From: Pirellulales bacterium
GTDB lineage: Bacteria; Planctomycetota; Planctomycetia; Pirellulales; UBA1268
Reading direction: 5' to 3'
DNA length: 64,000 nt
Assembly: GCA_018401745.1 (NCBI GenBank)
Contig: JAGYJY010000007.1
Coordinates: forward strand, 186,001 to 250,000
Shown here: piece after piece, positions 1 to 64,000 of the stretch
Layout of the letters: each line of letters starts with the position of its first letter
Position numbering within the stretch: the first letter of the stretch is position 1
Notes under the pieces: model-generated
The model's input: the letters and a program-made list of their open reading frames with translations, nothing else
Database searches by the model: none
What the model was told of the DNA's origin: nothing
Program-made: the position numbers and the translations under genes

Positions 1-93
1 GGATTCCGGACAAGCGTTACTGGATGTATCGGCGGAAAGGCTGGCAAACCTTGCGGGTTTTTCCGAAAAATCGGATTAGGCCAGCCGGCGCAT

Positions 94-152
94 AAAAAAA
101 GGGCAGGCCCGGCAACCGCTGCCCCCCGATGGTGACGGTCGCCGAGCCTGCC
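94..152 (-). terminator. Rho-independent terminator of the BON protein gene
   Basis: On the minus strand an 11-bp GC-rich stem (arms 142-152 and 102-112, one G-U wobble) is followed directly by a run of seven T (94-100). It lies about 80 bases past the stop of the 230-1612 gene. I recognise no gene in the 93 bases beyond it. Confidence 0.8.
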
Positions 153-229
153 TTGGTCGAACCGGCCCCGCGATGGCTGACGGTGTTGTCAGCCAGCCAT
201 CGCGGAGTTGCGGAGGCGGTCAGGAAGCA

Positions 230-1612
230 TCAGTGATGCTGTGCGCGATCGTCGAAGTCGAGGAACCACCAGCCGTCGTCCCACTCCAGCGACACCCGCC
301 GCCAGCCGAGCGGCACCTGCGGGTAGGGGTAGAAGGGCCCGATATACGGGAAGGCGGTCGGCGAATACTGCGTGGGATACTGCAGAGCGGCGTAGTTGGG
401 ATACGACGCGTAGCTCGGCCAGGCATAGTTGGGCATGTTTGGCCCATCGCCACGCATGGGAACTGGCGGCATGCCCACTCCGGCCGAGCCCATCGGCATC
501 GGTCGGCCGAGGCCACCGCCCTGCGGCACGTAGCCGGGTTGTGGCTGCGGCTGCCGTCCGGCGTAGCCCTGGTCGGCGTACCCTGGTCGGCCCTGGTCGA
601 CGTAGTAGTCGCCCTGGGGAGCTGCCGACTGCGGGGCGTATTCACGCGGGCTGTATTCGTTGACCACCCGCTCTGAGCCGGGCACAACCCGCTCGGAGCC
701 AGGCACAACCCGCTCGCCGCCCATCACGCCGGCCACCTGCTTGACCCACGAGGCGAGGCTCGAGGGCTTCTTGGTGGCAGCCTGTTCGGTGCGGGTTGCA
801 TCCGACTGCGTGGGAATCGCCGACGCCCTGGCCATCGCCATTGGCCGCGGCGTGTTGGCTCGCTGCGGCTGAGCCGGGGCAGCAGAGGCCTGCACGGCGA
901 GCGGCTGCGGCTGAGCGACTGCGGGGGCCTCGAGTGGAGCCACCGCAGCGGCCTCCGCCAAGGCCACCTCTTCCGCTGGCGGCTGTGTCACTGGCGGCTG
1001 TGTCACCGCCACGGCAGTCTCGGCAGGCTGGGCAGCCTCCGCGGCAGGACCAGCTTCAGCAAGAGGGGCAGCCTCAGCAACCGGGGCCGCAACCACGGCT
1101 TCGGCAGCGGGCTCGATCATCGGCCGCGTCTCAGCCGTGACCAGCTCGACCTCACCATATTTGGCACCGATCGAGGCGGGCATCGCCAGCACGCCCGTGT
1201 CGCCTTGGCCGGCGGCCACAAGCTGCGGCGATGCGGTCTCACCAGTGGCAGCCGCCACGGCCGGCTCATCAGCAGCCACGCCGAGCAGCCCCCGCATCGA
1301 CTTGGGCAGGCCGAGCGTGATGCCCGACCGCTTCTTGACCGTCTTCAGCGAGAGCCGGTTGACCACCCGCTCCACGCCCTCAGTGTTTTCCGCAACCGCC
1401 ATCGCCGCGGCAATCTGCCGGGCGTCGGTCACTTCGCCTTCGAGGAAGACCGTGCCTTCACTCTCTTTGACATTGACGCGGTAGTCCTCGAGCTGACCCG
1501 ATTCGCGGAGCCGGGCAGCCACCGAGGCAGCCACGTCGTCGGCCGCGGCCGTGGAAGCCGCGAGGATCGACGTCATCGCTCCAACGAGGAACGTGTATTT
1601 CGAAATCGACAT
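230..1612 (-). CDS. Secreted BON-domain protein with long Ala/Pro-rich tail
   Basis: A 460-aa protein beginning with a hydrophobic signal sequence (about residues 1-24, ending TAAADD) and then one BON domain (about 26-90), a fold associated with binding phospholipid or other envelope surfaces. The rest is low complexity: Ala/Pro/Glu-rich (about 120-260), three near-identical SERVVPG units (about 310-325) and a Pro/Gly/Tyr-rich stretch, ending in a Trp/Asp-rich tail. The start at 1612 is preferred over the upstream TTG because GGAGGAG lies six bases before it and the signal peptide starts there. Export is inferred from the signal sequence. A second, much shorter BON protein is encoded at 19856-20158. 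The exact role is unknown. Confidence 0.8.
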   Translation of the reverse strand: MSISKYTFLVGAMTSILAASTAAADDVAASVAARLRESGQLEDYRVNVKESEGTVFLEGEVTDARQIAAAMAVAENTEGVERVVNRLSLKTVKKRSGITLGLPKSMRGLLGVAADEPAVAAATGETASPQLVAAGQGDTGVLAMPASIGAKYGEVELVTAETRPMIEPAAEAVVAAPVAEAAPLAEAGPAAEAAQPAETAVAVTQPPVTQPPAEEVALAEAAAVAPLEAPAVAQPQPLAVQASAAPAQPQRANTPRPMAMARASAIPTQSDATRTEQAATKKPSSLASWVKQVAGVMGGERVVPGSERVVPGSERVVNEYSPREYAPQSAAPQGDYYVDQGRPGYADQGYAGRQPQPQPGYVPQGGGLGRPMPMGSAGVGMPPVPMRGDGPNMPNYAWPSYASYPNYAALQYPTQYSPTAFPYIGPFYPYPQVPLGWRRVSLEWDDGWWFLDFDDRAQHH

Positions 1613-1787
1613 GAATGACTCCTCCAGTCGGTGGCGTGCCAATGCATCCGCCGGGCAACGGGATCAGCAGTAGCGGCCGACCCGTGGGGAGTCATCGGCA
1701 GGTCGCCTATGCCGACGGGAGGAATTTTTCCGTTCGCACCGATGTTGCCGCAAAAAGTGTTCCGCCTAGGCAAACGGCGCAGACTTT

Positions 1788-2105
1788 TCAGGCCGCACGA
1801 TCGCCAGCACCGCTGGCACCGCCAACATCGGCAACGGCAATCAGCGTGGCGATGGCCAGCGTCACCGCAGAAGCGATCGCCGTTCCAGGGCCGAGATGCA
1901 GCGAGACTCCGCAGAGCATGCCCGTCGCCGCCAGCAGCGACAGGCAGGCCATCTGGCAGACGCCTTCAAAGCGACTGCCCGTGGCCATCCGGGCAAACCA
2001 GGCAGCAACCAGCGTCAGCACATGCACCAACCCCACCGCACACAAGGTGGGGCTCACGGAGGATGTGGCGATCGCCGCGACGTCGGCAAGAAGAGGGCAG
2101 ACCAT
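1788..2105 (-). CDS. Small multi-pass membrane protein, unknown function
   Basis: About 105 residues, dominated by hydrophobic segments (roughly residues 12-33, 44-66 and 68-90), which suggests three or four membrane helices. I do not recognise a family motif. Several Cys and Met residues lie in or near the helices. The frame stays open further upstream (to 2204), but that extension is Arg-rich and unlike a membrane leader, so the ATG at 2105 is preferred even though no clear Shine-Dalgarno is visible. It lies alone between the BON gene and the TlpA-like gene, all on the same strand. This could still be a chance ORF, but the regular hydrophobic pattern argues for a real gene. Confidence 0.5.
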   Translation of the reverse strand: MVCPLLADVAAIATSSVSPTLCAVGLVHVLTLVAAWFARMATGSRFEGVCQMACLSLLAATGMLCGVSLHLGPGTAIASAVTLAIATLIAVADVGGASGAGDRAA

Positions 2106-2251
2106 GGGGACATGCTCGTTGGTCCGTGCGGCTCGGCACGTCCGAGTTCCACGGGGGCGAGACCCTAGCAACCCTCTTCGGAGCCGACAAAGCCAGTTCC
2201 GCATCGCGCAGGTCAGTGCTCCCTAGGCGGCTCGCGGCCTCCGCACGCGGC

Positions 2252-3961
2252 TCACGGCTGACCGAGCAGGTCCCCCAGCTTCTTTTCCAGGTCAGTGATG
2301 ATCACGTTGCGATCGACCACGTTGCCCTTCGCGTCGAGCAGGAGCATCGTCGGCAGGGTGAGCACGCCGAGTTCTTCGGCAAGCCGGCCGTCGAGCCCGC
2401 CCTCCTCATGCAGCTGCAGCCAGGGGATCGAGCTGCCCTTGAGATACGCCGCGAGGGTCTCACGGTCGGTGTCGAGCGAAATACCCACCACCGCAAACCG
2501 TTTTGGCCCGAAGCTCTCGCGGAGTTCACGGATGCGGGCGATGTCGACCTTGCAGGGCTCACACCAGCTCGCCCAGTAGTGGATCAGCACCGGCGTGCCC
2601 TTGAGGCTCGCGAGGCTGAACGAGCGGCCATCGACCGTTGTGCCGGTGAGGGGCAGGAGCTTTCCCACGCTCTCCAGCCGTCGTGCCGCCCCGCTGGCCT
2701 TGCGGGCCGCAGCCGTGTCGGGAAACGCTTCGGCGATCTGACGGTAGCGGTCGACCGCTGCCTGCTCATCGCCCGAAAACTCCTCAGCAATCCCGATCTG
2801 GAGCATGGCTTCGGCAGCATCCGGTGACTCGGGATACGCAGCCACAAAGGCGTCGAGGTCGGCAAGCCAGGCATTCTGCACAGCCTCGAGATCCGCCCCC
2901 TCCGCGAGCATGCCGGCGGCGTAGCGGGCCGATGCCAGGCGAAACGCCACAAATCCCCCCAGGTCGGGATCGTCAGCGACGCTCTCGGTGAGCTGCTGAA
3001 GCCGCTCAATCCCATCGGCGATCGCCCCCTCCTGAACCGCTGCCGCAATCGTTTCGGCGAGCTGCCGAACCCAGAAGTCGCGATCGTCGGCCGACGAAGC
3101 GGCCACGATCTTCTCAAGCATCTGCAGCTGCTGGGCGATCAGCGGCGACCGCTCGGCGGGCCCGGCCTCCATCAGGCGATCTTCGGCGGTGCGAAGGGCC
3201 TCAAGCAGTGGCTTGAGGGCATCGCTCACCTGCGGACCGGCGGCCTGGGAGGCCGGCATCCGCGGCGAGAAGAAGGCCAGCGGCTCGCTGATTTCCCCAC
3301 CTTGGCCCGGCAGCTGCGGTAGATCGACCGGCCGCCAAGCCTCACCGCACCGCACCAGCGACCCGACAAACACCTGCCCCGTGCCTTCGCTGGTTTCAAA
3401 GAGCGCCACGACATTGTCGTAGGCCATCACATCCGCCACCAGGGCCTCGCCGTCGGCAGCGATCACCCCGGGGAGGGCGGAGAGCATGTTGTTCCACCGA
3501 GCATCACGGGCCACCTGCTGCTGGCCGGCGGCCAGATCGGCAAACCCCTCGGCGGCCGCGGCGGTGCGGGACGAGAGGGTTTCCAGCCGCTCGCCGCGGA
3601 ACCCAGCAGCCTCCAGCTCCTCACGAGAGGGCAGCAGCCTGGTGAAGCCACGCACATTGCCCGTGGCGAGCGCCGCGACGATTTCTGCGGTGGCTTCTTC
3701 AGCAGAAATGGTCTGCCAGCGGTCGATCGTGCCATCTTCGTTGTCGTCGATGCCCCAGCGGCTGCCGGCCTCTCCCAGCCAGCGGGCCTGGTCGGCCTTG
3801 GAGTTGTTGTCGGCGTCGATGTCGCGATAGACCTCGATGCCATCCTTGTAGTAGCTCCAGCGATCCACCACCCGGTCGTTGTTGGTGTCGGCAAACGCCC
3901 GCAGAATGCGGCCATCTTCCGCCCGCACCACCCAGGCGGAGCCGCCAGCACCCTTTTCCAT
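2252..3961 (-). CDS. TlpA-like thioredoxin-fold protein with Asp-rich repeats
   Basis: A 569-aa protein as called from the ATG. Residues 25-82 hold three Asp/Asn-rich loops (DTNNDRVVDRW, DADNNSKADQ, DDNEDGTIDRW) resembling Ca-binding EF-hand/dockerin-like repeats. A long Ala/Glu-rich helical middle (about 90-430) looks TPR-like. The C-terminus (about 434-569) is a TlpA/AhpC-type thioredoxin domain with the redox pair CEPC (467-470) after WASW and the cis-Pro segment TLPT (535-538). Such domains reduce disulfides or serve cytochrome maturation outside the cytoplasm. The ATG is probably internal: the frame continues 48 codons upstream through a signal-peptide-like stretch (LPLIALTASLASAA) but meets TAG at 4106-4108 before any ATG, GTG or TTG, so the 5' end is probably altered by an indel. 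Confidence 0.82.
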   Translation of the reverse strand: MEKGAGGSAWVVRAEDGRILRAFADTNNDRVVDRWSYYKDGIEVYRDIDADNNSKADQARWLGEAGSRWGIDDNEDGTIDRWQTISAEEATAEIVAALATGNVRGFTRLLPSREELEAAGFRGERLETLSSRTAAAAEGFADLAAGQQQVARDARWNNMLSALPGVIAADGEALVADVMAYDNVVALFETSEGTGQVFVGSLVRCGEAWRPVDLPQLPGQGGEISEPLAFFSPRMPASQAAGPQVSDALKPLLEALRTAEDRLMEAGPAERSPLIAQQLQMLEKIVAASSADDRDFWVRQLAETIAAAVQEGAIADGIERLQQLTESVADDPDLGGFVAFRLASARYAAGMLAEGADLEAVQNAWLADLDAFVAAYPESPDAAEAMLQIGIAEEFSGDEQAAVDRYRQIAEAFPDTAAARKASGAARRLESVGKLLPLTGTTVDGRSFSLASLKGTPVLIHYWASWCEPCKVDIARIRELRESFGPKRFAVVGISLDTDRETLAAYLKGSSIPWLQLHEEGGLDGRLAEELGVLTLPTMLLLDAKGNVVDRNVIITDLEKKLGDLLGQP

Positions 3962-4338
3962 CGCGATGGTCGCCTTGGCCGCCTCGGCAGGCGATAGCTG
4001 GTCGTAGGTGATGCCGGGCTGAAAAGGCTCAAGCCCCAGTGCGTAGTCGACGGTCGGCGCGGCCGATGCCAGCGATGCCGTGAGGGCGATAAGCGGCAGA
4101 GAGCCCTACAAGATGCCGGCTCACCCTCCACAGAAATACTCGACGACGCGTAACTCGCACGATGGATCCCTCCCTGGAATCGTTGATGGCACTCTGGTTG
4201 ACGGCACTCTGACGGTTGTGCCGGGGCGGGCGTTGCCTCCTCCGCGGCGCAAGCGAATGTGCCGAAACTCTACTCTGGACGCCTCTCAGGCGCCAGCGCC
4301 AAAACCGACTGTCGACACCCGGCGGCCGGCACGCCCGA

Positions 4339-4366
4339 TTGATTTTAGGGAGAGTGCTCCTAGACT
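4339..4366 (+). promoter_or_regulatory. Candidate promoter of the tRNA-Ile/tRNA-Ala unit
   Basis: TTGATT (4339-4344), a 16-bp spacer, then TAGACT (4361-4366), ending 34 bases before tRNA-Ile. This is the best sigma-70-like match upstream of the tRNA pair. It is inferred from consensus only. Confidence 0.4.
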
Positions 4367-4400
4367 GATGATTCGCAGGCGTCCGCCTGCAAGGCCACCC

Positions 4401-4474
4401 GCGCGCGTAGCTCAGCTGGTTAGAGCGCCACCCTGATAAGGTGGAGGTCCCTGGTTCGAATCCAGGCGCGCGCA
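4401..4474 (+). tRNA. tRNA-Ile (GAT)
   Basis: A full cloverleaf: 7-bp acceptor GCGCGCG/CGCGCGC, D arm, anticodon stem CCACC/GGTGG with loop CTGATAA (anticodon GAT), T arm CCTGG/CCAGG with TTCGAAT. The 3' CCA is not encoded. It is the first of two tandem tRNAs, with 30 bases to tRNA-Ala. Confidence 0.97.
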
Positions 4475-4504
4475 TTGTCTGTGATGTTGTTGGTCAGCCC
4501 AGAA

Positions 4505-4577
<73 letters not shown>

Positions 4578-4684
4578 CTTCCTGCCGTTGCGGGCTATTG
4601 CCCTCGTGCAACGGCCCTGTCGGCCACCGTCCGCTCTCTCCCTCCGCTCGATCCCTCCTTGGCCGCCAGCCTGCGGTTTTTTAT

Positions 4685-6538
4685 ATGCCAGTCGCGCCCG
4701 ACGTGCAGACAAACGCCCCGACCAGCCGCCGCAGCGATATCCGCAACGTGGCCATTATCGCCCACGTCGACCACGGCAAGACGACCCTCGTCGACTGCCT
4801 GCTGCGACAGAGCGGACAGTTTCGCGACAGCCAGCTCTCTGGCGAGCGGATCCTCGACTCCAACGACCTGGAGCGGGAACGTGGCATCACCATCCTCGCC
4901 AAAAACATTGCGATGGAATGGAAGGGCGTGAAGATCAACATCATGGACACCCCAGGCCACGCCGACTTCGGCGGCGAGGTGGAGCGGGTGCTGCGGATGG
5001 CCGATGGTGTGCTGCTTCTCGTCGACGCAGCTGAAGGGCCGATGCCGCAAACCCGCTTCGTGCTCGCCAAAGCCTTTGAGGCGGGTCTCAAGCCGGTGGT
5101 CGTGGTCAACAAGATCGACAGTCCTGATGCTCGTCCGGCGGCTGTGCTCGATGAGGTGCTCGAGCTGTTTCTCGAGCTCGGCGCCGACGACGACCTGGCC
5201 GACTTTCCCTTCGTGTATGCGTCGGCCCGCGACGGCTACGCCTCCCACGACGTCGCCGCCCGTGAAGGCACGATGGAGCCGCTGCTGGAGCTGATCCTGG
5301 AGCGGATCCCGGGGCCCGCAGTCGTTGAGTCCGGCCCGCTGCAGATGCTGGTGACCACCCTCGACTGGTCGGACTATGTCGGCCGGATCGCGATCGGCAG
5401 GGTGGAGTCGGGCCGGCTTTCCAAAGCGATGTCGGTGGTGCGGTCGACGGCGGCCGGAAAACTCGAGCCGGCAAAAATCGTCGGCCTACAGCTGTTCGAC
5501 AAGCTCGGCCGTGTCGATGCCGAGGAGGCGACTGCCGGCGACATTGCTGCCATCCACGGCCTCGACAAGGTGGAGATTGGCGACACGATCTGCGATCCGG
5601 CTAACCCGCTGCCCCTGCCGCGAGTGACGGTCGATGAGCCGACGCTTTCCATGGTGTTTGGCGTCAACTCCAGCCCGCTCGCCGGCCGCTCCGGCACCTT
5701 CCTCACCACCCGCCACCTCCGCGACCGGCTCAACAAGGAGCTGGAAAAGAACGTGGCCCTCACGGTGGAGCCGGTGGAGGGCAGCGATCAGTTTCGTGTG
5801 TCGGGCCGTGGCCTGCTGCACCTCTCGGTGTTGATCGAGACAATGCGGCGAGAGGGCTACGAGATCTCCGTCGGCAAGCCACGCGTGATCATCCGTCGCG
5901 AGGAAGGGCAGGTGCTCGAGCCGTTTGAGACACTTGTGGTGGAGGTGCCGCATGAGGCGCTCGGCCCCGTGATGGAGCTTGCCGGCGGCCGTCGCGGGCA
6001 GCTCGTGCACATGGGCAATCGTGGCGACTTTGCCAACGTCGTCTTCTCAATCCCTGCCCGCGGCCTGATCGGCCTGCGAACCCGCGTGCTCAACGCCACC
6101 AAGGGCGAGGCGATCATGCACCACCGCTTTGAGGCCTGGCAGCCCTACGAGGGAGAGATGGCCGGCCGTGCCAATGGGGTGTTGATTTCGATGGTGCCGG
6201 GCAAGGCTGTCGCCTTCGGCCTCGACGGCCTGCAGGAGCGGGCCGACCTCTTCATTGGCCCAGGCGATGAGGTCTACGAAGGGATGGTCGTGGGCGAAAA
6301 CGCCCGCAGCGGCGACATGGTGGTCAACCCCACCAAGGAGAAGAAGCTCACCAACATGCGAGCCAGCGGCAGCGACAAAAACATTCTGTTGAAGCCGCCC
6401 CGCAAGATGTCGCTGGAAGAGGCCCTGGAATACATCGAAGACGACGAGCTCGTGGAGGTCACTCCCGACGCGATCCGACTCCGCAAGATGCTCCTCTCCG
6501 AGCACGAACGCCGCAAGCAGGCCCGGGCCAAGGCGTAA
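4685..6538 (+). CDS. typA: Translational GTPase TypA/BipA
   Basis: A 617-aa protein, the usual TypA length. It binds the ribosome and hydrolyses GTP, and is linked to stress adaptation and 50S assembly. G motifs: AHVDHGKT (residues 26-33), [14 protein letters not shown] and NKID, followed by EF-G-like domains and the TypA-specific C-terminus ([16 protein letters not shown]). The frame opens upstream through the tRNA-Ala gene, so the ATG at 4685, about 105 bases after the tRNA, is the sensible start; the segment [21 protein letters not shown] leads straight into the G domain. It is probably transcribed separately from, or read through from, the tRNA pair. It is convergent with the MBL hydrolase gene 36 bases downstream. 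Confidence 0.97.
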
Positions 6539-6574
6539 GCAACGCTCGGCCAGATGGTTTTGTCTGCTGAGGCT

Positions 6575-7360
6575 TTAAAAGAGATACCTGCGGCCGGGCT
6601 CGACCAGTTCGACGCCGGGCAGGTCGAGGGCGTCGAGCTCACGGCGGATTTCATCGGCATACCTGGCCTTGCGGTGCACAACGATCCAGCGAACAGGCCG
6701 GCTGAGTTTGCACACCTCCTGGGCAAACGTTGCCGGGCAGTGGTGGCCGGTGTGTGCGGCGAGTTCGCGGCGGGCGTTGGGGAAGCTCACCTCAAGAAAC
6801 ACCGCCGCCAGCCGGGGCAGGGCAGCGAGGTGCTGCCAGAAGTTCTCGGTGGGACCAGTGTCAGAGGGAAACGCCACTGCGGTCTGGCCGTCGTCGATGA
6901 CCAGCCCGAGTGTGTCGACGCAGTGGTCGACGGCCAGCGGCGTGATCGTCAGGCCCGCCCGCTGAAGCGGCTCGCCCGCTGCAATCGGGGTGGCGTGGAG
7001 GAAGGCATCCTCGTCGGTCGAGAGGTCGAAGAAGTCGGGCCAGACACGACCGTTGAAGATATCTCGCTTGAGAAACGTCAGCACGTCGCCGGCCGCCAGC
7101 AGTTCCACGCTGCCGGGGCCGGGTTCGTAGACGTTCTCCAGGAGAATCGGCAGCGAGGCGATGTGGTCGATGTGTTCGTGGGTAATCACCACATGCCGCA
7201 CCTGCCGCTGCCGATCGAGATCGGCAAGAAAACCGATTGAGCCGGCGTCGATCACCACCTCGCTGTTGATCAGGTAGCTGACAAGAAACTGGGGGCTTTC
7301 CCCGCCGCTCGCTCCCGCGGCGGTCGCGCCCACGCACGATGGCAGCAACTCAACTCGCAT
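6575..7360 (-). CDS. MBL-fold hydrolase, class-II cyclic-nucleotide phosphodiesterase-like
   Basis: A 261-aa metallo-beta-lactamase-fold enzyme. The zinc-binding signature HEHIDH (residues 61-66) follows the strand VRHVVIT; further ligands are probably in VDHC (about 145) and FPSDTG (about 165). The compact size and the THEHIDHIASLP context resemble class-II 3',5'-cyclic-nucleotide phosphodiesterases, so cAMP hydrolysis is a reasonable guess. Related MBL enzymes (RNase Z, phosphonate hydrolases) cannot be excluded. The window also encodes a cyclic-nucleotide-binding MscS protein just upstream on the same strand (7420) and an adenylate cyclase at 21186, so a cAMP-related role would fit; this is inference from context. 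Confidence 0.75.
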   Translation of the reverse strand: MRVELLPSCVGATAAGASGGESPQFLVSYLINSEVVIDAGSIGFLADLDRQRQVRHVVITHEHIDHIASLPILLENVYEPGPGSVELLAAGDVLTFLKRDIFNGRVWPDFFDLSTDEDAFLHATPIAAGEPLQRAGLTITPLAVDHCVDTLGLVIDDGQTAVAFPSDTGPTENFWQHLAALPRLAAVFLEVSFPNARRELAAHTGHHCPATFAQEVCKLSRPVRWIVVHRKARYADEIRRELDALDLPGVELVEPGRRYLF

Positions 7361-7419
7361 AGCGGCTCCTCTTGCCTCACATCACGACAGACTGATCCCA
7401 CCGCTGCAACGCTTTCGGT

Positions 7420-8748
7420 TCAGAGCGAGAAAAACTCCAAAATCTTTGCCAGCAGATCCTTGGGAGTTGCCGAAGCGGGCCCGGCGTTCGTTGCCGCCGC
7501 CGACCGCTCCGCCGCCCGTCGGGCGAGCACCTCCCCAAATCGCGCTGCCAACGTCGGCTCCTCCTCAAGGAAGGCCTGCAGCATCTCCTTGCTGATCCTC
7601 AGCAGCCGCCCCTCTTCCCGCATCGTCACGGTGGCCGAGCAGGCGGCCCCTGTCAAAAGCGACATCTCGCCAAACACCTCCCCGGGGCCAAGCGTGGCCA
7701 GGAGGGTTTCGTTGCCCCGATCGGCCCGCAGCCGCACCTCCGCCGAGCCCGTGTCAATCACATACAGGCTCGTGCCGGGCTCTCCCTGCCGCACAATCTG
7801 GTCACCGCCGGCATACACCAGTTCCACCACCTGCCGTGCGAGCCGCTCCAGCCGCTCGCGGCCCAGCGGGGCGAGCACATCCACCCGCTCAAGCGCCGCC
7901 AGCCGCCGCGGCTCCGCGTCGTCGGCCGGCTCTGCGGGCACGGGCAGCTGCGTGAGTCGGATGGCGTGCGTGGCCACCGGAATCTCGATGCCGTGTCGGG
8001 CCAGGGCAAACCAGATCCGGTCGCGGGCCATCCCGTCGACCCTGTCGCGTTTGTCAAACTCCGTCGTAAACAGCCGCACCCAGTGCTCGACGCCCTTGTC
8101 GGTGAAGCCGTTGGTGACCACCGACGGGGCAGGGGACTCAAGCACCCCGAAGCTGCCGCGGATCGCCTCGAGGATGATCTGCTGCACCCGCTGCGGCGAG
8201 GTCGCGTAGGGCGTGACCACATACAGGCTCCGCCGCGACCAGCGGTCGGGCTTGGTGAAGTTGCGAATCGAGGCCTGAGCGAGCTGGCCGTTGGGGATGA
8301 TCACATGGGCCAGGTCGAGGGTGATCACCTTGGTGGCCCGCCAGTTGATCTCCACCACCTCGCCGATGTGGGCGATGTTGTCGTCGTACTGGATCCAGTC
8401 GCCCACCTCGAAGGGATGCTCGGCATGGATCGCCAGGCCCGCAAAGAGGTTGCCCAGGGTGTCTTTGCTGGCGAAGCCGATCGCCGCGGAGATGATCGCC
8501 GACCCGGCAAAGATCCCCGCCGGATCAACGCCTGCCTCCAGCAGGATCACCACAAACGCCAGCACCACAGTCAGCCAGCGGAAGACGTCGAGAAAGATCT
8601 TCTGCATCGGCCCGGCGAGCCGCTCCCAAACCGACACGGCCGCGACCAGGAGTGTCGAGTGGAAGAGCGAGGCCAAGCGCGAAAAACTGCACGCCGAAGA
8701 GGGAGTAGACAACGCCGCCGCGTTCTTCCGGAAAAAGCAAGCCGACAA
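7420..8748 (-). CDS. MscS-family channel with C-terminal cyclic-nucleotide-binding domain (3' part of a frameshifted gene)
   Basis: A 442-residue frame containing the pore helix and MscS beta domain ([18 protein letters not shown], then [15 protein letters not shown] and HPFEVGDWI), the MscS C-terminal region, and a cNMP-binding/Crp-like domain near 300-410 ([30 protein letters not shown]). Members open under membrane tension; the cNMP domain suggests ligand modulation. The first 20 or so residues as translated are out of frame: the true N-terminal membrane helices are encoded in another frame (8923 down to about 8680). One extra base, possibly in the A5 run at 8682-8686, would explain this; without it 7420-8923 encodes 500 aa. 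Confidence 0.82.
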
Positions 8749-8923
8749 GCACGGGCAGCGGCGAGAGCCCGAGCAGCACCATCGAGGCGACCGCCAGCCG
8801 CTTTCGCGGCCGCGGGGCGGTGAGCAGATACACCACCAAGACGACGACAGCCGCGATCAGTTCGCGAATCACGTCGCCATCGTGCAGAAGCACCTGGTCG
8901 AAGATGGAGGGAACGCCGGGCAT
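8525..8923 (-). pseudogene. N-terminal membrane segment of the MscS-cNMP gene, displaced by frameshift
   Basis: Starting with ATG at 8923 ([16 protein letters not shown]), this frame encodes two hydrophobic helices ([12 protein letters not shown] and [20 protein letters not shown]) and a third ([11 protein letters not shown]). After about 8675 it turns into Arg-rich nonsense while the 7420-8748 frame becomes membrane-like ([17 protein letters not shown]). The 1,504-base span from 8923 to 7420 is one base more than a multiple of three, as expected from a single inserted base. Confidence 0.65.
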
Positions 8924-9048
8924 AGGGGAAAACTCGGAGGCGGCAAGCGGCAGAGGTCGGCAAGCGGCAGACAGGGGCAACGGGGCAGAGAATACCGCGC
9001 AGCCCCCGCAAAAAACGGCCATCACACGCATTCTGGGCCGCGATAGAC

Positions 9049-9072
9049 GAAAACCGGCCGGTTTCGTATACT
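9049..9072 (+). promoter_or_regulatory. Near-perfect palindrome followed by a -10-like TATACT upstream of rpsU
   Basis: GAAAACCGGCCGGTTTCG (9049-9066) is nearly self-complementary and is followed at once by TATACT (9067-9072), 122 bases upstream of rpsU. A promoter with an operator, or a leader hairpin, is possible. This is from pattern only. Confidence 0.3.
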
Positions 9073-9194
9073 GCGACGCTCCGCTGGCAACGGCGGGCCG
9101 GTCGTATTGTGCGCCCGATCACCATCCACACACAGTTGTCTCGACGCCCCCCGCCATGCGGTTGTGGGCAGCAGCATTCTTCACACGGGGTCTC

Positions 9195-9389
9195 ATGGTC
9201 AAGCTGACAGTTCGGGAGCGGGAAAGCATTCAGGAAGCGGTTCGTCGCTTCCGGAAACTGGTTGAGCGGAGCGGCATCAAGAAAGAGATGCGTCGCCGCG
9301 AGTTTTTTGAGAAGCCCAGTGAGACCAAGCGACGGGCTCGTCTGCGAGCGGAGCGCCGCCTCCGCCGCACGCGACTCCTCGGCGGCTGA
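9195..9389 (+). CDS. rpsU: 30S ribosomal protein S21 (bS21)
   Basis: A 64-aa very basic protein with the bS21 layout: [21 protein letters not shown], then the conserved [23 protein letters not shown] core and an Arg-rich tail. bS21 sits near the anti-Shine-Dalgarno helix of 16S rRNA and affects initiation. The ATG at 9195 is chosen because the family begins at this residue; GGGG lies just upstream. It is a monocistronic gene, divergent from the MscS gene and convergent with the decayed subtilase. Confidence 0.93.
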
Positions 9390-9440
9390 TCCAGCCGGGC
9401 TGGCTTCGGCGGCTGCTCGCGTGCCCCGGCATTCTTTTCT

Positions 9441-11253
9441 TCACACGGCGTTGCCGGCGATTCCGCCCTCAGCGGGCGGCACGACGGTTTTCCTGCACTG
9501 CCGGCGGTGACTCGCCGCCGCTGCCAATCCCGCGATCGCCGTCAGGGCCATGGCCACGCTGCTCGGCTCAGGCACCGCCTGCCAGGAAAGGGCGTAGTTT
9601 TGGGGGTTTGCCGCCGTTCCCCAGGTGCCTGAGTTGTCGAAGGTGTTCTGCGGATAACTCACCCGCAGCCCATAGGAGCCAGAGCCTGGCAGCGTGAAGG
9701 AAAGATGCTCAACGGTGTTGTAGAGGCTCGGTGTTGTAGAGGCTCTCTGATGAGGCGATCAGTGTCGTGAAGGCATCGCTGCCATCGAGGGCCCAGACCG
9801 ACAGATTGAGGTCGGCCTGAGCGACGTCTTCGTAGCGAACGGGACTAAAGTCGACCGACCGGTTCCATAGCCAGGTCAGGCTCGCCGTGAAGGTGGTGCC
9901 GCCGCGGAGCCACTCGCTGATCACGTAGTCGTTGTCGACACCGAGCTGTGCCTCGCCGTAGTCCCAGCCGCTTTTGACCACATCGCCGAGGTCGCCCGTG
10001 AAGGTGCCGGCCACATCGATCTGGCCGCCCGTCTGCAGCTCAAACGTCGTGTCGAGATTCATGCGGCCGGCCCCGGTGGCCTAGTCGAGCGACTGCGTGG
10101 TCTGCAGGAAGCTGTCGCTGCCCACGGTCACGGTCTGCTGGCCGTTGCTCCAGCCGCTGGTCTTGTCGGCGCCGGTGAGCAGCAGGGCTTTCACCACCAC
10201 GCTCTCGCGGGCCGCTGGATTGCCCGAGAGTTCGGGCAGCGTCTTGGCGGCGCTGGCCACGAGCGCGGCACCGCCGGCCACGAGTGGCGAGGCGAAGCTC
10301 GTGCCGGCAATGCCGTTGGAATAGGCTTCAGGGTCGCTGCCCTGGTCAACGGAGCCGGCAAGGGAAGTGTTGTTGCCGCCGTTCTGGCCGCCGTAGAAGG
10401 CGGAGACGAGTGATGTGCCCGGGGCGGCAATGTCGACTGCGGCGCGGACGCCCGTCGTGATCACCGCGGGGCCGACGGACGGGAGATAGCCGAAGTCCTG
10501 CGGGCCGCGGCTGCTAAACGAAGCAACCGTGTCATAAACGTTGGCATTGCCCAAGGCAGCCACGGTGATCGCGTTGTAGTCGGAGCCGGGCGAGCTGACT
10601 GTGTTGGAGGCCTGTCCCGAGTTGCCCGCGCTCACCACATACGTTGTCGTTGGGTTCTGAAACGCATACGCGTCCATCACCACCGAGTAGTCGGTGGTAC
10701 TCGACGGATCGGTAAAGCCCCAGCTTGAGTTGACCACATCGGCGACGCCAAACGTCTGCTCGTAGGGCGTGAGAAAGGAGTTGACGGAAAAGTTGAACCC
10801 GAGCGCGTAGGCTGGTGACACCCATGACGACGCAATCGCCCCGCTCCGCAGGTCGGTGCCGTAGGCGATTCCCTGCTGCAGGATGGCATCCCCGCCGACG
10901 GTCGCCCGGCCGCCGATCAGCATGGCAGCCCAGGTCGCGTGGCGGTCGTACTTGTCGGCGACCGCTGCGCCCCTCCACGACTCGGCATCGGCCACAAAGT
11001 TCGTGGTGTTGGTGGCAACATGCTGCAGGGTCTCGTGGCCGTTCCAGAAGAAGCCGGCCTCGAGGTTGGTGCTGATCGTGTTCTGCCCGGTGATTGGCGT
11101 GGCGTGGCCGTAGTAGCGGTCGGCGCCGAGGAAGGCGTTGAGATCGAAGGTGCCGCCGCCAACGCTCGTGGTCGCGGCTGCCGCATGGCGGGCCATCGCA
11201 GCAGCACTCACCGCTGCCAGCAGAACCAGGCAGAGAGTCGATTCGCGTCGCAT
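9441..11253 (-). pseudogene. Decayed PEP-CTERM S8 subtilisin-like protease
   Basis: The ATG at 11253 (GGAGG five bases upstream) starts a signal peptide (STLCLVLLAAVSAAAMARHA) and a subtilase-like domain with the catalytic-Ser block GTSFASPLVAG and the oxyanion-Asn-like VVSAGNSGQ. The Asp block reads NLEAG, so the usual Asp may be Glu. Two lesions break it. An in-frame TAG (10081-10083) interrupts QSLD-ATGAGRMNLD, where homologues would have a residue such as Tyr. A 16-bp tandem duplication (9714-9745) then shifts the frame. Removing one copy restores YNTVEHLSFTLPGSGSYGLR and a C-terminal sorting signal, VPEPSSVAMAL plus a hydrophobic helix and an Arg-containing tail. Uncorrected, the longest product is 390 aa and unanchored. 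Confidence 0.8.
9714..9745. repeat. 16-bp perfect tandem duplication inside the subtilase gene
   Basis: GGTGTTGTAGAGGCTC occurs at 9714-9729 and again at 9730-9745. Sixteen is not a multiple of three, so the duplication shifts the reading frame. Deleting one copy rejoins the two halves of the gene. Confidence 0.95.
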
Positions 11254-11295
11254 CGCAGCCTCCGTTTCCCGCCCCCTGAACTCGTTCGGTCGGTC

Positions 11296-11335
11296 AAAAA
11301 AAAGGCCGGCCAGCTGACAGAGCAGCGGGCCGGCC
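11296..11335 (-). terminator. Rho-independent terminator after the LamG/PATR PEP-CTERM gene
   Basis: On the minus strand a perfect 8-bp stem GGCCGGCC/GGCCGGCC (arms 11328-11335 and 11304-11311, 16-base loop) is followed by eight T. It lies just past the stop of the 11362-13617 gene and before the subtilase start, so the two are separate transcripts. Confidence 0.9.
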
Positions 11336-11361
11336 CGAGTGCGCGGCGTGTGCACGAAGGC

Positions 11362-13617
11362 TTAGGCGGCGATGTCGGCGGAAGCCGCCGCAGCCGCAGC
11401 CTTGCGGCGGCGACGGTAGGCGGCACCCGCCAGGCCAGCGAGGGCCACGCCAGCCAGAGCGAAGCTCGATGGCTCCGGCACCACCTGCAGCACCTGGCCG
11501 TTGACCGTGCCGCCGGCGAAGTTGGCCGTGGCGGGAACGGTGGTGAGCACCCAGTCGCCAGGGCTGCCGGTGACGTCGCGGTAGGTCACACCGTTGTAGG
11601 TCACTGCCCCGGAGGCGTCCTTCAGGTAGTAGGCGAAGGTTGCGTCTTGGACTGAGGTGATGAAGTCGCTGGCAAGATCCGTGAAGAAGCCGCCGCGAAA
11701 CTCATCGCCGAAGGTGTAGCTGTCGACATTGAGGTAGATGCTGACGGTGCTGCTGCTCGTCAGAGCCGTGGTGAACGGAGTCGTGCCATCCGAGAGCCGC
11801 AGCACGTCGTTGACGCTCGCGGTGGCGTCGGAGTAGTCGGGATCGGCACCCGTAAACTCGAAGCGAAAGTTCGTGCCGGCTGAGGCGTCGAGCGTGGCAA
11901 ACTCTAGGATGCCGGGCGAGTTGCCAGGGCCTACCTCACCTGCCCCCGACAAGGCCCCCGTGCTTGAGCCGGTGCCGGAGAGCGTGGCTCCGGACGCGAC
12001 GATCACATCGCTCGTTAGCGAGCCGCTGAGATTCAAGCCACCTGCGTTGACGTTCGTGTTGCCGGCGTAGGTGTTGGCCCCGGAGAGGGTCAGCGTGCCT
12101 GAGCCAGCGTTGGTGACAGACCCAGTCCCTGTGATCACGTAGCCGGCGGAAATCGCGTTGTCTCGATTGAAGATCAGGGCCCCGTCATTCGCAACGCTAC
12201 TGGTCGTGCTGATCGTTCCGACGCTTCCGCCAGCTCCGACCTGCAGCGTGCCGCCAGTCTCGATTGTTGTCGCACCGGTGTAGGTGTTGGCTCCGGTGAG
12301 CGTGAGGGTGCCCGAGCCTGCTTGGGTGACGGCTCCGGAACCAGTGATGGGATAGCTCTCGGAGAGGTTGTCTGAGCGGTCGTAGATCAGCGTCCCGTCG
12401 TTTGCCACGCCGCTGGTAGAACTGATCGACCCCGAAGTCGATCCATTACCAACACGCAGGATGCCGCTGCTGATTGTGGTCGCACCGCTGTAGGTATTCG
12501 CCCCCGTCAGCGTTGTCGTGCCACTGCCAGACTGCGTAACGGCGCCAGTGCCGGAGATCACGTTGCTGTGCGTGAGGGCGTTGCTGCGGTTGAAGGCAAG
12601 CGTGCCACTATTGACCACGTCGGTGGTCAGAGCCCCGGTGGTTCCACCGTTGCCAAGGTCAAGTGTGCCGGCGTCGATCGTGTCGAGGAAGTAACTATCG
12701 ATCGTCACCGCCACAGTGCCGCTGGCAAGCTTGTCGTAGGCAAGCAGGCTCCCGGTGGCGGGGGATGCGGTCATGGCGTCCCCTACAGGCGACCCCACCA
12801 GCGGCGTCGTGGTGCCGTTGGTGCCGATCTGATAGTTCGCCAACAGTCCCGTCGCTCCGGTCAAATCAAAGGCCACTGGGCTGTTGGTTGTCGTGGGGGT
12901 GATCTTCTCGTTCCACACTCGGAAGCCACTCACTTGGCCATCGAGGTAGCCGTCAATGTCGGCGGTGATCACGCCACTGGCGACCGAGCCGAGCGTGTTC
13001 GCGTTGTAGAAGCGGGTTCCGTTGTCTCCGTTCCAGGCGGAGTTCACCGCCTCGACGCCGTTGACGTAGTTGAAGAGATCGGTGCCGTTGTACGTGCCCG
13101 CAACGTGCGTCCAGACGCCCGGGGTGATCGTTGCCGTGGAAGTCACCGTCACCAGGCCGCCAGTTCCAGCAGCTGTGTACTTGAGGATGTGATTCGTGCC
13201 ATCCCAGGTGGTGTAGAGGCCCATGCTGTCGGAAAAACCGCTGAGTTGGGCGATCCCGAAGGCCACCTCCTCGCCAATCATGTCGACCGTGCCGGCCTGC
13301 AGGTTCACCCAGGCCTCAATGCCCATGGTATTTGGGCCACCACCACCGTTAACCGTCGGCACCGTGAACACCGAGCCGGCAGTTAGGTCGTAGACCGGCG
13401 CCCCGCCAAGCGTTGCGGCGACATAGGCGGATCCAGGCGACCAGGTTTGTGCCGATGCTCTGGTCGCGAACATCAGCAGCATCGCGGCGATGATCGCAAC
13501 GCCGATAAGTGATCGCGAGATCACCTCGATGCACGGCAACGCCTGCCCGCTCAGCGACGGAGCAGCGGAGGCGAGGAAGTTCTCGGTTGTGGATGCGGAA
13601 ACGGATGAGCGTTGCAT
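11362..13617 (-). CDS. PEP-CTERM surface protein with LamG domain and autotransporter-type repeats
   Basis: A 751-aa protein from the ATG at 13617, chosen because GGGAG lies seven bases upstream and the long signal region (hydrophobic core SLIGVAIIAAMLLMFATRASAQ) follows; ATGs at 13653 and 13725 are possible. After the signal comes a LamG/concanavalin-like domain (about 90-260; GIEAWVNLQAG, GVWTHVAGTYNG). Then three passenger-type repeats (about 370-580) each carry a GSGTxTLTGANTYxGxT core, as in PATR-containing autotransporters. The end is a PEP-CTERM anchor: VPEPSSFALAG, hydrophobic helix, then RRRRK. It is probably exported and processed at the cell surface; the ligand is unknown. Confidence 0.85.
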   Translation of the reverse strand: MQRSSVSASTTENFLASAAPSLSGQALPCIEVISRSLIGVAIIAAMLLMFATRASAQTWSPGSAYVAATLGGAPVYDLTAGSVFTVPTVNGGGGPNTMGIEAWVNLQAGTVDMIGEEVAFGIAQLSGFSDSMGLYTTWDGTNHILKYTAAGTGGLVTVTSTATITPGVWTHVAGTYNGTDLFNYVNGVEAVNSAWNGDNGTRFYNANTLGSVASGVITADIDGYLDGQVSGFRVWNEKITPTTTNSPVAFDLTGATGLLANYQIGTNGTTTPLVGSPVGDAMTASPATGSLLAYDKLASGTVAVTIDSYFLDTIDAGTLDLGNGGTTGALTTDVVNSGTLAFNRSNALTHSNVISGTGAVTQSGSGTTTLTGANTYSGATTISSGILRVGNGSTSGSISSTSGVANDGTLIYDRSDNLSESYPITGSGAVTQAGSGTLTLTGANTYTGATTIETGGTLQVGAGGSVGTISTTSSVANDGALIFNRDNAISAGYVITGTGSVTNAGSGTLTLSGANTYAGNTNVNAGGLNLSGSLTSDVIVASGATLSGTGSSTGALSGAGEVGPGNSPGILEFATLDASAGTNFRFEFTGADPDYSDATASVNDVLRLSDGTTPFTTALTSSSTVSIYLNVDSYTFGDEFRGGFFTDLASDFITSVQDATFAYYLKDASGAVTYNGVTYRDVTGSPGDWVLTTVPATANFAGGTVNGQVLQVVPEPSSFALAGVALAGLAGAAYRRRRKAAAAAASADIAA

Positions 13618-14395
13618 GGAAAAGTCTCCCGACGTGGTGGTGGTTGCGGGCATGGGCCCGACGGAAAAGTGAGCGGAAAAAGCTGATGCGGCCAGGCCGT
13701 GGTGATTTGTGGTCGTGGTGGACATGGTGGTGGTGCTCCTACGAGGAGGGATGTGTTCGCCTAAAGTGACTAAATCACGGGGGTGGATTTTCCCCGGAAA
13801 AGAACTGCCTATCGCTGGCACGTCGCTGCTCCCGGTCGCTCCAGCACGCCCCGGCTGAAACCAGCCGCAGCAGCCAAAGCCACGCGCGTTGCCTCACAGA
13901 GGGGCAGGCCGGTGCTGAGGTTGCACATGGAGCAGGCTCTCAAACGGTGGAAAACGTGTTCGGAACGGGCCAAAGAGACGGCCACACTTGAGTTCCTCAG
14001 TCCACCGCGATCGCGAACGGCCCTAGAAAAAGCCGCCGAGAGCAAAACAGAGCCCACCTCGAGGGAGAAAATCCCCGACAGTGACCGCACATGCGTGCGA
14101 TTGCGTTCAGACGAACAACGATCCCCAAAAAAATGGGGGAAGCAGCCGCAAGAAGGCTCGTGTCAACTCAACCACGCTCCCCGACTCATCGGGGCAGACC
14201 ACAACAAGGAAACACCTTGCGGGGGTCACACGCAGTGGGAGGAACTCACGAGCGGCTGCCTGAAGAAAACGTTTGCTGGGCACAACACCCAACGCTTGGG
14301 GGAGTCTATCGGGGGTTATCGGACCTGTCAAACGTTTTTGTGAAGTTTTTTTGCACTGCCAAAAAAACCTGAAAAACAGGGAAATCGCGGGCCGC
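13618..14395. other. 778-base stretch without a recognised gene
   Basis: The part next to 13617 is presumably the leader of the PEP-CTERM gene. Further on I see a small hairpin CCCCGA-ctca-TCGGGG (14179-14194), a widely spaced 8-bp inverted repeat (14142-14149 and 14252-14259) and T/A-rich runs near 14335-14375 just past the nadC stop that may end its transcript. Open frames here have no recognisable protein features. Confidence 0.5.
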
Positions 14396-15349
14396 TCACG
14401 CCCAGTCGAGCCCGAAATCGAGCCAGGGGGCGTCGTGGGTCGGCCAGCCCGAGCTGATCCGGTCGACCCCGGCTTCCGCGATCTCGCGGACGGTTTCCAG
14501 GGAAATCCCCCCGGATGCCTCCAGCACCACGCCCGGCGATGCCGCATCCCGCATCGCCACCGCCGCCCGCAGGGCCGTCGGCCCCATGTTGTCGAGGAGC
14601 ACAATGTCGGCCCCGGCGGCAAGCACCGCTGGCAGGTCGTCGAGCAGGTCGATTTCGACCTCGACCACCATCGCTGCCGCCCGCTCCGCCGGAAACGTCT
14701 GGGCCACGAAGGCCCGAGCCCGCGACACCGCCTGGCCCGGACCGAGCCCCTCGGCGGCCAGCTGGGCGAGGTGGTTGTCTTTGATCAGGATCGCATCGAA
14801 CAGGCCGCCGCGGTGGTTCCAGCCGCCACCGGCCCGCACGGCATACTTATCGAGCCGCCGCCAGCCCGGCACGGTTTTCCGGGTGTCGTAGATCCGGCAG
14901 CCGGTGCCTTCGATCGCGTCGACGAGCCGTCGCACGGCCGTGGCCACCCCCGACATCCGCCCCATCGCATTGAGCAGCGTCCGCTCCGCCACGAGAATGT
15001 CCCGAACCGGCCCTGCGATCGCTGCCACGGCGTCGCCTGCCCGCACCGCCGCGGCCTCCTCGACCAGCGGGCGAAACACCAGCTCCTCATCGACGCATCC
15101 GCAGACGAGCTGCCCCACCGGCAGCCCAGCCACCACGCCGGCATTTCGCGCGACCACCGCGAGCTCCGCCGTCGCCGTCGGCGACACGAGGCCCACGCTC
15201 GTCCAGTCGGCCTCATGGCCCAGGTCTTCCGCCAGCCAATCCCGCACGCAACGCTCGGCATCCGCGGCCAAGGCCGCATCCCAGCGTTCCTGACGAAAAT
15301 CTCCCCCAGAGGGCACACGAACGGGCGAGGCAGGGCGGGAATCGGTCAT
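14396..15349 (-). CDS. nadC: Nicotinate-nucleotide pyrophosphorylase (quinolinate phosphoribosyltransferase)
   Basis: A 317-aa enzyme making nicotinate mononucleotide from quinolinate and PRPP in de novo NAD synthesis. Family motifs: RIYDTRKTVPGWR (substrate-binding Arg/Lys), a Gly/His segment HRGGLFDAILIKDNH, VEVEIDLLDDLPAVL, ADIVLLDNM and LEASGGIS near the C-terminus. The ATG at 15349 begins MTDSRPAS, with GAGGAG nine bases upstream; the open frame beyond it lies in divergent intergenic DNA and codes Cys/Gly-rich sequence unlike the family. The neighbour on the other side (15468) is divergent. No nadA or nadB is in view. Confidence 0.95.
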   Translation of the reverse strand: MTDSRPASPVRVPSGGDFRQERWDAALAADAERCVRDWLAEDLGHEADWTSVGLVSPTATAELAVVARNAGVVAGLPVGQLVCGCVDEELVFRPLVEEAAAVRAGDAVAAIAGPVRDILVAERTLLNAMGRMSGVATAVRRLVDAIEGTGCRIYDTRKTVPGWRRLDKYAVRAGGGWNHRGGLFDAILIKDNHLAQLAAEGLGPGQAVSRARAFVAQTFPAERAAAMVVEVEIDLLDDLPAVLAAGADIVLLDNMGPTALRAAVAMRDAASPGVVLEASGGISLETVREIAEAGVDRISSGWPTHDAPWLDFGLDWA

Positions 15350-15467
15350 CCGGGAAAACTCCTCTGGGCATCGACGGAAAAAGCGACTCGCGGCGAGCCG
15401 TGCGGCAGGGCAACCGCCGCAACAAAACGGCCTGCAGGGCAGGGGCCGCGTGCAGTAGGCTCGCAGG

Positions 15468-15992
15468 ATGCCACCCAGCCCGTCCGATCCGCCGCCCGAC
15501 ACCCGCCAGCCACCAGCACCGCCGGAATGGGCCTCCACTCTATCAGCCTCCCCGGCTCCTCACGACAACGCCCCGACAGAGCCGCTGCTGCCCAGCCGCC
15601 TGCAGCCGGTGGTCGCACTGATCGCGGTGGTAGGGCTCGCCAGCATGGCGATCTGGTTTGTCACTGCTGGCGGCTTCACCGGCGGCCTTGTGGCCGAACG
15701 GACCAGCCCGAACGGCTCCTCCATCGAAAACCCCACCGGCTACCGCGTCGACATCAACACCGCCCGCCGGGTGGAACTCCTCCAGCTGCCGCGGATCGGC
15801 CCAGCCCTGGCCGATAGAATCATTGAGTGGAGAAATACCGCCGGGCCTTACGCAGCCATTGACGACCTGCTTGCCGTCCCCGGCATCGGTGAGATCACCC
15901 TCGCCGAGATCCGGCCGTTTCTCCAGCCGCTCCCGACCGCCACCACCCCTCCCGCCGGCCCCAGCACCAATGACCTTCGAACTGGTCAGTAA
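15468..15992 (+). CDS. ComEA-like membrane-anchored helix-hairpin-helix protein
   Basis: A 174-aa protein: Pro-rich cytoplasmic N-terminus (1-40), one membrane helix (about 46-66), and a C-terminal ComEA-type tandem helix-hairpin-helix domain (about 92-152: [41 protein letters not shown]), a non-specific dsDNA-binding fold. In competent bacteria ComEA receives incoming DNA at the membrane; whether this one does so is unknown. Its end overlaps the uvrB start by 23 bases, so the two are probably co-transcribed. Confidence 0.85.
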
Positions 15993-18456
15993 ATACGCTC
16001 CCGCCGGCGACCAGCCCGCCGCCATCGACGCGCTCGTGGGGGGCCTCCAGAGCGGTCGGCCCTCCCAGGTGCTGATGGGCGTGACCGGCTCTGGCAAGAC
16101 CTTCACGATGGCCAACGTGATTGCCCGCGTGGGGCGTCCGACGCTCGTGCTCTCGCACAACAAAACCCTCGCGGCCCAGCTCTACGGCGAGTTTCGCGAG
16201 TTTTTTCCGCACAACGCGGTGCACTACTTCGTCAGCTACTACGACTACTACCAGCCCGAGGCCTACATCCCTCAGCGCGACATCTACATCGAGAAGGATG
16301 CCTCGATCAACAAGGAGATCGACCGGCTGCGGCTGGCGGCCACGAGCGCCTTGGTCAGCCGCAAGGATGTGATCGTGGTCGCGAGCGTGTCGTGCATCTA
16401 CGGCCTCGGCTCACCCGAGGACTACAAGGCGATGGTGATCCGCCTGGCCAGCGGCATGCCGACGAGCCGCGACGACCTCCTTGAGCAGCTGATTTCGGTG
16501 CAGTATGAGCGGAGCGACGTGGCCCTCGACCGCGGCCGCTTCCGTGTCCGCGGCGACTCGGTCGACATCTGGCCGCCCTACGACGAACTGGCCGTGCGGG
16601 TGGAGTTTTGGGGCGACGAAATCGACTCGATTGCCGTGATCCATCCGATCAGCGGCGAGGTGGCCGCCAAGACCGACGAGATGTATCTCTACCCGTCGCG
16701 GCACTTTGTAATGCCAGAGGACCGCATCAAGCGGGCGGTGGGCAACATCCGCCAGGAGCTTGAGGAGCGGCTCGAGGAGCTCAAGAGCCATGGCAAGCTG
16801 CTCGAGGCCCAGCGGCTCGCGGCCCGCACCCGCTTCGACATCGAGATGCTCACCGAAGCCGGCTTCTGCCCCGGAATCGAAAACTACTCCCGGCCGCTCT
16901 CCGGCCGCGCCCCCGGCAGCACCCCCGACACGCTCTTCAACTACTTCCCCGACGACTTTCTGTTTTTTGTCGACGAGTCGCACGTCACGGTGCCGCAGGT
17001 TCGCGGGATGTATGCCGGCGACCGCAGCCGCAAGCTGACGCTCGTCGACCACGGCTTCCGGCTGCCCAGCGCCCTCGACAACCGGCCGCTGATGTTTGAC
17101 GAGTTTGAGAAGCGGCTGCATCAGACGATCTACGTCTCGGCCACGCCCGGCGACTGGGAGCTGGGCAAGACCGGCGGCGAGGTGATTGAGCAGATCATCC
17201 GTCCGACAGGCCTGCTCGACCCGCGGATCGAGATCGAGCCGGCCCGGCAGCAGGTCACGCACCTGCACGCGGAGATCGACCGCACGGTCGCCGACGGCCA
17301 TCGTGTGCTGGTGACCACGCTCACCAAGAAGCTCGCCGAAGACCTCACGACCTATTTCTCCGAACGCAACGTCCGCTGCCGCTGGCTGCACAGCGAGCTC
17401 GACGCCTTTGAGCGGGTGGAGCTGCTGCGGGGTCTCCGTGAGGGCGTGTTTGACGTGTTGGTCGGCGTCAACCTGCTGCGGGAAGGCCTCGACCTGCCGG
17501 AGGTCGCTCTCGTCGCCATTCTCGACGCCGACAAGGAGGGCTTTCTCCGCAGCGAAACCTCGCTGATGCAGACGATCGGCCGCTCCGCCCGCAACGTCAA
17601 CGCCCGCGTGATCCTCTACGCCGACCGGATCACCGAGAGCATGGACAACGCCGTCAACGAAACGAAGCGGCGGCGGGCCCTTCAGGAAGCCTACAACGCC
17701 GAGCACGGCATCACGCCGGAAACGATCCGCAAGGAAATCCGCCAGGGCATCGAAGCCGAAGTTGCCTCGCGGCGGATGGCCGTGGAAGCAGTGGGCGACA
17801 GCCGCGACAACGACCGCGACCTCGCCGCCACGCTCGACTCCCTCGAAGAGGAGATGATGGCTGCGGCCGCCGAGCTCGACTTCGAGCGGGCTGCAATCAT
17901 CCGCGACCAGATCGCAGCCCTGCGAAGCGGCAAGAAGCCCGCCGCCAAAGGCCGCGGCCGCGGGAGTCGACCAAAAACACCGCCCGCATTCCCAGGCCGA
18001 AGCGGTAACGGACCGGTCATAGAGAAGCCCTGCTCGGCTTCGCTGAGAAACCGGGCAGGGCTCATGAACGCACGAACCAGCTCAGGTCGGGCAGAGGCCG
18101 CAGCGGCTCAGTCGACACCCAGCGGCGTCGACTCCGGCTTCCTCACAGGAGCCTCGCTCCCCCCCTCGCCATCACGGCCGATCGGCTTGAGCGATGGATC
18201 GCCAGGGCCGGTCGACACGGGCACCGCATCCTCCACGCCCGATGAATCGCAGCCGGCAGCCGCCAGCCCCACCACCACACACCCAAGAACGCTCCACCGC
18301 GTTGAGAGCACTCGCATCATCGGTTCATTCCCTTCTGTTGAAGTCTTGAAGCCGTCCGGAGCCACCCCCGGCCAGGCGACACGCAGCCGCCTTGAAGGCA
18401 CGAAAAACAAGAGCAGGGTAGCCCATGAAGAGCCACCCTGCTCCAAAACCAGCTGA
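15970..18456 (+). CDS. uvrB: Excinuclease ABC subunit B, with anomalous C-terminal extension
   Basis: The DNA-damage recognition helicase of nucleotide excision repair. Walker A GVTGSGKT (37-44), beta-hairpin [12 protein letters not shown] (90-101), helicase motifs FVDESH, ATPGDWE and QTIGRSARN, and a C-terminal UVR motif ([16 protein letters not shown]). The expected end is near residue 660-680, but this frame runs to 828 aa: the last 150 or so residues are Pro/Ser/Thr-rich, lie antisense to a lipoprotein gene (18108-18320), and run through its neighbour's terminator. A shift near 17960-17970 into another frame would give a basic tail ending at TAA 18006-18008, about 679 aa. The real gene probably ends there. 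Confidence 0.93.
18108..18320 (-). CDS. Small lipoprotein
   Basis: A 70-aa protein starting at 18320 (tandem ATGs; AGAAGGG upstream) with a short basic N-region, a hydrophobic core and a lipobox ending LAAAGC at about residue 24, then a polar Gly/Pro/Glu-rich tail without a recognised domain. It is probably a lipid-anchored envelope protein. It follows the DUF1559 gene on the same strand, with a terminator between them; tiny lipoproteins next to DUF1559 genes are common in planctomycetes (recalled, not checked). It is antisense to the suspicious extension of uvrB. Confidence 0.7.
18402..18443 (-). terminator. Rho-independent terminator of the DUF1559 gene
   Basis: Minus-strand stem GAGCAGGGT/ACCCTGCTC (arms 18435-18443 and 18411-18419) followed by TTGTTTTTC. 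It lies 50 bases past the DUF1559 stop. Confidence 0.85.
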
Positions 18457-18492
18457 TCACCCGCAGGCTCTCAGACCGAGATGCCTACTGGA

Positions 18493-19576
18493 TCACTCGG
18501 GGAAGTTGACGGCCTGGCCGTCGTGCTTCCCGCAGATGTAGACAAACGTCGCATAGTCGATCTGCGGCAGAATGCCGCGGACCGACCCATCGCACATGCC
18601 GGTCATCATCACGTTGCCGGCGTGGAAACTGCCTGGCATGGCATAGCCCATGTTGCGGCCTTCTGGGCTCGAGTCACAGTTGCCGTTCCCTGGGTCCGGG
18701 CAGAAGCCAAAGTCCGAGTAGAACGTCGCCTGCCCCCAAGGAGACCCGCACCAGCCGTCGGCTGCGGGATCGCCCCAGTTCACAAAGCCGCCGTGCGACT
18801 CCATGCTCATCACCGTCTTGCTGGTGCCGTCGGTGATCCCGCCGATCCCCTGCCCCTTGGAGGGCGGGTTGAGATACGCACCGATCCCAGTTCCCGAGGC
18901 GAGTTGACTGCCAAACGTGAAGGGGCCTTCGTAGGCGGCATCCCGCACGTAGCCGCGATTGAAGAGATAGTGGGTCTGCCCAGTTCCGGCGATCACCTCA
19001 GGCCGCGACGCCGCCGTGTAGATATAGATCGAGAAATATGGGCCTGAGCCTGGAGATGCACCGATCAGGCTGCCGCGGAAGTGCTTATCTGCGGTGCCGA
19101 CCATCGTCAACTGGATCAAGTTGTTGGTCTCGTCGGAGGAAACGCCAGACGGGCAGAGGAAACTCGAAACGTCAGGCTTCCCAGCGCCCCAGCGGCCCTG
19201 GGGAGGCGTCGCCCCGTTTCGCGGCACGTTCCAGGCAGACGCCGGAGGCCCACCAGCTGCCGCCCTGACCGTAATCGCCGTTGTCGTAGGCCTCCGACAT
19301 TGCGGTCTCTTCCAGGAAAGGAAGCAGCCGCCAGTGCACCCCGTTGCACCGTTGGTCGGTACCGGGCGGGAAGTAGCCAAATGCGCTCTCATGATTGTGC
19401 ACCGCCAAACCAATCTGCTTGACATTGTTGGCACACGACATCCGCCGAGCTGCCTCACGGGCAGACTGAACAGCAGGCAGAAGAAGACCGACGAGGACGC
19501 CAATGATGGCGATCACAACGAGCAGTTCGACGAGCGTAAACGCCCCTCGCGAACCGCGACTCGAAAATGCAGACAT
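18493..19576 (-). CDS. DUF1559 prepilin-type (H-X9-DG) protein, frameshifted
   Basis: The N-terminus (ATG 19576, GAGG seven bases upstream) is a class-III-like prepilin leader: [20 protein letters not shown], then [17 protein letters not shown] and [12 protein letters not shown], all hallmarks of planctomycete DUF1559. The C-terminal half ([34 protein letters not shown], the H-X9-DG motif) lies in a different frame. The break is near 19255-19285, where one frame reads [11 protein letters not shown] and the other [14 protein letters not shown]; one surplus base accounts for it (1,084 bases; 360 aa when fixed). Such proteins are probably cleaved by a prepilin peptidase (one is at 34345) and assembled at the surface. 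Confidence 0.85.
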
Positions 19577-19812
19577 GGAAAAACCTCATACGATGGGGAG
19601 GGCCTGAAAAAAATACGGAAATCAAAGGCTGCAACATCGCTGGAGCTTCTATTCGCTAAACGAAATCAAAACAAAACGACGAAAGCCTACCGTCCAGCGG
19701 AGGGGGATGCCAAATAAAAGACTTTTTTTTGGCGACAACGACATTCCGACAGCCTCAAAAACGGCACAACCGGGTGGGCTGGCCAAAATCGGTTGGCGGC
19801 AAAGCCGCTCAT

Positions 19813-19880
19813 AAAAAAAAGCCCGGGGCTGCATTCGGGGAGTGAGAGAAGAGCGTCAGGGTATGACGGCAGCCCCGGGC
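19813..19880 (-). terminator. Rho-independent terminator of the short BON gene
   Basis: A perfect 12-bp minus-strand stem GCCCGGGGCTGC/GCAGCCCCGGGC (arms 19869-19880 and 19821-19832, 36-base loop) followed by eight T (19813-19820). The upstream arm lies within the last codons of the gene, and the stop is in the loop. Confidence 0.85.
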
Positions 19881-20158
19881 GTTTCGCACTCGGATCCAGG
19901 CACCTCCTTTGCACGCGGGAAATCACGATTCCGAAGGCCGGGCCCCCCGACCTCAATTTCGTTACAGACCCCGGCGACCCCAGGGATCTGCCGGCAGCAC
20001 TCCTCGCACACATTTCGCTCGAAGTAGGTCATCACAGTGCCGCCAAGAAAGATGACGGCATCGACAACCCGGACGGATATCCGGCTGAGCGAAGGCAGGT
20101 GGCGAATCGCCAGCATCGCTCTGAGCTGACCTTCGAGTTCGTCGTCGGCTGCCAGCAT
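19856..20158 (-). CDS. Short BON-domain protein
   Basis: A 100-aa protein made mostly of one BON domain (about residues 10-70: ISVRVVDAVIFLGGTVMTYF, then IPGVAGVCNEIEV), with Cys-Glu-Glu-Cys-Cys within its second helix and a short Pro/Gly tail. No signal peptide is visible, so it may act in the cytoplasm or use another route. The start ATG at 20158 is chosen because upstream codons are non-descript and a strong hairpin (20181-20201) sits just before it. Its last codons lie in its own terminator. The function is unknown; BON domains bind membranes or ligands. Confidence 0.65.
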   Translation of the reverse strand: MLAADDELEGQLRAMLAIRHLPSLSRISVRVVDAVIFLGGTVMTYFERNVCEECCRQIPGVAGVCNEIEVGGPGLRNRDFPRAKEVPGSECETPGAAVIP

Positions 20159-20526
20159 GTGGGGAGGTCCCTGTGCGGGTGATCGCCCTTCGCGGGCGAT
20201 CGGTCGTGGACTGAATCCGCCTTTCAATGAAGATTCTGGGATTGCAACTGGCGTGCCAAACACCGCTGAAGGCCCGCTCCCGTCACGCCGCCAGAGACGA
20301 AAATCGCCGTCACACCGCGGGAAAAAAGCGTTTTGCTGCGTTCAAGCCTGCGGGCAGCAAAACACCGCAGGCCTGCCATCAGCGAGCTGGCTGCACAGGA
20401 ATCGGGCAGAGAGCTGCCCAAGAGAGACGCATGCGGTGCGACGAAAGCCGCACATCGCAGCGATCGGGAGGGGCGAACACCCACATCAGAGAGCGTCCGC
20501 GACCCTGAAGCGCGTTCCGGCCGACC
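20159..20526. other. 368 bases with leader hairpin and terminator, no gene recognised
   Basis: Contains GATCGCCC-ttcgc-GGGCGATC (20181-20201), an 8-bp-stem hairpin 23 bases upstream of the BON start on its transcript, and the terminator at 20322-20363. Open frames in between have no recognisable features. Confidence 0.5.
20322..20363 (-). terminator. Rho-independent terminator of the 20527-20796 gene
   Basis: Perfect 10-bp minus-strand stem GTTTTGCTGC/GCAGCAAAAC (arms 20354-20363 and 20330-20339) followed by GCTTTTTTCCC. It lies 164 bases past the stop. Confidence 0.8.
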
Positions 20527-20796
20527 TCAGGCAGCTTTGTTCAATGTCTCGTCGGGGTTCGCCAGCGACCTGCCCAGCCGCTTGCGGGTTCGCACGGTGC
20601 TCGCCGCGTCGACGGTGCGGCCGGGCAGGGCGGCTGCTGGCGAGGATTCAGCCGCAAGCTTTTCACGGAGCGATGCCGCCAAGGCCGGCCCGAAATCGTC
20701 GCCCTTGGCATGCTGCCCGATATCGTCGCAGGCATCGGCAATCCCGAGAACCACCGCGTGTCGCACACCTTCCCGCAGCCAGTGGAAAAAATTCAT
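20527..20796 (-). CDS. Small conserved-looking protein, unknown function
   Basis: An 89-aa protein beginning MNFFHWLREGVRHAVVLGI, an amphipathic helix followed by an acidic/Ala-rich segment and a basic C-terminus (TVRTRKRLGRSL). GAGAGG lies six bases before the ATG and a clear terminator follows, both supporting a real gene. The opening resembles small hypothetical proteins I associate with planctomycetes, but I cannot assign a family. It is monocistronic. Confidence 0.6.
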   Translation of the reverse strand: MNFFHWLREGVRHAVVLGIADACDDIGQHAKGDDFGPALAASLREKLAAESSPAAALPGRTVDAASTVRTRKRLGRSLANPDETLNKAA

Positions 20797-21092
20797 GCTG
20801 TGCCTCTCGATTGCTGTGGGCTTGTGCCGGTTGCCACCTGTGCAGCCACGATCTCCGCGGCTCCCTGAGTATCGACCGCAGGTGACGTGGGTGTTGAAGG
20901 CCTCAGCGCGGTTGACCTACCTCAGCAGCCTGGGAAAACCTTGCCGGCAGCGGCAGACCCCGATTGCCAGCCACGGCAGGACCGGCTACCTTCAAAGTCT
21001 GTTGGGTGCGACTGCGTCTGCTCAGGCCGAGAAGGCCCGAGCAGGAACGTTTTTAGGCGGGAACAGCGAACATTTTTGGGGACAAACATTTT

Positions 21093-21163
21093 TGGGGAAT
21101 GGTGTAACGGTAGCACGACTGGCTCTGAACCAGTTAGTCCAGGTTCAAATCCTGGTTCCCCAG
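21093..21163 (+). tRNA. tRNA-Gln (CTG)
   Basis: Acceptor TGGGGAA/TTCCCCA with discriminator G, short D arm, anticodon stem ACTGG/CCAGT with loop CTCTGAA (anticodon CTG), and T arm CCAGG/CCTGG with TTCAAAT. CCA is not encoded. The cyclase gene starts 23 bases downstream on the same strand. Confidence 0.95.
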
Positions 21164-21185
21164 CTTCAAACCAAGGTGTGTCGTC

Positions 21186-22394
21186 GTGAGTTTTCCACAG
21201 CGACACGAGGCTGAGCCGCTCGCTTCATCCGTCATGCCTCCGGCAGAGCAGGCTTTGCAATACCACGAGGCTTCGCAGCGGCCTCAGGCTTCGCAGCGGC
21301 ACCGCGTGCTGCTCATCGACGACCAGCCGATGATCGGCGAGGCCGTCCGCCGCTTGATCGCCGGCGAGAGTGACATCGCGTTTGAGTTCTGCCGTGATGC
21401 CGATGCTGCGCTTGATGCAGCCAACCGTTTCCGGCCGACCGTGATCCTCCAGGATCTGGTGATGCCTGGGATCGAGGGCCTCGACATGGTGCGGCGGTTT
21501 CGGTCGGTGTCGGCCACCGCCAATGTGCCTGTGATCGTGCTTTCGGCCAAGGAAGAGCCTGCCGTCAAAGCCGAGATGCTCACCAACGGAGCGAGCGACT
21601 ATCTGGTCAAGCTGCCCGATCGCGTGGAGCTTCTGGCACGGCTGCGGGTGCATTCCGAAGGCTTCGCCCGCCTCCTCGAGCGAAACGCCGCCTTCCAGGC
21701 TCTGGAAAAGTCACTGGCCGACCTGGAGCGCGAGAAAGAGCGGAGCGAGAAACTTCTCCTCAACATCCTTCCCGCAGAGATTGCTGACCGGCTCAAGGAT
21801 GGTCCCGCCACGATCGCCGAGTCCTTTCCGTCGGTGACCGTGCTGTTTGCAGACCTCTGCGGCTTCACTGAGTTTTCCGAGACGATCGAGCCGAGGCAGC
21901 TGCTCGGCCTGTTGGACGAGATCTTCTCCGCCTTCGACCAGCTCGCCGGCAGCCACGGCGTTGAGAAGATCAAGACGATCGGGGATGCCTACATGGCGGT
22001 TGCCGGCCTGCCGATCCCGCGGGCCGACCATGCCGATGCGGTGGCCAAGATGGCCCTCGGCATGCAGGAGTCCTTCTGCGACGTGATGCAGGCGCGGGGC
22101 CTGGCAATGCAGGTGCGAATTGGCATCCACACCGGCCCAGTGGTGGCCGGCGTGATCGGCCGCCACAAGTTCACCTACGATCTCTGGGGAGATACCGTGA
22201 ACCTCGCGAGCCGAATGGAGTCGCACGGCGAGCCTTCTCGGATCCATGTGTCGCAGGCGACCCGAGAAATCCTCGGCAACCGCTTTCGCTTCGCTGACCG
22301 CGGGGAGATACAGGTGAAAGGCAAGGGGCTTGTGCGAACCTCGTTTCTGCTGGGCCGGGCGGGCTCGTCGCAGCTGGACAGAGGACGGCGTTGA
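21186..22394 (+). CDS. Receiver domain-class III adenylate cyclase fusion
   Basis: A 402-aa signalling protein. The receiver domain (about 40-155) has the acidic pair DD (45-46), phosphoacceptor D90 in LQDLVMPG and K142. A coiled coil follows (about 165-192), then a class III cyclase domain (about 213-390) with metal ligands D223 (FADLCGF) and D267 (IGDAYM), and adenine-selecting Lys (EKIKTIG) and Asp (YDLWGDTVNLASR), so it should make cAMP rather than cGMP. A histidine kinase would control it by phosphorylation. The start is taken as GTG 21186 (AAGG upstream); ATG 21234 is possible. The stop overlaps the atpZ start (TGATG), so it is coupled to the ATP synthase operon. Confidence 0.88.
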   Translation: MSFPQRHEAEPLASSVMPPAEQALQYHEASQRPQASQRHRVLLIDDQPMIGEAVRRLIAGESDIAFEFCRDADAALDAANRFRPTVILQDLVMPGIEGLDMVRRFRSVSATANVPVIVLSAKEEPAVKAEMLTNGASDYLVKLPDRVELLARLRVHSEGFARLLERNAAFQALEKSLADLEREKERSEKLLLNILPAEIADRLKDGPATIAESFPSVTVLFADLCGFTEFSETIEPRQLLGLLDEIFSAFDQLAGSHGVEKIKTIGDAYMAVAGLPIPRADHADAVAKMALGMQESFCDVMQARGLAMQVRIGIHTGPVVAGVIGRHKFTYDLWGDTVNLASRMESHGEPSRIHVSQATREILGNRFRFADRGEIQVKGKGLVRTSFLLGRAGSSQLDRGRR

Positions 22395-22618
22395 TGGCTG
22401 CAGAGCGTCCCCCTGGCAATCGTTCCCCAATGGGTGAAGCCCTGACCTGGGCCTCGCGGATCATGTCGGTGGGGATGGTGATGTCTCTTCCGGCGGTGCT
22501 GGGAGGCTGGCTCGATGAGCGGCTTGGCACCGAGGCGCTCGCGGCGATCGGGCTCGTGGTCGGGTTTGTGGCAGGGCTGACATGGCTCGTTCGCCTGTCC
22601 GTGGGGCAGCAACGATGA
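22394..22618 (+). CDS. AtpZ/AtpI-type small membrane protein of the ATP synthase operon
   Basis: A 74-aa protein with two membrane helices (about 20-38 and 47-68), separated by WLDERLGT, the arrangement of AtpZ/AtpI-family proteins that lead F1Fo operons and help Fo assembly or cation entry. The ATG at 22394 shares one base with the stop of the cyclase gene, and its own stop overlaps the next ATG (ATGA), so translation of the three genes is coupled. Confidence 0.75.
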   Translation: MAAERPPGNRSPMGEALTWASRIMSVGMVMSLPAVLGGWLDERLGTEALAAIGLVVGFVAGLTWLVRLSVGQQR

Positions 22619-23013
22619 CCGAAAGCTCGCCGTGGAAGCTGACCGCGACAGGCTGTGTGGTGATTCTCCTCGCCCAGGCTGTTGTTGTCGGGCTCGTGCT
22701 GGCGACGGGCGACCGCGAAGGCCCGCGGCTTGCAGCTGTTTGCCTGGCCGCGGCCATCACTGGGGGAGGATCCCTTGCCGGCTGGCTTGTCGCCCGCCTC
22801 AGCCGCCGCCACGGCCCCGGTATGGCTGCCGCAGGAGGCCTTGCCGCCACCGCGCTGCGGCTGCTGCCGGCCCTGGCGGCGCTCGCCTGGATGAAAACCT
22901 CGCAGCCGGCCATGGAAGAAGCAGGACTTGGCGGCTTGCTTGCGGGCTTCTTTCTCGCCATGCTTTGTGTGGGGATCCTCCTGCATCTCAGTGAGACCAG
23001 GTGGAAGCAGTAA
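22615..23013 (+). CDS. AtpI-like membrane protein
   Basis: A 132-aa protein with four hydrophobic segments (about 10-28, 37-58, 70-90 and 105-124), placed between atpZ and atpB like the second 'I'-type gene of many atp operons. Sequence similarity to AtpI is not obvious; the assignment rests on topology and position. The start ATG at 22615 overlaps the previous stop (ATGA). Confidence 0.65.
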   Translation: MTESSPWKLTATGCVVILLAQAVVVGLVLATGDREGPRLAAVCLAAAITGGGSLAGWLVARLSRRHGPGMAAAGGLAATALRLLPALAALAWMKTSQPAMEEAGLGGLLAGFFLAMLCVGILLHLSETRWKQ

Positions 23014-23168
23014 GACCAGGTTGAAACAAGGGGGAGAGCCGTCTGGGGGCGGCAGCGACAAAGGGGATTTGACGCCTGTAGCCACTTCGCCGACACTCTC
23101 CGCTCCCGTTCGCGACTCCGTCGAAGGAATCCCATTCGTTCCGTTCACGTCCCGCACACTCGGTTTCC

Positions 23169-24199
23169 ATGTCCGACCACAATCCTATCTACCACCTCAA
23201 AGATGCCTATTTCTTCGAGGTTCCCAAGCCGCTCTGGCCACGGGATTGGCAGACGCTTGACGAGGTTCCTGAGTTTCTCCGCCGCCCCTATGACGAGGCG
23301 GGCGAGCCGATGCCGGCTGTTGAGGAGTTCAACGAGGCGATGAGCGGTAAGGTGCTGATCCCTCAGCCCTTTGCCGACCTCGACAGCCTCTATGCGGTGC
23401 GGACGGGATTGGGCATCTCCAAATACATGATCCTCGAGCTCCTGCTCGCTGCGATCCTTTATCTGGTGTTCACGAGGCTTGCCGGGCAGCTCTCCTCGGG
23501 CGCTCCGGCCAAAGGCCGCCTGGCCAACCTCTTTGAGGTCTTCATCCTCTACATCCGCGATCAGATCGCTCGGCCAGCCATCGACTCCCACAGTTCTCAC
23601 GAGCATGGCGACCACGGGGATGGTGATCACGGGCACGGCCATCACGGGGCCGCCGTGCTTGCCGCGCATGAGGGCGACCGCTTTGTGCCGCTGCTGCTCA
23701 CGCTCTTCTTTTTGTGCTTGGCTGCAACCTGCTCGGGATGGTGCCCTGGGCGGGCTCGCCAACAGCGTCGTTTTCGGTGACGCTCGTCCTGGCTGGCGTC
23801 ACCTTCGGCACGGTTATCGCGGCCGGCATGATGCAGTTTGGGCCGCTGGGCTTCTTTGCCAATCAAGTGCCGAGCATGGATCTGCCGCGGCCGCTGGGGT
23901 TTGTGCTCAAGCCGGCGATCTTCGTGATCGAAATGCTCGGCATGTGCATCAAACATCTGATTCTGGCTGTGCGACTGCTGGCCAACATGGTGGCGGGCCA
24001 CCTCGTCTTGCTGGGCATCATGGGCATGATCTCAGCAGCCGCAAGCTACTCGTTTGGGATGTGGGCCACGGTGACCGGCATCAGCGTCGTGAGCAGCACG
24101 CTTTTCAGCGTGCTGGAACTGTTTGTTGCGTTCTTGCAGGCCTACATTTTCACCACTTTGTCCGCGCTTTTCATCGGGGCCAGTGTGCAACAGCACTGA
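23169..24199 (+). CDS. atpB: ATP synthase Fo subunit a, frameshifted
   Basis: The Fo proton-channel subunit. The first part (from ATG 23169) has an N-terminal domain, a membrane helix (ILELLLAAILYLVF), a His/Asp/Gly-rich loop of about 25 residues and VPLLLTLFFL. The second part, in another frame from about 23714, supplies VLGCNLLGMVPW and the conserved channel helices, including the essential Arg in LAVRLLANMVAGH. The frames meet in a T5 run (23709-23713); one more T would join them as LTLFFFVLGCNLLGMV, giving 343 aa. Subunit a is indispensable for ATP synthase and no other copy is in view, so a base missing from the assembly is more likely than a dead gene. Confidence 0.9.
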
Positions 24200-24344
24200 T
24201 TTTGGCTCCCCCTACAAACCATTGTCATTTTGCGTAGAACATCGATCTTGCGAGCTGACCCAGACTGTTTCTTTTGCTGACTCGGAGGGCCACCCCGGCA
24301 TCCGTTTCGTTTCCCTCTCTCTCACATAGGAGCATGAGCCCATC

Positions 24345-24671
24345 ATGATGCGTTCCGTTTATTCCCTCCGTAGCCTCAACGTTCTGGCAGCTGTTGTCGT
24401 CACCCTCGTTTGTGCCGACGTCGCCAGCGCCCAGGAGGACGGGGCGGCAGGGCTGGCTGCAGCGGGCGTAGCGGTCGAACTGGCCTACATCGGTATTGGC
24501 CTGACGGTCATCGGTTCGGCTTTCGGCATTGGCCGCCTCGCAGCTTCCGCTTTTGAGGGCATGTCACGGCAGCCCGAGATGGCCGGCCAACTGCAGACCG
24601 CGATGATCATCGCCGCAGCCCTCATCGAAGGCTTCACGTTTTACGCACTGTTTCTCTGCACCCCCTCCTGA
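24345..24671 (+). CDS. atpE: ATP synthase Fo subunit c with signal-like N-terminal extension
   Basis: A 108-aa proteolipid forming the rotor ring. The hairpin core has the Gly-rich helix (IGSAFGIGRLAASA), the polar loop SRQPE and the ion-carrying Glu in AALIEGF. The residue after Glu is Gly and the Na+-type Glu-Ser/Thr pair is absent, which suggests proton specificity. It is longer than usual (about 75-85 aa) because of a hydrophobic leader (residues 1-30, ending ADVASAQ) that looks like a cleavable signal peptide. Start at 24345; the adjacent ATG 24348 is equally possible. AGGAG lies about 12 bases upstream. Confidence 0.93.
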   Translation: MMRSVYSLRSLNVLAAVVVTLVCADVASAQEDGAAGLAAAGVAVELAYIGIGLTVIGSAFGIGRLAASAFEGMSRQPEMAGQLQTAMIIAAALIEGFTFYALFLCTPS

Positions 24672-24807
24672 GTTCACCAGGAAACGCAACAGAGGTGACC
24701 GGGCAGCCGCCGCCGGGTCGGTGTCAGCGAGTGATCGAAACTCCGAGGCCGATCCCGGCAGGCCGGCAGGTCGGTTTGCGGTCCGCTTTTTTTGTGACGT
24801 GTGTGTG

Positions 24808-25578
24808 ATGAATCGATTTGGCGTGGTGCCCGGAGGGAGTCCTGTGCAAAGTGTTTTTGCAAACTTGGTGAAGCGTGGCCTGAGTGCTGCTGCCGTGGTG
24901 ATCACGTGTGTTTACCTGGCAGGTGCAGTCGGCGGTGGCATGGGCCATGCTGCCCTGGCAGCCGATGAGCCTTCCGCCGAGCACGATGCCCACGGCGATG
25001 AGCCTCATGGCGACCACGGCCACGGCCTGGAGATTGGTCACAACCCGCCGCAGGGCGTGACGACAGGCGAGTTTGAGAGCCCTGCCTGGTTTCAGGCCGA
25101 CCTGGCGATCTGGTCGTTTGCCGTTTTCGTGCTGCTGCTGGTGCTGCTGACGAAGTTTGCCTGGACGCCGATCATGGCTGGCCTGGAGAAGCGAGAGCAG
25201 GGGATTGCCGACACGATTGCGGCCACGCAGCGGGCCAACGAAGAGGCGAAGCAGATGCTCGCATCTTATGAGAAGCGGCTTTCTGAGGCTGCCGAGGAGG
25301 TGCGTGCAATGCTCGAAGAGGCCCGTCGCGACGCCGATGCCACCAAGCAGACGATCATCGGCGAGGCCCGCAAGGCTGCCGAAGAAGAGCACGCGAGGGC
25401 CAAGCGTGAAATCGATTTGGCGACCGACAACGCGCTCTCCGCGATTTCCGAGCGAGCGGGGCAACTGGCTGTCGGCGTGGCTGGCAAGTTTCTCAAAGAA
25501 AAGCTGACCAGCGATGATCAGCAGCGGCTGATTCACGACTCCGTCTCCGCCATCCACTCGGCTCCGAGCGTCAACTGA
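24808..25578 (+). CDS. atpF: ATP synthase Fo subunit b with long His-rich N-terminus
   Basis: A 256-aa peripheral stalk subunit. It starts with an uncommon extension: a signal-like hydrophobic segment (about 18-52, ending HAALAADEP), then about 30 residues rich in His, Asp and Gly (HGDEPHGDHGHGLEIGH). Then come the usual membrane helix (LAIWSFAVFVLLLVLL) and the long charged coiled coil (KREQGIADTIAATQRANEEA onward), followed by the delta-binding end. The ATG at 24808 is chosen over an upstream GTG (24721) because the signal-like region starts there; neither has a clear Shine-Dalgarno. The His-rich block parallels one in subunit a. Confidence 0.9.
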   Translation: MNRFGVVPGGSPVQSVFANLVKRGLSAAAVVITCVYLAGAVGGGMGHAALAADEPSAEHDAHGDEPHGDHGHGLEIGHNPPQGVTTGEFESPAWFQADLAIWSFAVFVLLLVLLTKFAWTPIMAGLEKREQGIADTIAATQRANEEAKQMLASYEKRLSEAAEEVRAMLEEARRDADATKQTIIGEARKAAEEEHARAKREIDLATDNALSAISERAGQLAVGVAGKFLKEKLTSDDQQRLIHDSVSAIHSAPSVN

Positions 25579-25642
25579 TCCAATCCCGCTTGAGCCTTTC
25601 CCATTCGCCGCGTTCGCGGCCCTCCCGACAGCCACGGCCGAC

Positions 25643-26269
25643 ATGACAGCACGCCACACCTCATCAACGAGCACGTTCGACCCCTCAGCCGAGAAGCTCG
25701 CACGCGTCTACGCTCAGGCGATTCTTGAGGCTGCCGACCGCAAGGGCTGCCGCGACGACGTGCTCGACGAACTGCACATGCTTGCCACCGAGGTGCTGCC
25801 ACAGGTTCCAAACGCTCAGCGGGTCTTTGATTCGCCGCGGGTGCCGCTTGAGGAGAAAGAGGCCCTGATCGACCGCATCACGGCCGGCCGCATGCAGCCC
25901 ACCACAACCCACGCCCTGCGGGTGCTGGCCCGCCACGGTCGGCTGGGCATCGTGGCCGAGGTCGCTGCTGCTGCCCGCCACCTGGCCTTCGAACTCGCCG
26001 GTCGCCGCGAAGCCGTGCTCACGACGGCCGTCAGCCTGCCGGAAGAGCAGCAGCGGCGGTTCGTCGCCGATGTTGAGCGACAGCTTGGTGTTTCACTGGC
26101 AGCCACATTCGCTGTCGATCCCGCACTGATCGGCGGCCTCGTCGTCCGCGTTGGCGACACCGTCTACGACCAATCGATTGCTTCCTGCCTGGCGTCGCTG
26201 GGCGAGAAGCTCAACAGGAGGACCATCAATGAAATTCAACACGGACGAGATCGCCTCACTTCTGCGTGA
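25643..26269 (+). CDS. atpH: ATP synthase F1 subunit delta
   Basis: A 208-aa protein linking the peripheral stalk to F1. N-terminal helical bundle ([25 protein letters not shown]) and the C-terminal OSCP/delta motif region ([40 protein letters not shown]). It carries a Thr/Ser-rich N-terminal tail of about 15 residues. Its 3' end overlaps atpA by 41 bases in a different frame, so the two must be translationally linked. Confidence 0.92.
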
Positions 26270-27776
26270 GGAAATCGATCGCTTCGAATCGGGTATTGAC
26301 GTCCGCGAAGTTGGGCGTGTGCTGGAAGTTGGCGACGGCATTGCCCGCGTGTGGGGGCTCTCCGGCGTGATGGCCGGCGAAATGGTTGAGTTTCCTGGCG
26401 GCATCACCGGCCTGGCCTTCAACCTCGAGGAAAACTCCGTCGGCGTGATCATTCTCGGCGACTACCTCAAGGTCACCGAGGGCGATGAGGTTCGCAGCAC
26501 CGGCCAGCTGCTTTCCGTGCCGGTCGGCGACGCCGTCATCGGCCGCGTGCTCGATCCGCTCGGCAACCCGCTCGACGGCAAAGGTCCGGTGGTCACCGAC
26601 CTGCGTCGTCCCGTGGAAACCCTCGCACCGGGCGTCGCTGATCGTCAGCCGGTTCGCGAGCCGCTCCAGACAGGTATCAAGGCGATCGACGCGATGACTC
26701 CGATCGGCCGAGGCCAGCGAGAGCTGATCATCGGCGACCGCAAGACAGGCAAGACGGCGATCGGCATCGATGCGATCATCAACCAGAAAAACAGCGGCGT
26801 GAAGTGCTTCTACGTCGCCGTTGGCCAGAAAGACTCGTCGGTCGCCGTGGCGATCGACGTGCTGCGCAAGTATGGCGCGATGGACTACACAACGGTCATC
26901 GTTGCTGGTGCCAGCACCGCTGCTCCGCTGCAATACATCGCCCCCTACTCGGGAACCGCGATGGCTGAGCACTTCATGTACAACGGCGAGCATGCCCTGA
27001 TCGTCTACGACGATCTCTCCAAACAGGCCACCGCCTACCGTGAGCTGTCGTTGCTGATGCGTCGTCCGCCCGGACGTGAGGCCTTCCCCGGCGACGTGTT
27101 TTACGCTCACAGCCGACTGCTCGAGCGGTCTGCGAAGCTCTCCGACGCGCACGGCGGCGGCTCGCTGACGAGCCTTCCGATTATCGAGACGCTCGAAGGC
27201 GAAGTGTCGGCCTATATCCCCACCAACGTGATCTCGATCACCGACGGCCAGATCTACCTGCAGCCCGACCTCTTCTTTGCTGGCCAACGGCCCGCCATGA
27301 ATGTCGGTATTTCGGTGTCGCGGGTGGGTGGTGCGGCCCAGACAAAGGCCATGAAGAAGGTGTCTGGCGGTCTGCGGCTCGACCTTGCCTCGTTTCGCGA
27401 GCTTGAAGCCTTCGCTCAGCTTGGCACCGACCTCGATGCAGCCACACAGTCACGGCTCGACCGCGGCTACCGCATGGTGGAGCTGCTCAAGCAGGGGCAG
27501 TATTCCCCGATGGATGTGGTCGATCAGGTGATGAGCATCTACGCCGGCACGCGTGGCCATCTCGACAGCGTGCCCCGCGAGCAAGTCGCCGACTGGGAGC
27601 AGGGCTTCTTGATCTTCGTGCGAGATCAGGTGCCAGAGCTGCGAGATCGCTTGGTCGAAACCGGAGCGCTCGATGACGAGACGGAGCGGCAGCTCGAAGC
27701 GGCAATCGCCGAGTATCACCGCCAGCGCTCAGCGAGTGCGGCTGGCAGCCGCGAAGCTGCGGCGGTGGGTGGCTAA
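26229..27776 (+). CDS. atpA: ATP synthase F1 subunit alpha
   Basis: A 515-aa non-catalytic nucleotide-binding subunit of F1. P-loop GDRKTGKT, alpha-specific VGQKDSSVA, and the arginine-finger region [11 protein letters not shown]. The frame is open 26 codons upstream inside atpH, but the ATG at 26229 has AGGAGG seven bases before it and matches the family start ([16 protein letters not shown]). Length is normal (500-515). Confidence 0.97.
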
Positions 27777-27806
27777 GGGCTTCAACAGGCCGAGAGGAGA
27801 AGCCGA

Positions 27807-28685
27807 ATGGCAAAGGCACGAGCACTCGATCGACGACGCAAGTCGGTGCGGAATATCCGAAAGATCACCCGCACGATGGAGTTGATCGCCACGGCGCGGT
27901 TCAAAAAGGCGATGGATCGATCCGTTGCTGCCCGCGACTACACGAAGCACCTGGCGAAGATCCTGGAAAACATCGCCGCGGTCGGAGCCGATGTGGCCCA
28001 CCCGCTGCTGGAAATCCGACCGACCACGCGGACAGCCGTGCTCGTGCTCACAGGCAACCGCGGCCTCTGCGGAGGCTACAACGGCAACGTGGTGCGACAG
28101 TCGCTCGCCCTGCTTGGTCAGTGGAGGAGCGAGCAGGTGGCAACGCACGTGGCGGTCTCAGGGAAGCGGGGCATTTCAGCCCTGCGGTTTCGTGAGATCA
28201 CCATCGATGAGACCTACACCACGTTTGAAGACAAGCCGGAGTTTGCGGCGGTCGCACCGATTGGCCAGGCCTATCTGCAGGCCTACGCGTCGGGAGCAAT
28301 CGATCGACTCGACGTGGCCTACACTCGATTTGAGAGCATCGCCAAGCAGGAGGCGGTGACGGAAACGCTGCTTCCTTTGGCGGCTCCCGAAGCAGCCGGT
28401 GAGACTGCCACCAAGGCCGCTTCCGACGAGTACGACTTCTACCCCTCAGCAGCAAGCATTCTTGAGGAGATTCTGCCGGCAAGCTTTATGGCTCGGCTAT
28501 TTAAGTGCTTCCTCGATGCAGCGGTCAGCGAGCAGGTGGCGCGAATGGTCGCCATGAAGGCTGCCACGGAGAATGCCGGTGGCCTGATCAAGAGCCTCTC
28601 GCGGCAGTACAACCGGGCCCGTCAGTCACAGATCACCGGTGAGATCATGGAGATTCTCGGTGGCGTGGAGGCCCTGAAGAAGTAG
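27807..28685 (+). CDS. atpG: ATP synthase F1 subunit gamma
   Basis: A 292-aa central rotor shaft of F1. Conserved N-terminal helix (LDRRRKSVRNIRKITRTMELIATARF), the GNRGLCGGYN motif, and the C-terminal helix (SEQVARMVAMKAATENAGGL ending RQSQITGEIMEILGG). The ATG at 27807 follows GAGAGGAG by a few bases and lies 30 bases after atpA. Confidence 0.97.
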   Translation: MAKARALDRRRKSVRNIRKITRTMELIATARFKKAMDRSVAARDYTKHLAKILENIAAVGADVAHPLLEIRPTTRTAVLVLTGNRGLCGGYNGNVVRQSLALLGQWRSEQVATHVAVSGKRGISALRFREITIDETYTTFEDKPEFAAVAPIGQAYLQAYASGAIDRLDVAYTRFESIAKQEAVTETLLPLAAPEAAGETATKAASDEYDFYPSAASILEEILPASFMARLFKCFLDAAVSEQVARMVAMKAATENAGGLIKSLSRQYNRARQSQITGEIMEILGGVEALKK

Positions 28686-30251
<1,566 letters not shown>

Positions 30252-30300
30252 ACCCCTGCCTGGCGACCCCCGTCTTAGAGGAGCCTTCGGAGAAAACATC

Positions 30301-30738
30301 GTGAGCGACCAAATGCAGACATCCAGAGGCGGACGCGGCATCCAGTGCGTCGTCGTGACGCCGGAAACCACGGTGTTTGACATGACTGCTGAGTTTGTGA
30401 GCCTCCCGCTTTACGACGGTCAGCGGGGCGTTGGCCTCGGGCATGCAGCCTTCATCGGCCGGCTTGGCGCAGGTGAGGTGCGGGTCACGTCAAAGCAGGC
30501 TGGAACTCCTGCCGCCCGTTTTTTTGTGCAGGGTGGCTTTGTGGAGGTCGCCCACGACACGGTGACGGTGATCACCCAGCGGGCCATTGCTGCCGATGCA
30601 GTTGACGGCCAGGATGCCCGCCGCGAGCTGGAGCAGGTGCAGTCGACGAAAGCCGTTGGCGAGGAAGCCATCGAAGCCCGACTCGCCGCCGCAGACGCTG
30701 CACGAGCGCTGGCGCGAACCGCGAGCCGCTCGCGGTGA
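30301..30738 (+). CDS. atpC: ATP synthase F1 subunit epsilon
   Basis: A 145-aa subunit inhibiting and coupling F1. Typical beta-sandwich opening (GIQCVVVTPETTVFDMTAEFVSLPLYDGQ), a variant of the usual GP/GHAAFI loop (GVGLGHAAFIGRLGAG) and a C-terminal helical region. GTG at 30301 is preferred as start because GGAG lies eight bases upstream; ATG at 30313 is the alternative. It is the last gene of the atp operon, convergent with cysE. Confidence 0.92.
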   Translation: MSDQMQTSRGGRGIQCVVVTPETTVFDMTAEFVSLPLYDGQRGVGLGHAAFIGRLGAGEVRVTSKQAGTPAARFFVQGGFVEVAHDTVTVITQRAIAADAVDGQDARRELEQVQSTKAVGEEAIEARLAAADAARALARTASRSR

Positions 30739-30796
30739 CAACCCGCGGGAGCCGTTCAGGCGGGCCCACCACTCGCCTGCGCGAACGTGCCTCGTC

Positions 30797-31786
30797 TCAG
30801 ATCTGGTAGTCGGCCTCGGGGTATGGGGCTTCCCCTCGCATGCGAAGCCTGGGCTTTTCCAGCACAACGGTCGTGCCGGGCTCAACGCTGCGAGTGAGCC
30901 AGACGCTCGAGCCGATCACCGAGTCGCGGCCGATGCGGGTGGCGCCGCCGAGGATCGTGGCGTTGGCATAGATCACCACGCCGTCTTCGATCGTGGGATG
31001 CCGCTTCGCGCCGCGGAGCAGCTCGCCCTGGGCGTCGGTGGGAAAAGAGAGGGCTCCGAGCGTCACGCCCTGATAGATCTTCACCCGACTGCCGATCTCA
31101 CAGGTCTCACCGATCACCACACCCGTGCCGTGGTCGATGAAGAAGTGGTCGCCGATCGTGGCCCCAGGATGGATGTCGATGCCGGTCCGCGAGTGAGCCC
31201 ATTCGGCCATCATGCGAGGGATCAGTGGAATCCTGAGCTTGTAGAGCAGATGGGCTAGGCGATGGATCGTGACTGCCTCAAGCCCCGGATAGCAGAAGAT
31301 CACCTCATCGAGCGTGCGGACGGCTGGATCGCCGTCGTAGGCCGCCTGCACGTCGCCAGCGAGGATCCGACGCACGTCGGGGAGCTGCCCGAGAAACTCC
31401 ACCGCCTTGGCCTGGCCAAGGGCCTCGAAGTCGATCTCGTCGTCGCCGCGAATCTCGTCGCCGGCGGCCTCGTCGCCAGCTGAAGCGAAATGACCACACG
31501 CGTAGCCGTGCCGCAGGGCCCTGCCGATCTGCACGGTGAGCTTGTCGTGCAGGCCATCGATCAAGTCACCCACATGGTAGGTCACGTTGCCAAGATGGAG
31601 ATTCTCCCGCCGCCGATAGCCGGGATAGAGGATCTCTTTGAGATCTTCGCATGCCGACACCACCGCATCGCAGTTGGGCAGCGGGCAGTGGCCGAGGTGA
31701 TGAATCACTGGCGCCTCGTCGTAGGTCGCCACGATCCGCCGGGTCAGTTCCGGTAGCTGCTCTTTGATGCGGACGTCAGCCGACAT
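30797..31786 (-). CDS. cysE: Serine O-acetyltransferase (EpsC/CysE type)
   Basis: A 329-aa enzyme acetylating serine with acetyl-CoA in cysteine biosynthesis. The N-terminal half is the longer EpsC-type helical domain; the C-terminal half is a left-handed beta helix of hexapeptide repeats, with catalytic-His context [20 protein letters not shown] and [22 protein letters not shown]. The long N-terminus and [20 protein letters not shown] favour EpsC over enterobacterial CysE. It stands alone, convergent with atpC; cysK is not nearby. Confidence 0.93.
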
Positions 31787-32071
31787 GCTTTACTCGCTCA
31801 CTCCGAGGCATCCTGGCACGGTGGCGGCACCACCCCGACATCCCGAACAGTCGGCTCGCGGAATCCGCCGGATTGAGAACGCCCCCAGCGGCGCGGCCTG
31901 CGGCCCCAAGGCAGACCAGGCAGCCTCGGCTGATACGCGAAGCCTGGTAAAGCCTAACGATCAGCAGAAGAGCCCTCCATGGTCCTTTTCTCCTTGAGCA
32001 ACACCTCAAAAGCCAGGTTTTTGGGGCGCCGGTCATCGCATCCTGCAGCGGCAGGCGTGTTCCACAGTCTC

Positions 32072-32692
32072 TCAATGGGCGTGCTGCTTGAGAAACGCAT
32101 CGATCACCCGCAGACCGGCCTGCTGGCTCTTCTCCGGATGAAACTGCGTCGCCAGCAGGCGGCCGCGGGCGACCGCGGCACAAAACTCGCCACCGTAGTC
32201 GGCCGTGCCACAGACATCGCTGGGCTCCGCAGGCCGGGCGTGGTAGGCGTGCACAAAATAGAAGTAGGAGGAGCTGCGAGCATCTGCGGGGAGCGGCCCG
32301 CCGTTTCGCCAAGCAACCCGGTTCCAGCCCATATGCGGCACCTTCAGCGACCGGTCGATCTCAAACCTCACCACATCGCCCGGGAGCGCCGCCAACCCTT
32401 GATGCTGCCCGCCCTCAAGCCCCGTTTCAAAGAGGAGCTGCAGCCCCATGCAGATGCCAAGAAAGGGCTTGTCGGCCGCAAGATGCCGCTGAATCGGCTC
32501 GATGAGGCTTCGGCTGCGGAGCTCTCGCATGGCGTCGCCAAAGGCCCCGACACCAGGCAGGATCAGAATGGCGGCCTCTCCCACACGGTTTGCGTCGGAG
32601 GTGATCGTCGCCTCGGCGCCAAGCCGCTCGCAGGCCTTCTGCACGCTGCGGAGGTTGCCGCTGCCGTAGTCGACGATCGTGACGCGATTCAT
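32072..32692 (-). CDS. hisH: Imidazole glycerol phosphate synthase, glutamine amidotransferase subunit
   Basis: A 206-aa class-I glutaminase that feeds ammonia to HisF in histidine synthesis. Nucleophile Cys in LGICMGLQLLFE, oxyanion-region LPGVGAFG, and catalytic His/Glu in TQFHPEKSQQ. The opening VTIVDYGSGNLRSV is diagnostic. The length is typical. hisF and the other his genes are not in the window, so the gene is detached from any his operon. The 285 bases between it and cysE hold nothing I recognise. Confidence 0.95.
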   Translation of the reverse strand: MNRVTIVDYGSGNLRSVQKACERLGAEATITSDANRVGEAAILILPGVGAFGDAMRELRSRSLIEPIQRHLAADKPFLGICMGLQLLFETGLEGGQHQGLAALPGDVVRFEIDRSLKVPHMGWNRVAWRNGGPLPADARSSSYFYFVHAYHARPAEPSDVCGTADYGGEFCAAVARGRLLATQFHPEKSQQAGLRVIDAFLKQHAH

Positions 32693-32741
32693 GTGCGGAG
32701 TTTACGCTCGCAGCAGCCCCTCGCCAACGGCCCGTGGTGCG

Positions 32742-33614
32742 TTAGCGGGGGGCGAGCTCTTGGTAGATCACCAGCTCAATGCGGCGATTCCGCTCGCGTC
32801 CGGCGGCCGTGGCATTGCTCACCACGGGATGATTCGATCCGTGCGCCACGAGAAACAGCTGGTTGTCGTTGAGCGGGGTGCGTTCGGCGAGAAACGTGAG
32901 CACCGCCTCGGCGCGGGCCGCGGAGAGGGCATGCGGAGTGAGCTGCCCGTCGCCTTGAAGCGGCGAGGCATCCAGATGCCCCTCAATGCCGACGTAGTGG
33001 CCTGGGTAGACCCGCTCGATCTCACCAGCCGCCATCGAGAGCACGGCTGGAGCCCCAGGCACAAGGCTAGCCTGGCCAGTGTCGAAGAGCCGGTCGGCAG
33101 GAATCTCAATCCGCACCACGCTGCCATCGAAGCGGGTCGGCAGGTCGTCGAGCCGCAGCTCCGCGAGCGCCGACTGCATCACGTCGCCGCCGCTGGTGAT
33201 GCGGTCGGCGGTGGTGGGCATGGGAGAGGGCACCGCCGGAGAAGTTCGCAGGGCGGTGGCGAGCTGCCGAGAGGTGCTGGCGAGCTGCTCGCGAAGGGCT
33301 GCCACCTCTTCTTCAAGGAGCTGATTCTGCTGCCGACTGGAGTCGAGCAGAGCGGCGGCATCGACGGCCGAGCCGTAGGAGGCGGTCGTGGGAGGCGGCG
33401 CGTAGGGCAGGGCAGGGGCAGCCGGATTGACCACGGGGGCCGCTCCTGGCACCTCCACCGCCGGCGGCACAACACCCACAGCAGGGCTGCTAACAGCCGT
33501 TTTGAAAGGATTTCCCGTGCATCCTGCGATCACAGGCATCGCCAGCAGGGCGTGCAGCAGCAGTCGCGACGGCAACGCGGCGTGTCGATCGATGAGACCT
33601 TTCATCCACGGCAT
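32742..33614 (-). CDS. OmpA-family lipoprotein with coiled coil
   Basis: A 290-aa envelope protein. N-terminal lipoprotein signal with lipobox MPVIAGC (Cys 32), a Pro/Ala-rich linker, a short coiled coil (QQNQLLEEEVAALREQLAS, about 93-120) and a C-terminal OmpA-like peptidoglycan-binding domain (about 160-288: IPADRLFDTGQASL, VGIEGHLDASPL, LSAARAEAVLTFL, NRRIELVIY). It probably tethers the outer membrane to the cell wall. Start 33614 or the in-frame ATG 33605. It lies 49 bases upstream of hisH on the same strand. Confidence 0.88.
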   Translation of the reverse strand: MPWMKGLIDRHAALPSRLLLHALLAMPVIAGCTGNPFKTAVSSPAVGVVPPAVEVPGAAPVVNPAAPALPYAPPPTTASYGSAVDAAALLDSSRQQNQLLEEEVAALREQLASTSRQLATALRTSPAVPSPMPTTADRITSGGDVMQSALAELRLDDLPTRFDGSVVRIEIPADRLFDTGQASLVPGAPAVLSMAAGEIERVYPGHYVGIEGHLDASPLQGDGQLTPHALSAARAEAVLTFLAERTPLNDNQLFLVAHGSNHPVVSNATAAGRERNRRIELVIYQELAPR

Positions 33615-33898
33615 GCGTGCACACCCGCTCCTGGGAAAACATCACGTCGGAGCGTAGAAAAGCCCACCCCCTCGCAGCAACCCCGACTGCACGCGTCCCG
33701 CCGAGTGACGCGGAGCCTCGCACGTTGTGTCAGTGAGAGGGAGCCGCGAGAGTGGGAGGGAGACCGCGCGCGGGTGGTCCGGCTCGGCAGGCGGCAAAAG
33801 TCGCGTCGCTGGGCCAGGATAGGCCAAACGCTCCGCGAGCGTTCGCCGACCCGCCGAGCCTCCACTTTTTGTCAATGAAGGGAGGGGCCGAAGAGGAA

Positions 33899-33971
33899 CG
33901 GGACGGGTCCTCGGGCCGCGAAGCGGCCTCGGCGAAGCCGAGGTGCCTGCGGCACCCGAAGACCCGTCCCG
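33899..33971. repeat. Four-way-junction palindromic repeat, copy 1
   Basis: A 17-bp outer stem (33899-33915 with 33955-33971, one mismatch) encloses three directly adjoining hairpins: CCGC-GAA-GCGG (33916-33926), CCTCGGC-GAA-GCCGAGG (33927-33943) and TGCC-TGC-GGCA (33944-33954). Every base is either in a stem or in one of three triloops. A second copy is at 56940-57012. Confidence 0.9.
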
Positions 33972-34020
33972 CTTGCACACCCCCCGCCGCCACCCCGCTC
34001 AGCCCTCGCCCGCCTCCCCC

Positions 34021-34078
34021 CGGCCGCAGATCGCCGCGAAGCGGCGAACAGGCCGTCCCCAAACCGTAAGCGAGGGGT
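34021..34078 (+). repeat. GGCCG-hairpin module, copy 1
   Basis: GGCCG boxes flank CGCCGC-GAA-GCGGCG (34032-34046), then come GTCCCCAAACCGTAAGCGAG and a GGGGTGAGCCCGGG tail. It follows the four-way-junction repeat at the same distance as at 57.1 kb. Confidence 0.85.
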
Positions 34079-34280
34079 GAGCCCGGGGCTGACCCTCCGG
34101 CCTCTATGCGCGAGCGACGCCCGGAGGGCCAAAGCGAAGCGGATATCCGAGCGAGCGAGGGCCTGGAGGGCCCGCAGTGAGCGTCCGGAGGGGCAGCCCC
34201 GGGCGCTCGCTTCACGCCTGCGAAGCCATCCTGGCCTTCGCAGGCTAGAGCAGCCGGTCCAAAAGCCAAGGTTTTTGACC

Positions 34281-34337
34281 GGCCGCAGGACCGCCGCTTC
34301 CTGCGGCGAACAGGCCGTCCCCAAACCGTAAGCGAGG
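34281..34337 (+). repeat. GGCCG-hairpin module, copy 2
   Basis: Same GGCCG boxes and the identical GTCCCCAAACCGTAAGCGAG tract as copy 1, but the hairpin is CGCCGC-ttcct-GCGGCG: the stem is kept while the loop differs. It ends seven bases from the prepilin peptidase stop codon. Confidence 0.85.
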
Positions 34338-34344
34338 GCGAACC

Positions 34345-35367
34345 CTACAGGGAGCGGAGGCGGCTCCAGATGGCGAGTGTGAGCCCCGTGAGCCCCACCA
34401 CGACGCCAAGCACGACGAGCAGATCGAGCGGGTAGAGGAAGATTGGCTCGAGCCAGCCCCACACCCATCGCCAGGCAACCAGCACAATCACCGTCGCCAG
34501 GCAGAGGCTCGGCCCAAAGGCGAGCTCAGTTTCCCGCTTCCAGAGCCAGCCGAGCAGCCCGTGGGCGAGCCCGAGGAAGGCGGCAATGAAAAACGCGATC
34601 ACACCAACCTGCCAGCCGAGCCAGCTGCCGGTCATCGCCATCAGCGTGGCGTCGCCCAGGCCCATCGCCTCTTTGCCGAGTGCGCGAGAGGCGGCTTCAC
34701 GCGTCAACACAATCAGGCCCCCGGCACCAACGGCCCCCGTCAGTGAGGTGGCCAGGGCCAAGAGATGCCGGGGCTCGGTGTCGGCAAGGGCGAGCAGCCA
34801 GGTGGCAAGGATCACAGTAAGGCCGCCGGCGAGCACAAAGAAGCGCGGGTCGCCAAACCAGCGACGGTGTGGGTCGGCAGCCGTTCCCACGCTCCACCAC
34901 ACAGTGAATCCGGCGGACAGCAGCAGCAGCCCGGCCCACGACCTCAGGTCGATCGGCCAGCCGGCCTGGCCCTGGCACAGCAGCGGCCCGGCAGGCCCCA
35001 GCAGATCAGGCACTGCCAGTGCCGTCACAGGCTCGGCCGGCAAGAGGCAGCTCACCGGCAGCAGGAGCCCTGGCCAGCAGGTGACCGCCAGCATGCCGAG
35101 CAGGAGGCCAGGAACCGTGATGGCGTCGGGGATCACCCGGTAGCGAAGGTCACACCAGGTTGCCGCCGCCAGAAATCCGGCGAGCACGAGGTGGGCGAGC
35201 AGCCGGGCGGTGAGGAGTTCTTGAGCGGCAGTCAGGCCGACAAAGGCTGGCGGCAGCTGCATCCCCCAGGCAACTTCCCAAAGCCAGCCAAGGCCACCGA
35301 CAGCGACCGCCGCGAGCTCAACGCCGGCCGCCAGACGCCAGCCAGACAGGCCGGTTGCGGGCGGCAA
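34345..35367 (-). CDS. Prepilin peptidase (A24, type IV leader peptidase)
   Basis: A 340-aa polytopic membrane protein with the two catalytic-Asp motifs of A24 peptidases: CDLRYRVIPD (about residue 72) and GLGDATLMAMTG (about 237). Between and around them are eight or so hydrophobic segments. The N-terminal zinc/methylase domain of PilD is not evident, so it may lack methyltransferase activity. It would process DUF1559-like prepilins such as the one at 18493. The start is TTG 35367, overlapping the preceding small gene by 50 bases; a later start is possible. The gene ends against a repeat module. Confidence 0.85.
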   Translation of the reverse strand: MPPATGLSGWRLAAGVELAAVAVGGLGWLWEVAWGMQLPPAFVGLTAAQELLTARLLAHLVLAGFLAAATWCDLRYRVIPDAITVPGLLLGMLAVTCWPGLLLPVSCLLPAEPVTALAVPDLLGPAGPLLCQGQAGWPIDLRSWAGLLLLSAGFTVWWSVGTAADPHRRWFGDPRFFVLAGGLTVILATWLLALADTEPRHLLALATSLTGAVGAGGLIVLTREAASRALGKEAMGLGDATLMAMTGSWLGWQVGVIAFFIAAFLGLAHGLLGWLWKRETELAFGPSLCLATVIVLVAWRWVWGWLEPIFLYPLDLLVVLGVVVGLTGLTLAIWSRLRSL

Positions 35368-35641
35368 GCCACCAGCCAGCCACCGGAATCACCGCAGCTG
35401 GGCCGCGGCGGGGCAGGGGAGGCGGTGCGGCTGCGACACCGCTGCTCTCGGGAGGGCAGGCGGGCATCGACCGCTGATCGACGGCGTGGCCGTGCTCCTC
35501 ACCAGCGGCGGCATCGGCGGCAAAGCAGGCTTCAAGCTGCCGCAGCATCGGCATCACCGCTGCGGTAAGCAGCCGGCCAACGATCGCCGCGCACGCCACA
35601 CTCGCGGCAAGAGAACTGGCAGCGTCGAGCGAACTGTTCAT
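35318..35641 (-). CDS. Small membrane-anchored hypothetical protein
   Basis: A 107-aa protein whose ATG at 35641 overlaps the aroK stop (ATGA), so it is probably translated by coupling. Residues 5-35 form a hydrophobic helix (AASVACAAIVGRLLTAAVMPML), the rest is Ala/Pro/Gly-rich without motifs. Its end overlaps the prepilin peptidase frame by 50 bases. I do not recognise a family. Confidence 0.5.
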   Translation of the reverse strand: MNSSLDAASSLAASVACAAIVGRLLTAAVMPMLRQLEACFAADAAAGEEHGHAVDQRSMPACPPESSGVAAAPPPLPRRGPAAVIPVAGWWLAARNRPVWLASGGRR

Positions 35642-36171
35642 GCGGCCTCCTGTGCCGTGAGCCAAGCGACGATCCGCTCGACCACCGCAGCGGCCGGTTC
35701 GGCCGTTGTGTCGACTGTCAGATCCGCCACGCTGGCATAGAGCGGCTCACGGGCGGCGAGCACGGCGGCCACCTCGTCGAGTGGATTGGCAGTGGTCAGG
35801 CCTGGCCGTCGCGAGGCTGTGGCGGGATCGGCGGCGAGCCGGCGGCGAATCGTGGCGGCATCCGCCTGGAGCCAGACCACCGGCCGGCCCTCCGCTGCCA
35901 GCCGCTGGCGATTGGCGTCGCGGACGACAACGCCTCCGCCGGTGGCCAAAACCCCTGCAAAACCCGCTAGCAGTTCGGAGAGCAGCTCCTGCTCAGCATC
36001 GCGAAAGGCCGCCTCGCCATCTCGGGTGATGATGTCGGCGATCGTGCGACCGCAGCGCCGCTCGAGCTCCACATCGCAGTCGCACCAGCTGCAGCCGAGC
36101 GTCACCGACAGCGCCTCGGCCACGCTCGTCTTGCCCACGCCGCGATAGCCGATCAGCGTCACCTGTGGCAT
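35638..36171 (-). CDS. aroK: Shikimate kinase
   Basis: A 177-aa kinase phosphorylating shikimate at O-3 in the aromatic pathway. P-loop GYRGVGKTS (residues 7-15), shikimate-binding region CDCDVELERRCGRTIADI with FRDAEQELL, GGGVVVRDANR, and lid Arg in RRPGLT. The start ATG at 36171 gives the family N-terminus MPQVTLIGYRG; the longer frame upstream is not family-like. It sits 63 bases after the aroDE fusion, so the two form part of an aro cluster. Confidence 0.93.
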   Translation of the reverse strand: MPQVTLIGYRGVGKTSVAEALSVTLGCSWCDCDVELERRCGRTIADIITRDGEAAFRDAEQELLSELLAGFAGVLATGGGVVVRDANRQRLAAEGRPVVWLQADAATIRRRLAADPATASRRPGLTTANPLDEVAAVLAAREPLYASVADLTVDTTAEPAAAVVERIVAWLTAQEAA

Positions 36172-36234
36172 GACCGCCCCCGTTTCCGACACCCCATTGC
36201 GGCCACACCCCACGACCAGGCAGGGCGGCAATCG

Positions 36235-37737
36235 TCAGCCGACTGGCTTGTGCGACGCCGTCGCCGACTTGATCGCATCGCGAATCACCTCGGCACAGGC
36301 CGGCTTCCCATGCCAGTATTCAAACTGCAGCATCGCCTGCCGCACAAACATCTCCACGCCTGTCGCCGTGCGGCAGCCAACCGACCGGGCCTCTTTGAGC
36401 AGCAGCGTGTTTTCCGGATTGTAAACCGTGTCGAAGACAATCATGTAGGGCCGCAAGGCAGACTTGTCGAACGGCGTTTCGTTGACGTTGGGATGCATCC
36501 CGACGGGGGTGGCGTTGATGATGCAGTCGTAGGGTTTGCGGTAGCGGCCATCCCAGTCGACCGCCCGGCAGCCGACGTCATCCGCAATCTCCTTGGCCCG
36601 CTCGCTGGTGCGCGATGCAACCGTCACCTCCATCGCCGCGTGCTTGAGCCCAAAGGCGACGGCCCGCGCCGCCCCGCCGGCTCCCAAGACGAGCGCCGAC
36701 TTCGTGCCGGCCCGAGGCCCGCCGAGATCTCTCGCCTGGGCAGCAATCGCCGCCTGCAGGCTCTCCACCGCCGCGGTGGCGTCGGTGTTGCGGGCCTCGA
36801 TGCCGCCGTCGGGCAGAAACCGCAGCGTGTTGGCGGCCCCGATGCCCTGCACCAGATCGTCGCAGACCGTGACTCGCTCCAGCACCGCCTGCTTGTGGGG
36901 AATCGTGACACTCAGCCCTGCCAGCGGCCAGCGGCGGGCCTCGGCCAGAAAGTCGTCGAGGTCTTCCGCCGGCACACGAAAGGGAAGATACACCGCATCG
37001 ATGCCAGCGTCGGCGAGGGCGGCATTGTGCACGGCCGGGCTGAGGCTGTGGGCGACTGGGTCGGCGATCACTCCGTAGATGGCGGTGTTTTCCCCGATCG
37101 CATCGACGCGGTAGACGTCGCGCATCGGCTTCCAGGCGATCTGCCCCGGCGCGAGCACCCGATCCTGATGGAAGGTGGCAAACGTGAAGGGAGCCCCGTA
37201 GCGGCAGGCCAACACCCTGCTGGGCACTCCCATCTCCCCCATGCAGAGCCCGACCGTCGGCACCCGGCTCGACCGCACCAGCTCAAGCATTCGCAGGTTG
37301 TCGCCGGGATGGTCGGCCATGGTGGCGATCTTCACGACGTCGGCATCCATGCCCGCGAGCCTGGCATGCACCGTGGCGAGATCCGCGGGAGTCCGCTGGA
37401 AGTCGTGGTGGCTGACGATGCGACGCGTCTTGCCAAACCGCGGCACGCCGTCGGCGATGTCGTCTTCGAGATCGACCCAATCGGCGCCTTCAGCAATCGC
37501 CGTCCGCAGCATGAGCAGACGCTCCTCCTCAGTTCCCTGCCAGCGGCCGCCATCGGCTTGCCGCCGACAGGTCACAATAGCCGGGCAGGGCCGCTCGCGA
37601 AGCAGCCGCTTCACCTGCACGGGCCCCTGGATGTAGTCGAGCCGCAGCTCCACCAGCTTGACGCCGTTTTCCGCAAGAAAGCGGTGCTCGGCGATCATGT
37701 GTCGATGGCGTCCACGGCCGATACTCACGCAGATCAT
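36235..37737 (-). CDS. aroE: Bifunctional type-I 3-dehydroquinate dehydratase/shikimate dehydrogenase
   Basis: A 500-aa fusion. The N-terminal half (about 1-215) is a type-I dehydroquinase: ELRLDYIQG, catalytic His in VSHHDFQRTP, Schiff-base Lys in DVVKIATMA, and GEMGVPSRVLA. The C-terminal half (about 225-495) is shikimate dehydrogenase: YGVIADPVAHSLSPAVHNAA, IPHKQAVL, IGAANTL, NADP-binding ALVLGAGGAARAV and INATPVGMHPN. It therefore catalyses consecutive shikimate-pathway steps. The ATG at 37737 is the family start (MICVSIGRGRH). It precedes aroK and follows mutL by 31 bases. Confidence 0.95.
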   Translation of the reverse strand: MICVSIGRGRHRHMIAEHRFLAENGVKLVELRLDYIQGPVQVKRLLRERPCPAIVTCRRQADGGRWQGTEEERLLMLRTAIAEGADWVDLEDDIADGVPRFGKTRRIVSHHDFQRTPADLATVHARLAGMDADVVKIATMADHPGDNLRMLELVRSSRVPTVGLCMGEMGVPSRVLACRYGAPFTFATFHQDRVLAPGQIAWKPMRDVYRVDAIGENTAIYGVIADPVAHSLSPAVHNAALADAGIDAVYLPFRVPAEDLDDFLAEARRWPLAGLSVTIPHKQAVLERVTVCDDLVQGIGAANTLRFLPDGGIEARNTDATAAVESLQAAIAAQARDLGGPRAGTKSALVLGAGGAARAVAFGLKHAAMEVTVASRTSERAKEIADDVGCRAVDWDGRYRKPYDCIINATPVGMHPNVNETPFDKSALRPYMIVFDTVYNPENTLLLKEARSVGCRTATGVEMFVRQAMLQFEYWHGKPACAEVIRDAIKSATASHKPVG

Positions 37738-37768
37738 GGGCTTTGTTTTCTCTCGAAGGATGGCCGGC

Positions 37769-39584
37769 TCAGGTCCGACGAAACTGACGGTCGAGTTCTC
37801 GACTGGTGAGTGTGAGCGTGGTCGGCCGGCCGTGCGGGCAGTGTGATGATGCTGCCAGGTGGCGGTCGCGGACCAGCGTATCAACCTCCGCCTGCGAGAG
37901 CCTGTTTCCGGCCTTGATCGCCGCACGGCAGGCAAGCGAGTGGAGCACTTCCTCGACGATCGTCTCCGTCGACGGCGATGCCGCCGCCTCAAGCCGGCCG
38001 AGAATCTCTTCCACAATCACGGCAGCAGGCGTGTCAGCTGCCAACGCGGGTTTTGAAGAGACGAGCACCGTGCTGCCGGAAAACGACTCAACCGTCACGC
38101 CGGCTGTCGCCAGAGCTGCGGCGTGTTCAAGCAGCAGGGCCGCCTCAGCCGACGACAGCTCGACAGGCTCAGGAACCAGCATCCCTTGGATCTCGAGGCC
38201 GTCGCTGGCCACCTGGGTGCGGAGTTTTTCAAAGAGCAGCCGCTCGTGCAGGGCGTGCTGGTCGATCACTTCGATCCCATCGGCCGTCTGCACGACGAGA
38301 TACCGATCGTGCATCTGCACGGCATACTCTCGCGGGGGCGACTGCGACGGCACCACATCGTGCGACGCGGCTGTCCTGGAGGCAATGGGCGATGCCGGCT
38401 GGATGCTTGCAGGAACTGCCTGGGCAACGGGCGGCGCCGCCTCGGGAGGTGAGAACGCCCGCTGCGAAAGGGTGGCCTGCCCGAGTCCAGCAGATCGCTC
38501 AGGGCCACCGAAAGGCCGAAAGGTGGGCAGCGAGGCCGGCCCAGCCGACGGGCCACCGCCAGGCAACGACGGCGGCTTGAGTGCGGTCGAGAGATCGGCA
38601 TCGAGCAGAGCCGTGCGGGCCGCGGAAAGCAGCAGCCGGTAGAGCCTCGAAGGCTCGCGAAACCGCACTTCGCTCTTGGCTGGATGCACATTCACGTCGA
38701 CCTGATCTGCCGGCAGGTCGATGCGGAGAAAGACCATCGGGTGGCGGCCGGTGAGCATCGTGCCGCGGTAGGCCTCCTGGATCGCGTGGGCGAGAGAACG
38801 ATCGCGAATCGGCCGCCCCCGCACGAGCAGATGCTGCAGCCGCGGGCTTGCCATGTCGGCCTCGGGCCTGCCGATGAATCCCGCTACCCGCAGGTCGCCA
38901 TCCTCTGCTTCCACGGCGATCAACCGCTGGCCAACCGAGCGGCCGAAGATTGCCTCGATCCGGTCGGCCCAGGCATCGACCGCCGGCAGGTCGTGAGCCC
39001 GACGGCTGCCGTGCATCAGGGAAAACGCCACCCGGGGATGGGCGAGGGCCGCGCGGGTAAACACATCCGCTGCGTGCGACCACTCGGTGGAAGCCGTTCG
39101 CAGAAACGACCGCCGCGCGGGCACCTTGGCAAAGAGCTGATGCACTTCGATGGTGGTGCCTGTCGCGGAGCCCTCCGGCCGCACCTCGCCCAGCACACCG
39201 GCATCGACCTCGAGCAGACTGCCCGCCGCATCCTCAGGCTGCCGCGATCGGATCACCAGCCGCGCCACCTCGCCAATCGAGGCCAGGGCCTCGCCCCGAA
39301 AGCCAAAGGTAGTTGATGCGATCGAGGTCGTCGGCCGTCTGCAGCTTGCTGGTGGCATGGGCAGCGACGGCAAGCGGAAGCTCATCCGCGGCGATGCCGC
39401 CGCCGTTGTCGACCACCCGCACGAGCGCCGTGCCGCCTTGCTCAAGGGTCACGTCGATCCGGGTCGCCCCAGCATCGAGGGCATTGTCGAGCAGTTCGCG
39501 AAGCACGCTTGCAGGTCGCTCCACCACCTCGCCTGCGGCGATGCGATTGACGACCGACTGAGAAAGACGATGGATGCGGCCCAT
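37769..39584 (-). CDS. mutL: DNA mismatch repair protein MutL (endonuclease type), frameshifted
   Basis: Starts at ATG 39584 ([24 protein letters not shown]). GHKL ATPase motifs [10 protein letters not shown] and DNGGGI are in one frame; [26 protein letters not shown] and the C-terminal domain are in another. The break is at 39313-39314, where one surplus T (minus-strand A) splits DDLDRI from TTFGFRGEA; removing it gives 604 aa. The C-terminus contains the nuclease signature [12 protein letters not shown], plus [13 protein letters not shown] and CPHGRPT, so this is a nicking MutL as in bacteria without MutH. No mutS is in view. Confidence 0.93.
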
Positions 39585-39631
39585 GGGTTGCTCGTCGCGT
39601 GCGCCCGTGTTGGATGTCGACGACAACCAAG

Positions 39632-41065
39632 TCAGGTCAGCTGAAACTCCTTGATCTTGCGATAGAGCGTCCGCTCACCGATGCCGAGCATGTCGGCGGC
39701 CTGCTCACGATTCCCACCGGTGAGCTTGAGCGTTTCGCCGATGAAAATCCGCTCAATCTCCTCGAGCGACTTTCCGACCAGCGTGGCAAGCCCCGCATGC
39801 ATGTCGACCAAATCGGGGGCCTTCTCAGCAGCGGCAGCCTCGGGCTCAAGCTCCAGCGGGAGGTCGTCGATATCGAGCGTGCCATCGATGTCGACCACCA
39901 CCATGCTCTCGATCACGTTGCGGAGCTGCCTGACATTGCCCGGCCAGCCAAACGAGACGAGCCGCATGCGAGCTGCCGGCGAAACCCCGCGAATCTTCTT
40001 GTTGTGCCGCTTGGCAAACTGCTTGAGGAAATGCTCGATCAACAGCGGGATGTCGGCAGCCCGCTCCTTGAGCGTGGGGATGGCGATCGTGATCACCTTC
40101 AGCCGGTGGTAGAGATCGCTGCGAAAGCTGCCGGCAGCAATCGCCTCCTCGAGGTTGCGGTTGGTGGCCGAGAGGATGCGGACATTCACCTTCACCGGCG
40201 TGTTGCTTCCCACACGGGTGATTTCCGACGATTCCAGCACCCGCAGCAGTTTGATCTGCGTGGCCATCGGCATGTCGCCCACCTCGTCGAGGAAGAGTGT
40301 GCCGCCATTGGCATATTCAAACTTCCCAACCCGGTCGCTCGACGCGTCGGTAAACGCACCTCTGATGTGGCCAAATAGCTCGCTCTCAAGAATATTTTCC
40401 GAGAGGGCCGCACAGTTGAGGGCCACAAACGGCTTCGGCTTGCGGGGGCTGTTTTGGTGAATCGCCTGGGCGACAAGCTCTTTGCCCGTGCCCGTCTCTC
40501 CCTGGATCAAGACGGTCGCATCCGTGGGAGCGATTCGCTTGAGGCGATCCACCAACCCAAGCATCAGTGGGCTGCTGCCGATCACCCCCTCAAACCCAAA
40601 CTTCTCATCAAGCCGGCGATTGAGTTCCAGGTTTTCCCGCTTGAGGAGCACGCCTTCAGCCGCCTTCTCAACAGCACTTCGCAGCTGCGCTAAGTCGAGC
40701 GGCTTTTGCAGGTAGGAGTAGGCCCCCTGCTGCATCGCAGCCACCGCGGAGGGAATCGTGCCGTGGCCCGTGACCACGATCACCTGCGTTTCCGTGGATG
40801 CCTGTTTGGCCGCTGCGAGGATGTCGAGCCCGCCGATGTCGTTCATCATCAGGTCGGTCACCACGACATCGAAGACCTCGTTGACGATCCTGTCGGCACC
40901 CTCCCTGCCACCGCCAGCGACCACGCAACGGTAGCCGAGCCTCTCCAGCACCTCTGCCATTGTGCGGGCGTGCGCGAGGTCGTTGTCGACCACCAAGACG
41001 CTCACAAGCGGCGGCGATGGCTCCGCGGCTGAATCATCCACTGGTTCGTTTTTTGCTGCTGACAT
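39632..41065 (-). CDS. Sigma-54-dependent response regulator (NtrC family)
   Basis: A 477-aa activator. Receiver domain (about 20-135) with D71 in VVTDLMM and the acidic cluster DND; AAA+ domain (about 160-400) with Walker A GETGTGKE (189-196), Walker [12 protein letters not shown] (254-264) and an arginine-finger region; a Fis-type helix-turn-helix C-terminus ([20 protein letters not shown]). The sigma-54 contact loop reads GAFTDA (236-241) rather than GAFTGA. It lies 75 bases downstream of a soluble histidine kinase, its likely partner. Targets are unknown. Confidence 0.93.
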
Positions 41066-41140
41066 GGACCTGTTGTACGGAGATGGTCGAGGTGCCGTCC
41101 AGGTGCCGCCGAGCAGGCTGTTGGCCTGCCCCGTGCCGAG

Positions 41141-41899
41141 TCAGGCCAGCTCGCCCTGCTCCTGCGTTGCCAGCCGGGGCGGGGCAGGGAGCCAGATAGC
41201 GACCTTCGTGCCGCGGCCAGGAGCGCTCTCCACGTCGATACTCCCACCATGCGACTCGATGATTTTACGAGCGGTTGGGAGCCCCAGCCCAGACCCACCC
41301 TGCTTGGTGGAATAGAAGGCCCGAAACGCCTTGGCGAGGGTTTCCGCTTCCATACCCGGGCCAGTGTCGATCAGCTCCAGCAACACACCGAGCCCGGCTG
41401 CTCGCGTGCGCACCACCAGTTGCCCTCCGCCTTTCATTGCCTGCACAGCATTGATCAGGAGGTTGAGAACCGCGGAGCGAAACGTCTCCCGATCAAACCG
41501 CACCTTGGGCAGGGCAGGGTCGAGGTAGCGGACCACCTCAACGCCTGCCTCCGCTGCACGGGCCGCAAAGAAATCGAGCGCCTGCCCGATCTCTTCATTC
41601 AGGTTGCCGGGCTCCAGCGTGAGCGTCTCCTGCCGAGCAAAGTCGAGGAAGTCCCCCAGGAGCCGCTGCAGACGGTCACACTCCTGGCGGACCAACTCGA
41701 TTTTTGCCTTGGCACGGCGATCCCGCTGCCGATGAGGACCTGTGGAGCTGTCGTCCGAGAAGTCCTCGGCGAGCAGTTCCATGTTGAGCTGAATCGTGGA
41801 GAGCGGGTTGCGGATCTCGTGGGCCAACCCTCCCACCAGAGCAGAAAGCTCTGAGTAGACATCGGCTACCGATCGACCCGCATCATCACCCGCTGCCAT
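41141..41899 (-). CDS. Soluble NtrB-like histidine kinase
   Basis: A 252-aa kinase without an obvious sensor or membrane domain. Phosphoacceptor H27 in GGLAHEIRNPLS, then the dimerisation helix and an HATPase domain with N box (NLLINAVQAMK), DTGPGM and GGSGLGLPTARKI. It probably phosphorylates the adjacent sigma-54 regulator. The lack of a sensor suggests control by a partner protein. It starts three bases after the pnp stop, so it is in the pnp transcript or depends on it. Confidence 0.92.
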   Translation of the reverse strand: MAAGDDAGRSVADVYSELSALVGGLAHEIRNPLSTIQLNMELLAEDFSDDSSTGPHRQRDRRAKAKIELVRQECDRLQRLLGDFLDFARQETLTLEPGNLNEEIGQALDFFAARAAEAGVEVVRYLDPALPKVRFDRETFRSAVLNLLINAVQAMKGGGQLVVRTRAAGLGVLLELIDTGPGMEAETLAKAFRAFYSTKQGGSGLGLPTARKIIESHGGSIDVESAPGRGTKVAIWLPAPPRLATQEQGELA

Positions 41900-41902
41900 C
41901 GA

Positions 41903-44050
41903 TCACTCGTCGGTGGATTCCGCTTCGACCGCATCCTTCGCTTCACCATTCTCTTCGGCAAGCTCACGCATGGCTGCCCGGCGGCTCAGCTTGACGCGAT
42001 CCTGATCGTCAACGGCGATCACCTTGACCCGCATCACATCGCCAACCTGACAGACGTCATTCACACTGCCGACATACTCATCAGAGAGTTCGCTGATGTG
42101 GCAGAGGCCATCCTTGCCTGGCACCAACTCAACGAACGCGCCAAAGTCCTTGACGCTCGTCACGCGGCCCTCGTAGATCCGTCCGATCTGGATCGACGCG
42201 GTGAGTGCCTCGACCTTGGCTAATGCCGCCAATGCGCTCTCGCCGTCGTGGGCTGCCACCGTCACGGTGCCGTCGTCCTGGACCTCGATATTCGCGCCGG
42301 TGCTCTCCTGGATCGCGCGGATCGTCTTGCCACCCGGGCCGATCAAAAGACCGATCTTCTCCGGGTTGATCTGCGTTCGCAGGAGCCGTGGAGCGTGGCC
42401 TGAGATCTCGGCCCGCGGACGGCGGATCGCCGTGATCATGTTGCGGAGAATCTCCATGCGAGCCTCGCGAGACTGCCCCAGCGTGGCCTTGATGATCTCC
42501 CGGGAAATGCCGGCGATCTTCAGGTCGAGCTGGATGCCCGTGATGCCCGCCTGCGAGCCAGCGATCTTGAAGTCCATGTCGCCGTAGTGGTCTTCGTCGC
42601 CGATGATGTCCGTCAGCAGCGTCCAGCGATCGTCGGCTTCCTTGACGAGGCCCACCGAGATGCCAGCGACCGGGTTGGTGATCGGCACGCCCGCGGCCAT
42701 CAGGCCGAGCGTGGCACCACACACCGACGCCATCGAGCTCGAACCATTCGACTCGAGGATGTCGGAGATCACGCGGATCGTGTAAGGAAAGACGTCTGGA
42801 TCGGGCAAAACCGGCTTCACGCTTCGCTCGGCCAAGGCCCCGTGGCCAATCTCACGACGGCCGGGCCCGCGGATGGGACGCACTTCGCCGACGGAGAACG
42901 ACGGGAAGTAGTAGTCGAGCATGAACTTCTTCGAGTATTCGTCGAAGAGGCCATCGACCCGCTGTTCGTCCTTGCCCGTGCCGAGCGTGATGGTGATGAG
43001 CGCCTGCGTCTCTCCACGCTGGAAGAGAGCAGAACCGTGCACGCGGGGCAGGAGATCCACCTCGCAGCTGATGGGCCGCAGCGACGTGGAGTCGCGTCCG
43101 TCGGGCCGACGCCCCTCAAGGATCAGCTCACGGACGGCCTTCTCCTCAAGGTCGTGCCAGACGTGCGAGAAGTGCGACTCGCAGACGGCGCCTTCCGCCT
43201 CGGGATCGGGGATCAACTCGGCCTTGGCCTGCTGCTTGAGCTTCTTGCTAGCCTCATTTCGCTCCAGCTTGCCCTCGATCGCCTTGATCTGCTTCATTTC
43301 GGCGAGATACGCGGCGTAGATCCGCTCCTGAAGCGGCTTGAAATCCGGAATGTCGTATTCCTTCTTTGCCTTGCCGCCCTTCTCCATCAGCTCCTTTTGC
43401 ATCAGGCAGAGCTCGCGGATGATTCGCTGACACTCGTCGATCGCCTCGAGCATGCGATCCTCAGGCATCTCGCGGGCAAAGCCCTCGATCATCAAGACGG
43501 TGTCTTCACTGCCAGACACGATCAGATCGAGATCGCTTTCCTCGAGTTGATCCTGCGTCGGGAAGGGCACAAACACGCCGTCGACCTGGGCCAACCGAAC
43601 GCTTCCAATGGGGCCGTGGAAGGGGAGTTCGGAAACGCAGAGGGCAGCCGATGCACCGTTCATGGCGAGCACGTCGCCATCGGTCTGACGGTCGCTGGCA
43701 AGCACCGATGCCTGCACCTGCACCTCATCATTGAAGCCGACGGGAAAGAGCGGTCGGATCGGACGGTCAATCAGTCGGCTGGTGAGCGTCTCCTTCATCG
43801 TGGGGCGGCCTTCCCGCTTGAGGAAGCCACCCGGAAACTTGCCAGCAGCCGCGGCTCGTTCGCGGTAGTCGCACGTCAGCGGAAAGAAGTCGATGCCCGG
43901 CCGCGGGGCTCCCGTGGCAGCCGCCACCAGCACCACCGTCTCGCCATACTGGACAAGCACGCTGCCAGCAGCCTGCTTCGCCAGCAGCCCCGTCTCCATG
44001 CTCAACACGCAATCGCCAATCGTCCGCTCAACTCGCACTTTCACTGCCAT
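41903..44050 (-). CDS. pnp: Polyribonucleotide nucleotidyltransferase (PNPase)
   Basis: A 715-aa 3'-5' phosphorolytic exoribonuclease. Two RNase PH-like domains (first with GKFPGGFLKREGRPTMKETL; second with FQRGETQALITITLGT and the catalytic region DMDFKIAGSQAGITGIQLD), a KH domain (KIGLLIGPGGKTIRAIQ) and a C-terminal S1 domain (GRVTSVKDFGAFVELVPGKDGLCHISEL). Normal length. A 526-base leader region separates it from rpsO, with conflicting hairpins that may mediate autoregulation. Downstream it runs into the histidine kinase gene. Confidence 0.97.
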   Translation of the reverse strand: MAVKVRVERTIGDCVLSMETGLLAKQAAGSVLVQYGETVVLVAAATGAPRPGIDFFPLTCDYRERAAAAGKFPGGFLKREGRPTMKETLTSRLIDRPIRPLFPVGFNDEVQVQASVLASDRQTDGDVLAMNGASAALCVSELPFHGPIGSVRLAQVDGVFVPFPTQDQLEESDLDLIVSGSEDTVLMIEGFAREMPEDRMLEAIDECQRIIRELCLMQKELMEKGGKAKKEYDIPDFKPLQERIYAAYLAEMKQIKAIEGKLERNEASKKLKQQAKAELIPDPEAEGAVCESHFSHVWHDLEEKAVRELILEGRRPDGRDSTSLRPISCEVDLLPRVHGSALFQRGETQALITITLGTGKDEQRVDGLFDEYSKKFMLDYYFPSFSVGEVRPIRGPGRREIGHGALAERSVKPVLPDPDVFPYTIRVISDILESNGSSSMASVCGATLGLMAAGVPITNPVAGISVGLVKEADDRWTLLTDIIGDEDHYGDMDFKIAGSQAGITGIQLDLKIAGISREIIKATLGQSREARMEILRNMITAIRRPRAEISGHAPRLLRTQINPEKIGLLIGPGGKTIRAIQESTGANIEVQDDGTVTVAAHDGESALAALAKVEALTASIQIGRIYEGRVTSVKDFGAFVELVPGKDGLCHISELSDEYVGSVNDVCQVGDVMRVKVIAVDDQDRVKLSRRAAMRELAEENGEAKDAVEAESTDE

Positions 44051-44576
44051 ACCGTTCCTTCCAAATGTTTACGTCTGCTCCACCCGGTCTCACGGCGCCA
44101 TTCGTCTTCAAAAATCGTCTTCGAAGACAGTCAGGCCGAGACCGACAGAAGCACGTTGGGGCGGCGGTGCTGTCGGACCCATTCCGACAGAAGCCAAATC
44201 CCCCCGATTTCAATCCTCAACCAAACCCATGATTTGTGATGGCTGCTGGAGCCACGCGGCCGCAGCAGCCGTTTCTCTTGGAGCACCGATTCACAGCAGC
44301 CCTCTGGCCACTTCACCAGCACTGCCTTCACCAGCACTGTCGTGCGAACCAGATGGTCCGCATGTTTTGAATCTCCCCCTCAACAGTCTCTCGAGTCTCT
44401 CGCTCAACAAAGCATTCGTGCAAGAAGTCGCGAAGAACCTGCATCGAATCGATGCAAGCGGCGACAGTCGGCAGCGGCCCCCAAACGGGAGCAACTCTCC
44501 CCCGATCCTCCCACAAATAGCGGCGAGCCACAGGCAGCGGCAATGCCACGACGGATGCAGGAGGCCTCAGCCAACA
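44051..44576. other. 526-base rpsO-pnp intergenic region with possible pnp leader switch
   Basis: The part near pnp has 11-bp direct repeats CCGACAGAAGC (44143-44153 and 44185-44195) around CTGTCGG (44171-44177), which can pair with either copy. Closer to pnp a short palindrome GTCTTCGAAGAC (44119-44130) precedes a T-rich run on the minus strand. I see no structure in 44200-44576 and no gene. Confidence 0.5.
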
Positions 44577-44846
44577 TCACTTGCGGATGTTGAGCCGCTG
44601 GATGATCTCAAGATAGCGATTCGGTGCGACCCGCTTGAGGTAGTCGAGCAGTCGACGACGACGGCTGACCATCATCAGCAAGCCGCGACGGCTCGCATGA
44701 TCCTTTGCGTGCTTCTTGAAGTGTTGTGTGAGTTGCGTGATGCGGTCGGAGAGCAACGCGATCTGCACTTCGGCCGAACCGGTGTCGGCCTCGCCCCGCT
44801 TAAACTCACCGATCAGATCCGACTTCCGTTCTTTCGTCAGTGACAT
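44577..44846 (-). CDS. rpsO: 30S ribosomal protein S15 (uS15)
   Basis: An 89-aa protein of standard length with the uS15 signature: [50 protein letters not shown]. It binds 16S rRNA and initiates platform assembly. The gene precedes pnp in the common rpsO-pnp order, but the spacing here is unusually long. Confidence 0.97.
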
Positions 44847-45001
44847 GTAGGCCCAAACAGTTTCTGCAATGTGTATGCGTGGAATCTTTCAAAGTTGCAC
44901 CGGAGTCTACCGGGAGGCCCAGGGATTGCAACACAAACAGCCTGAGCAACCAGCGTTTTCAGGTGCCATTCCTGCGGAAAACCCGAGGAAAAACCGCTCG
45001 C

Positions 45002-46068
45002 TCAGCCGCTGGCAACCGCCCGGCTCTTGGCGGCGGAGGGCGACCGAGGGATCGTGTGCACCACATCCCAGGCAAGCCCCAGCCGTTCGAGCGTTAAAAT
45101 GGCCCAGTAGGTGACATCGACCTCCCACCAGCGGTGGCCGTGTCGGGCCATCCTCTGATAGGCATGATGGTTGTTGTGCCAGCCCTCGCCGAATGCGAGC
45201 AGGCCCACCCACCACAGGTTGGTGGAGTCGTCGGTTGTCTCGTAGTTGCGGTAGCCCCACATGTGGGTCGCCGAGTTGACGAACCAGGTCACGTGGAAGA
45301 CGTAGACCATCCGCACCGCCATACCCCAAATCAGCCACGAAACACCGAGCGCAGGACCGCCGTAGGCCCAGCCACTCGCCAGCAGGGCCGCGCCCATCAC
45401 GATGTGCCACAGTAAAAAGGTGCTGTGGAGGAAGCGGAGGCCGGCGTCTTTCTGCAGATCGGGGGCCCATCGCTTGATGTGGGCATTCACCTCCTCTTGC
45501 GGGTGCCGGGGAAACAGCCACAGCATGTGGGCCCAGAAACCGCCGTCGCGGGGGAGTGGGGGTCGCCCTCTTGATCGCTAAAAACATGGTGTTTGCGGTG
45601 GTTGGCCACCCAGATCAGCGACGACCCTTCTCCAGAGATGCCGCCAAGGAAGGCAAAAAACCACCGCACAGGCCGGAACGTGCCAAAGCTCCCGTGCGTC
45701 AGCAGGCGGTGGTAGCCGAGACAGACGCCCAGCCCGCCGGTCACCCAGGCGAGCACCACGGCGATCAGGAGCCCGGACCAGGTGAAGCAGAACGGGGCCG
45801 CCAAGGCGGCGATGTGAATCCCGCCGATCCAGCCCAGGACCGGCCAGTCGATGTCCGACCAGCCGCCCCGCATCAGCTCCTTCGCACCATCGCGACGAGG
45901 CTCGGCCGCTCCCTTCGGCACAACCATCGCATCGAGATGGCCACCCGGCCGATCGTCGATGACGGCAACCGCTTCCCTATCGGCGACGAAGCCCTCGGTC
46001 ATCGCGCCGTCGTTGTTTGCCGCGTCTGCCGACCGGGAGGCGGGCTCCAGGATCGTGTTTGGTGTCAT
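45002..46068 (-). CDS. Delta-9-type fatty acid desaturase, frameshifted
   Basis: A membrane di-iron desaturase. The first part (ATG 46068) supplies two membrane segments and the histidine boxes HRLLTH and HRKHH (GYHRLLTHGSFG, NHRKHHVFSDQEGDPHSP); the second part, in another frame, supplies GFWAHMLWLFPRHP, further helices and the third box HNNHH in FGEGWHNNHHAYQR. They join if the G5 run at 45550-45554 (plus strand) had one more G, giving 355 aa and DPHSPRDGGFWAHM. The layout matches acyl-CoA/acyl-lipid delta-9 desaturases. The N-terminal 60 residues are extra and variable. Electron donors are not in view. Confidence 0.88.
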
Positions 46069-46205
46069 GCGATGACCCTCGAAAGGAGACTTCTCTCGCC
46101 GCTGAGCTTCGGTGTGGCCGCGACTTCTCCACTACTGTGCACGATCGCGCCGGATTTGCCATCCGCGGAGCGTCATATCTCCGTCGGGCGAATGTCAAAA
46201 AACCG

Positions 46206-47481
46206 TCAAAAACGTCCGCCGGCCGCTTCAGTGGCAAGAGGCAGGCGAGAAAGCACTTCCAGAGCCCGCGGAGACGCAGGAATCGTTGCCGGCACCATGC
46301 CTGTTGCGGTCGGCGCAAAGAGCCAGGCAAACCGCTCGAAAGGGATCCGTTCGCCGGCGGCTTCCAAGAGCGACTGCCCTGCCGATGCAACGACGGTTGC
46401 CCCCCCCAGGCCGGCAGCCCCAACGATCACACCCGAACGATCGATCTCCACCGCCACGGCAGCCTGGTCAAAGGGAAAGGCCGGCCCGGCGAGCCAGTCA
46501 GCCCCGGGCGACTGGAGCTCCCCCGCAGGCCCGAAGCGACAGCCGAGGACGGTCACCATCCGCTCTAGCAGCCCTCGACCGAGTGAGCCTTCCTCAGCCG
46601 ACAAGAGAAACCTGGCAGCGGTGATGCGACCGTCGACCAGCGACAGGTCCTCGATCCGCAGCACGGCATCACCGCGTGCAACCTGCCCAGCGACGCCCGC
46701 GAGCCCCTCCAGGTCGACCCCGGTCACAACGCCATTGCCACTGCCCCTCCACCGCGGCGAATCGCCCACCGCGTCGCCTCCTGACGCGGTGGCCCTGAGC
46801 CTGCCTCGAATGGTGGCCGCGGAGCCAAATCGCGGCATCCAGCCGCTCGCTGCCGCAACGAGCTCAGCGGGCAGCCCCCGTTCGCAGATCAGATCTGCCT
46901 CAAACTGCAGCCCGTCGGCCGCACGAATCGCACGCAGCCGCAGTTCGTCATCGTCTGCTGGCTCACGACGAATCCTGATCGCCCGACCAGACTCCACCAC
47001 GACAAACTCGATGCGAAAGCCGCCGAGCGGCCGTTCTCCATCGGCATCCCTCCAGGAAAGCTCATCGACACCGATCACGCCACCGCGGGGATAGCGGACA
47101 GGCTCCATGAGCCAGCGGCGTGAGGCTGCTGCAAAACGGGCGACGGCAAAGCGATCGAGCGAGAGCTTCGGCAGCCGCAGCACGGTGCCGTCGGCCCGCT
47201 CCTCGATCTCTGCCACAGCGACGGCGGCAACCGCTTCGCCGGTTTGCATCCTCAAGTACCAGGTCACGCAGCCGCACCACAGACGGCCGCAGACGCTCGA
47301 CACCCTCAACCGTGACACGAAAGCCGACTGACTGCGACCAGGCGGCGAGCAATGGATCCAGAGCCGCCGAGCTGTGGCGATACATTGCCCAGCCCGCGAG
47401 CCCCAGCGTGGGGAGCAGGCAGCCAAGCACGAAGAGTGTTCGCACCAGCCGAATGCGGGCGGCCGATCGCTCGACGAACAT
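46206..47481 (-). CDS. Membrane-anchored protein of unknown function, frameshifted
   Basis: ATG 47481 (GGAG seven bases upstream) begins with a basic segment and one membrane helix (LVRTLFVLGCLLPTLGLAGWAMY), then an extracytoplasmic-looking beta-rich region. The frame breaks near 47243-47245: LRDLVLEDA must join TGEAVAAVAVAEIEE, which one surplus A (minus strand) in GCAAACC would explain; 424 aa when fixed. The long C-terminal part alternates short hydrophobic strands with polar turns and shows no motif I recognise; an AsmA-like or similar envelope role is only a guess. It directly follows aroC (85 bases). Confidence 0.65.
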
Positions 47482-47566
47482 CCCTGTTCTCCGGGCCTCA
47501 CTCGGTCTTTCGGTCGTCTCGGCTTCAGCTCCCTGCCGAGCGGAAGCCTGCCGTTGAGCCTCAAGG

Positions 47567-48706
47567 CTAACGCTGGCGAGCAAGCGAGTGAAACTGCTCA
47601 TACCGGGCTTGCATCTCTTCCACGCTGTCGCCACCAAACTTCTCGACAAAAGCGGCCGCCACCTCAAAGGCAACCACATTTTCCACGATCACGCTGCAGG
47701 CAGACACCGCGCAGACATCGCTCCGCTCGTAGGCCGCCGACTCCGGCTGCTTGGTTGCGAGATTGATCGAGCCGAGCGGCTTCCGCAGGGTGGCGATCGG
47801 CTTCATCGCCGCCCGCAACACGAGCGGCTGGCCGTTGGTGATCCCCGCCTCGAGGCCACCGGCGTTGTTGGTCGGCCGCACAAACCCCAGCTGTGGCGTG
47901 TTGCGGAGGCTCTCGTCGTAGCCGATTTCATCATGTACTTCTGAGCCGCGGCGGCGGGCTGCCTCGAAGCCCATGCCAATCTCAACGCCCTTGATCGCCT
48001 GGATGCTCATCACCGCCTGGGCCAGCCGGCCGTCGAGCTTCCGATCCCACTGAATGTGGCTGCCAAGCCCGACAGGGAGCCCCGTGACCTGGGCTTCGAC
48101 GATCCCTCCGACCGTGTCCCCCTCCTTGCCGATGCGGTCGATCATCTCGGTCACCTCGGGATCCCGCTCGGGGTGCAGCGAGTAGACGGCGCTGGTGTCG
48201 CGGATGCCGCGAAGCTCTGCGAGCGAGCCCTCTCGGCCACCAAACTCAAGGTCGCCGAGCGACACAACCCAGCCCGCAACGTCGATGCCAAACACGGCCA
48301 GCAGCTGCCGGGCGAGGGCACCGGCGGCGACGCGGGCTGCCGTTTCGCGGGCGCTCGCCCGCTCGAGCACGCTCCGCACGCTGCCGAGGTGTTTGACCGC
48401 GCCGGCGAGATCCGCGTGCCCAGGCCGAGGGCGATCGACATCCTCAAGCCGCTCCAGCTTGGCATCGCGGTTGACCACTTCGAGTGCCAGCGGGCTGCCG
48501 AGGGTCACCCCCCGCCAGAGCCCTGAGAGAAACGTCGCGCTGTCGGTTTCGATCCGCTGCCGGCCGCCACGGCCGTAGCCGCCCTGACGGCGGACAAGCT
48601 CGTGGTCGAGTGCCGCCTGGTCGACCGTCAGGCCGGCAGGAAAGCCATCGATCAGGGCCACGAGAGCCGGTCCGTGCGATTCGCCAGCAGTGAGATAACG
48701 CAGCAT
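47567..48706 (-). CDS. aroC: Chorismate synthase
   Basis: A 379-aa FMN-dependent enzyme eliminating phosphate from EPSP to give chorismate, the end of the shikimate pathway. Motifs: LTAGESHGPALVALIDG at the start, RPGHADLAGAVK, ERASARETAARVAAGALA, GIEIGMGFEAA and DVCAVSACSVIVENVVAFE. The ATG at 48706 (MLRYLTAGESHGP) is chosen to fit the family; an upstream start at 48736 adds a non-conserved decapeptide. Other aro genes (aroK, aroDE) are 10 kb away on the same strand. Confidence 0.96.
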   Translation of the reverse strand: MLRYLTAGESHGPALVALIDGFPAGLTVDQAALDHELVRRQGGYGRGGRQRIETDSATFLSGLWRGVTLGSPLALEVVNRDAKLERLEDVDRPRPGHADLAGAVKHLGSVRSVLERASARETAARVAAGALARQLLAVFGIDVAGWVVSLGDLEFGGREGSLAELRGIRDTSAVYSLHPERDPEVTEMIDRIGKEGDTVGGIVEAQVTGLPVGLGSHIQWDRKLDGRLAQAVMSIQAIKGVEIGMGFEAARRRGSEVHDEIGYDESLRNTPQLGFVRPTNNAGGLEAGITNGQPLVLRAAMKPIATLRKPLGSINLATKQPESAAYERSDVCAVSACSVIVENVVAFEVAAAFVEKFGGDSVEEMQARYEQFHSLARQR

Positions 48707-48792
48707 GGAACTCTGGAAAAGGAGGCCGAGAATCAAAAAGGAAAGTCTAGTTGGCCACAGTCGCTGCCCCTAGAGCAGCTCAGCGTGGGCGG

Positions 48793-49680
48793 TCAGTCGA
48801 GTGGACGGCCGGTGAGCAGCCGGAAGGCTTCAAGGTATTTGCGGCGGGTTTCGGCAACAATGCTCTCGGGCAGCGGCGGAGGAGGGCTCGCCTTGTCCCA
48901 GTCGGTCTGCTCGAGCCAGTCCCGCACAAACTGCTTGTCGAAGGAGCCGGGGACAGCCCCGTGCCCAGCCTCGTCCGCCGGCCAAAACCGCGAACTGTCG
49001 GGGGTGAGCACCTCGTCGACGAGAAGCAGCCCACCATCCTCGGCCTGGCCCCATTCAAACTTCGTGTCGGCCAGCACGATCCCCCGCTGTGCTGCGTAGG
49101 CAGCCGCACGGCTGTAGATCTCGAGGCTCTGAGCCCGCAGTGTGTCGGCAAGGGGGCCGATGGCCTTTGCCATCACGGAAAAAGGCACGTTTTCGTCGTG
49201 GCCGCTAGTGGCCTTGGTGGCGGGGGTAAAAATCGGCTCTGGCAGCTGGTCGCCCGGCCGCAACCCCTGGGGCAGGGAAATGCCGCAGACCGTGCCGGCA
49301 TCGCGATACTCGTTCAATCCGGAGCCGGCCAGCCAGCCCCGCACAACACACTCAAAAGGCACCACGCTCGCCTTGCGGACAAGCATCGAACGGCCAGCAA
49401 GCGGCGCCAGATCGATGCCTGCAGGCAGCTCCATGGCCGTCACGTCGGTCGTGATGAGATGGTGCTCAACACCGAGCCAGTCGAACCAGAATGACGAAAT
49501 CGCCGTGAGCACGCGGCCCTTGTCGGGAATGGCGGTGGGCAGAATCCAGTCGAAGGCGCTGATCCGATCGGTGCTCACGATGAGCATCCGCTCTCCCAGG
49601 TCGTAGCAGTCGCGAACTTTGCCGCGATGAACGGGGCCGATGCCCAGGTCGGTCTGGAGAAGTGGTGTGGAAGGCGTCAT
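48793..49680 (-). CDS. purC: Phosphoribosylaminoimidazole-succinocarboxamide synthase (SAICAR synthase)
   Basis: A 295-aa ligase joining aspartate to CAIR with ATP in purine synthesis. Conserved: GKVRDCYDLG (nucleotide loop), STDRISAFDWILPTAIPDKG, VRGWLAGSGLNEY, LADTKFEWG and VDEVLTPDSSRFWPAD. The length and order match the longer PurC group. It stands 23 bases after the end of dnaE2 on the same strand, although the functions are unrelated. Confidence 0.96.
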   Translation of the reverse strand: MTPSTPLLQTDLGIGPVHRGKVRDCYDLGERMLIVSTDRISAFDWILPTAIPDKGRVLTAISSFWFDWLGVEHHLITTDVTAMELPAGIDLAPLAGRSMLVRKASVVPFECVVRGWLAGSGLNEYRDAGTVCGISLPQGLRPGDQLPEPIFTPATKATSGHDENVPFSVMAKAIGPLADTLRAQSLEIYSRAAAYAAQRGIVLADTKFEWGQAEDGGLLLVDEVLTPDSSRFWPADEAGHGAVPGSFDKQFVRDWLEQTDWDKASPPPPLPESIVAETRRKYLEAFRLLTGRPLD

Positions 49681-49703
49681 GGGAGGAGTTGTAGCAGAAG
49701 AAG

Positions 49704-52700
49704 TCAGCAGAAATCCCGCGACTGGCGGGGCAGGGCAGGGGCCACCGCCCCATGGCCATCGAGCCGCGTGGCCAGCACGTGCACGATCGTGCCTCGCCGC
49801 TGGATCCGCCCCTCCACCACAACCACCGAGGCACGCCTGGCCTGCACATCAGCGGCCTGCCAGACCGGTGGGCGAACGACCACGTTGGCACTTCCCGTTT
49901 CATCCTCAATCGTGAGAAACACGATCCCTTTGGCAGTCGCTGGCCGCTGCCTGGAGAGCACAATGCCCGCCACCCGCACCCGCCTGCCCTCAGGAAGCCC
50001 CGCTGCGCTGGCTGCGGTGACCACTCCGCTTGCCGCCAACGAACTCCGCATGAAATGCAGCGGATGGGCCTCAAGCGAGAGGCCTGCTGTGCGGTAGTCG
50101 GCCAGCACCCGCTCGCACCGTGTCATCGGCTGGAGGCCGGCTGGAGGCGAGTCCTGGAGCACGCCATGTTCCTGAGCCGTCGGAGTTTTCAGACTGGGCT
50201 GCTCAAACAGCGGCAGGCTTCCTGGGCGGTCGAGCCCATCCATCGCCTCCCAGACCGCCCGGCGGCGATCCGCCTCAAGCGAGCCGATCGCACCGGCGCG
50301 GGCCAGATGCAGCAGGCTGCTTCGATCAAGCGAGGCCTGCCTGGCGAGATCTTCAAGGCTTGTAAAGCCTTGGCTCGTGCTGCGGGCCTCCTCGATCCGT
50401 CTGCCGGCGGCTTCACCGAGGCCGTGCACCATTTCAAGACCAAGCCGCAGGGCGGGCTCCGCAGCTCCTGCCTCCTCAACAAACTCCAGCCGTGCATGCC
50501 AGCCGCTGGCATGCACGTCGGCCGGCAGCACCTTCACTCCGTGCGCCCGGGCGTCTCGCACGAGCTGCGCGGGGGCATAAAACCCCATCGGCTGGCTGGC
50601 AAGCAGCGCCGCAGTAAACGCGGCTGGATGGTGTCGCTTCAGCCAGGCCGAGACATAGACCAGCAGGGCGAAGCTCGCCGCGTGCGACTCGGGAAAGCCA
50701 TATTCACCAAAGCCTCGGATCTGACCGAAGACCTGCTCGGCAAACCGCTCAGAAAGCCCACGAGCCAGCATGCCAGCGATCAGCTTCTGCCGAAACTCCT
50801 CGATCAGCCCTGGCCGCCGCCAGGCTCCCATCGCTCGCCGCAGCTGGTCGGCCTCGCCTGGCGTGAAACCGGCAGCCACCACCGCCAGCCGCATCGCCTG
50901 CTCCTGAAACAGTGGAACACCGAGCGTCTTCTCCAGCACCCCACGGATCGCCTCGTTGGGATAGTCCACATGCTCCTCGCCGTTCCGCCGGCGAAGGTAG
51001 GGATGCACCATGTCGCCCTGGATTGGCCCTGGCCGCACGATTGCCACCTCGATCACGAGGTCGTAGAAGCAGGCGGGCTTCAGCCGCGGCAGCATGCTCA
51101 TCTGGGCCCGGCTCTCGATCTGAAACACACCCACCGTGTCGGCCTGCGAGATCATCTCGTAGACGGCAGGGTCTTCTGCCGGCACGCTCGCGAGGGAGAG
51201 CGTGGGGCCGCCGGCGTCTTTGATGAGTTCGAAGGCCCGCCGAATCGCGGTGAGCATGCCCAACGCCAGGCAATCGACCTTGAGAATGCCCAGTTCATCA
51301 AGGTCGTCTTTATCCCACTGCACGATCGTGCGGCCGGGCATCGCAGCCGGCTGGATCGGCACAAGATCGCGAAGATCCCCACGCGTGATCACCATGCCGC
51401 CCACATGCTGGCCGAGGTGTCGTGGAAACCCGATCAGCTCGTTGACCAGCCAGAGCAGCCGCAGGCCTGTGTCGCTCTCGGGATCAAGGCCCGCCTCGCG
51501 AAGCCGCCCGGGCAGGGCCTCACGTGCATCCGCAACATCGAGGCAGTCGGCAATGGCTGCCAGCCGATCGAGCGAGAGGCCCACCACCTTCCCCATGTCA
51601 CGGACGGCAGACCGCAGCCGGTAGCGGATCACCTCGGCGGTCATGCCGGCCCGCTCACGGCCGTAGGTTTCGTAGATGTATTGCAGCACCTCTTCGCGAC
51701 GCTGGTGCTCAAAATCGACATCGATATCGGGGGCCTCCTGCCGCTCCCGACTGACAAACCGCTCAAAGAGCAGATTGGCCCGAGCAGGATCGACCGAGGT
51801 GATCCCCAGGCAGTAGCAGATGGCCGAGTTGGCTGCCGATCCGCGGCCCTGGCAGAGAATGCCGCGGCGACGGGCAAACCGCACAATGTCAAACACCGTC
51901 AGAAAGTAGGCCTCGTAGCCGAGCTCAGCGATCAGGGCCAGCTCGTGCTTGATGAGCGTCTGCACCTTCTCGGGGATCCCCAGGGGATACCGCTGACGGG
52001 CCCCTTTCCAGGCGAGGTGGGCGAGATGGGCACTCGGCGTGCGGCCTGGTGGCACCGTGGCATCCGGGTATTCATAGCGGAGCTCATCAAGGGAAAACGT
52101 GCAGCGAGCAGCCAGCTCACGGGTGCGGTGCACCACGCCGGGCAGCATTGCAAATCGTTCGCTGATTGCTTCGAGCGGCTGCAGGTGCCGTTCGGCATTG
52201 GAGAGCAGCCGCCCCCGCACCTCCTCGATCGTGCAGCCATGTCGCACCGCACAGAGAGCATCAAACAGGGGCATCCGGCTCCGCACGTGGTAGCGGACAT
52301 CGCCCGCAGCGACGAGCGGCACGCCTGCGTCGCAGGCCACCTGCCCATACCAGGCCTGCAGCGCTTCGTCGTGCCCTCCCAGAGAAACCTCGGCCAGAGC
52401 ATAGAGCCGGTCGCCAAAGATGTCTTTCCAGCAAGCGAGGGTGGCCAGGGCGTTGCGACGCACTTCATCCCCGCAACACGCATCTCCTGCCGCTCCGTGC
52501 AGGCTTTCATCCGCCCCTGCGGAAGCCAGCGACCGAAGCGACACGCCCGCCAGGAGCCCATCCGCATGAGCGGCCACCTGATCGAGCTGCAGTGTGCCCT
52601 CCGCAGCATGCCCGGCAGTCAGCAGGCGGCAGAGGTTGGCATAGCCCGCCCGGTTCTGCACCCACACGACGAGCTCACGGGCGCCAGCCTGCTCCAGACC

Positions 52701-53060
52701 ATCGCCATCCTGCTCTGCGCGGATGGCAGACTTCCCTGCGACGGCCTTCTTGGAAGCAGCAGCGACATGCCCTTCTGCGTGGCGTGTGCGCCGCGCCTGC
52801 CGCAGAGCAAGCACCGGCCTCGCCGCAGGCGCTGGGTGCACCTCGAGCACCGCGCCAACGACCAACGGAATACCGGCTGTCTTGGCAGCACCGTGCGCCC
52901 GCACGATCCCCGCAAGGCTCATGCGATCGGTGATCGCGAGAGCAGCGTAGCCCAGCTCCGCCGCCCGCAGCACCAGCTCATCCGGATGCGAACCGCCCTG
53001 CAGAAATGAGAAGTTGCTCGTGCAGTGCAGTTCGGCATACGCCTGCTTCAAAGGTTGCAT
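49704..53060 (-). CDS. dnaE2: Error-prone DNA polymerase DnaE2 (ImuC)
   Basis: A 1118-aa C-family polymerase for SOS translesion synthesis with ImuA and ImuB. N-terminal PHP domain (AELHCTSNFSFLQGGSHPDEL), palm with catalytic aspartates in APDIDVDFEHQRR, GILCQGRGSAANSAICY, GEYGFPESHAASFALLVY and a C-terminal OB fold (RVRVAGIVLSRQRPATAKGI). It lacks the replicative DnaE's extended C-terminal beta/tau region, and its length is typical of DnaE2. It begins 195 bases after imuB; that gap has no clear terminator, so a single SOS operon imuA-imuB-dnaE2 is likely. Confidence 0.95.
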   Translation of the reverse strand: MQPLKQAYAELHCTSNFSFLQGGSHPDELVLRAAELGYAALAITDRMSLAGIVRAHGAAKTAGIPLVVGAVLEVHPAPAARPVLALRQARRTRHAEGHVAAASKKAVAGKSAIRAEQDGDGLEQAGARELVVWVQNRAGYANLCRLLTAGHAAEGTLQLDQVAAHADGLLAGVSLRSLASAGADESLHGAAGDACCGDEVRRNALATLACWKDIFGDRLYALAEVSLGGHDEALQAWYGQVACDAGVPLVAAGDVRYHVRSRMPLFDALCAVRHGCTIEEVRGRLLSNAERHLQPLEAISERFAMLPGVVHRTRELAARCTFSLDELRYEYPDATVPPGRTPSAHLAHLAWKGARQRYPLGIPEKVQTLIKHELALIAELGYEAYFLTVFDIVRFARRRGILCQGRGSAANSAICYCLGITSVDPARANLLFERFVSRERQEAPDIDVDFEHQRREEVLQYIYETYGRERAGMTAEVIRYRLRSAVRDMGKVVGLSLDRLAAIADCLDVADAREALPGRLREAGLDPESDTGLRLLWLVNELIGFPRHLGQHVGGMVITRGDLRDLVPIQPAAMPGRTIVQWDKDDLDELGILKVDCLALGMLTAIRRAFELIKDAGGPTLSLASVPAEDPAVYEMISQADTVGVFQIESRAQMSMLPRLKPACFYDLVIEVAIVRPGPIQGDMVHPYLRRRNGEEHVDYPNEAIRGVLEKTLGVPLFQEQAMRLAVVAAGFTPGEADQLRRAMGAWRRPGLIEEFRQKLIAGMLARGLSERFAEQVFGQIRGFGEYGFPESHAASFALLVYVSAWLKRHHPAAFTAALLASQPMGFYAPAQLVRDARAHGVKVLPADVHASGWHARLEFVEEAGAAEPALRLGLEMVHGLGEAAGRRIEEARSTSQGFTSLEDLARQASLDRSSLLHLARAGAIGSLEADRRRAVWEAMDGLDRPGSLPLFEQPSLKTPTAQEHGVLQDSPPAGLQPMTRCERVLADYRTAGLSLEAHPLHFMRSSLAASGVVTAASAAGLPEGRRVRVAGIVLSRQRPATAKGIVFLTIEDETGSANVVVRPPVWQAADVQARRASVVVVEGRIQRRGTIVHVLATRLDGHGAVAPALPRQSRDFC

Positions 53061-53255
53061 TCGAGGAGACCGTTCTCTGCGTGTTCAAGATGCAGTGCTG
53101 ACGAGCCGCACTGCGGATGTGTGGCGATGGAAAATGTCGCGATGCCCAACACGCCGGAAAGCCCGGGCCTCAAGCCATGTCTGTTTGAAAGGTTTTCTTG
53201 GCTAGCCGGGCCTTGTTGCGTTTCATGAGGCTGCACAAGTTCCGCGGCAACGCAG

Positions 53256-55202
53256 TCAGGCAAACTGCCCGTGGACAAACCAGGCTCCGCGATCGTGCGT
53301 GGCGGCCTGCTCGCGAGTGCTCGTGCGGGCGACCCGCGGCTGCGATCCTGCCACGGATCGCCTGGGCCCACGGAGATGCTGCCTTCCGCTCTCACCGAGA
53401 TGCCGAAAGAGCCACCACCGATCACCCGATTCGGTTTCCACGACGTAGTAGTCGCGGCGGACCGAGCATCCACGCCACCAGGCTGTCTCAATCCGCTCAG
53501 GCCCCCAGGCCTCGGTGACACGATGCCGCACACCGCTGATGCAGAACCACAGCGGCGGCCCATCCGGCACCACCGACACCGTTTCCACCCGGATCGGCCG
53601 TGGCGCCATCCAGAGCGGCCGCAGCCCAGCAGCACGCGAAGCTGCCGCTGCAGCTGCAGATGACGACGCCCCGCCATGCCCAGGCTCCGGAGGAGCCGCC
53701 ACCCAGGCATGCTCCGGCTGCGCGTCAATCACCGGCCGTGGCTCAAAGACCGCCATGCGGCCAAGCCGGCCTGCCAAACGGTCGAGCAGCCCTCCGAGCT
53801 GCACCGCCTGCTCACCTGCCCTGAGCGTGGCTGAAGAGCCAATGCCATCAAAGAGCACCCGCTGCCTGCAGGCCACGGCGCCGGCCGACACCACTTCCAC
53901 TGCGATCGATTCGACCTCCCGCGGCAGTCGCATGCGGGCCATCCGCAGCTGCACCAGATCGACCACATGCCGCGACGACACACTCGGCCGAAACAGCCCG
54001 ATATCGATGACAACCGGCGACGACTTTGTGGAAATCGACGAGGTCTCCAGCAGCCGCACCTGCAGCACCGTCACGCCAAAGCCTCGAGCATGCAGCATGG
54101 TGAGGCACTGCTCGACGAGCGGCTCGAGCACACACCGCATCGCCTCAAATGTGGACGCTGGAGCAGAGAGATGGCACTCCGCATGCGGAAAGGCCTCATC
54201 GGCAACAGCCTGCAGCGGCTCACCACGGCTTCCTTCAAACTCCGCCAGCCGGCGAGCAACCAGAGGCCCGAGTCGGCTCGCCACGCTCGTGCGCGGCAGC
54301 TCGAGGAGCTGACCAATCGCCTGCACCCCAAGCTCACCCAGAAGCGAGACGGTTTCCTCCGGAATCCGCAGCGCAGCAACAGGCAGCGCGGCGAGCCACG
54401 CCGACTGACTGCCTGGCGGAATCACTGCCCACCGCTTGCCCTGTCGCCTCGTTGCCGCCTGCACACGCTCCTGCCGACGCGCACCGCCCTCCGCCAAAGC
54501 CCCTTCCACAGGCCGAGCTGCTGCCGATGACACTGCACCAGACGGCACTGCACCAGACGGCACTGCACCAGACGGCACTGCACCAGACGGCACTGCACCA
54601 GACGACACTGCACCAGACGACACTGCACCAGACGACACTGCACCAGACGACACTGCGTGCGGAGACGCTGCTACTGGACGAACCGCAGCCGGATGATGGG
54701 CGGCCGCCCAGGCTGCTGAGGGCGTGTCGGCCACGGCAGCGCGGGCATAGAGGCCCCGCGAGGCGAGCGTCCAGACGGCGGTGCGAACCACCATCTGCTC
54801 ACCGCCGAGTAGATCGGCCGTGCCGGCAAGGTCGACATGAATGCACTCGGGCTGTTCGGCATCTTCCAGCGACGTCGTTGGCGAGAACCTCCGGCACCAG
54901 CGAGCAATGCCCTCAAGCACCAGCCGGTCGGCCTGCGGGTCGTCTTGATCGACCTCAGCCATGCGACAGACCTGCGAACCACACGAAAGCGCCAGCGCAG
55001 CGAGGGTTTCGGCGAGGGTCTGGCCGCAGGGAATCCGCGGCGGCCTGATCCGGGCCGCCGCCCAGGCCCAGCCGACCACCCGCTGCACACCGCGTAGCTC
55101 CGTGCGGCACACAAGCAACGGAGCCTGCCGTCGCTCGGGCCGCTCCACGAGCCGCCGCTGCACCGGCCACCGCGGCAGCCAGATCGTCATGACGCGCGAC
55201 AT
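53256..55202 (-). CDS. imuB: ImuB, inactive Y-family polymerase homologue, with pentapeptide repeat
   Basis: A 648-aa UmuC/DinP-like protein that in known cassettes tethers DnaE2 to the beta clamp. The start MTIWLPRWPVQRR replaces the active Y-family MDAFFA block, as expected for ImuB, which lacks catalytic acids. A Y-family-like core follows (HVDLAGTADLLGG, LPVAALRIPEETVSLLGELG, LLELPRTSVASRLG). Residues of about 185-225 are (S/P)SGAV units encoded by eight 15-bp repeats (54529-54648), inserted in what should be the palm/fingers region. The C-terminal part ends with a typical ImuB tail (GPERIETAWWRG, RDYYVVETESGDRWWLFR). Its start overlaps the imuA end by 16 bases. Confidence 0.9.
   Translation of the reverse strand: MSRVMTIWLPRWPVQRRLVERPERRQAPLLVCRTELRGVQRVVGWAWAAARIRPPRIPCGQTLAETLAALALSCGSQVCRMAEVDQDDPQADRLVLEGIARWCRRFSPTTSLEDAEQPECIHVDLAGTADLLGGEQMVVRTAVWTLASRGLYARAAVADTPSAAWAAAHHPAAVRPVAASPHAVSSGAVSSGAVSSGAVSSGAVPSGAVPSGAVPSGAVPSGAVSSAAARPVEGALAEGGARRQERVQAATRRQGKRWAVIPPGSQSAWLAALPVAALRIPEETVSLLGELGVQAIGQLLELPRTSVASRLGPLVARRLAEFEGSRGEPLQAVADEAFPHAECHLSAPASTFEAMRCVLEPLVEQCLTMLHARGFGVTVLQVRLLETSSISTKSSPVVIDIGLFRPSVSSRHVVDLVQLRMARMRLPREVESIAVEVVSAGAVACRQRVLFDGIGSSATLRAGEQAVQLGGLLDRLAGRLGRMAVFEPRPVIDAQPEHAWVAAPPEPGHGGASSSAAAAAASRAAGLRPLWMAPRPIRVETVSVVPDGPPLWFCISGVRHRVTEAWGPERIETAWWRGCSVRRDYYVVETESGDRWWLFRHLGESGRQHLRGPRRSVAGSQPRVARTSTREQAATHDRGAWFVHGQFA
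54529..54656. repeat. 15-bp in-frame tandem repeat (VNTR) in imuB
   Basis: Eight complete units of G(A/G)CACTGCACCAGAC from 54529 to 54648 and a partial ninth. Two unit types (GA and GG) occur in blocks: one GA, four GG, three GA. It encodes (S/P)SGAV pentapeptides on the minus strand and length changes keep the frame. Confidence 0.97.
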
Positions 55203-56821
55203 GCCACACCATCCTTCCTGAAAACCTTCCTGATCTCTTCCTCGCCTTCAACCGTTTCGGAGCGATCCTGCTCGTGCCGCTCGCCGACTCGAAACTGCAA
55301 CACGTCGTTGCACTGCTCCCGCCCAACACTCGGCTGGACAACACTCGGCTGGACAACACTCGGCTGGACAACACTCGGCTGGACAACACTCGGCTGGACA
55401 ACACTCGGCTGGACAACACTCGGCAACGCTGCAGACGGCACCGTCGCGAGCGGCCGCATCGGCTGCAGGCTCGCGACCTGCCGCCGAAGGCTTGCGGCCT
55501 GAAGCGGCTCAACACCCCGCTCAAGATTGAGCATCACTTCGCAGCTGCGGCCCTCGCCGTAGAGCAGGCTGGAGAGCCGTTCGACCCGCCACTGCCGCAC
55601 CACCGCTTCAGAACGCGGCGCAACAGACGGCCCATACAGCCGCCCAGCACGCCCCTCTGCCAACCTCGCATCCCTTGCTGCCCTAGCTGCCCCTGCGGCC
55701 CCTTCCGGCGGCATGGCAGGCAAGGCCTGCGTGCTCTCGCGAGATCGGCTTGGGCTCTGTGCTTGTGCAGGGCTGCGTGGCCTGTGCAACGGCATCACCA
55801 CGAGCCGCGCCTCAGCCCACGACGGATCTCGACGGCACTGCCAGGGCCGAACGAACATGCCCACAGCACCACTCGCGCGAGCGGCCAGCTGCCATCGCCG
55901 CATGACCTTTGAGCACACAATCGATGCCGACGGGGAGGCGACAACAGCCGCCACGCCTCCGCACCGCAAGGCCTGATCAATGGTCCAGATTTCGTCGTCG
56001 TCTCGCGAGGGCCGCGCCACGATCAGCTGGCAGCGAACGCCCGCAGCCCCTTCCCCAAGCCACCGCATCACCGCTGGCGGATAAAACCATCCCGAGCGAT
56101 CGACGACGAGAATGGCCCCGACATGAGGCTTCCCGGAGGCTCTGATGTTGTGAACGCGATGCTTCCGAGGCGACCCCTCCTGAAAGCGGCCTCGCAGCAA
56201 CTGGCCGCCGCCAGCATCCTCCTCGCCGGCAGAAGCTCCCGCCACCTGCACGGCAATCGCCATTGCCAGCGTGAAGGCTCCGCTGCCAAAGCTCTCCCCA
56301 GCAGAGGCATTGCATTGCACGCCTCCACGAGCCATGCCACCGGCCCTTGGCACGGCTGTTTTGACTGCAGCAGCTTTTGTTGCCGTGGCTTTCATCGCCA
56401 CTTGAGGAAACGGCTCTCCAGGCCCTGCTGTTTGCGGGCCTGCTTGCCGAAACAACGCCGACGACCGCTCAAGCCTCGCCTCCATCCCTGCTGGCAGCCA
56501 CTCCACAAGACTGCCCCGACGGATCCCTCCCGCCGGCAGCAGCTGATCAAGCTCCCGAAAGCCACTCGAAACCACTTCACCTGCAGGCTGCCCCAACGAC
56601 ACCGAGGCCGTGCTGAGCATCGCCGCCGATAAGCCGAGCACCGCCGCCGGCAAGCACGGCACCGCCGCCGGCAGGCCGAAGGCATCGACCGGCAGACCCA
56701 GCTGCTCGTCTCTTGCAGCCGCCCATTCACTGGCAACCGACGCTCGCTGTGCACCCACCGATTCCTCCTGCAGGCTTCCCCCGGCAACTCCTGGCAGCGG
56801 CACCACATTTGCAAAAGACAT
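55187..56821 (-). CDS. imuA: ImuA, RecA-like accessory mutagenesis protein, with pentapeptide repeat
   Basis: A 544-aa protein from ATG 56821 (MSFANVVPLPG). The middle resembles the ImuA/SulA-RecA-like fold: FRELDQLLPAGGIRRGSLVEWLP, the strand AILVVDRSGWFYPPAVMRWL, CQLIVARPSRDDDEIWTIDQALRCGGVAAVVA and RRWQLAARASGAVGMFVRP. There are long Ala-rich low-complexity insertions, and a C-terminal tail containing six VVQPS units from 15-bp repeats (55336-55425). ImuA supports ImuB/DnaE2 in SOS mutagenesis. A palindromic SOS box sits 22 bases before the start; its end overlaps imuB by 16 bases. Confidence 0.88.
   Translation of the reverse strand: MSFANVVPLPGVAGGSLQEESVGAQRASVASEWAAARDEQLGLPVDAFGLPAAVPCLPAAVLGLSAAMLSTASVSLGQPAGEVVSSGFRELDQLLPAGGIRRGSLVEWLPAGMEARLERSSALFRQAGPQTAGPGEPFPQVAMKATATKAAAVKTAVPRAGGMARGGVQCNASAGESFGSGAFTLAMAIAVQVAGASAGEEDAGGGQLLRGRFQEGSPRKHRVHNIRASGKPHVGAILVVDRSGWFYPPAVMRWLGEGAAGVRCQLIVARPSRDDDEIWTIDQALRCGGVAAVVASPSASIVCSKVMRRWQLAARASGAVGMFVRPWQCRRDPSWAEARLVVMPLHRPRSPAQAQSPSRSRESTQALPAMPPEGAAGAARAARDARLAEGRAGRLYGPSVAPRSEAVVRQWRVERLSSLLYGEGRSCEVMLNLERGVEPLQAASLRRQVASLQPMRPLATVPSAALPSVVQPSVVQPSVVQPSVVQPSVVQPSVVQPSVGREQCNDVLQFRVGERHEQDRSETVEGEEEIRKVFRKDGVACRAS
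55336..55425. repeat. 15-bp in-frame tandem repeat (VNTR) in imuA
   Basis: GGACAACACTCGGCT repeated from 55336: five exact units plus a sixth differing at its last base, with a partial unit before them (55322-55335). It encodes (VVQPS)n on the minus strand near the C-terminus. Confidence 0.97.
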
Positions 56822-56842
56822 CGACACGACGCACCTCAAAAA

Positions 56843-56856
56843 TGAACGTGCGTTCA
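56843..56856. promoter_or_regulatory. Candidate LexA operator (SOS box) of imuA-imuB-dnaE2
   Basis: TGAACGTGCGTTCA is a perfect palindrome outside its central bases and matches the Gram-positive-type SOS box GAAC-N4-GTTC. It is centred 28 bases upstream of the imuA ATG and abuts the predicted -10, so repressor binding would block initiation. Confidence 0.75.
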
Positions 56857-56883
56857 GTGTACGCCTGTCACTCCTCGTGTCAA
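56856..56883 (-). promoter_or_regulatory. Promoter of imuA-imuB-dnaE2
   Basis: On the minus strand TTGACA (56878-56883), a 16-bp spacer, then TACACT (56856-56861), immediately followed by the SOS box. Confidence 0.65.
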
Positions 56884-56939
56884 GCCTTCACAGGCGAGAG
56901 CAGCCGGCTTGCTTCACGCCTGCGAAGCCGCCAAGAGAA

Positions 56940-57012
56940 CGGGACGGGTCCTCGGGCCGCGAAGCGGCCTCGGCACAGCCGAGGTGCCTGCGGCACCCGA
57001 AGACCCGTCCCG
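56940..57012. repeat. Four-way-junction palindromic repeat, copy 2
   Basis: Same architecture as 33899-33971: 17-bp outer stem (56940-56956 with 56996-57012), hairpins at 56957-56967, 56968-56984 and 56985-56995. The differences found are in the loop of the second hairpin (GAA becomes ACA); all stems are unchanged. Confidence 0.9.
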
Positions 57013-57022
57013 CTTGCCACTC

Positions 57023-57059
57023 CAGCCGAGGTGCCTGCGGCACCCGAAGACCCGTCCCG
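57023..57059. repeat. Partial tandem copy of the four-way-junction repeat
   Basis: Repeats the 3' half of the element (second arm of hairpin 2, hairpin 3, outer arm) directly after the full copy, lacking the 5' half. Confidence 0.85.
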
Positions 57060-57100
57060 CTCCCGCATCACCGAAGCCACCCCGCTCGCCCCGCCCCCCC

Positions 57101-57157
57101 GGCCGCAGATCGCCGCGAAGCGGCGGACAGGCCGCCCTAAACCCGTAAGCGAGGGGT
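57101..57157 (+). repeat. GGCCG-hairpin module, copy 3
   Basis: GGCCG boxes around CGCCGC-GAA-GCGGCG (57111-57125), then a diverged CCCTAAACCCGTAAGCGAG tract and GGGGTGAGCCCGGG, in the same order and spacing relative to the junction repeat as at 34.0 kb. Confidence 0.85.
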
Positions 57158-57250
57158 GAGCCCGGGCCGAATGAGCCGGCCTTGCAGTCGAGCGCAGCCC
57201 GGAGGGCGAAAGCGAGAATGCACGAGTGAGCGAAGCCAGGATGGCGAAGC

Positions 57251-57329
57251 GAACGCTCGGCGAATCGGCTTGGGCTCACCCCGAGCGACCCCGAACGCTC
57301 GGCGAATCGGCTTGGGCTCACCCCGAGCG
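57251..57329. repeat. Tandem repeat, 42-bp period
   Basis: A 37-bp sequence starting GAACGCTCGGCGAATCGG occurs at 57251-57287 and 57293-57329, separated by ACCCC. Each unit has CGCTCGG and CCGAGCG ends that can pair as a hairpin. Confidence 0.9.
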
Positions 57330-57374
57330 GAACTCGCAGTTGCCCAAAGCCCAAACGCTTACACGCTTACACGC

Positions 57375-59075
57375 TCACGCCGTGTAACGATCGCTGCCGG
57401 TGTCGGGGGCAATGCCCTCAGGCGTCTCGTCGCTGTCGATGTCGAACCAGGATTCCTGGAACTCGATCCGCGGTGCGGTTGTCGGATTTGCGATTGCCTG
57501 ATTGCTCACCAGGGCGATCACCGCGTCCGCCAAGGCCACCGACGGCTTACACCGCGGCTGGTTTTCTGGAGCCGGGTTGCGGATGCACCAGGCCCAGTGC
57601 TCCATCTCCTCGGTGTAGCCACGCGAGGGCGGGGCTGCCGAGCCTTCGGTGGCTGCTGCCACCACACCGCCGCCACCACCGCTTTCGGTGGTGTCGAGTG
57701 TAGGCGCACCATCTTTCGCCTTGCCAACGGTCACGCGGGTGTCGCGGGCGGAGTCTTTGTAGAGCATGACGTCCTGCTCTTGCTCCAGAATGAGCGTGCC
57801 CTGGGTGCCCATCACGACCTCGCCGTAGCCGCCGAAGCCGTTGCCGTTGATCGAGGAGTAGGTGACGACGATCTTCTTGTTGGGATCGGCCACCTCGCCA
57901 GACTCATCGAAGTAGCCCGGGGCAGGATACTCGTACATGCAGTAGACGTGGTCGTCGACCTCGCGATCGGCCGGGAAGATGCTGCGATTCCCCATGGCCA
58001 TCACCGTCAACGGCTTGACCTTCTTGCCGCCACCGTGCATCGCCGAGACAAAGATCCCCGAGGCGTCGAGCTGGTGGCTGCCGAGTTCGGCCATGAGGCC
58101 ACCACCGGTGCGATTCCAGAGCCGCCAACGGATCAGTTCTTCCAGCGGCGACCGCACGGTGCCGTCGGCCAGCATCATTTCCTGATAGCCATAGCCGGCT
58201 GCATCGACTTCCGTATCGAGCATTTGGGCCTCAAGCTGGGCCACCTTCTTCTCCCAGGACTCGATCTCCGAGGGCTTGGCGTTGTCGCGAGCCCGCTTCC
58301 AGCTGACGAGCTTCTTGGCCAGCGCCTCATCACCTGGAAGCGGCGGCTGCCAGCTGTCTTTGCCGGGCAGGTTGCCGCGGTGCCACTGGGCGCGGATCGA
58401 GTGCACATCCCCAATCAGCTTGGCCTTGCCGAGCGTGTACACCGCATCGTCGTAGAGCACGCTGTAGTGCCTTTGGTGGCCGGTGGCGAGCAGCCGGTCG
58501 GTCTCGGCAGCCACGCGGCCCATCTCTTTGCACTCGTGGATGCTGTGGCCCATCAACTTTTCAGTGAGCACATGCTTGCCGGCTCGCATCGCCTTCACGG
58601 CAGCGACTGAATGGAGGTGCAAGGGCAGGGCGATCACCACCGCCTCGATCTCCTCATCTGCGAGCAGATCCTCGTAGGCACCGTAGACCTTGACGTTCTT
58701 GCGGGCCTCATCTTCAGTGGCCCAGCCATACTTCTGCAACAGGCCTGGCCTGGCCCGATAGGCATTCGGACTCGACATGTCGCCGTGAAAGGCGCGGAAG
58801 ATGTTGTAGGGCCGGATATCGGCAATCGCCTTGACCTGCATGTATTCGGGAGTGTGCGCGCCGAGCAACACGCTGCCCTCGTCGCCCGTGCCGATCACAC
58901 CGATCCGCACCGGATCGCCCACGCTCGCTCCGTAGCCAAAGTAGAGCGAGCCGAGGCCAACGCCACTGGCAATACCCGCAGCCACGGTCCCGGTGAGGAA
59001 ATCACGCCGCGTCACCGAAACCGCGTCGGTGAAGTTGGCCTTTCCGATTGCCTTCTGCTCTTCCGTCAGGTTCAT
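57375..59075 (-). CDS. Gfo/Idh/MocA-family oxidoreductase with Tat signal
   Basis: A 566-aa NAD(P)-dependent sugar-type dehydrogenase. The N-terminus has a twin-arginine motif (TRRDFLTGTVAAGIASGVGLG, residues about 22-42), so it is likely exported folded. The Rossmann domain begins VRIGVIGTGDEGSVLLG, with catalytic-region Lys in HVLTEKLMGHS. The C-terminal GFO_IDH_MocA_C-like part includes GGLMAELGSHQLDA. It is longer than typical members because of the leader and insertions. ATG 59075 overlaps the stop of the DoxX-like gene (ATGA), so the pair is coupled. Substrate unknown; planctomycetes carry many such enzymes. Confidence 0.9.
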   Translation of the reverse strand: MNLTEEQKAIGKANFTDAVSVTRRDFLTGTVAAGIASGVGLGSLYFGYGASVGDPVRIGVIGTGDEGSVLLGAHTPEYMQVKAIADIRPYNIFRAFHGDMSSPNAYRARPGLLQKYGWATEDEARKNVKVYGAYEDLLADEEIEAVVIALPLHLHSVAAVKAMRAGKHVLTEKLMGHSIHECKEMGRVAAETDRLLATGHQRHYSVLYDDAVYTLGKAKLIGDVHSIRAQWHRGNLPGKDSWQPPLPGDEALAKKLVSWKRARDNAKPSEIESWEKKVAQLEAQMLDTEVDAAGYGYQEMMLADGTVRSPLEELIRWRLWNRTGGGLMAELGSHQLDASGIFVSAMHGGGKKVKPLTVMAMGNRSIFPADREVDDHVYCMYEYPAPGYFDESGEVADPNKKIVVTYSSINGNGFGGYGEVVMGTQGTLILEQEQDVMLYKDSARDTRVTVGKAKDGAPTLDTTESGGGGGVVAAATEGSAAPPSRGYTEEMEHWAWCIRNPAPENQPRCKPSVALADAVIALVSNQAIANPTTAPRIEFQESWFDIDSDETPEGIAPDTGSDRYTA

Positions 59076-59998
59076 CGTGAATCCTTGCTCAGGGGACAGC
59101 ACCGCCGCATCAGCGGAGAAAGAAAATAGTCGAGGCCCATCCAGCCACCACAGGGCATCGCCGCGATCACCAGCAGGCCAGCGATCTCCACCCATTGATC
59201 GTAGGTCGCCTGCGCTCCAGGAATCCAAAAAGGTTGGCTGGCCACCACGCTGCAGAGAAACACCACACCGCCCATCGCGTTGAACTTCGTGAGAAAGCCC
59301 ACCAGCAGACAGCCGCCGATGGTGGTCAGCGACCAGCTGACAAACTGATCGGCCTTCCACAGATCGCTGCGGTCAACCACCGCAGCCACCGCTGGCCGCG
59401 ACGCCGGCGAGAGCGCTTCGGCAAACCTGCCAACAACCCGCTCGCCAAAGGCTTCGACGTCGGCTTTCCAGCCTGCTGCCTGGCCGGCGAGTTCCCGCTG
59501 CTTGGCACCGATGCGATCGATGACATACGGGATCTCCTCCGCTCCGCCCGTGCGCCGCAAGGCAGCCAGCCGGGCCAGCTCGCCGCGGTAGTCTTCGATC
59601 TCGGGCTCAACTTCCGTCAGGTACGTCGTCAACTCGGCCCGCGTCGCTTCGATGGCTTTCGACGCCTCCTCAGCCGCCGCAGCCGCATCGTCGGCCGCTA
59701 CGACCGCCTGACGGGCCGCCAAACGCTTCTCCCAGTCGGAAACAACGCTTTTTTCCCAGGCCGCCACAACCTCTTCGGTCGAGCGGTCGTCGAGCGAGGC
59801 GACCGTGCCGTTGAAATCTCCCGGCTGGGGCAGTTGCTGGCGGAGGAAGTCGCCAAGCGGCCCCACAGCGGCCCGTCGGAAGCCGATGCTCGACCACTGC
59901 GGATCTCGCAGATGGCTCGAGCCTTCGAGGAAAAAGTGCAGGCCGATCACCACCCGCAGTGTGATCAGTGCAAGGGTTGCCAAGAGCGTCAGCCGCAT
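59072..59998 (-). CDS. DoxX-like membrane protein with central coiled coil
   Basis: About 308 aa from ATG 59998 (a TTG at 60058 would add 20 residues). Membrane helices lie at the N-terminus (LATLALITLRVVIGLHFFLEG) and in the C-terminal third (WSLTTIGGCLLVGFLTKFNA, GGVVFLCSVVAS, GLLVIAAMP). About 130 charged, Ala-rich residues of coiled coil lie between. The helix GLHFFLEGSSHL resembles DoxX-family quinone-linked proteins. It is translationally coupled to the Tat oxidoreductase, so it may anchor it or connect it to the respiratory chain; this is inference. Confidence 0.75.
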   Translation of the reverse strand: MRLTLLATLALITLRVVIGLHFFLEGSSHLRDPQWSSIGFRRAAVGPLGDFLRQQLPQPGDFNGTVASLDDRSTEEVVAAWEKSVVSDWEKRLAARQAVVAADDAAAAAEEASKAIEATRAELTTYLTEVEPEIEDYRGELARLAALRRTGGAEEIPYVIDRIGAKQRELAGQAAGWKADVEAFGERVVGRFAEALSPASRPAVAAVVDRSDLWKADQFVSWSLTTIGGCLLVGFLTKFNAMGGVVFLCSVVASQPFWIPGAQATYDQWVEIAGLLVIAAMPCGGWMGLDYFLSPLMRRCCPLSKDSR

Positions 59999-60109
59999 GA
60001 GCACTGCCAGCCCCGCTTGCAGGCTGGCCCACGGAGGATCACGATTGCGCGAACGCAAAAAAACGAGAGCCCTAGGACGTTCCCACGGCTTCTCCCCGAC
60101 CTCCTGAGT

Positions 60110-61240
60110 ATGCCATCCGTGCCTCCGCCCGACAACGACAGGTCTGCCGGCCCATCAAGGAGCCCGCAGCCCGCCCATTCGCCTGCCACCGCGGCAGCAG
60201 CTCCGCTGCGAATCGTCCTCTGCTATCCCGCGGAGCCGCATCACGTGGCTGCCATTCAAGCGGCCGCCCCCGATGCCGAAGTCATCGACGCCGGCCAAGA
60301 GCGGGTGGCTGAGGAACTGCCGTCGGCCGACATCTTCTGCGGTCATGCCAAGGTGCCCGTGCCGTGGGACGACGTGGTGGCTGCCGGCCGGCTGCGATGG
60401 ATTCAGTCATCGGCCGCGGGGCTCGACCACTGCCTCGTTCCAGCGGTTGTCGACTCGTCGATCACGGTGACCAGCGCTTCGGGGGTTCTTGCTGATCAGG
60501 TGGCCGAGCATGCCCTCGGCCTGGCGATCGCCTGCACCCGTCGGCTTCCGCTCTTCCTGACGCAGCAGGCAGCGAAGGAGTTTGTCCGCCGGCCCACTCG
60601 CGACCTGACCGGCGCGACGGTCGGCATCGTTGGTCTAGGAGGCGTTGGCCGCCGGATCGCCCAGGTTCTTGAGCCCTTTCGCTGCCGAATCCTGGCCACC
60701 GACTACTTCCCGGTCGACTGCCCACCGCAGGTCGCCCACCTCGGCGGGCCAGACCAGCTCCACGACATGCTCTCGCAGGTCGACATCCTGTTTCTCGCGG
60801 CGCCGCTCACCCCGCAGACCGACGGTATGATCGCCGCAGAGGCTCTGGCGGCGGTCAAGCCTGGCACGATCCTGATCAACGTTGCTCGTGGGCGGCTCGT
60901 GGAGACCAATGCCCTCGTAGACGCTCTCGAGCGGGGGCACCTCGATTCCGCAGCCGTTGATGTGACCTCTGAAGAGCCACCACCAGCCGACAGCCCGCTC
61001 TGGACAGCGCCGCGGCTGATCATCACGCCGCATGTCGCCGGGCAGTCAAAGAACCGGATAGGTGCCATGACAGAGTTTTTCTGCGATAACCTCACTCGAT
61101 ATCTGCGAGGGGGTGATCTCGTGAATCTGGTCGACAAACGGCTCGGCTTTCCAGAGCCGAGAACGCGTCGACGGGAAACGCGTGAGATTCGCGGAGGGCT
61201 GCAGGAATGCGGGCAGAAGCCCGACGATAGGAGACGATGA
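60110..61240 (+). CDS. D-isomer-specific 2-hydroxyacid dehydrogenase
   Basis: A 376-aa NAD-dependent dehydrogenase. The first 30 residues are a Pro/Ser/Ala-rich tail. The substrate domain follows (IRWIQSSAAGLDH-like WIQSSAAGLDHCL), then the NAD domain with ATVGIVGLGGVGRRIAQ, catalytic Arg in INVARGRLVE, catalytic Glu and His in TSEEPPP and IITPHVAGQS. The exact acid is unknown. The ATG at 60110 is the first in a plausible place; the frame is open upstream only as antisense of the DoxX gene. It ends in an ATGA overlap with the kinase gene, indicating translational coupling. Confidence 0.9.
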   Translation: MPSVPPPDNDRSAGPSRSPQPAHSPATAAAAPLRIVLCYPAEPHHVAAIQAAAPDAEVIDAGQERVAEELPSADIFCGHAKVPVPWDDVVAAGRLRWIQSSAAGLDHCLVPAVVDSSITVTSASGVLADQVAEHALGLAIACTRRLPLFLTQQAAKEFVRRPTRDLTGATVGIVGLGGVGRRIAQVLEPFRCRILATDYFPVDCPPQVAHLGGPDQLHDMLSQVDILFLAAPLTPQTDGMIAAEALAAVKPGTILINVARGRLVETNALVDALERGHLDSAAVDVTSEEPPPADSPLWTAPRLIITPHVAGQSKNRIGAMTEFFCDNLTRYLRGGDLVNLVDKRLGFPEPRTRRRETREIRGGLQECGQKPDDRRR

Positions 61241-62340
61241 CCACAACGATCTACCAGGAAGGGCGGCCCACGATCTCAGTCGACGGGCAGGCCATCTCGC
61301 GGTGCCCTCAAGAACTCTTCAGCCACTACACCGACCTGATCCAAGACGGCCGGATGAGCTGGACAGAGTCTCACCACCTTGCCCGTCGGCTGGGAGCTGG
61401 CGGCCAGGGTGTTGTGTTTCTCACCACACGCTGCGGCACCGACGGCTTCACCCTCCCGGTGGCGGTGAAGATTTTTTCACCTGAGCGATACGACAGCGAG
61501 CGGCTCTACGAAGAGGGCATGTCCCGAATCGCTGCAGTGGCGGCCCGAGTCGCTCAGATCCAGCAAGACAATCTGCTCGACGTGCACAACTTTGTTGAGC
61601 AGCGGCGAATCCGTTTGATGGAGATGGAATGGATCGATGGCTACGACCTGTCGCGGCTGCTCGCCCCGGAAATGCTCGAACGAACGCAGCGGTCGGTGTC
61701 GCCTGAGCGGTGGACCTATCTCAACAACGTGATCGTGACAGCCGGCCCACGGCAATCACGGCTCAAGCCTGGGATTGCCATTGCTATCGTGCGGGAGTGC
61801 CTGGCGGCCTTGGCTGCCCTCCATCGGCAAAACATCGTGCACAGCGACGTGAAGTCCTCCAACATCATGGTCAAGCGCACAGGGAACGCAAAAATCATCG
61901 ACATCGGTTCGGCGATTGCTCTGGACGACACCCCCTCGCAGCGGACCTGCACGCCCGCTTATGCAGCTCCAGAGGTGCTTGAGGGCCGGGAGTGCTCACC
62001 GCGGTCGGACCTGGCGAGCCTCGGCTATGTGCTGGTGGAAATGCTCTCTGGCCAGCCGCCATTCGCCGGCCTCACCACCTTCCGCGACCTGCTTGAAGCC
62101 AAGCGAACGCTCGTGCACCGACTGCCCGAGATCCTGCCGCCGGAGGTGGCGTCGAGCGAACTGCTGCTCAACTTCTGCACCGGTCTGGTGGCTGCCGACC
62201 CGACCCGCCGCTTTCCCAGCGCCGAGGCGGCCGATCTCGTGCCGGAGGGAGCCGCGAGCTTTCATCGCCAGCTGATCGTCAGCGGCCTGGCAAGCGAATA
62301 CGAAAACGAGATTCGCCTCTGGCTCGAAGAACTCGAGTAG
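61237..62340 (+). CDS. Hanks-type serine/threonine protein kinase with altered motifs
   Basis: A 367-aa soluble kinase. Gly-rich loop RLGAGGQGVV, catalytic Lys in VAVKIF, catalytic loop IVHSDVKSSNIMV, Mg loop IDIGSA and CTPAYAAPEVL activation/APE segment, then a normal C-lobe. HRD is HSD and DFG is DIG; the key Asp residues are kept, so it may still be active. A roughly 45-residue N-terminal segment precedes the domain; there is no membrane helix, unlike most PknB-type receptors. Its ATG overlaps the stop of the 2-hydroxyacid dehydrogenase gene. Confidence 0.88.
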   Translation: MTTTIYQEGRPTISVDGQAISRCPQELFSHYTDLIQDGRMSWTESHHLARRLGAGGQGVVFLTTRCGTDGFTLPVAVKIFSPERYDSERLYEEGMSRIAAVAARVAQIQQDNLLDVHNFVEQRRIRLMEMEWIDGYDLSRLLAPEMLERTQRSVSPERWTYLNNVIVTAGPRQSRLKPGIAIAIVRECLAALAALHRQNIVHSDVKSSNIMVKRTGNAKIIDIGSAIALDDTPSQRTCTPAYAAPEVLEGRECSPRSDLASLGYVLVEMLSGQPPFAGLTTFRDLLEAKRTLVHRLPEILPPEVASSELLLNFCTGLVAADPTRRFPSAEAADLVPEGAASFHRQLIVSGLASEYENEIRLWLEELE

Positions 62341-62466
62341 CGAGACGCCCAGGAAAACGATTCCTGCCCAGATTTCGACGGCTGCTGCTGGCACCAAGAA
62401 CGCTCAGTCGGTGACGGCAGCCCAGGCCGCTTATCCAGCGGCCCACAGAAAGGCAGGAGCAAAAAG

Positions 62467-62540
62467 CGAGGGTGACGGGACTCGAACCCGCGGCCTCCAA
62501 CGTGACAGGCTGGCGCTCTAACCAACTGAGCTACACCCCC
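62467..62540 (-). tRNA. tRNA-Asp (GTC)
   Basis: Minus-strand cloverleaf with acceptor GGGGGTG/CACCCTC (one G-U), anticodon stem CCAGC/GTTGG, loop CTGTCAC (anticodon GTC), and T arm with TTCGAGT. Discriminator G; CCA not encoded. A 21-bp tandem repeat lies just upstream. Confidence 0.96.
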
Positions 62541-62559
62541 GACATCAGCCTGATCCTTT

Positions 62560-62601
62560 GCCGCCCGGGTCATACCCGGTGCCGCCCGAGCCATACCCGG
62601 G
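62560..62601. repeat. 21-bp tandem repeat upstream of tRNA-Asp
   Basis: GCCGCCCGGGTCATACCCGG(T) at 62560-62580 and a close second copy at 62581-62601, differing at three positions. Each contains a CCGGGT/ACCCGG-like inverted repeat. It lies about 20-60 bases before the tRNA on its strand, where a promoter would be. Confidence 0.75.
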
Positions 62602-62776
62602 ACAACGGAACACGTGAGGCATCACGCGAAACTCGCCGCTTGATCAGCCTGAGGCAGGTGTCTGCCTCGCTTCGACGCCAGAAGTATAGCAGCGGATTCG
62701 CGGCAAAGAAGACGGGGGTGTTTCGCTGCCGAAGCCGCCCGAGTTTTCCGGGGATCGTGCGGCATTTTTCAGCCGT

Positions 62777-63691
62777 TTAGAGAATTCCCCGCTCCGGCGC
62801 GAAGCCTTTCCGGCGGGCGAGCTCGAAGTCGGCCTGGGCCTGCTCTGCCATATCGAGCGAGTCAAAGATCAGCCCGCGATGGTGCAGCATCACCGCCAGA
62901 GCGTGATCCAGCGACCGCATCCGCTGCAGCAGCTCCACCCGGTCGACCCGGCCCGCCAACAGCATCATCTGCTGCCGCTGCTGCTGGGTGAGGCTGATCG
63001 CCTCGTCGATGTCGACCAACGCCTCCTCATCGCGGCCGTCGAGATGCCGCAGAAAACCGCGTGTGTCGAGGTATTCCGGAGGTGGGGCCGGCATACCGGC
63101 GAGAAGCTGCTCGATCTCGGCGACAGCCGCAGGAATCTCGCGTCCGACCAGGCCGCGAACGTAGGCCCGCAGGTTGACCGCTTCGCTGTTGTCGTCTCCC
63201 GCCAGGTCCACCACCCGCTCCACGTCGGCCAGGGCCTCCTCGGCCCGCCCTCCGCAGACATGCACAATCGCCCGCACCCGATACGGCTCAACGCGAGTAG
63301 GCGACACGGCAACCGCCCGGTCGGCATCCACATGAGCCCCAGCAGCATCGCCATGCTCAAGCCGGAGCATCGCCCGTGCCGCGAGCAGCGAGGCATCCTC
63401 GCCGTTCCAGGCGACCGCCCGCTCGATTTCTCGCAAGGCCCCGGCCACATCGTCGCGAGCTTCACAGGCAAAGGCCCGCTCCAGCGACCAGCGGACCACC
63501 GCCTCTCGAGCAAAGGGAGCCAACTCAGGGCCGACCACCGCCGGCAGCACAATCCCCAAGGCCACGAGGAGCACCAGCCATCGCTTGGTTGCCCCGGCCC
63601 GCCGACGGGCCCGCCGTGGCGGCCCTTCCGCGCCAGGGATGTCAAACTCCGCAGGAACCGGAAAACCGAGGTCGTCGTAGGCCTGACCCAT
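62777..63691 (-). CDS. Tetratricopeptide-repeat membrane protein
   Basis: A 304-aa protein from ATG 63691 (MGQAYDDLGFPVPAEFD). A cytoplasmic N-terminus with an Arg-rich patch (RRARRRAG), one membrane helix (WLVLLVALGIVLPAVVG), then TPR-like helical repeats (about 70-290: ACEARDDVAGALREIERAV, AMLRLEHGDAAGAHVDADRAV, AEEALADVERVVDLAG and others). TPR domains mediate protein binding. It lies alone, with no strong functional clue from context. Confidence 0.78.
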   Translation of the reverse strand: MGQAYDDLGFPVPAEFDIPGAEGPPRRARRRAGATKRWLVLLVALGIVLPAVVGPELAPFAREAVVRWSLERAFACEARDDVAGALREIERAVAWNGEDASLLAARAMLRLEHGDAAGAHVDADRAVAVSPTRVEPYRVRAIVHVCGGRAEEALADVERVVDLAGDDNSEAVNLRAYVRGLVGREIPAAVAEIEQLLAGMPAPPPEYLDTRGFLRHLDGRDEEALVDIDEAISLTQQQRQQMMLLAGRVDRVELLQRMRSLDHALAVMLHHRGLIFDSLDMAEQAQADFELARRKGFAPERGIL

Positions 63692-64000
63692 CCGCAGTGC
63701 CCCCGTGAAAGTGCCCCATATTGCAAAGAACAGGCAAAGCCGCAGCCCGCACACACCAGGCAGGACGACCATGCAGCGACCTATCAGATGAGCGGCCGCC
63801 CGCCATCACGTATCATAGCGTCGCCGCCTGAGCGTGAAACGACTCGGGCGAAGGCCCACACGCCACGAACCGTCTTGGGGCCACCCCGGCTGGCACCAGG
63901 CCGTCTCGTTGACGCCCGTTCAGAGGCTACCGTAGATTCATGCCAGCCGAATGCAGCACGAGACGTTCACCTGCAGATCTGCCAGCTTGCGACCGCGGAG
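63692..64000. other. 309 bases at the window end without a recognised gene
   Basis: A short frame opening at 63942 runs off the window end, but its sequence (MPAECSTRRSPADL) is unremarkable. I see no tRNA or terminator. Confidence 0.4.

Follow-up and report, generated by a model that had tools for sequence, protein, structure and literature searches.

A dispersed intergenic repeat with a predicted four-way-junction fold in two congeneric planctomycete species

Anatomy of the repeat

In the window, that is, the whole stretch of 64,000 nucleotides of a Pirellulales bacterium that was analysed, a 73-nt DNA repeat (labelled B) is found twice, which raises the question of what kind of element this is and by what means it has multiplied. 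Copy 1 lies at 33899..33971 and copy 2 at 56940..57012, both on the + strand; the sequence-only reading had placed both exactly and had rightly given the second loop as their sole difference, GAA in the former and ACA in the latter. Copy 1 carries the family consensus and stands between conserved flanks, RAA-[B]-CTTGC (33896..33976, +). Behind copy 2 a right-half fragment of the element (element positions 38-73, 100%) follows in tandem at 57024..57059 on the + strand.

B is composed of outer arms of 17 nt (33899-33915 and 33955-33971 in copy 1, + strand) which enclose three hairpins of 4, 7 and 4 bp, located on the same strand at 33916-33926 (GAA loop), 33927-33943 (GAA loop) and 33944-33954 (TGC loop, which is GCA on the other strand). 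All three end in triloops and they abut with no spacer, as had been described from the letters. The accompanying statement that every base is paired applies to the - strand, where outer-stem pair 12/62 is a T·G wobble, and fails on the + strand, where the same pair is a C·A mismatch. With DNA parameters a gap-free four-way junction is predicted on both strands; the GG/CC bases at the junction permit 2 bp of branch migration, and the minimum-energy form is the one migrated by 2 bp. Measured against dinucleotide shuffles, the DNA fold has a z-score of about -6 to -7; that of the RNA fold against shuffles is about -7.

The two half-elements form an inverted doublet, with arms identical at 16 of 17 positions, and both a rod and a clover are stable folds of it. 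A symmetric inverted doublet able to form one long hairpin is among the marks by which a REPIN is recognised, and B has it; lone B halves are also present.

Copy number and distribution

The genome of the window (G000) is a draft MAG of 2.88 Mb in 28 contigs, 74% complete. A covariance model of B, built from 31 distinct bodies, detected at least 68 copies in it, every scored candidate having matched, and BLAST gave 15 identical and about 34 more full or near-full copies among the matches listed. Chance origin is excluded, since the 73-mer is a dispersed family. The other carrier is uncultured Planctomycetaceae bacterium ERR2206794_bin.65 (G001), a different species of the same genus known from a draft MAG that is 82% complete, in which about 40 or more copies were found (42 covariance-model matches, a few of which are one place on both strands). 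Several G001 contigs stop within tens of bases of B; short-read assemblies are likely to have been broken at B and its copies to be undercounted.

The search covered 72 genomes of the family and 297 of the order, together with phage, plasmid and viral collections. With the covariance model B was absent from the 70 other family genomes, including G002 and G003 of the same genus, and it was absent from the 295 other order genomes as well as from the phage records, plasmid records and viral contigs. Among the genomes searched B is limited to two species of one genus, and a wide distribution in planctomycetes was not borne out. Copies nevertheless far outnumber two, a relative carries B, and breaks in stems are less frequent than changes in loops, so that the original suggestion of a maintained structure survives on all three points.

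Conservation of the structure

Variation was followed in 95 copies from G000 and G001, comprising 59 distinct bodies. Per-site departures from the consensus are 11-14x more frequent in the 9 loop columns than in the 64 stem columns (11x for the distinct bodies), and over the 59 distinct bodies 1868 of 1888 pairs (98.9%) are standard on the better strand. Double compensatory changes occur at five pairs (5/69, 13/61, 14/60, 18/28 and 34/40), and covarying base pairs of this kind had been proposed as a check. In an alignment of 31 sequences the covariation score is 0.044; shuffled alignments give 0.024 (0/500), and sliding the partners gives no more than 0.028. As the copies are related, the independent compensatory events are few. 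The structure of B is conserved by compensation, and the earlier claim to this effect is upheld both by these changes and by the bias of substitutions towards the loops.

In loops 1 and 3 the sequence is mostly R-N-A, each on one strand, with a free middle base and with A as the third base in 95 of 95 copies. This pattern is the GNA rule known from DNA minihairpins, which GNA triloops render extraordinarily stable (Yoshizawa et al. 1997, cited in PMC7432603; see also PMC8984947). In about 100 natural copies, 59 of them distinct, a junction fold of DNA and not of RNA is apparently conserved down to the loop rule.

Paired stems could also arise by self-correction of the palindrome even in the absence of selection, and E. 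coli is known to undergo template-switch mutation at quasipalindromes (PMC7202029). However, correction of the stems does not predict the R-N-A rule in the loops, and a mismatch or wobble at outer-stem pair 12/62 or 13/61 persists uncorrected in nearly all copies.

Fold as DNA or as RNA

With RNA parameters the rod is preferred (-61.9 kcal/mol, against -57.6 kcal/mol for the cloverleaf), whereas with DNA parameters the cloverleaf is the minimum-energy fold by a narrow margin. The rod requires pairs 22-54 and 23-53, both of which are broken among the variants, the latter in 13 of 31. Pair 18/28, on the other hand, covaries in the cloverleaf and is unpaired in the rod, and over the 31 sequences pairing amounts to 99.2% for the cloverleaf and 97.4% for the rod. 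The RNA rod as the conserved fold of B is contradicted by these variants. The role as folded DNA, and not RNA, that had been proposed is supported both by the GNA loop rule and by the fold modelled with DNA parameters.

We consider it very unlikely that B is an RNA structure such as a terminator, an attenuator or an mRNA stabiliser. Its intergenic position and the high stability of its RNA fold (z about -7) would suit such a role, as would a weak excess in convergent gaps (7/61, against 4/96 in divergent ones, p=0.11). However, the orientation of B to genes is not fixed, no T tract follows the hairpin in the copies read, the variants contradict the fold that RNA prefers, and B is missing from most relatives, among them two congeneric genomes. 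Moreover Rfam gave nothing above threshold at B, the only matches being sub-threshold ones to microRNA precursors.

Genomic context and replication orientation

In the sampled stretches none of 38 copies lies within a called gene, the calls coming from a home-made codon-usage caller and being approximate. An enrichment of B at gene 3' ends, strong in a first count, was not significant once corrected for background.

B is housed in islands of other repeats. Module A, a repeat upstream of B (33749..33863, +, approximate boundaries), is matched at roughly one in three B loci (about 33%), and modules C and D at about 70%. Module C is a hairpin, CGGCCGCAGATCGCCGC-GAA-GCGGCGAACAGGCCG, found on the + strand at 34021..34055 and, at copy 2, at 57100..57134. 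Module D lies on the + strand at 34065..34206 and, at copy 2, at 57144..57287 (both with approximate boundaries), the second being followed by a tandem partial copy at 57292-57329. D is an older, genus-wide repeat which is also present in genomes without B, so B has probably arrived more recently. The best reading is that B invaded older intergenic repeat islands.

The direction of B agrees with the contig GC skew at 51 of 60 loci (Fisher 3e-5), and the prediction made from the skew was correct on contigs C12 and C14, which were sampled as its test. The gene of ribosomal protein L2 is on the G-rich strand of contig C4, and ribosomal-protein operons generally run with replication, which supports taking the G-rich strand as the leading strand. 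Nevertheless the bias appears to belong to D and not to B. At loci with D, B agrees with the skew in 42 of 45 cases, whereas B without D agrees in 8 of 13 (p=0.58, few loci); D itself agrees at 44 of 45 G000 loci, a count that includes two at which B and D point in opposite directions, and at 26 of 27 in G003, which has no B. The repeat D (CGTAAGCGAGGGGTGAGCCCGGG...CCCGGGCTCACCCCGAGCGACC; 34065-34206 and 57144-57287 in the window) is accordingly oriented with replication in G000 and G003. The control for neighbouring D removed the orientation of B as a sign of transposition through lagging-strand ssDNA, as expected of an element of the IS200/IS605 type, and, as the bias is carried by D, orientation was not used as evidence on the movement of B.

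Changes at orthologous loci

B is dispersed, and every sampled copy is intergenic. Orthologous loci differ in whether they carry B and in how many copies they carry, and B is found in tandem as well as in nested arrays. In the genes that flank such loci, identity between G000 and G001 is about 90%. At L041/L120 the G001 copy stands between two modules of about 50 bp in direct repeat, and in G000 a single module is present without B. In G001 one B at L031/L005 corresponds to two tandem copies with an 85-bp unit in G000; at L090/L025 an additional B is found within module D in G001; and at L019/L096 B is confined to G000. Both genomes share B at L037/L051, where the adjoining module has been exchanged precisely at B's CGCAAG end. 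B itself is nearly the same at orthologous loci, with 2 changes in 219 sites over three shared loci (3 x 73 nt). Some of these locus differences could be losses or products of recombination between island repeats.

In 36 of 95 copies the body of B runs in the opposite direction to its flanks. Moreover a nested composite of the form left half–GATACACACGCAAG–B–TTCAATCCG–right half is present at several loci and is itself dispersed; in G000 it was found by BLAST at L057, L142-L150 and L049, with outer flanks that are mostly RAA...CTTGC. One copy, at 601-673 of L142, has symmetric flanks (CGCAAG-[B]-CTTGCG). No clean target-site duplication was found at B.

We favour, with a probability of about two in three, the reading that B is a recent, proliferating, non-autonomous and REPIN-like repeat structured as DNA. 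It has the look of a small DNA parasite in which the folded shape is what counts. Two similar halves, each a 17-nt arm with a small hairpin, are inverted around a central hairpin, and as DNA the whole would form a gap-free, slightly migratable four-way junction. Such folded DNA, whether a single-stranded hairpin or an extruded cruciform, may be the substrate of an enzyme acting in trans or of copying linked to replication, in which case the copies that fold well would be those that multiply and any effects on the host would be incidental. A mobilising enzyme for B was not identified.

The main rival holds that there is no transposition: slippage, quasipalindrome template switching and recombination between islands would have spread B, and mutational self-correction would maintain its stems. 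Several of the features above are in keeping with it, namely the tandem halves and duplicated 85-bp units, the bodies flipped against their flanks, the direct repeats of module A that bound B at L041, and the module swap at L037/L051. Against it, in addition to the uncorrected pairs and the loop rule already mentioned, the presence of B at about 60 loci with differing flanks exceeds what local slippage would give, and we regard this explanation as possible though doubtful.

Search for a mobilising enzyme

Two RAYT-like Y1_Tnp genes, as the sequence-only reading had suggested looking for, do exist in G000, the only ones found, but they carry another REP, GGAAAAAGGTGTCAGGAACCTTTTTC. They lie on contig C17 (L044, C17:12000-23000) at positions 4075-4860 and 6142-6729 of that locus, about 1.8 kb apart, and have inverted GGAAAAAGGTGTCAGGAACCTTTTTC repeats at their flanks. 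The two are 97% identical over the 118 aa that they share, the second being truncated, and between them is a frame which we take to be fasciclin-like.

That these enzymes move B seems quite unlikely. The architecture of B is REPIN-like, G000 does hold the two genes, and a 'clover' fold has been proposed for REPINs as the form recognised by RAYT (PMC3116915). However, the repeat flanking a RAYT should be the same as the one it moves, and here a different REP does so; GGAAAAAGGTGTCAGGAACCTTTTTC was not seen in the sampled contigs that bear B, and C17 has no B among the matches listed. Neither Pfam Y1_Tnp nor the C17 protein has a match in G001 (82% complete), for all its copies of B, or in G002 or G003. 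The foot of B also lacks the expected tag, GTAG being found within 8 nt of it in 0 of 95 copies and CGTC in 2 of 95, and the CGTC that B does contain falls inside the paired arm. The proposed movement by the RAYT or Y1 enzyme of this genome is therefore not supported.

Still less credible, indeed barely so, is a recombination site, for instance one resembling an integron attC or a Xer site. The element is folded and multi-branched and its body can be inverted, as such a site might be. Against this, the AAC...GTT boxes are not together at the feet of B: the flanks read CGCAAG...TTY or GAA...CTTGC and do not fit the attC boxes RYYYAAC / GTTRRRY. The neighbours of B are repeats and not gene cassettes, and no cassette array was seen around it in a non-exhaustive look.

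Comparison with known repeat systems

REPINs (PMC3116915) are symmetric doublets with compensatory changes and tandem clusters, and B resembles them in anatomy: both are short symmetric inverted doublets (the GI REPIN has 71 bp between 16-mers, B has 73 nt), intergenic, with lone-half remnants and with alternative hairpin and 'clover' folds. Unlike REPINs, B has neither a GTAG tag nor an adjacent RAYT, its three hairpins form a gap-free junction with R-N-A triloops, half–B–half nesting is repeated, and the body may be inverted against the flanks. B is not filed here as a REPIN, because the tag and the link to a RAYT were looked for and not found.

GTAG- or CGTC-tagged REPs and BIMEs (PMC3733652, PMC8266576) are likewise intergenic palindromes which form mosaics with other repeats and in which structure is important, and the CGTC families, too, have no dedicated transposase. 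B differs in its length of 73 nt, its multiple branches and the lack of a tag. The repetitive and double hairpin elements of mitochondria, so far as the available portion of PMC2800124 describes them, are also dispersed intergenic hairpins with tandem and incomplete copies, conserved stems and variable loops; they are mitochondrial, and no four-way cloverleaf with GNA loops appears in that portion.

It is tempting to suggest, though we hold it unlikely, that B is selfish DNA of a new class, carrying no information other than its four-way-junction fold. Such an element would spread without a dedicated REP-type tag or RAYT, an enzyme or host process reading the cruciform or cloverleaf, and by nesting into its own centre it would give rise to higher-order elements that spread in turn. 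Whatever the mover, the locus-by-locus differences between G000 and G001, together with two congeners free of B, make this a tractable case of palindromic-repeat copying without a linked RAYT.

Other repeats in the window

Tandem repeats of 15 bp, with CACCAGACGGCACTG and CAACACTCGGCTGGA units, are found within long open frames at 54479-54686 and 55309-55443 of the window, and they possibly encode repeat proteins.
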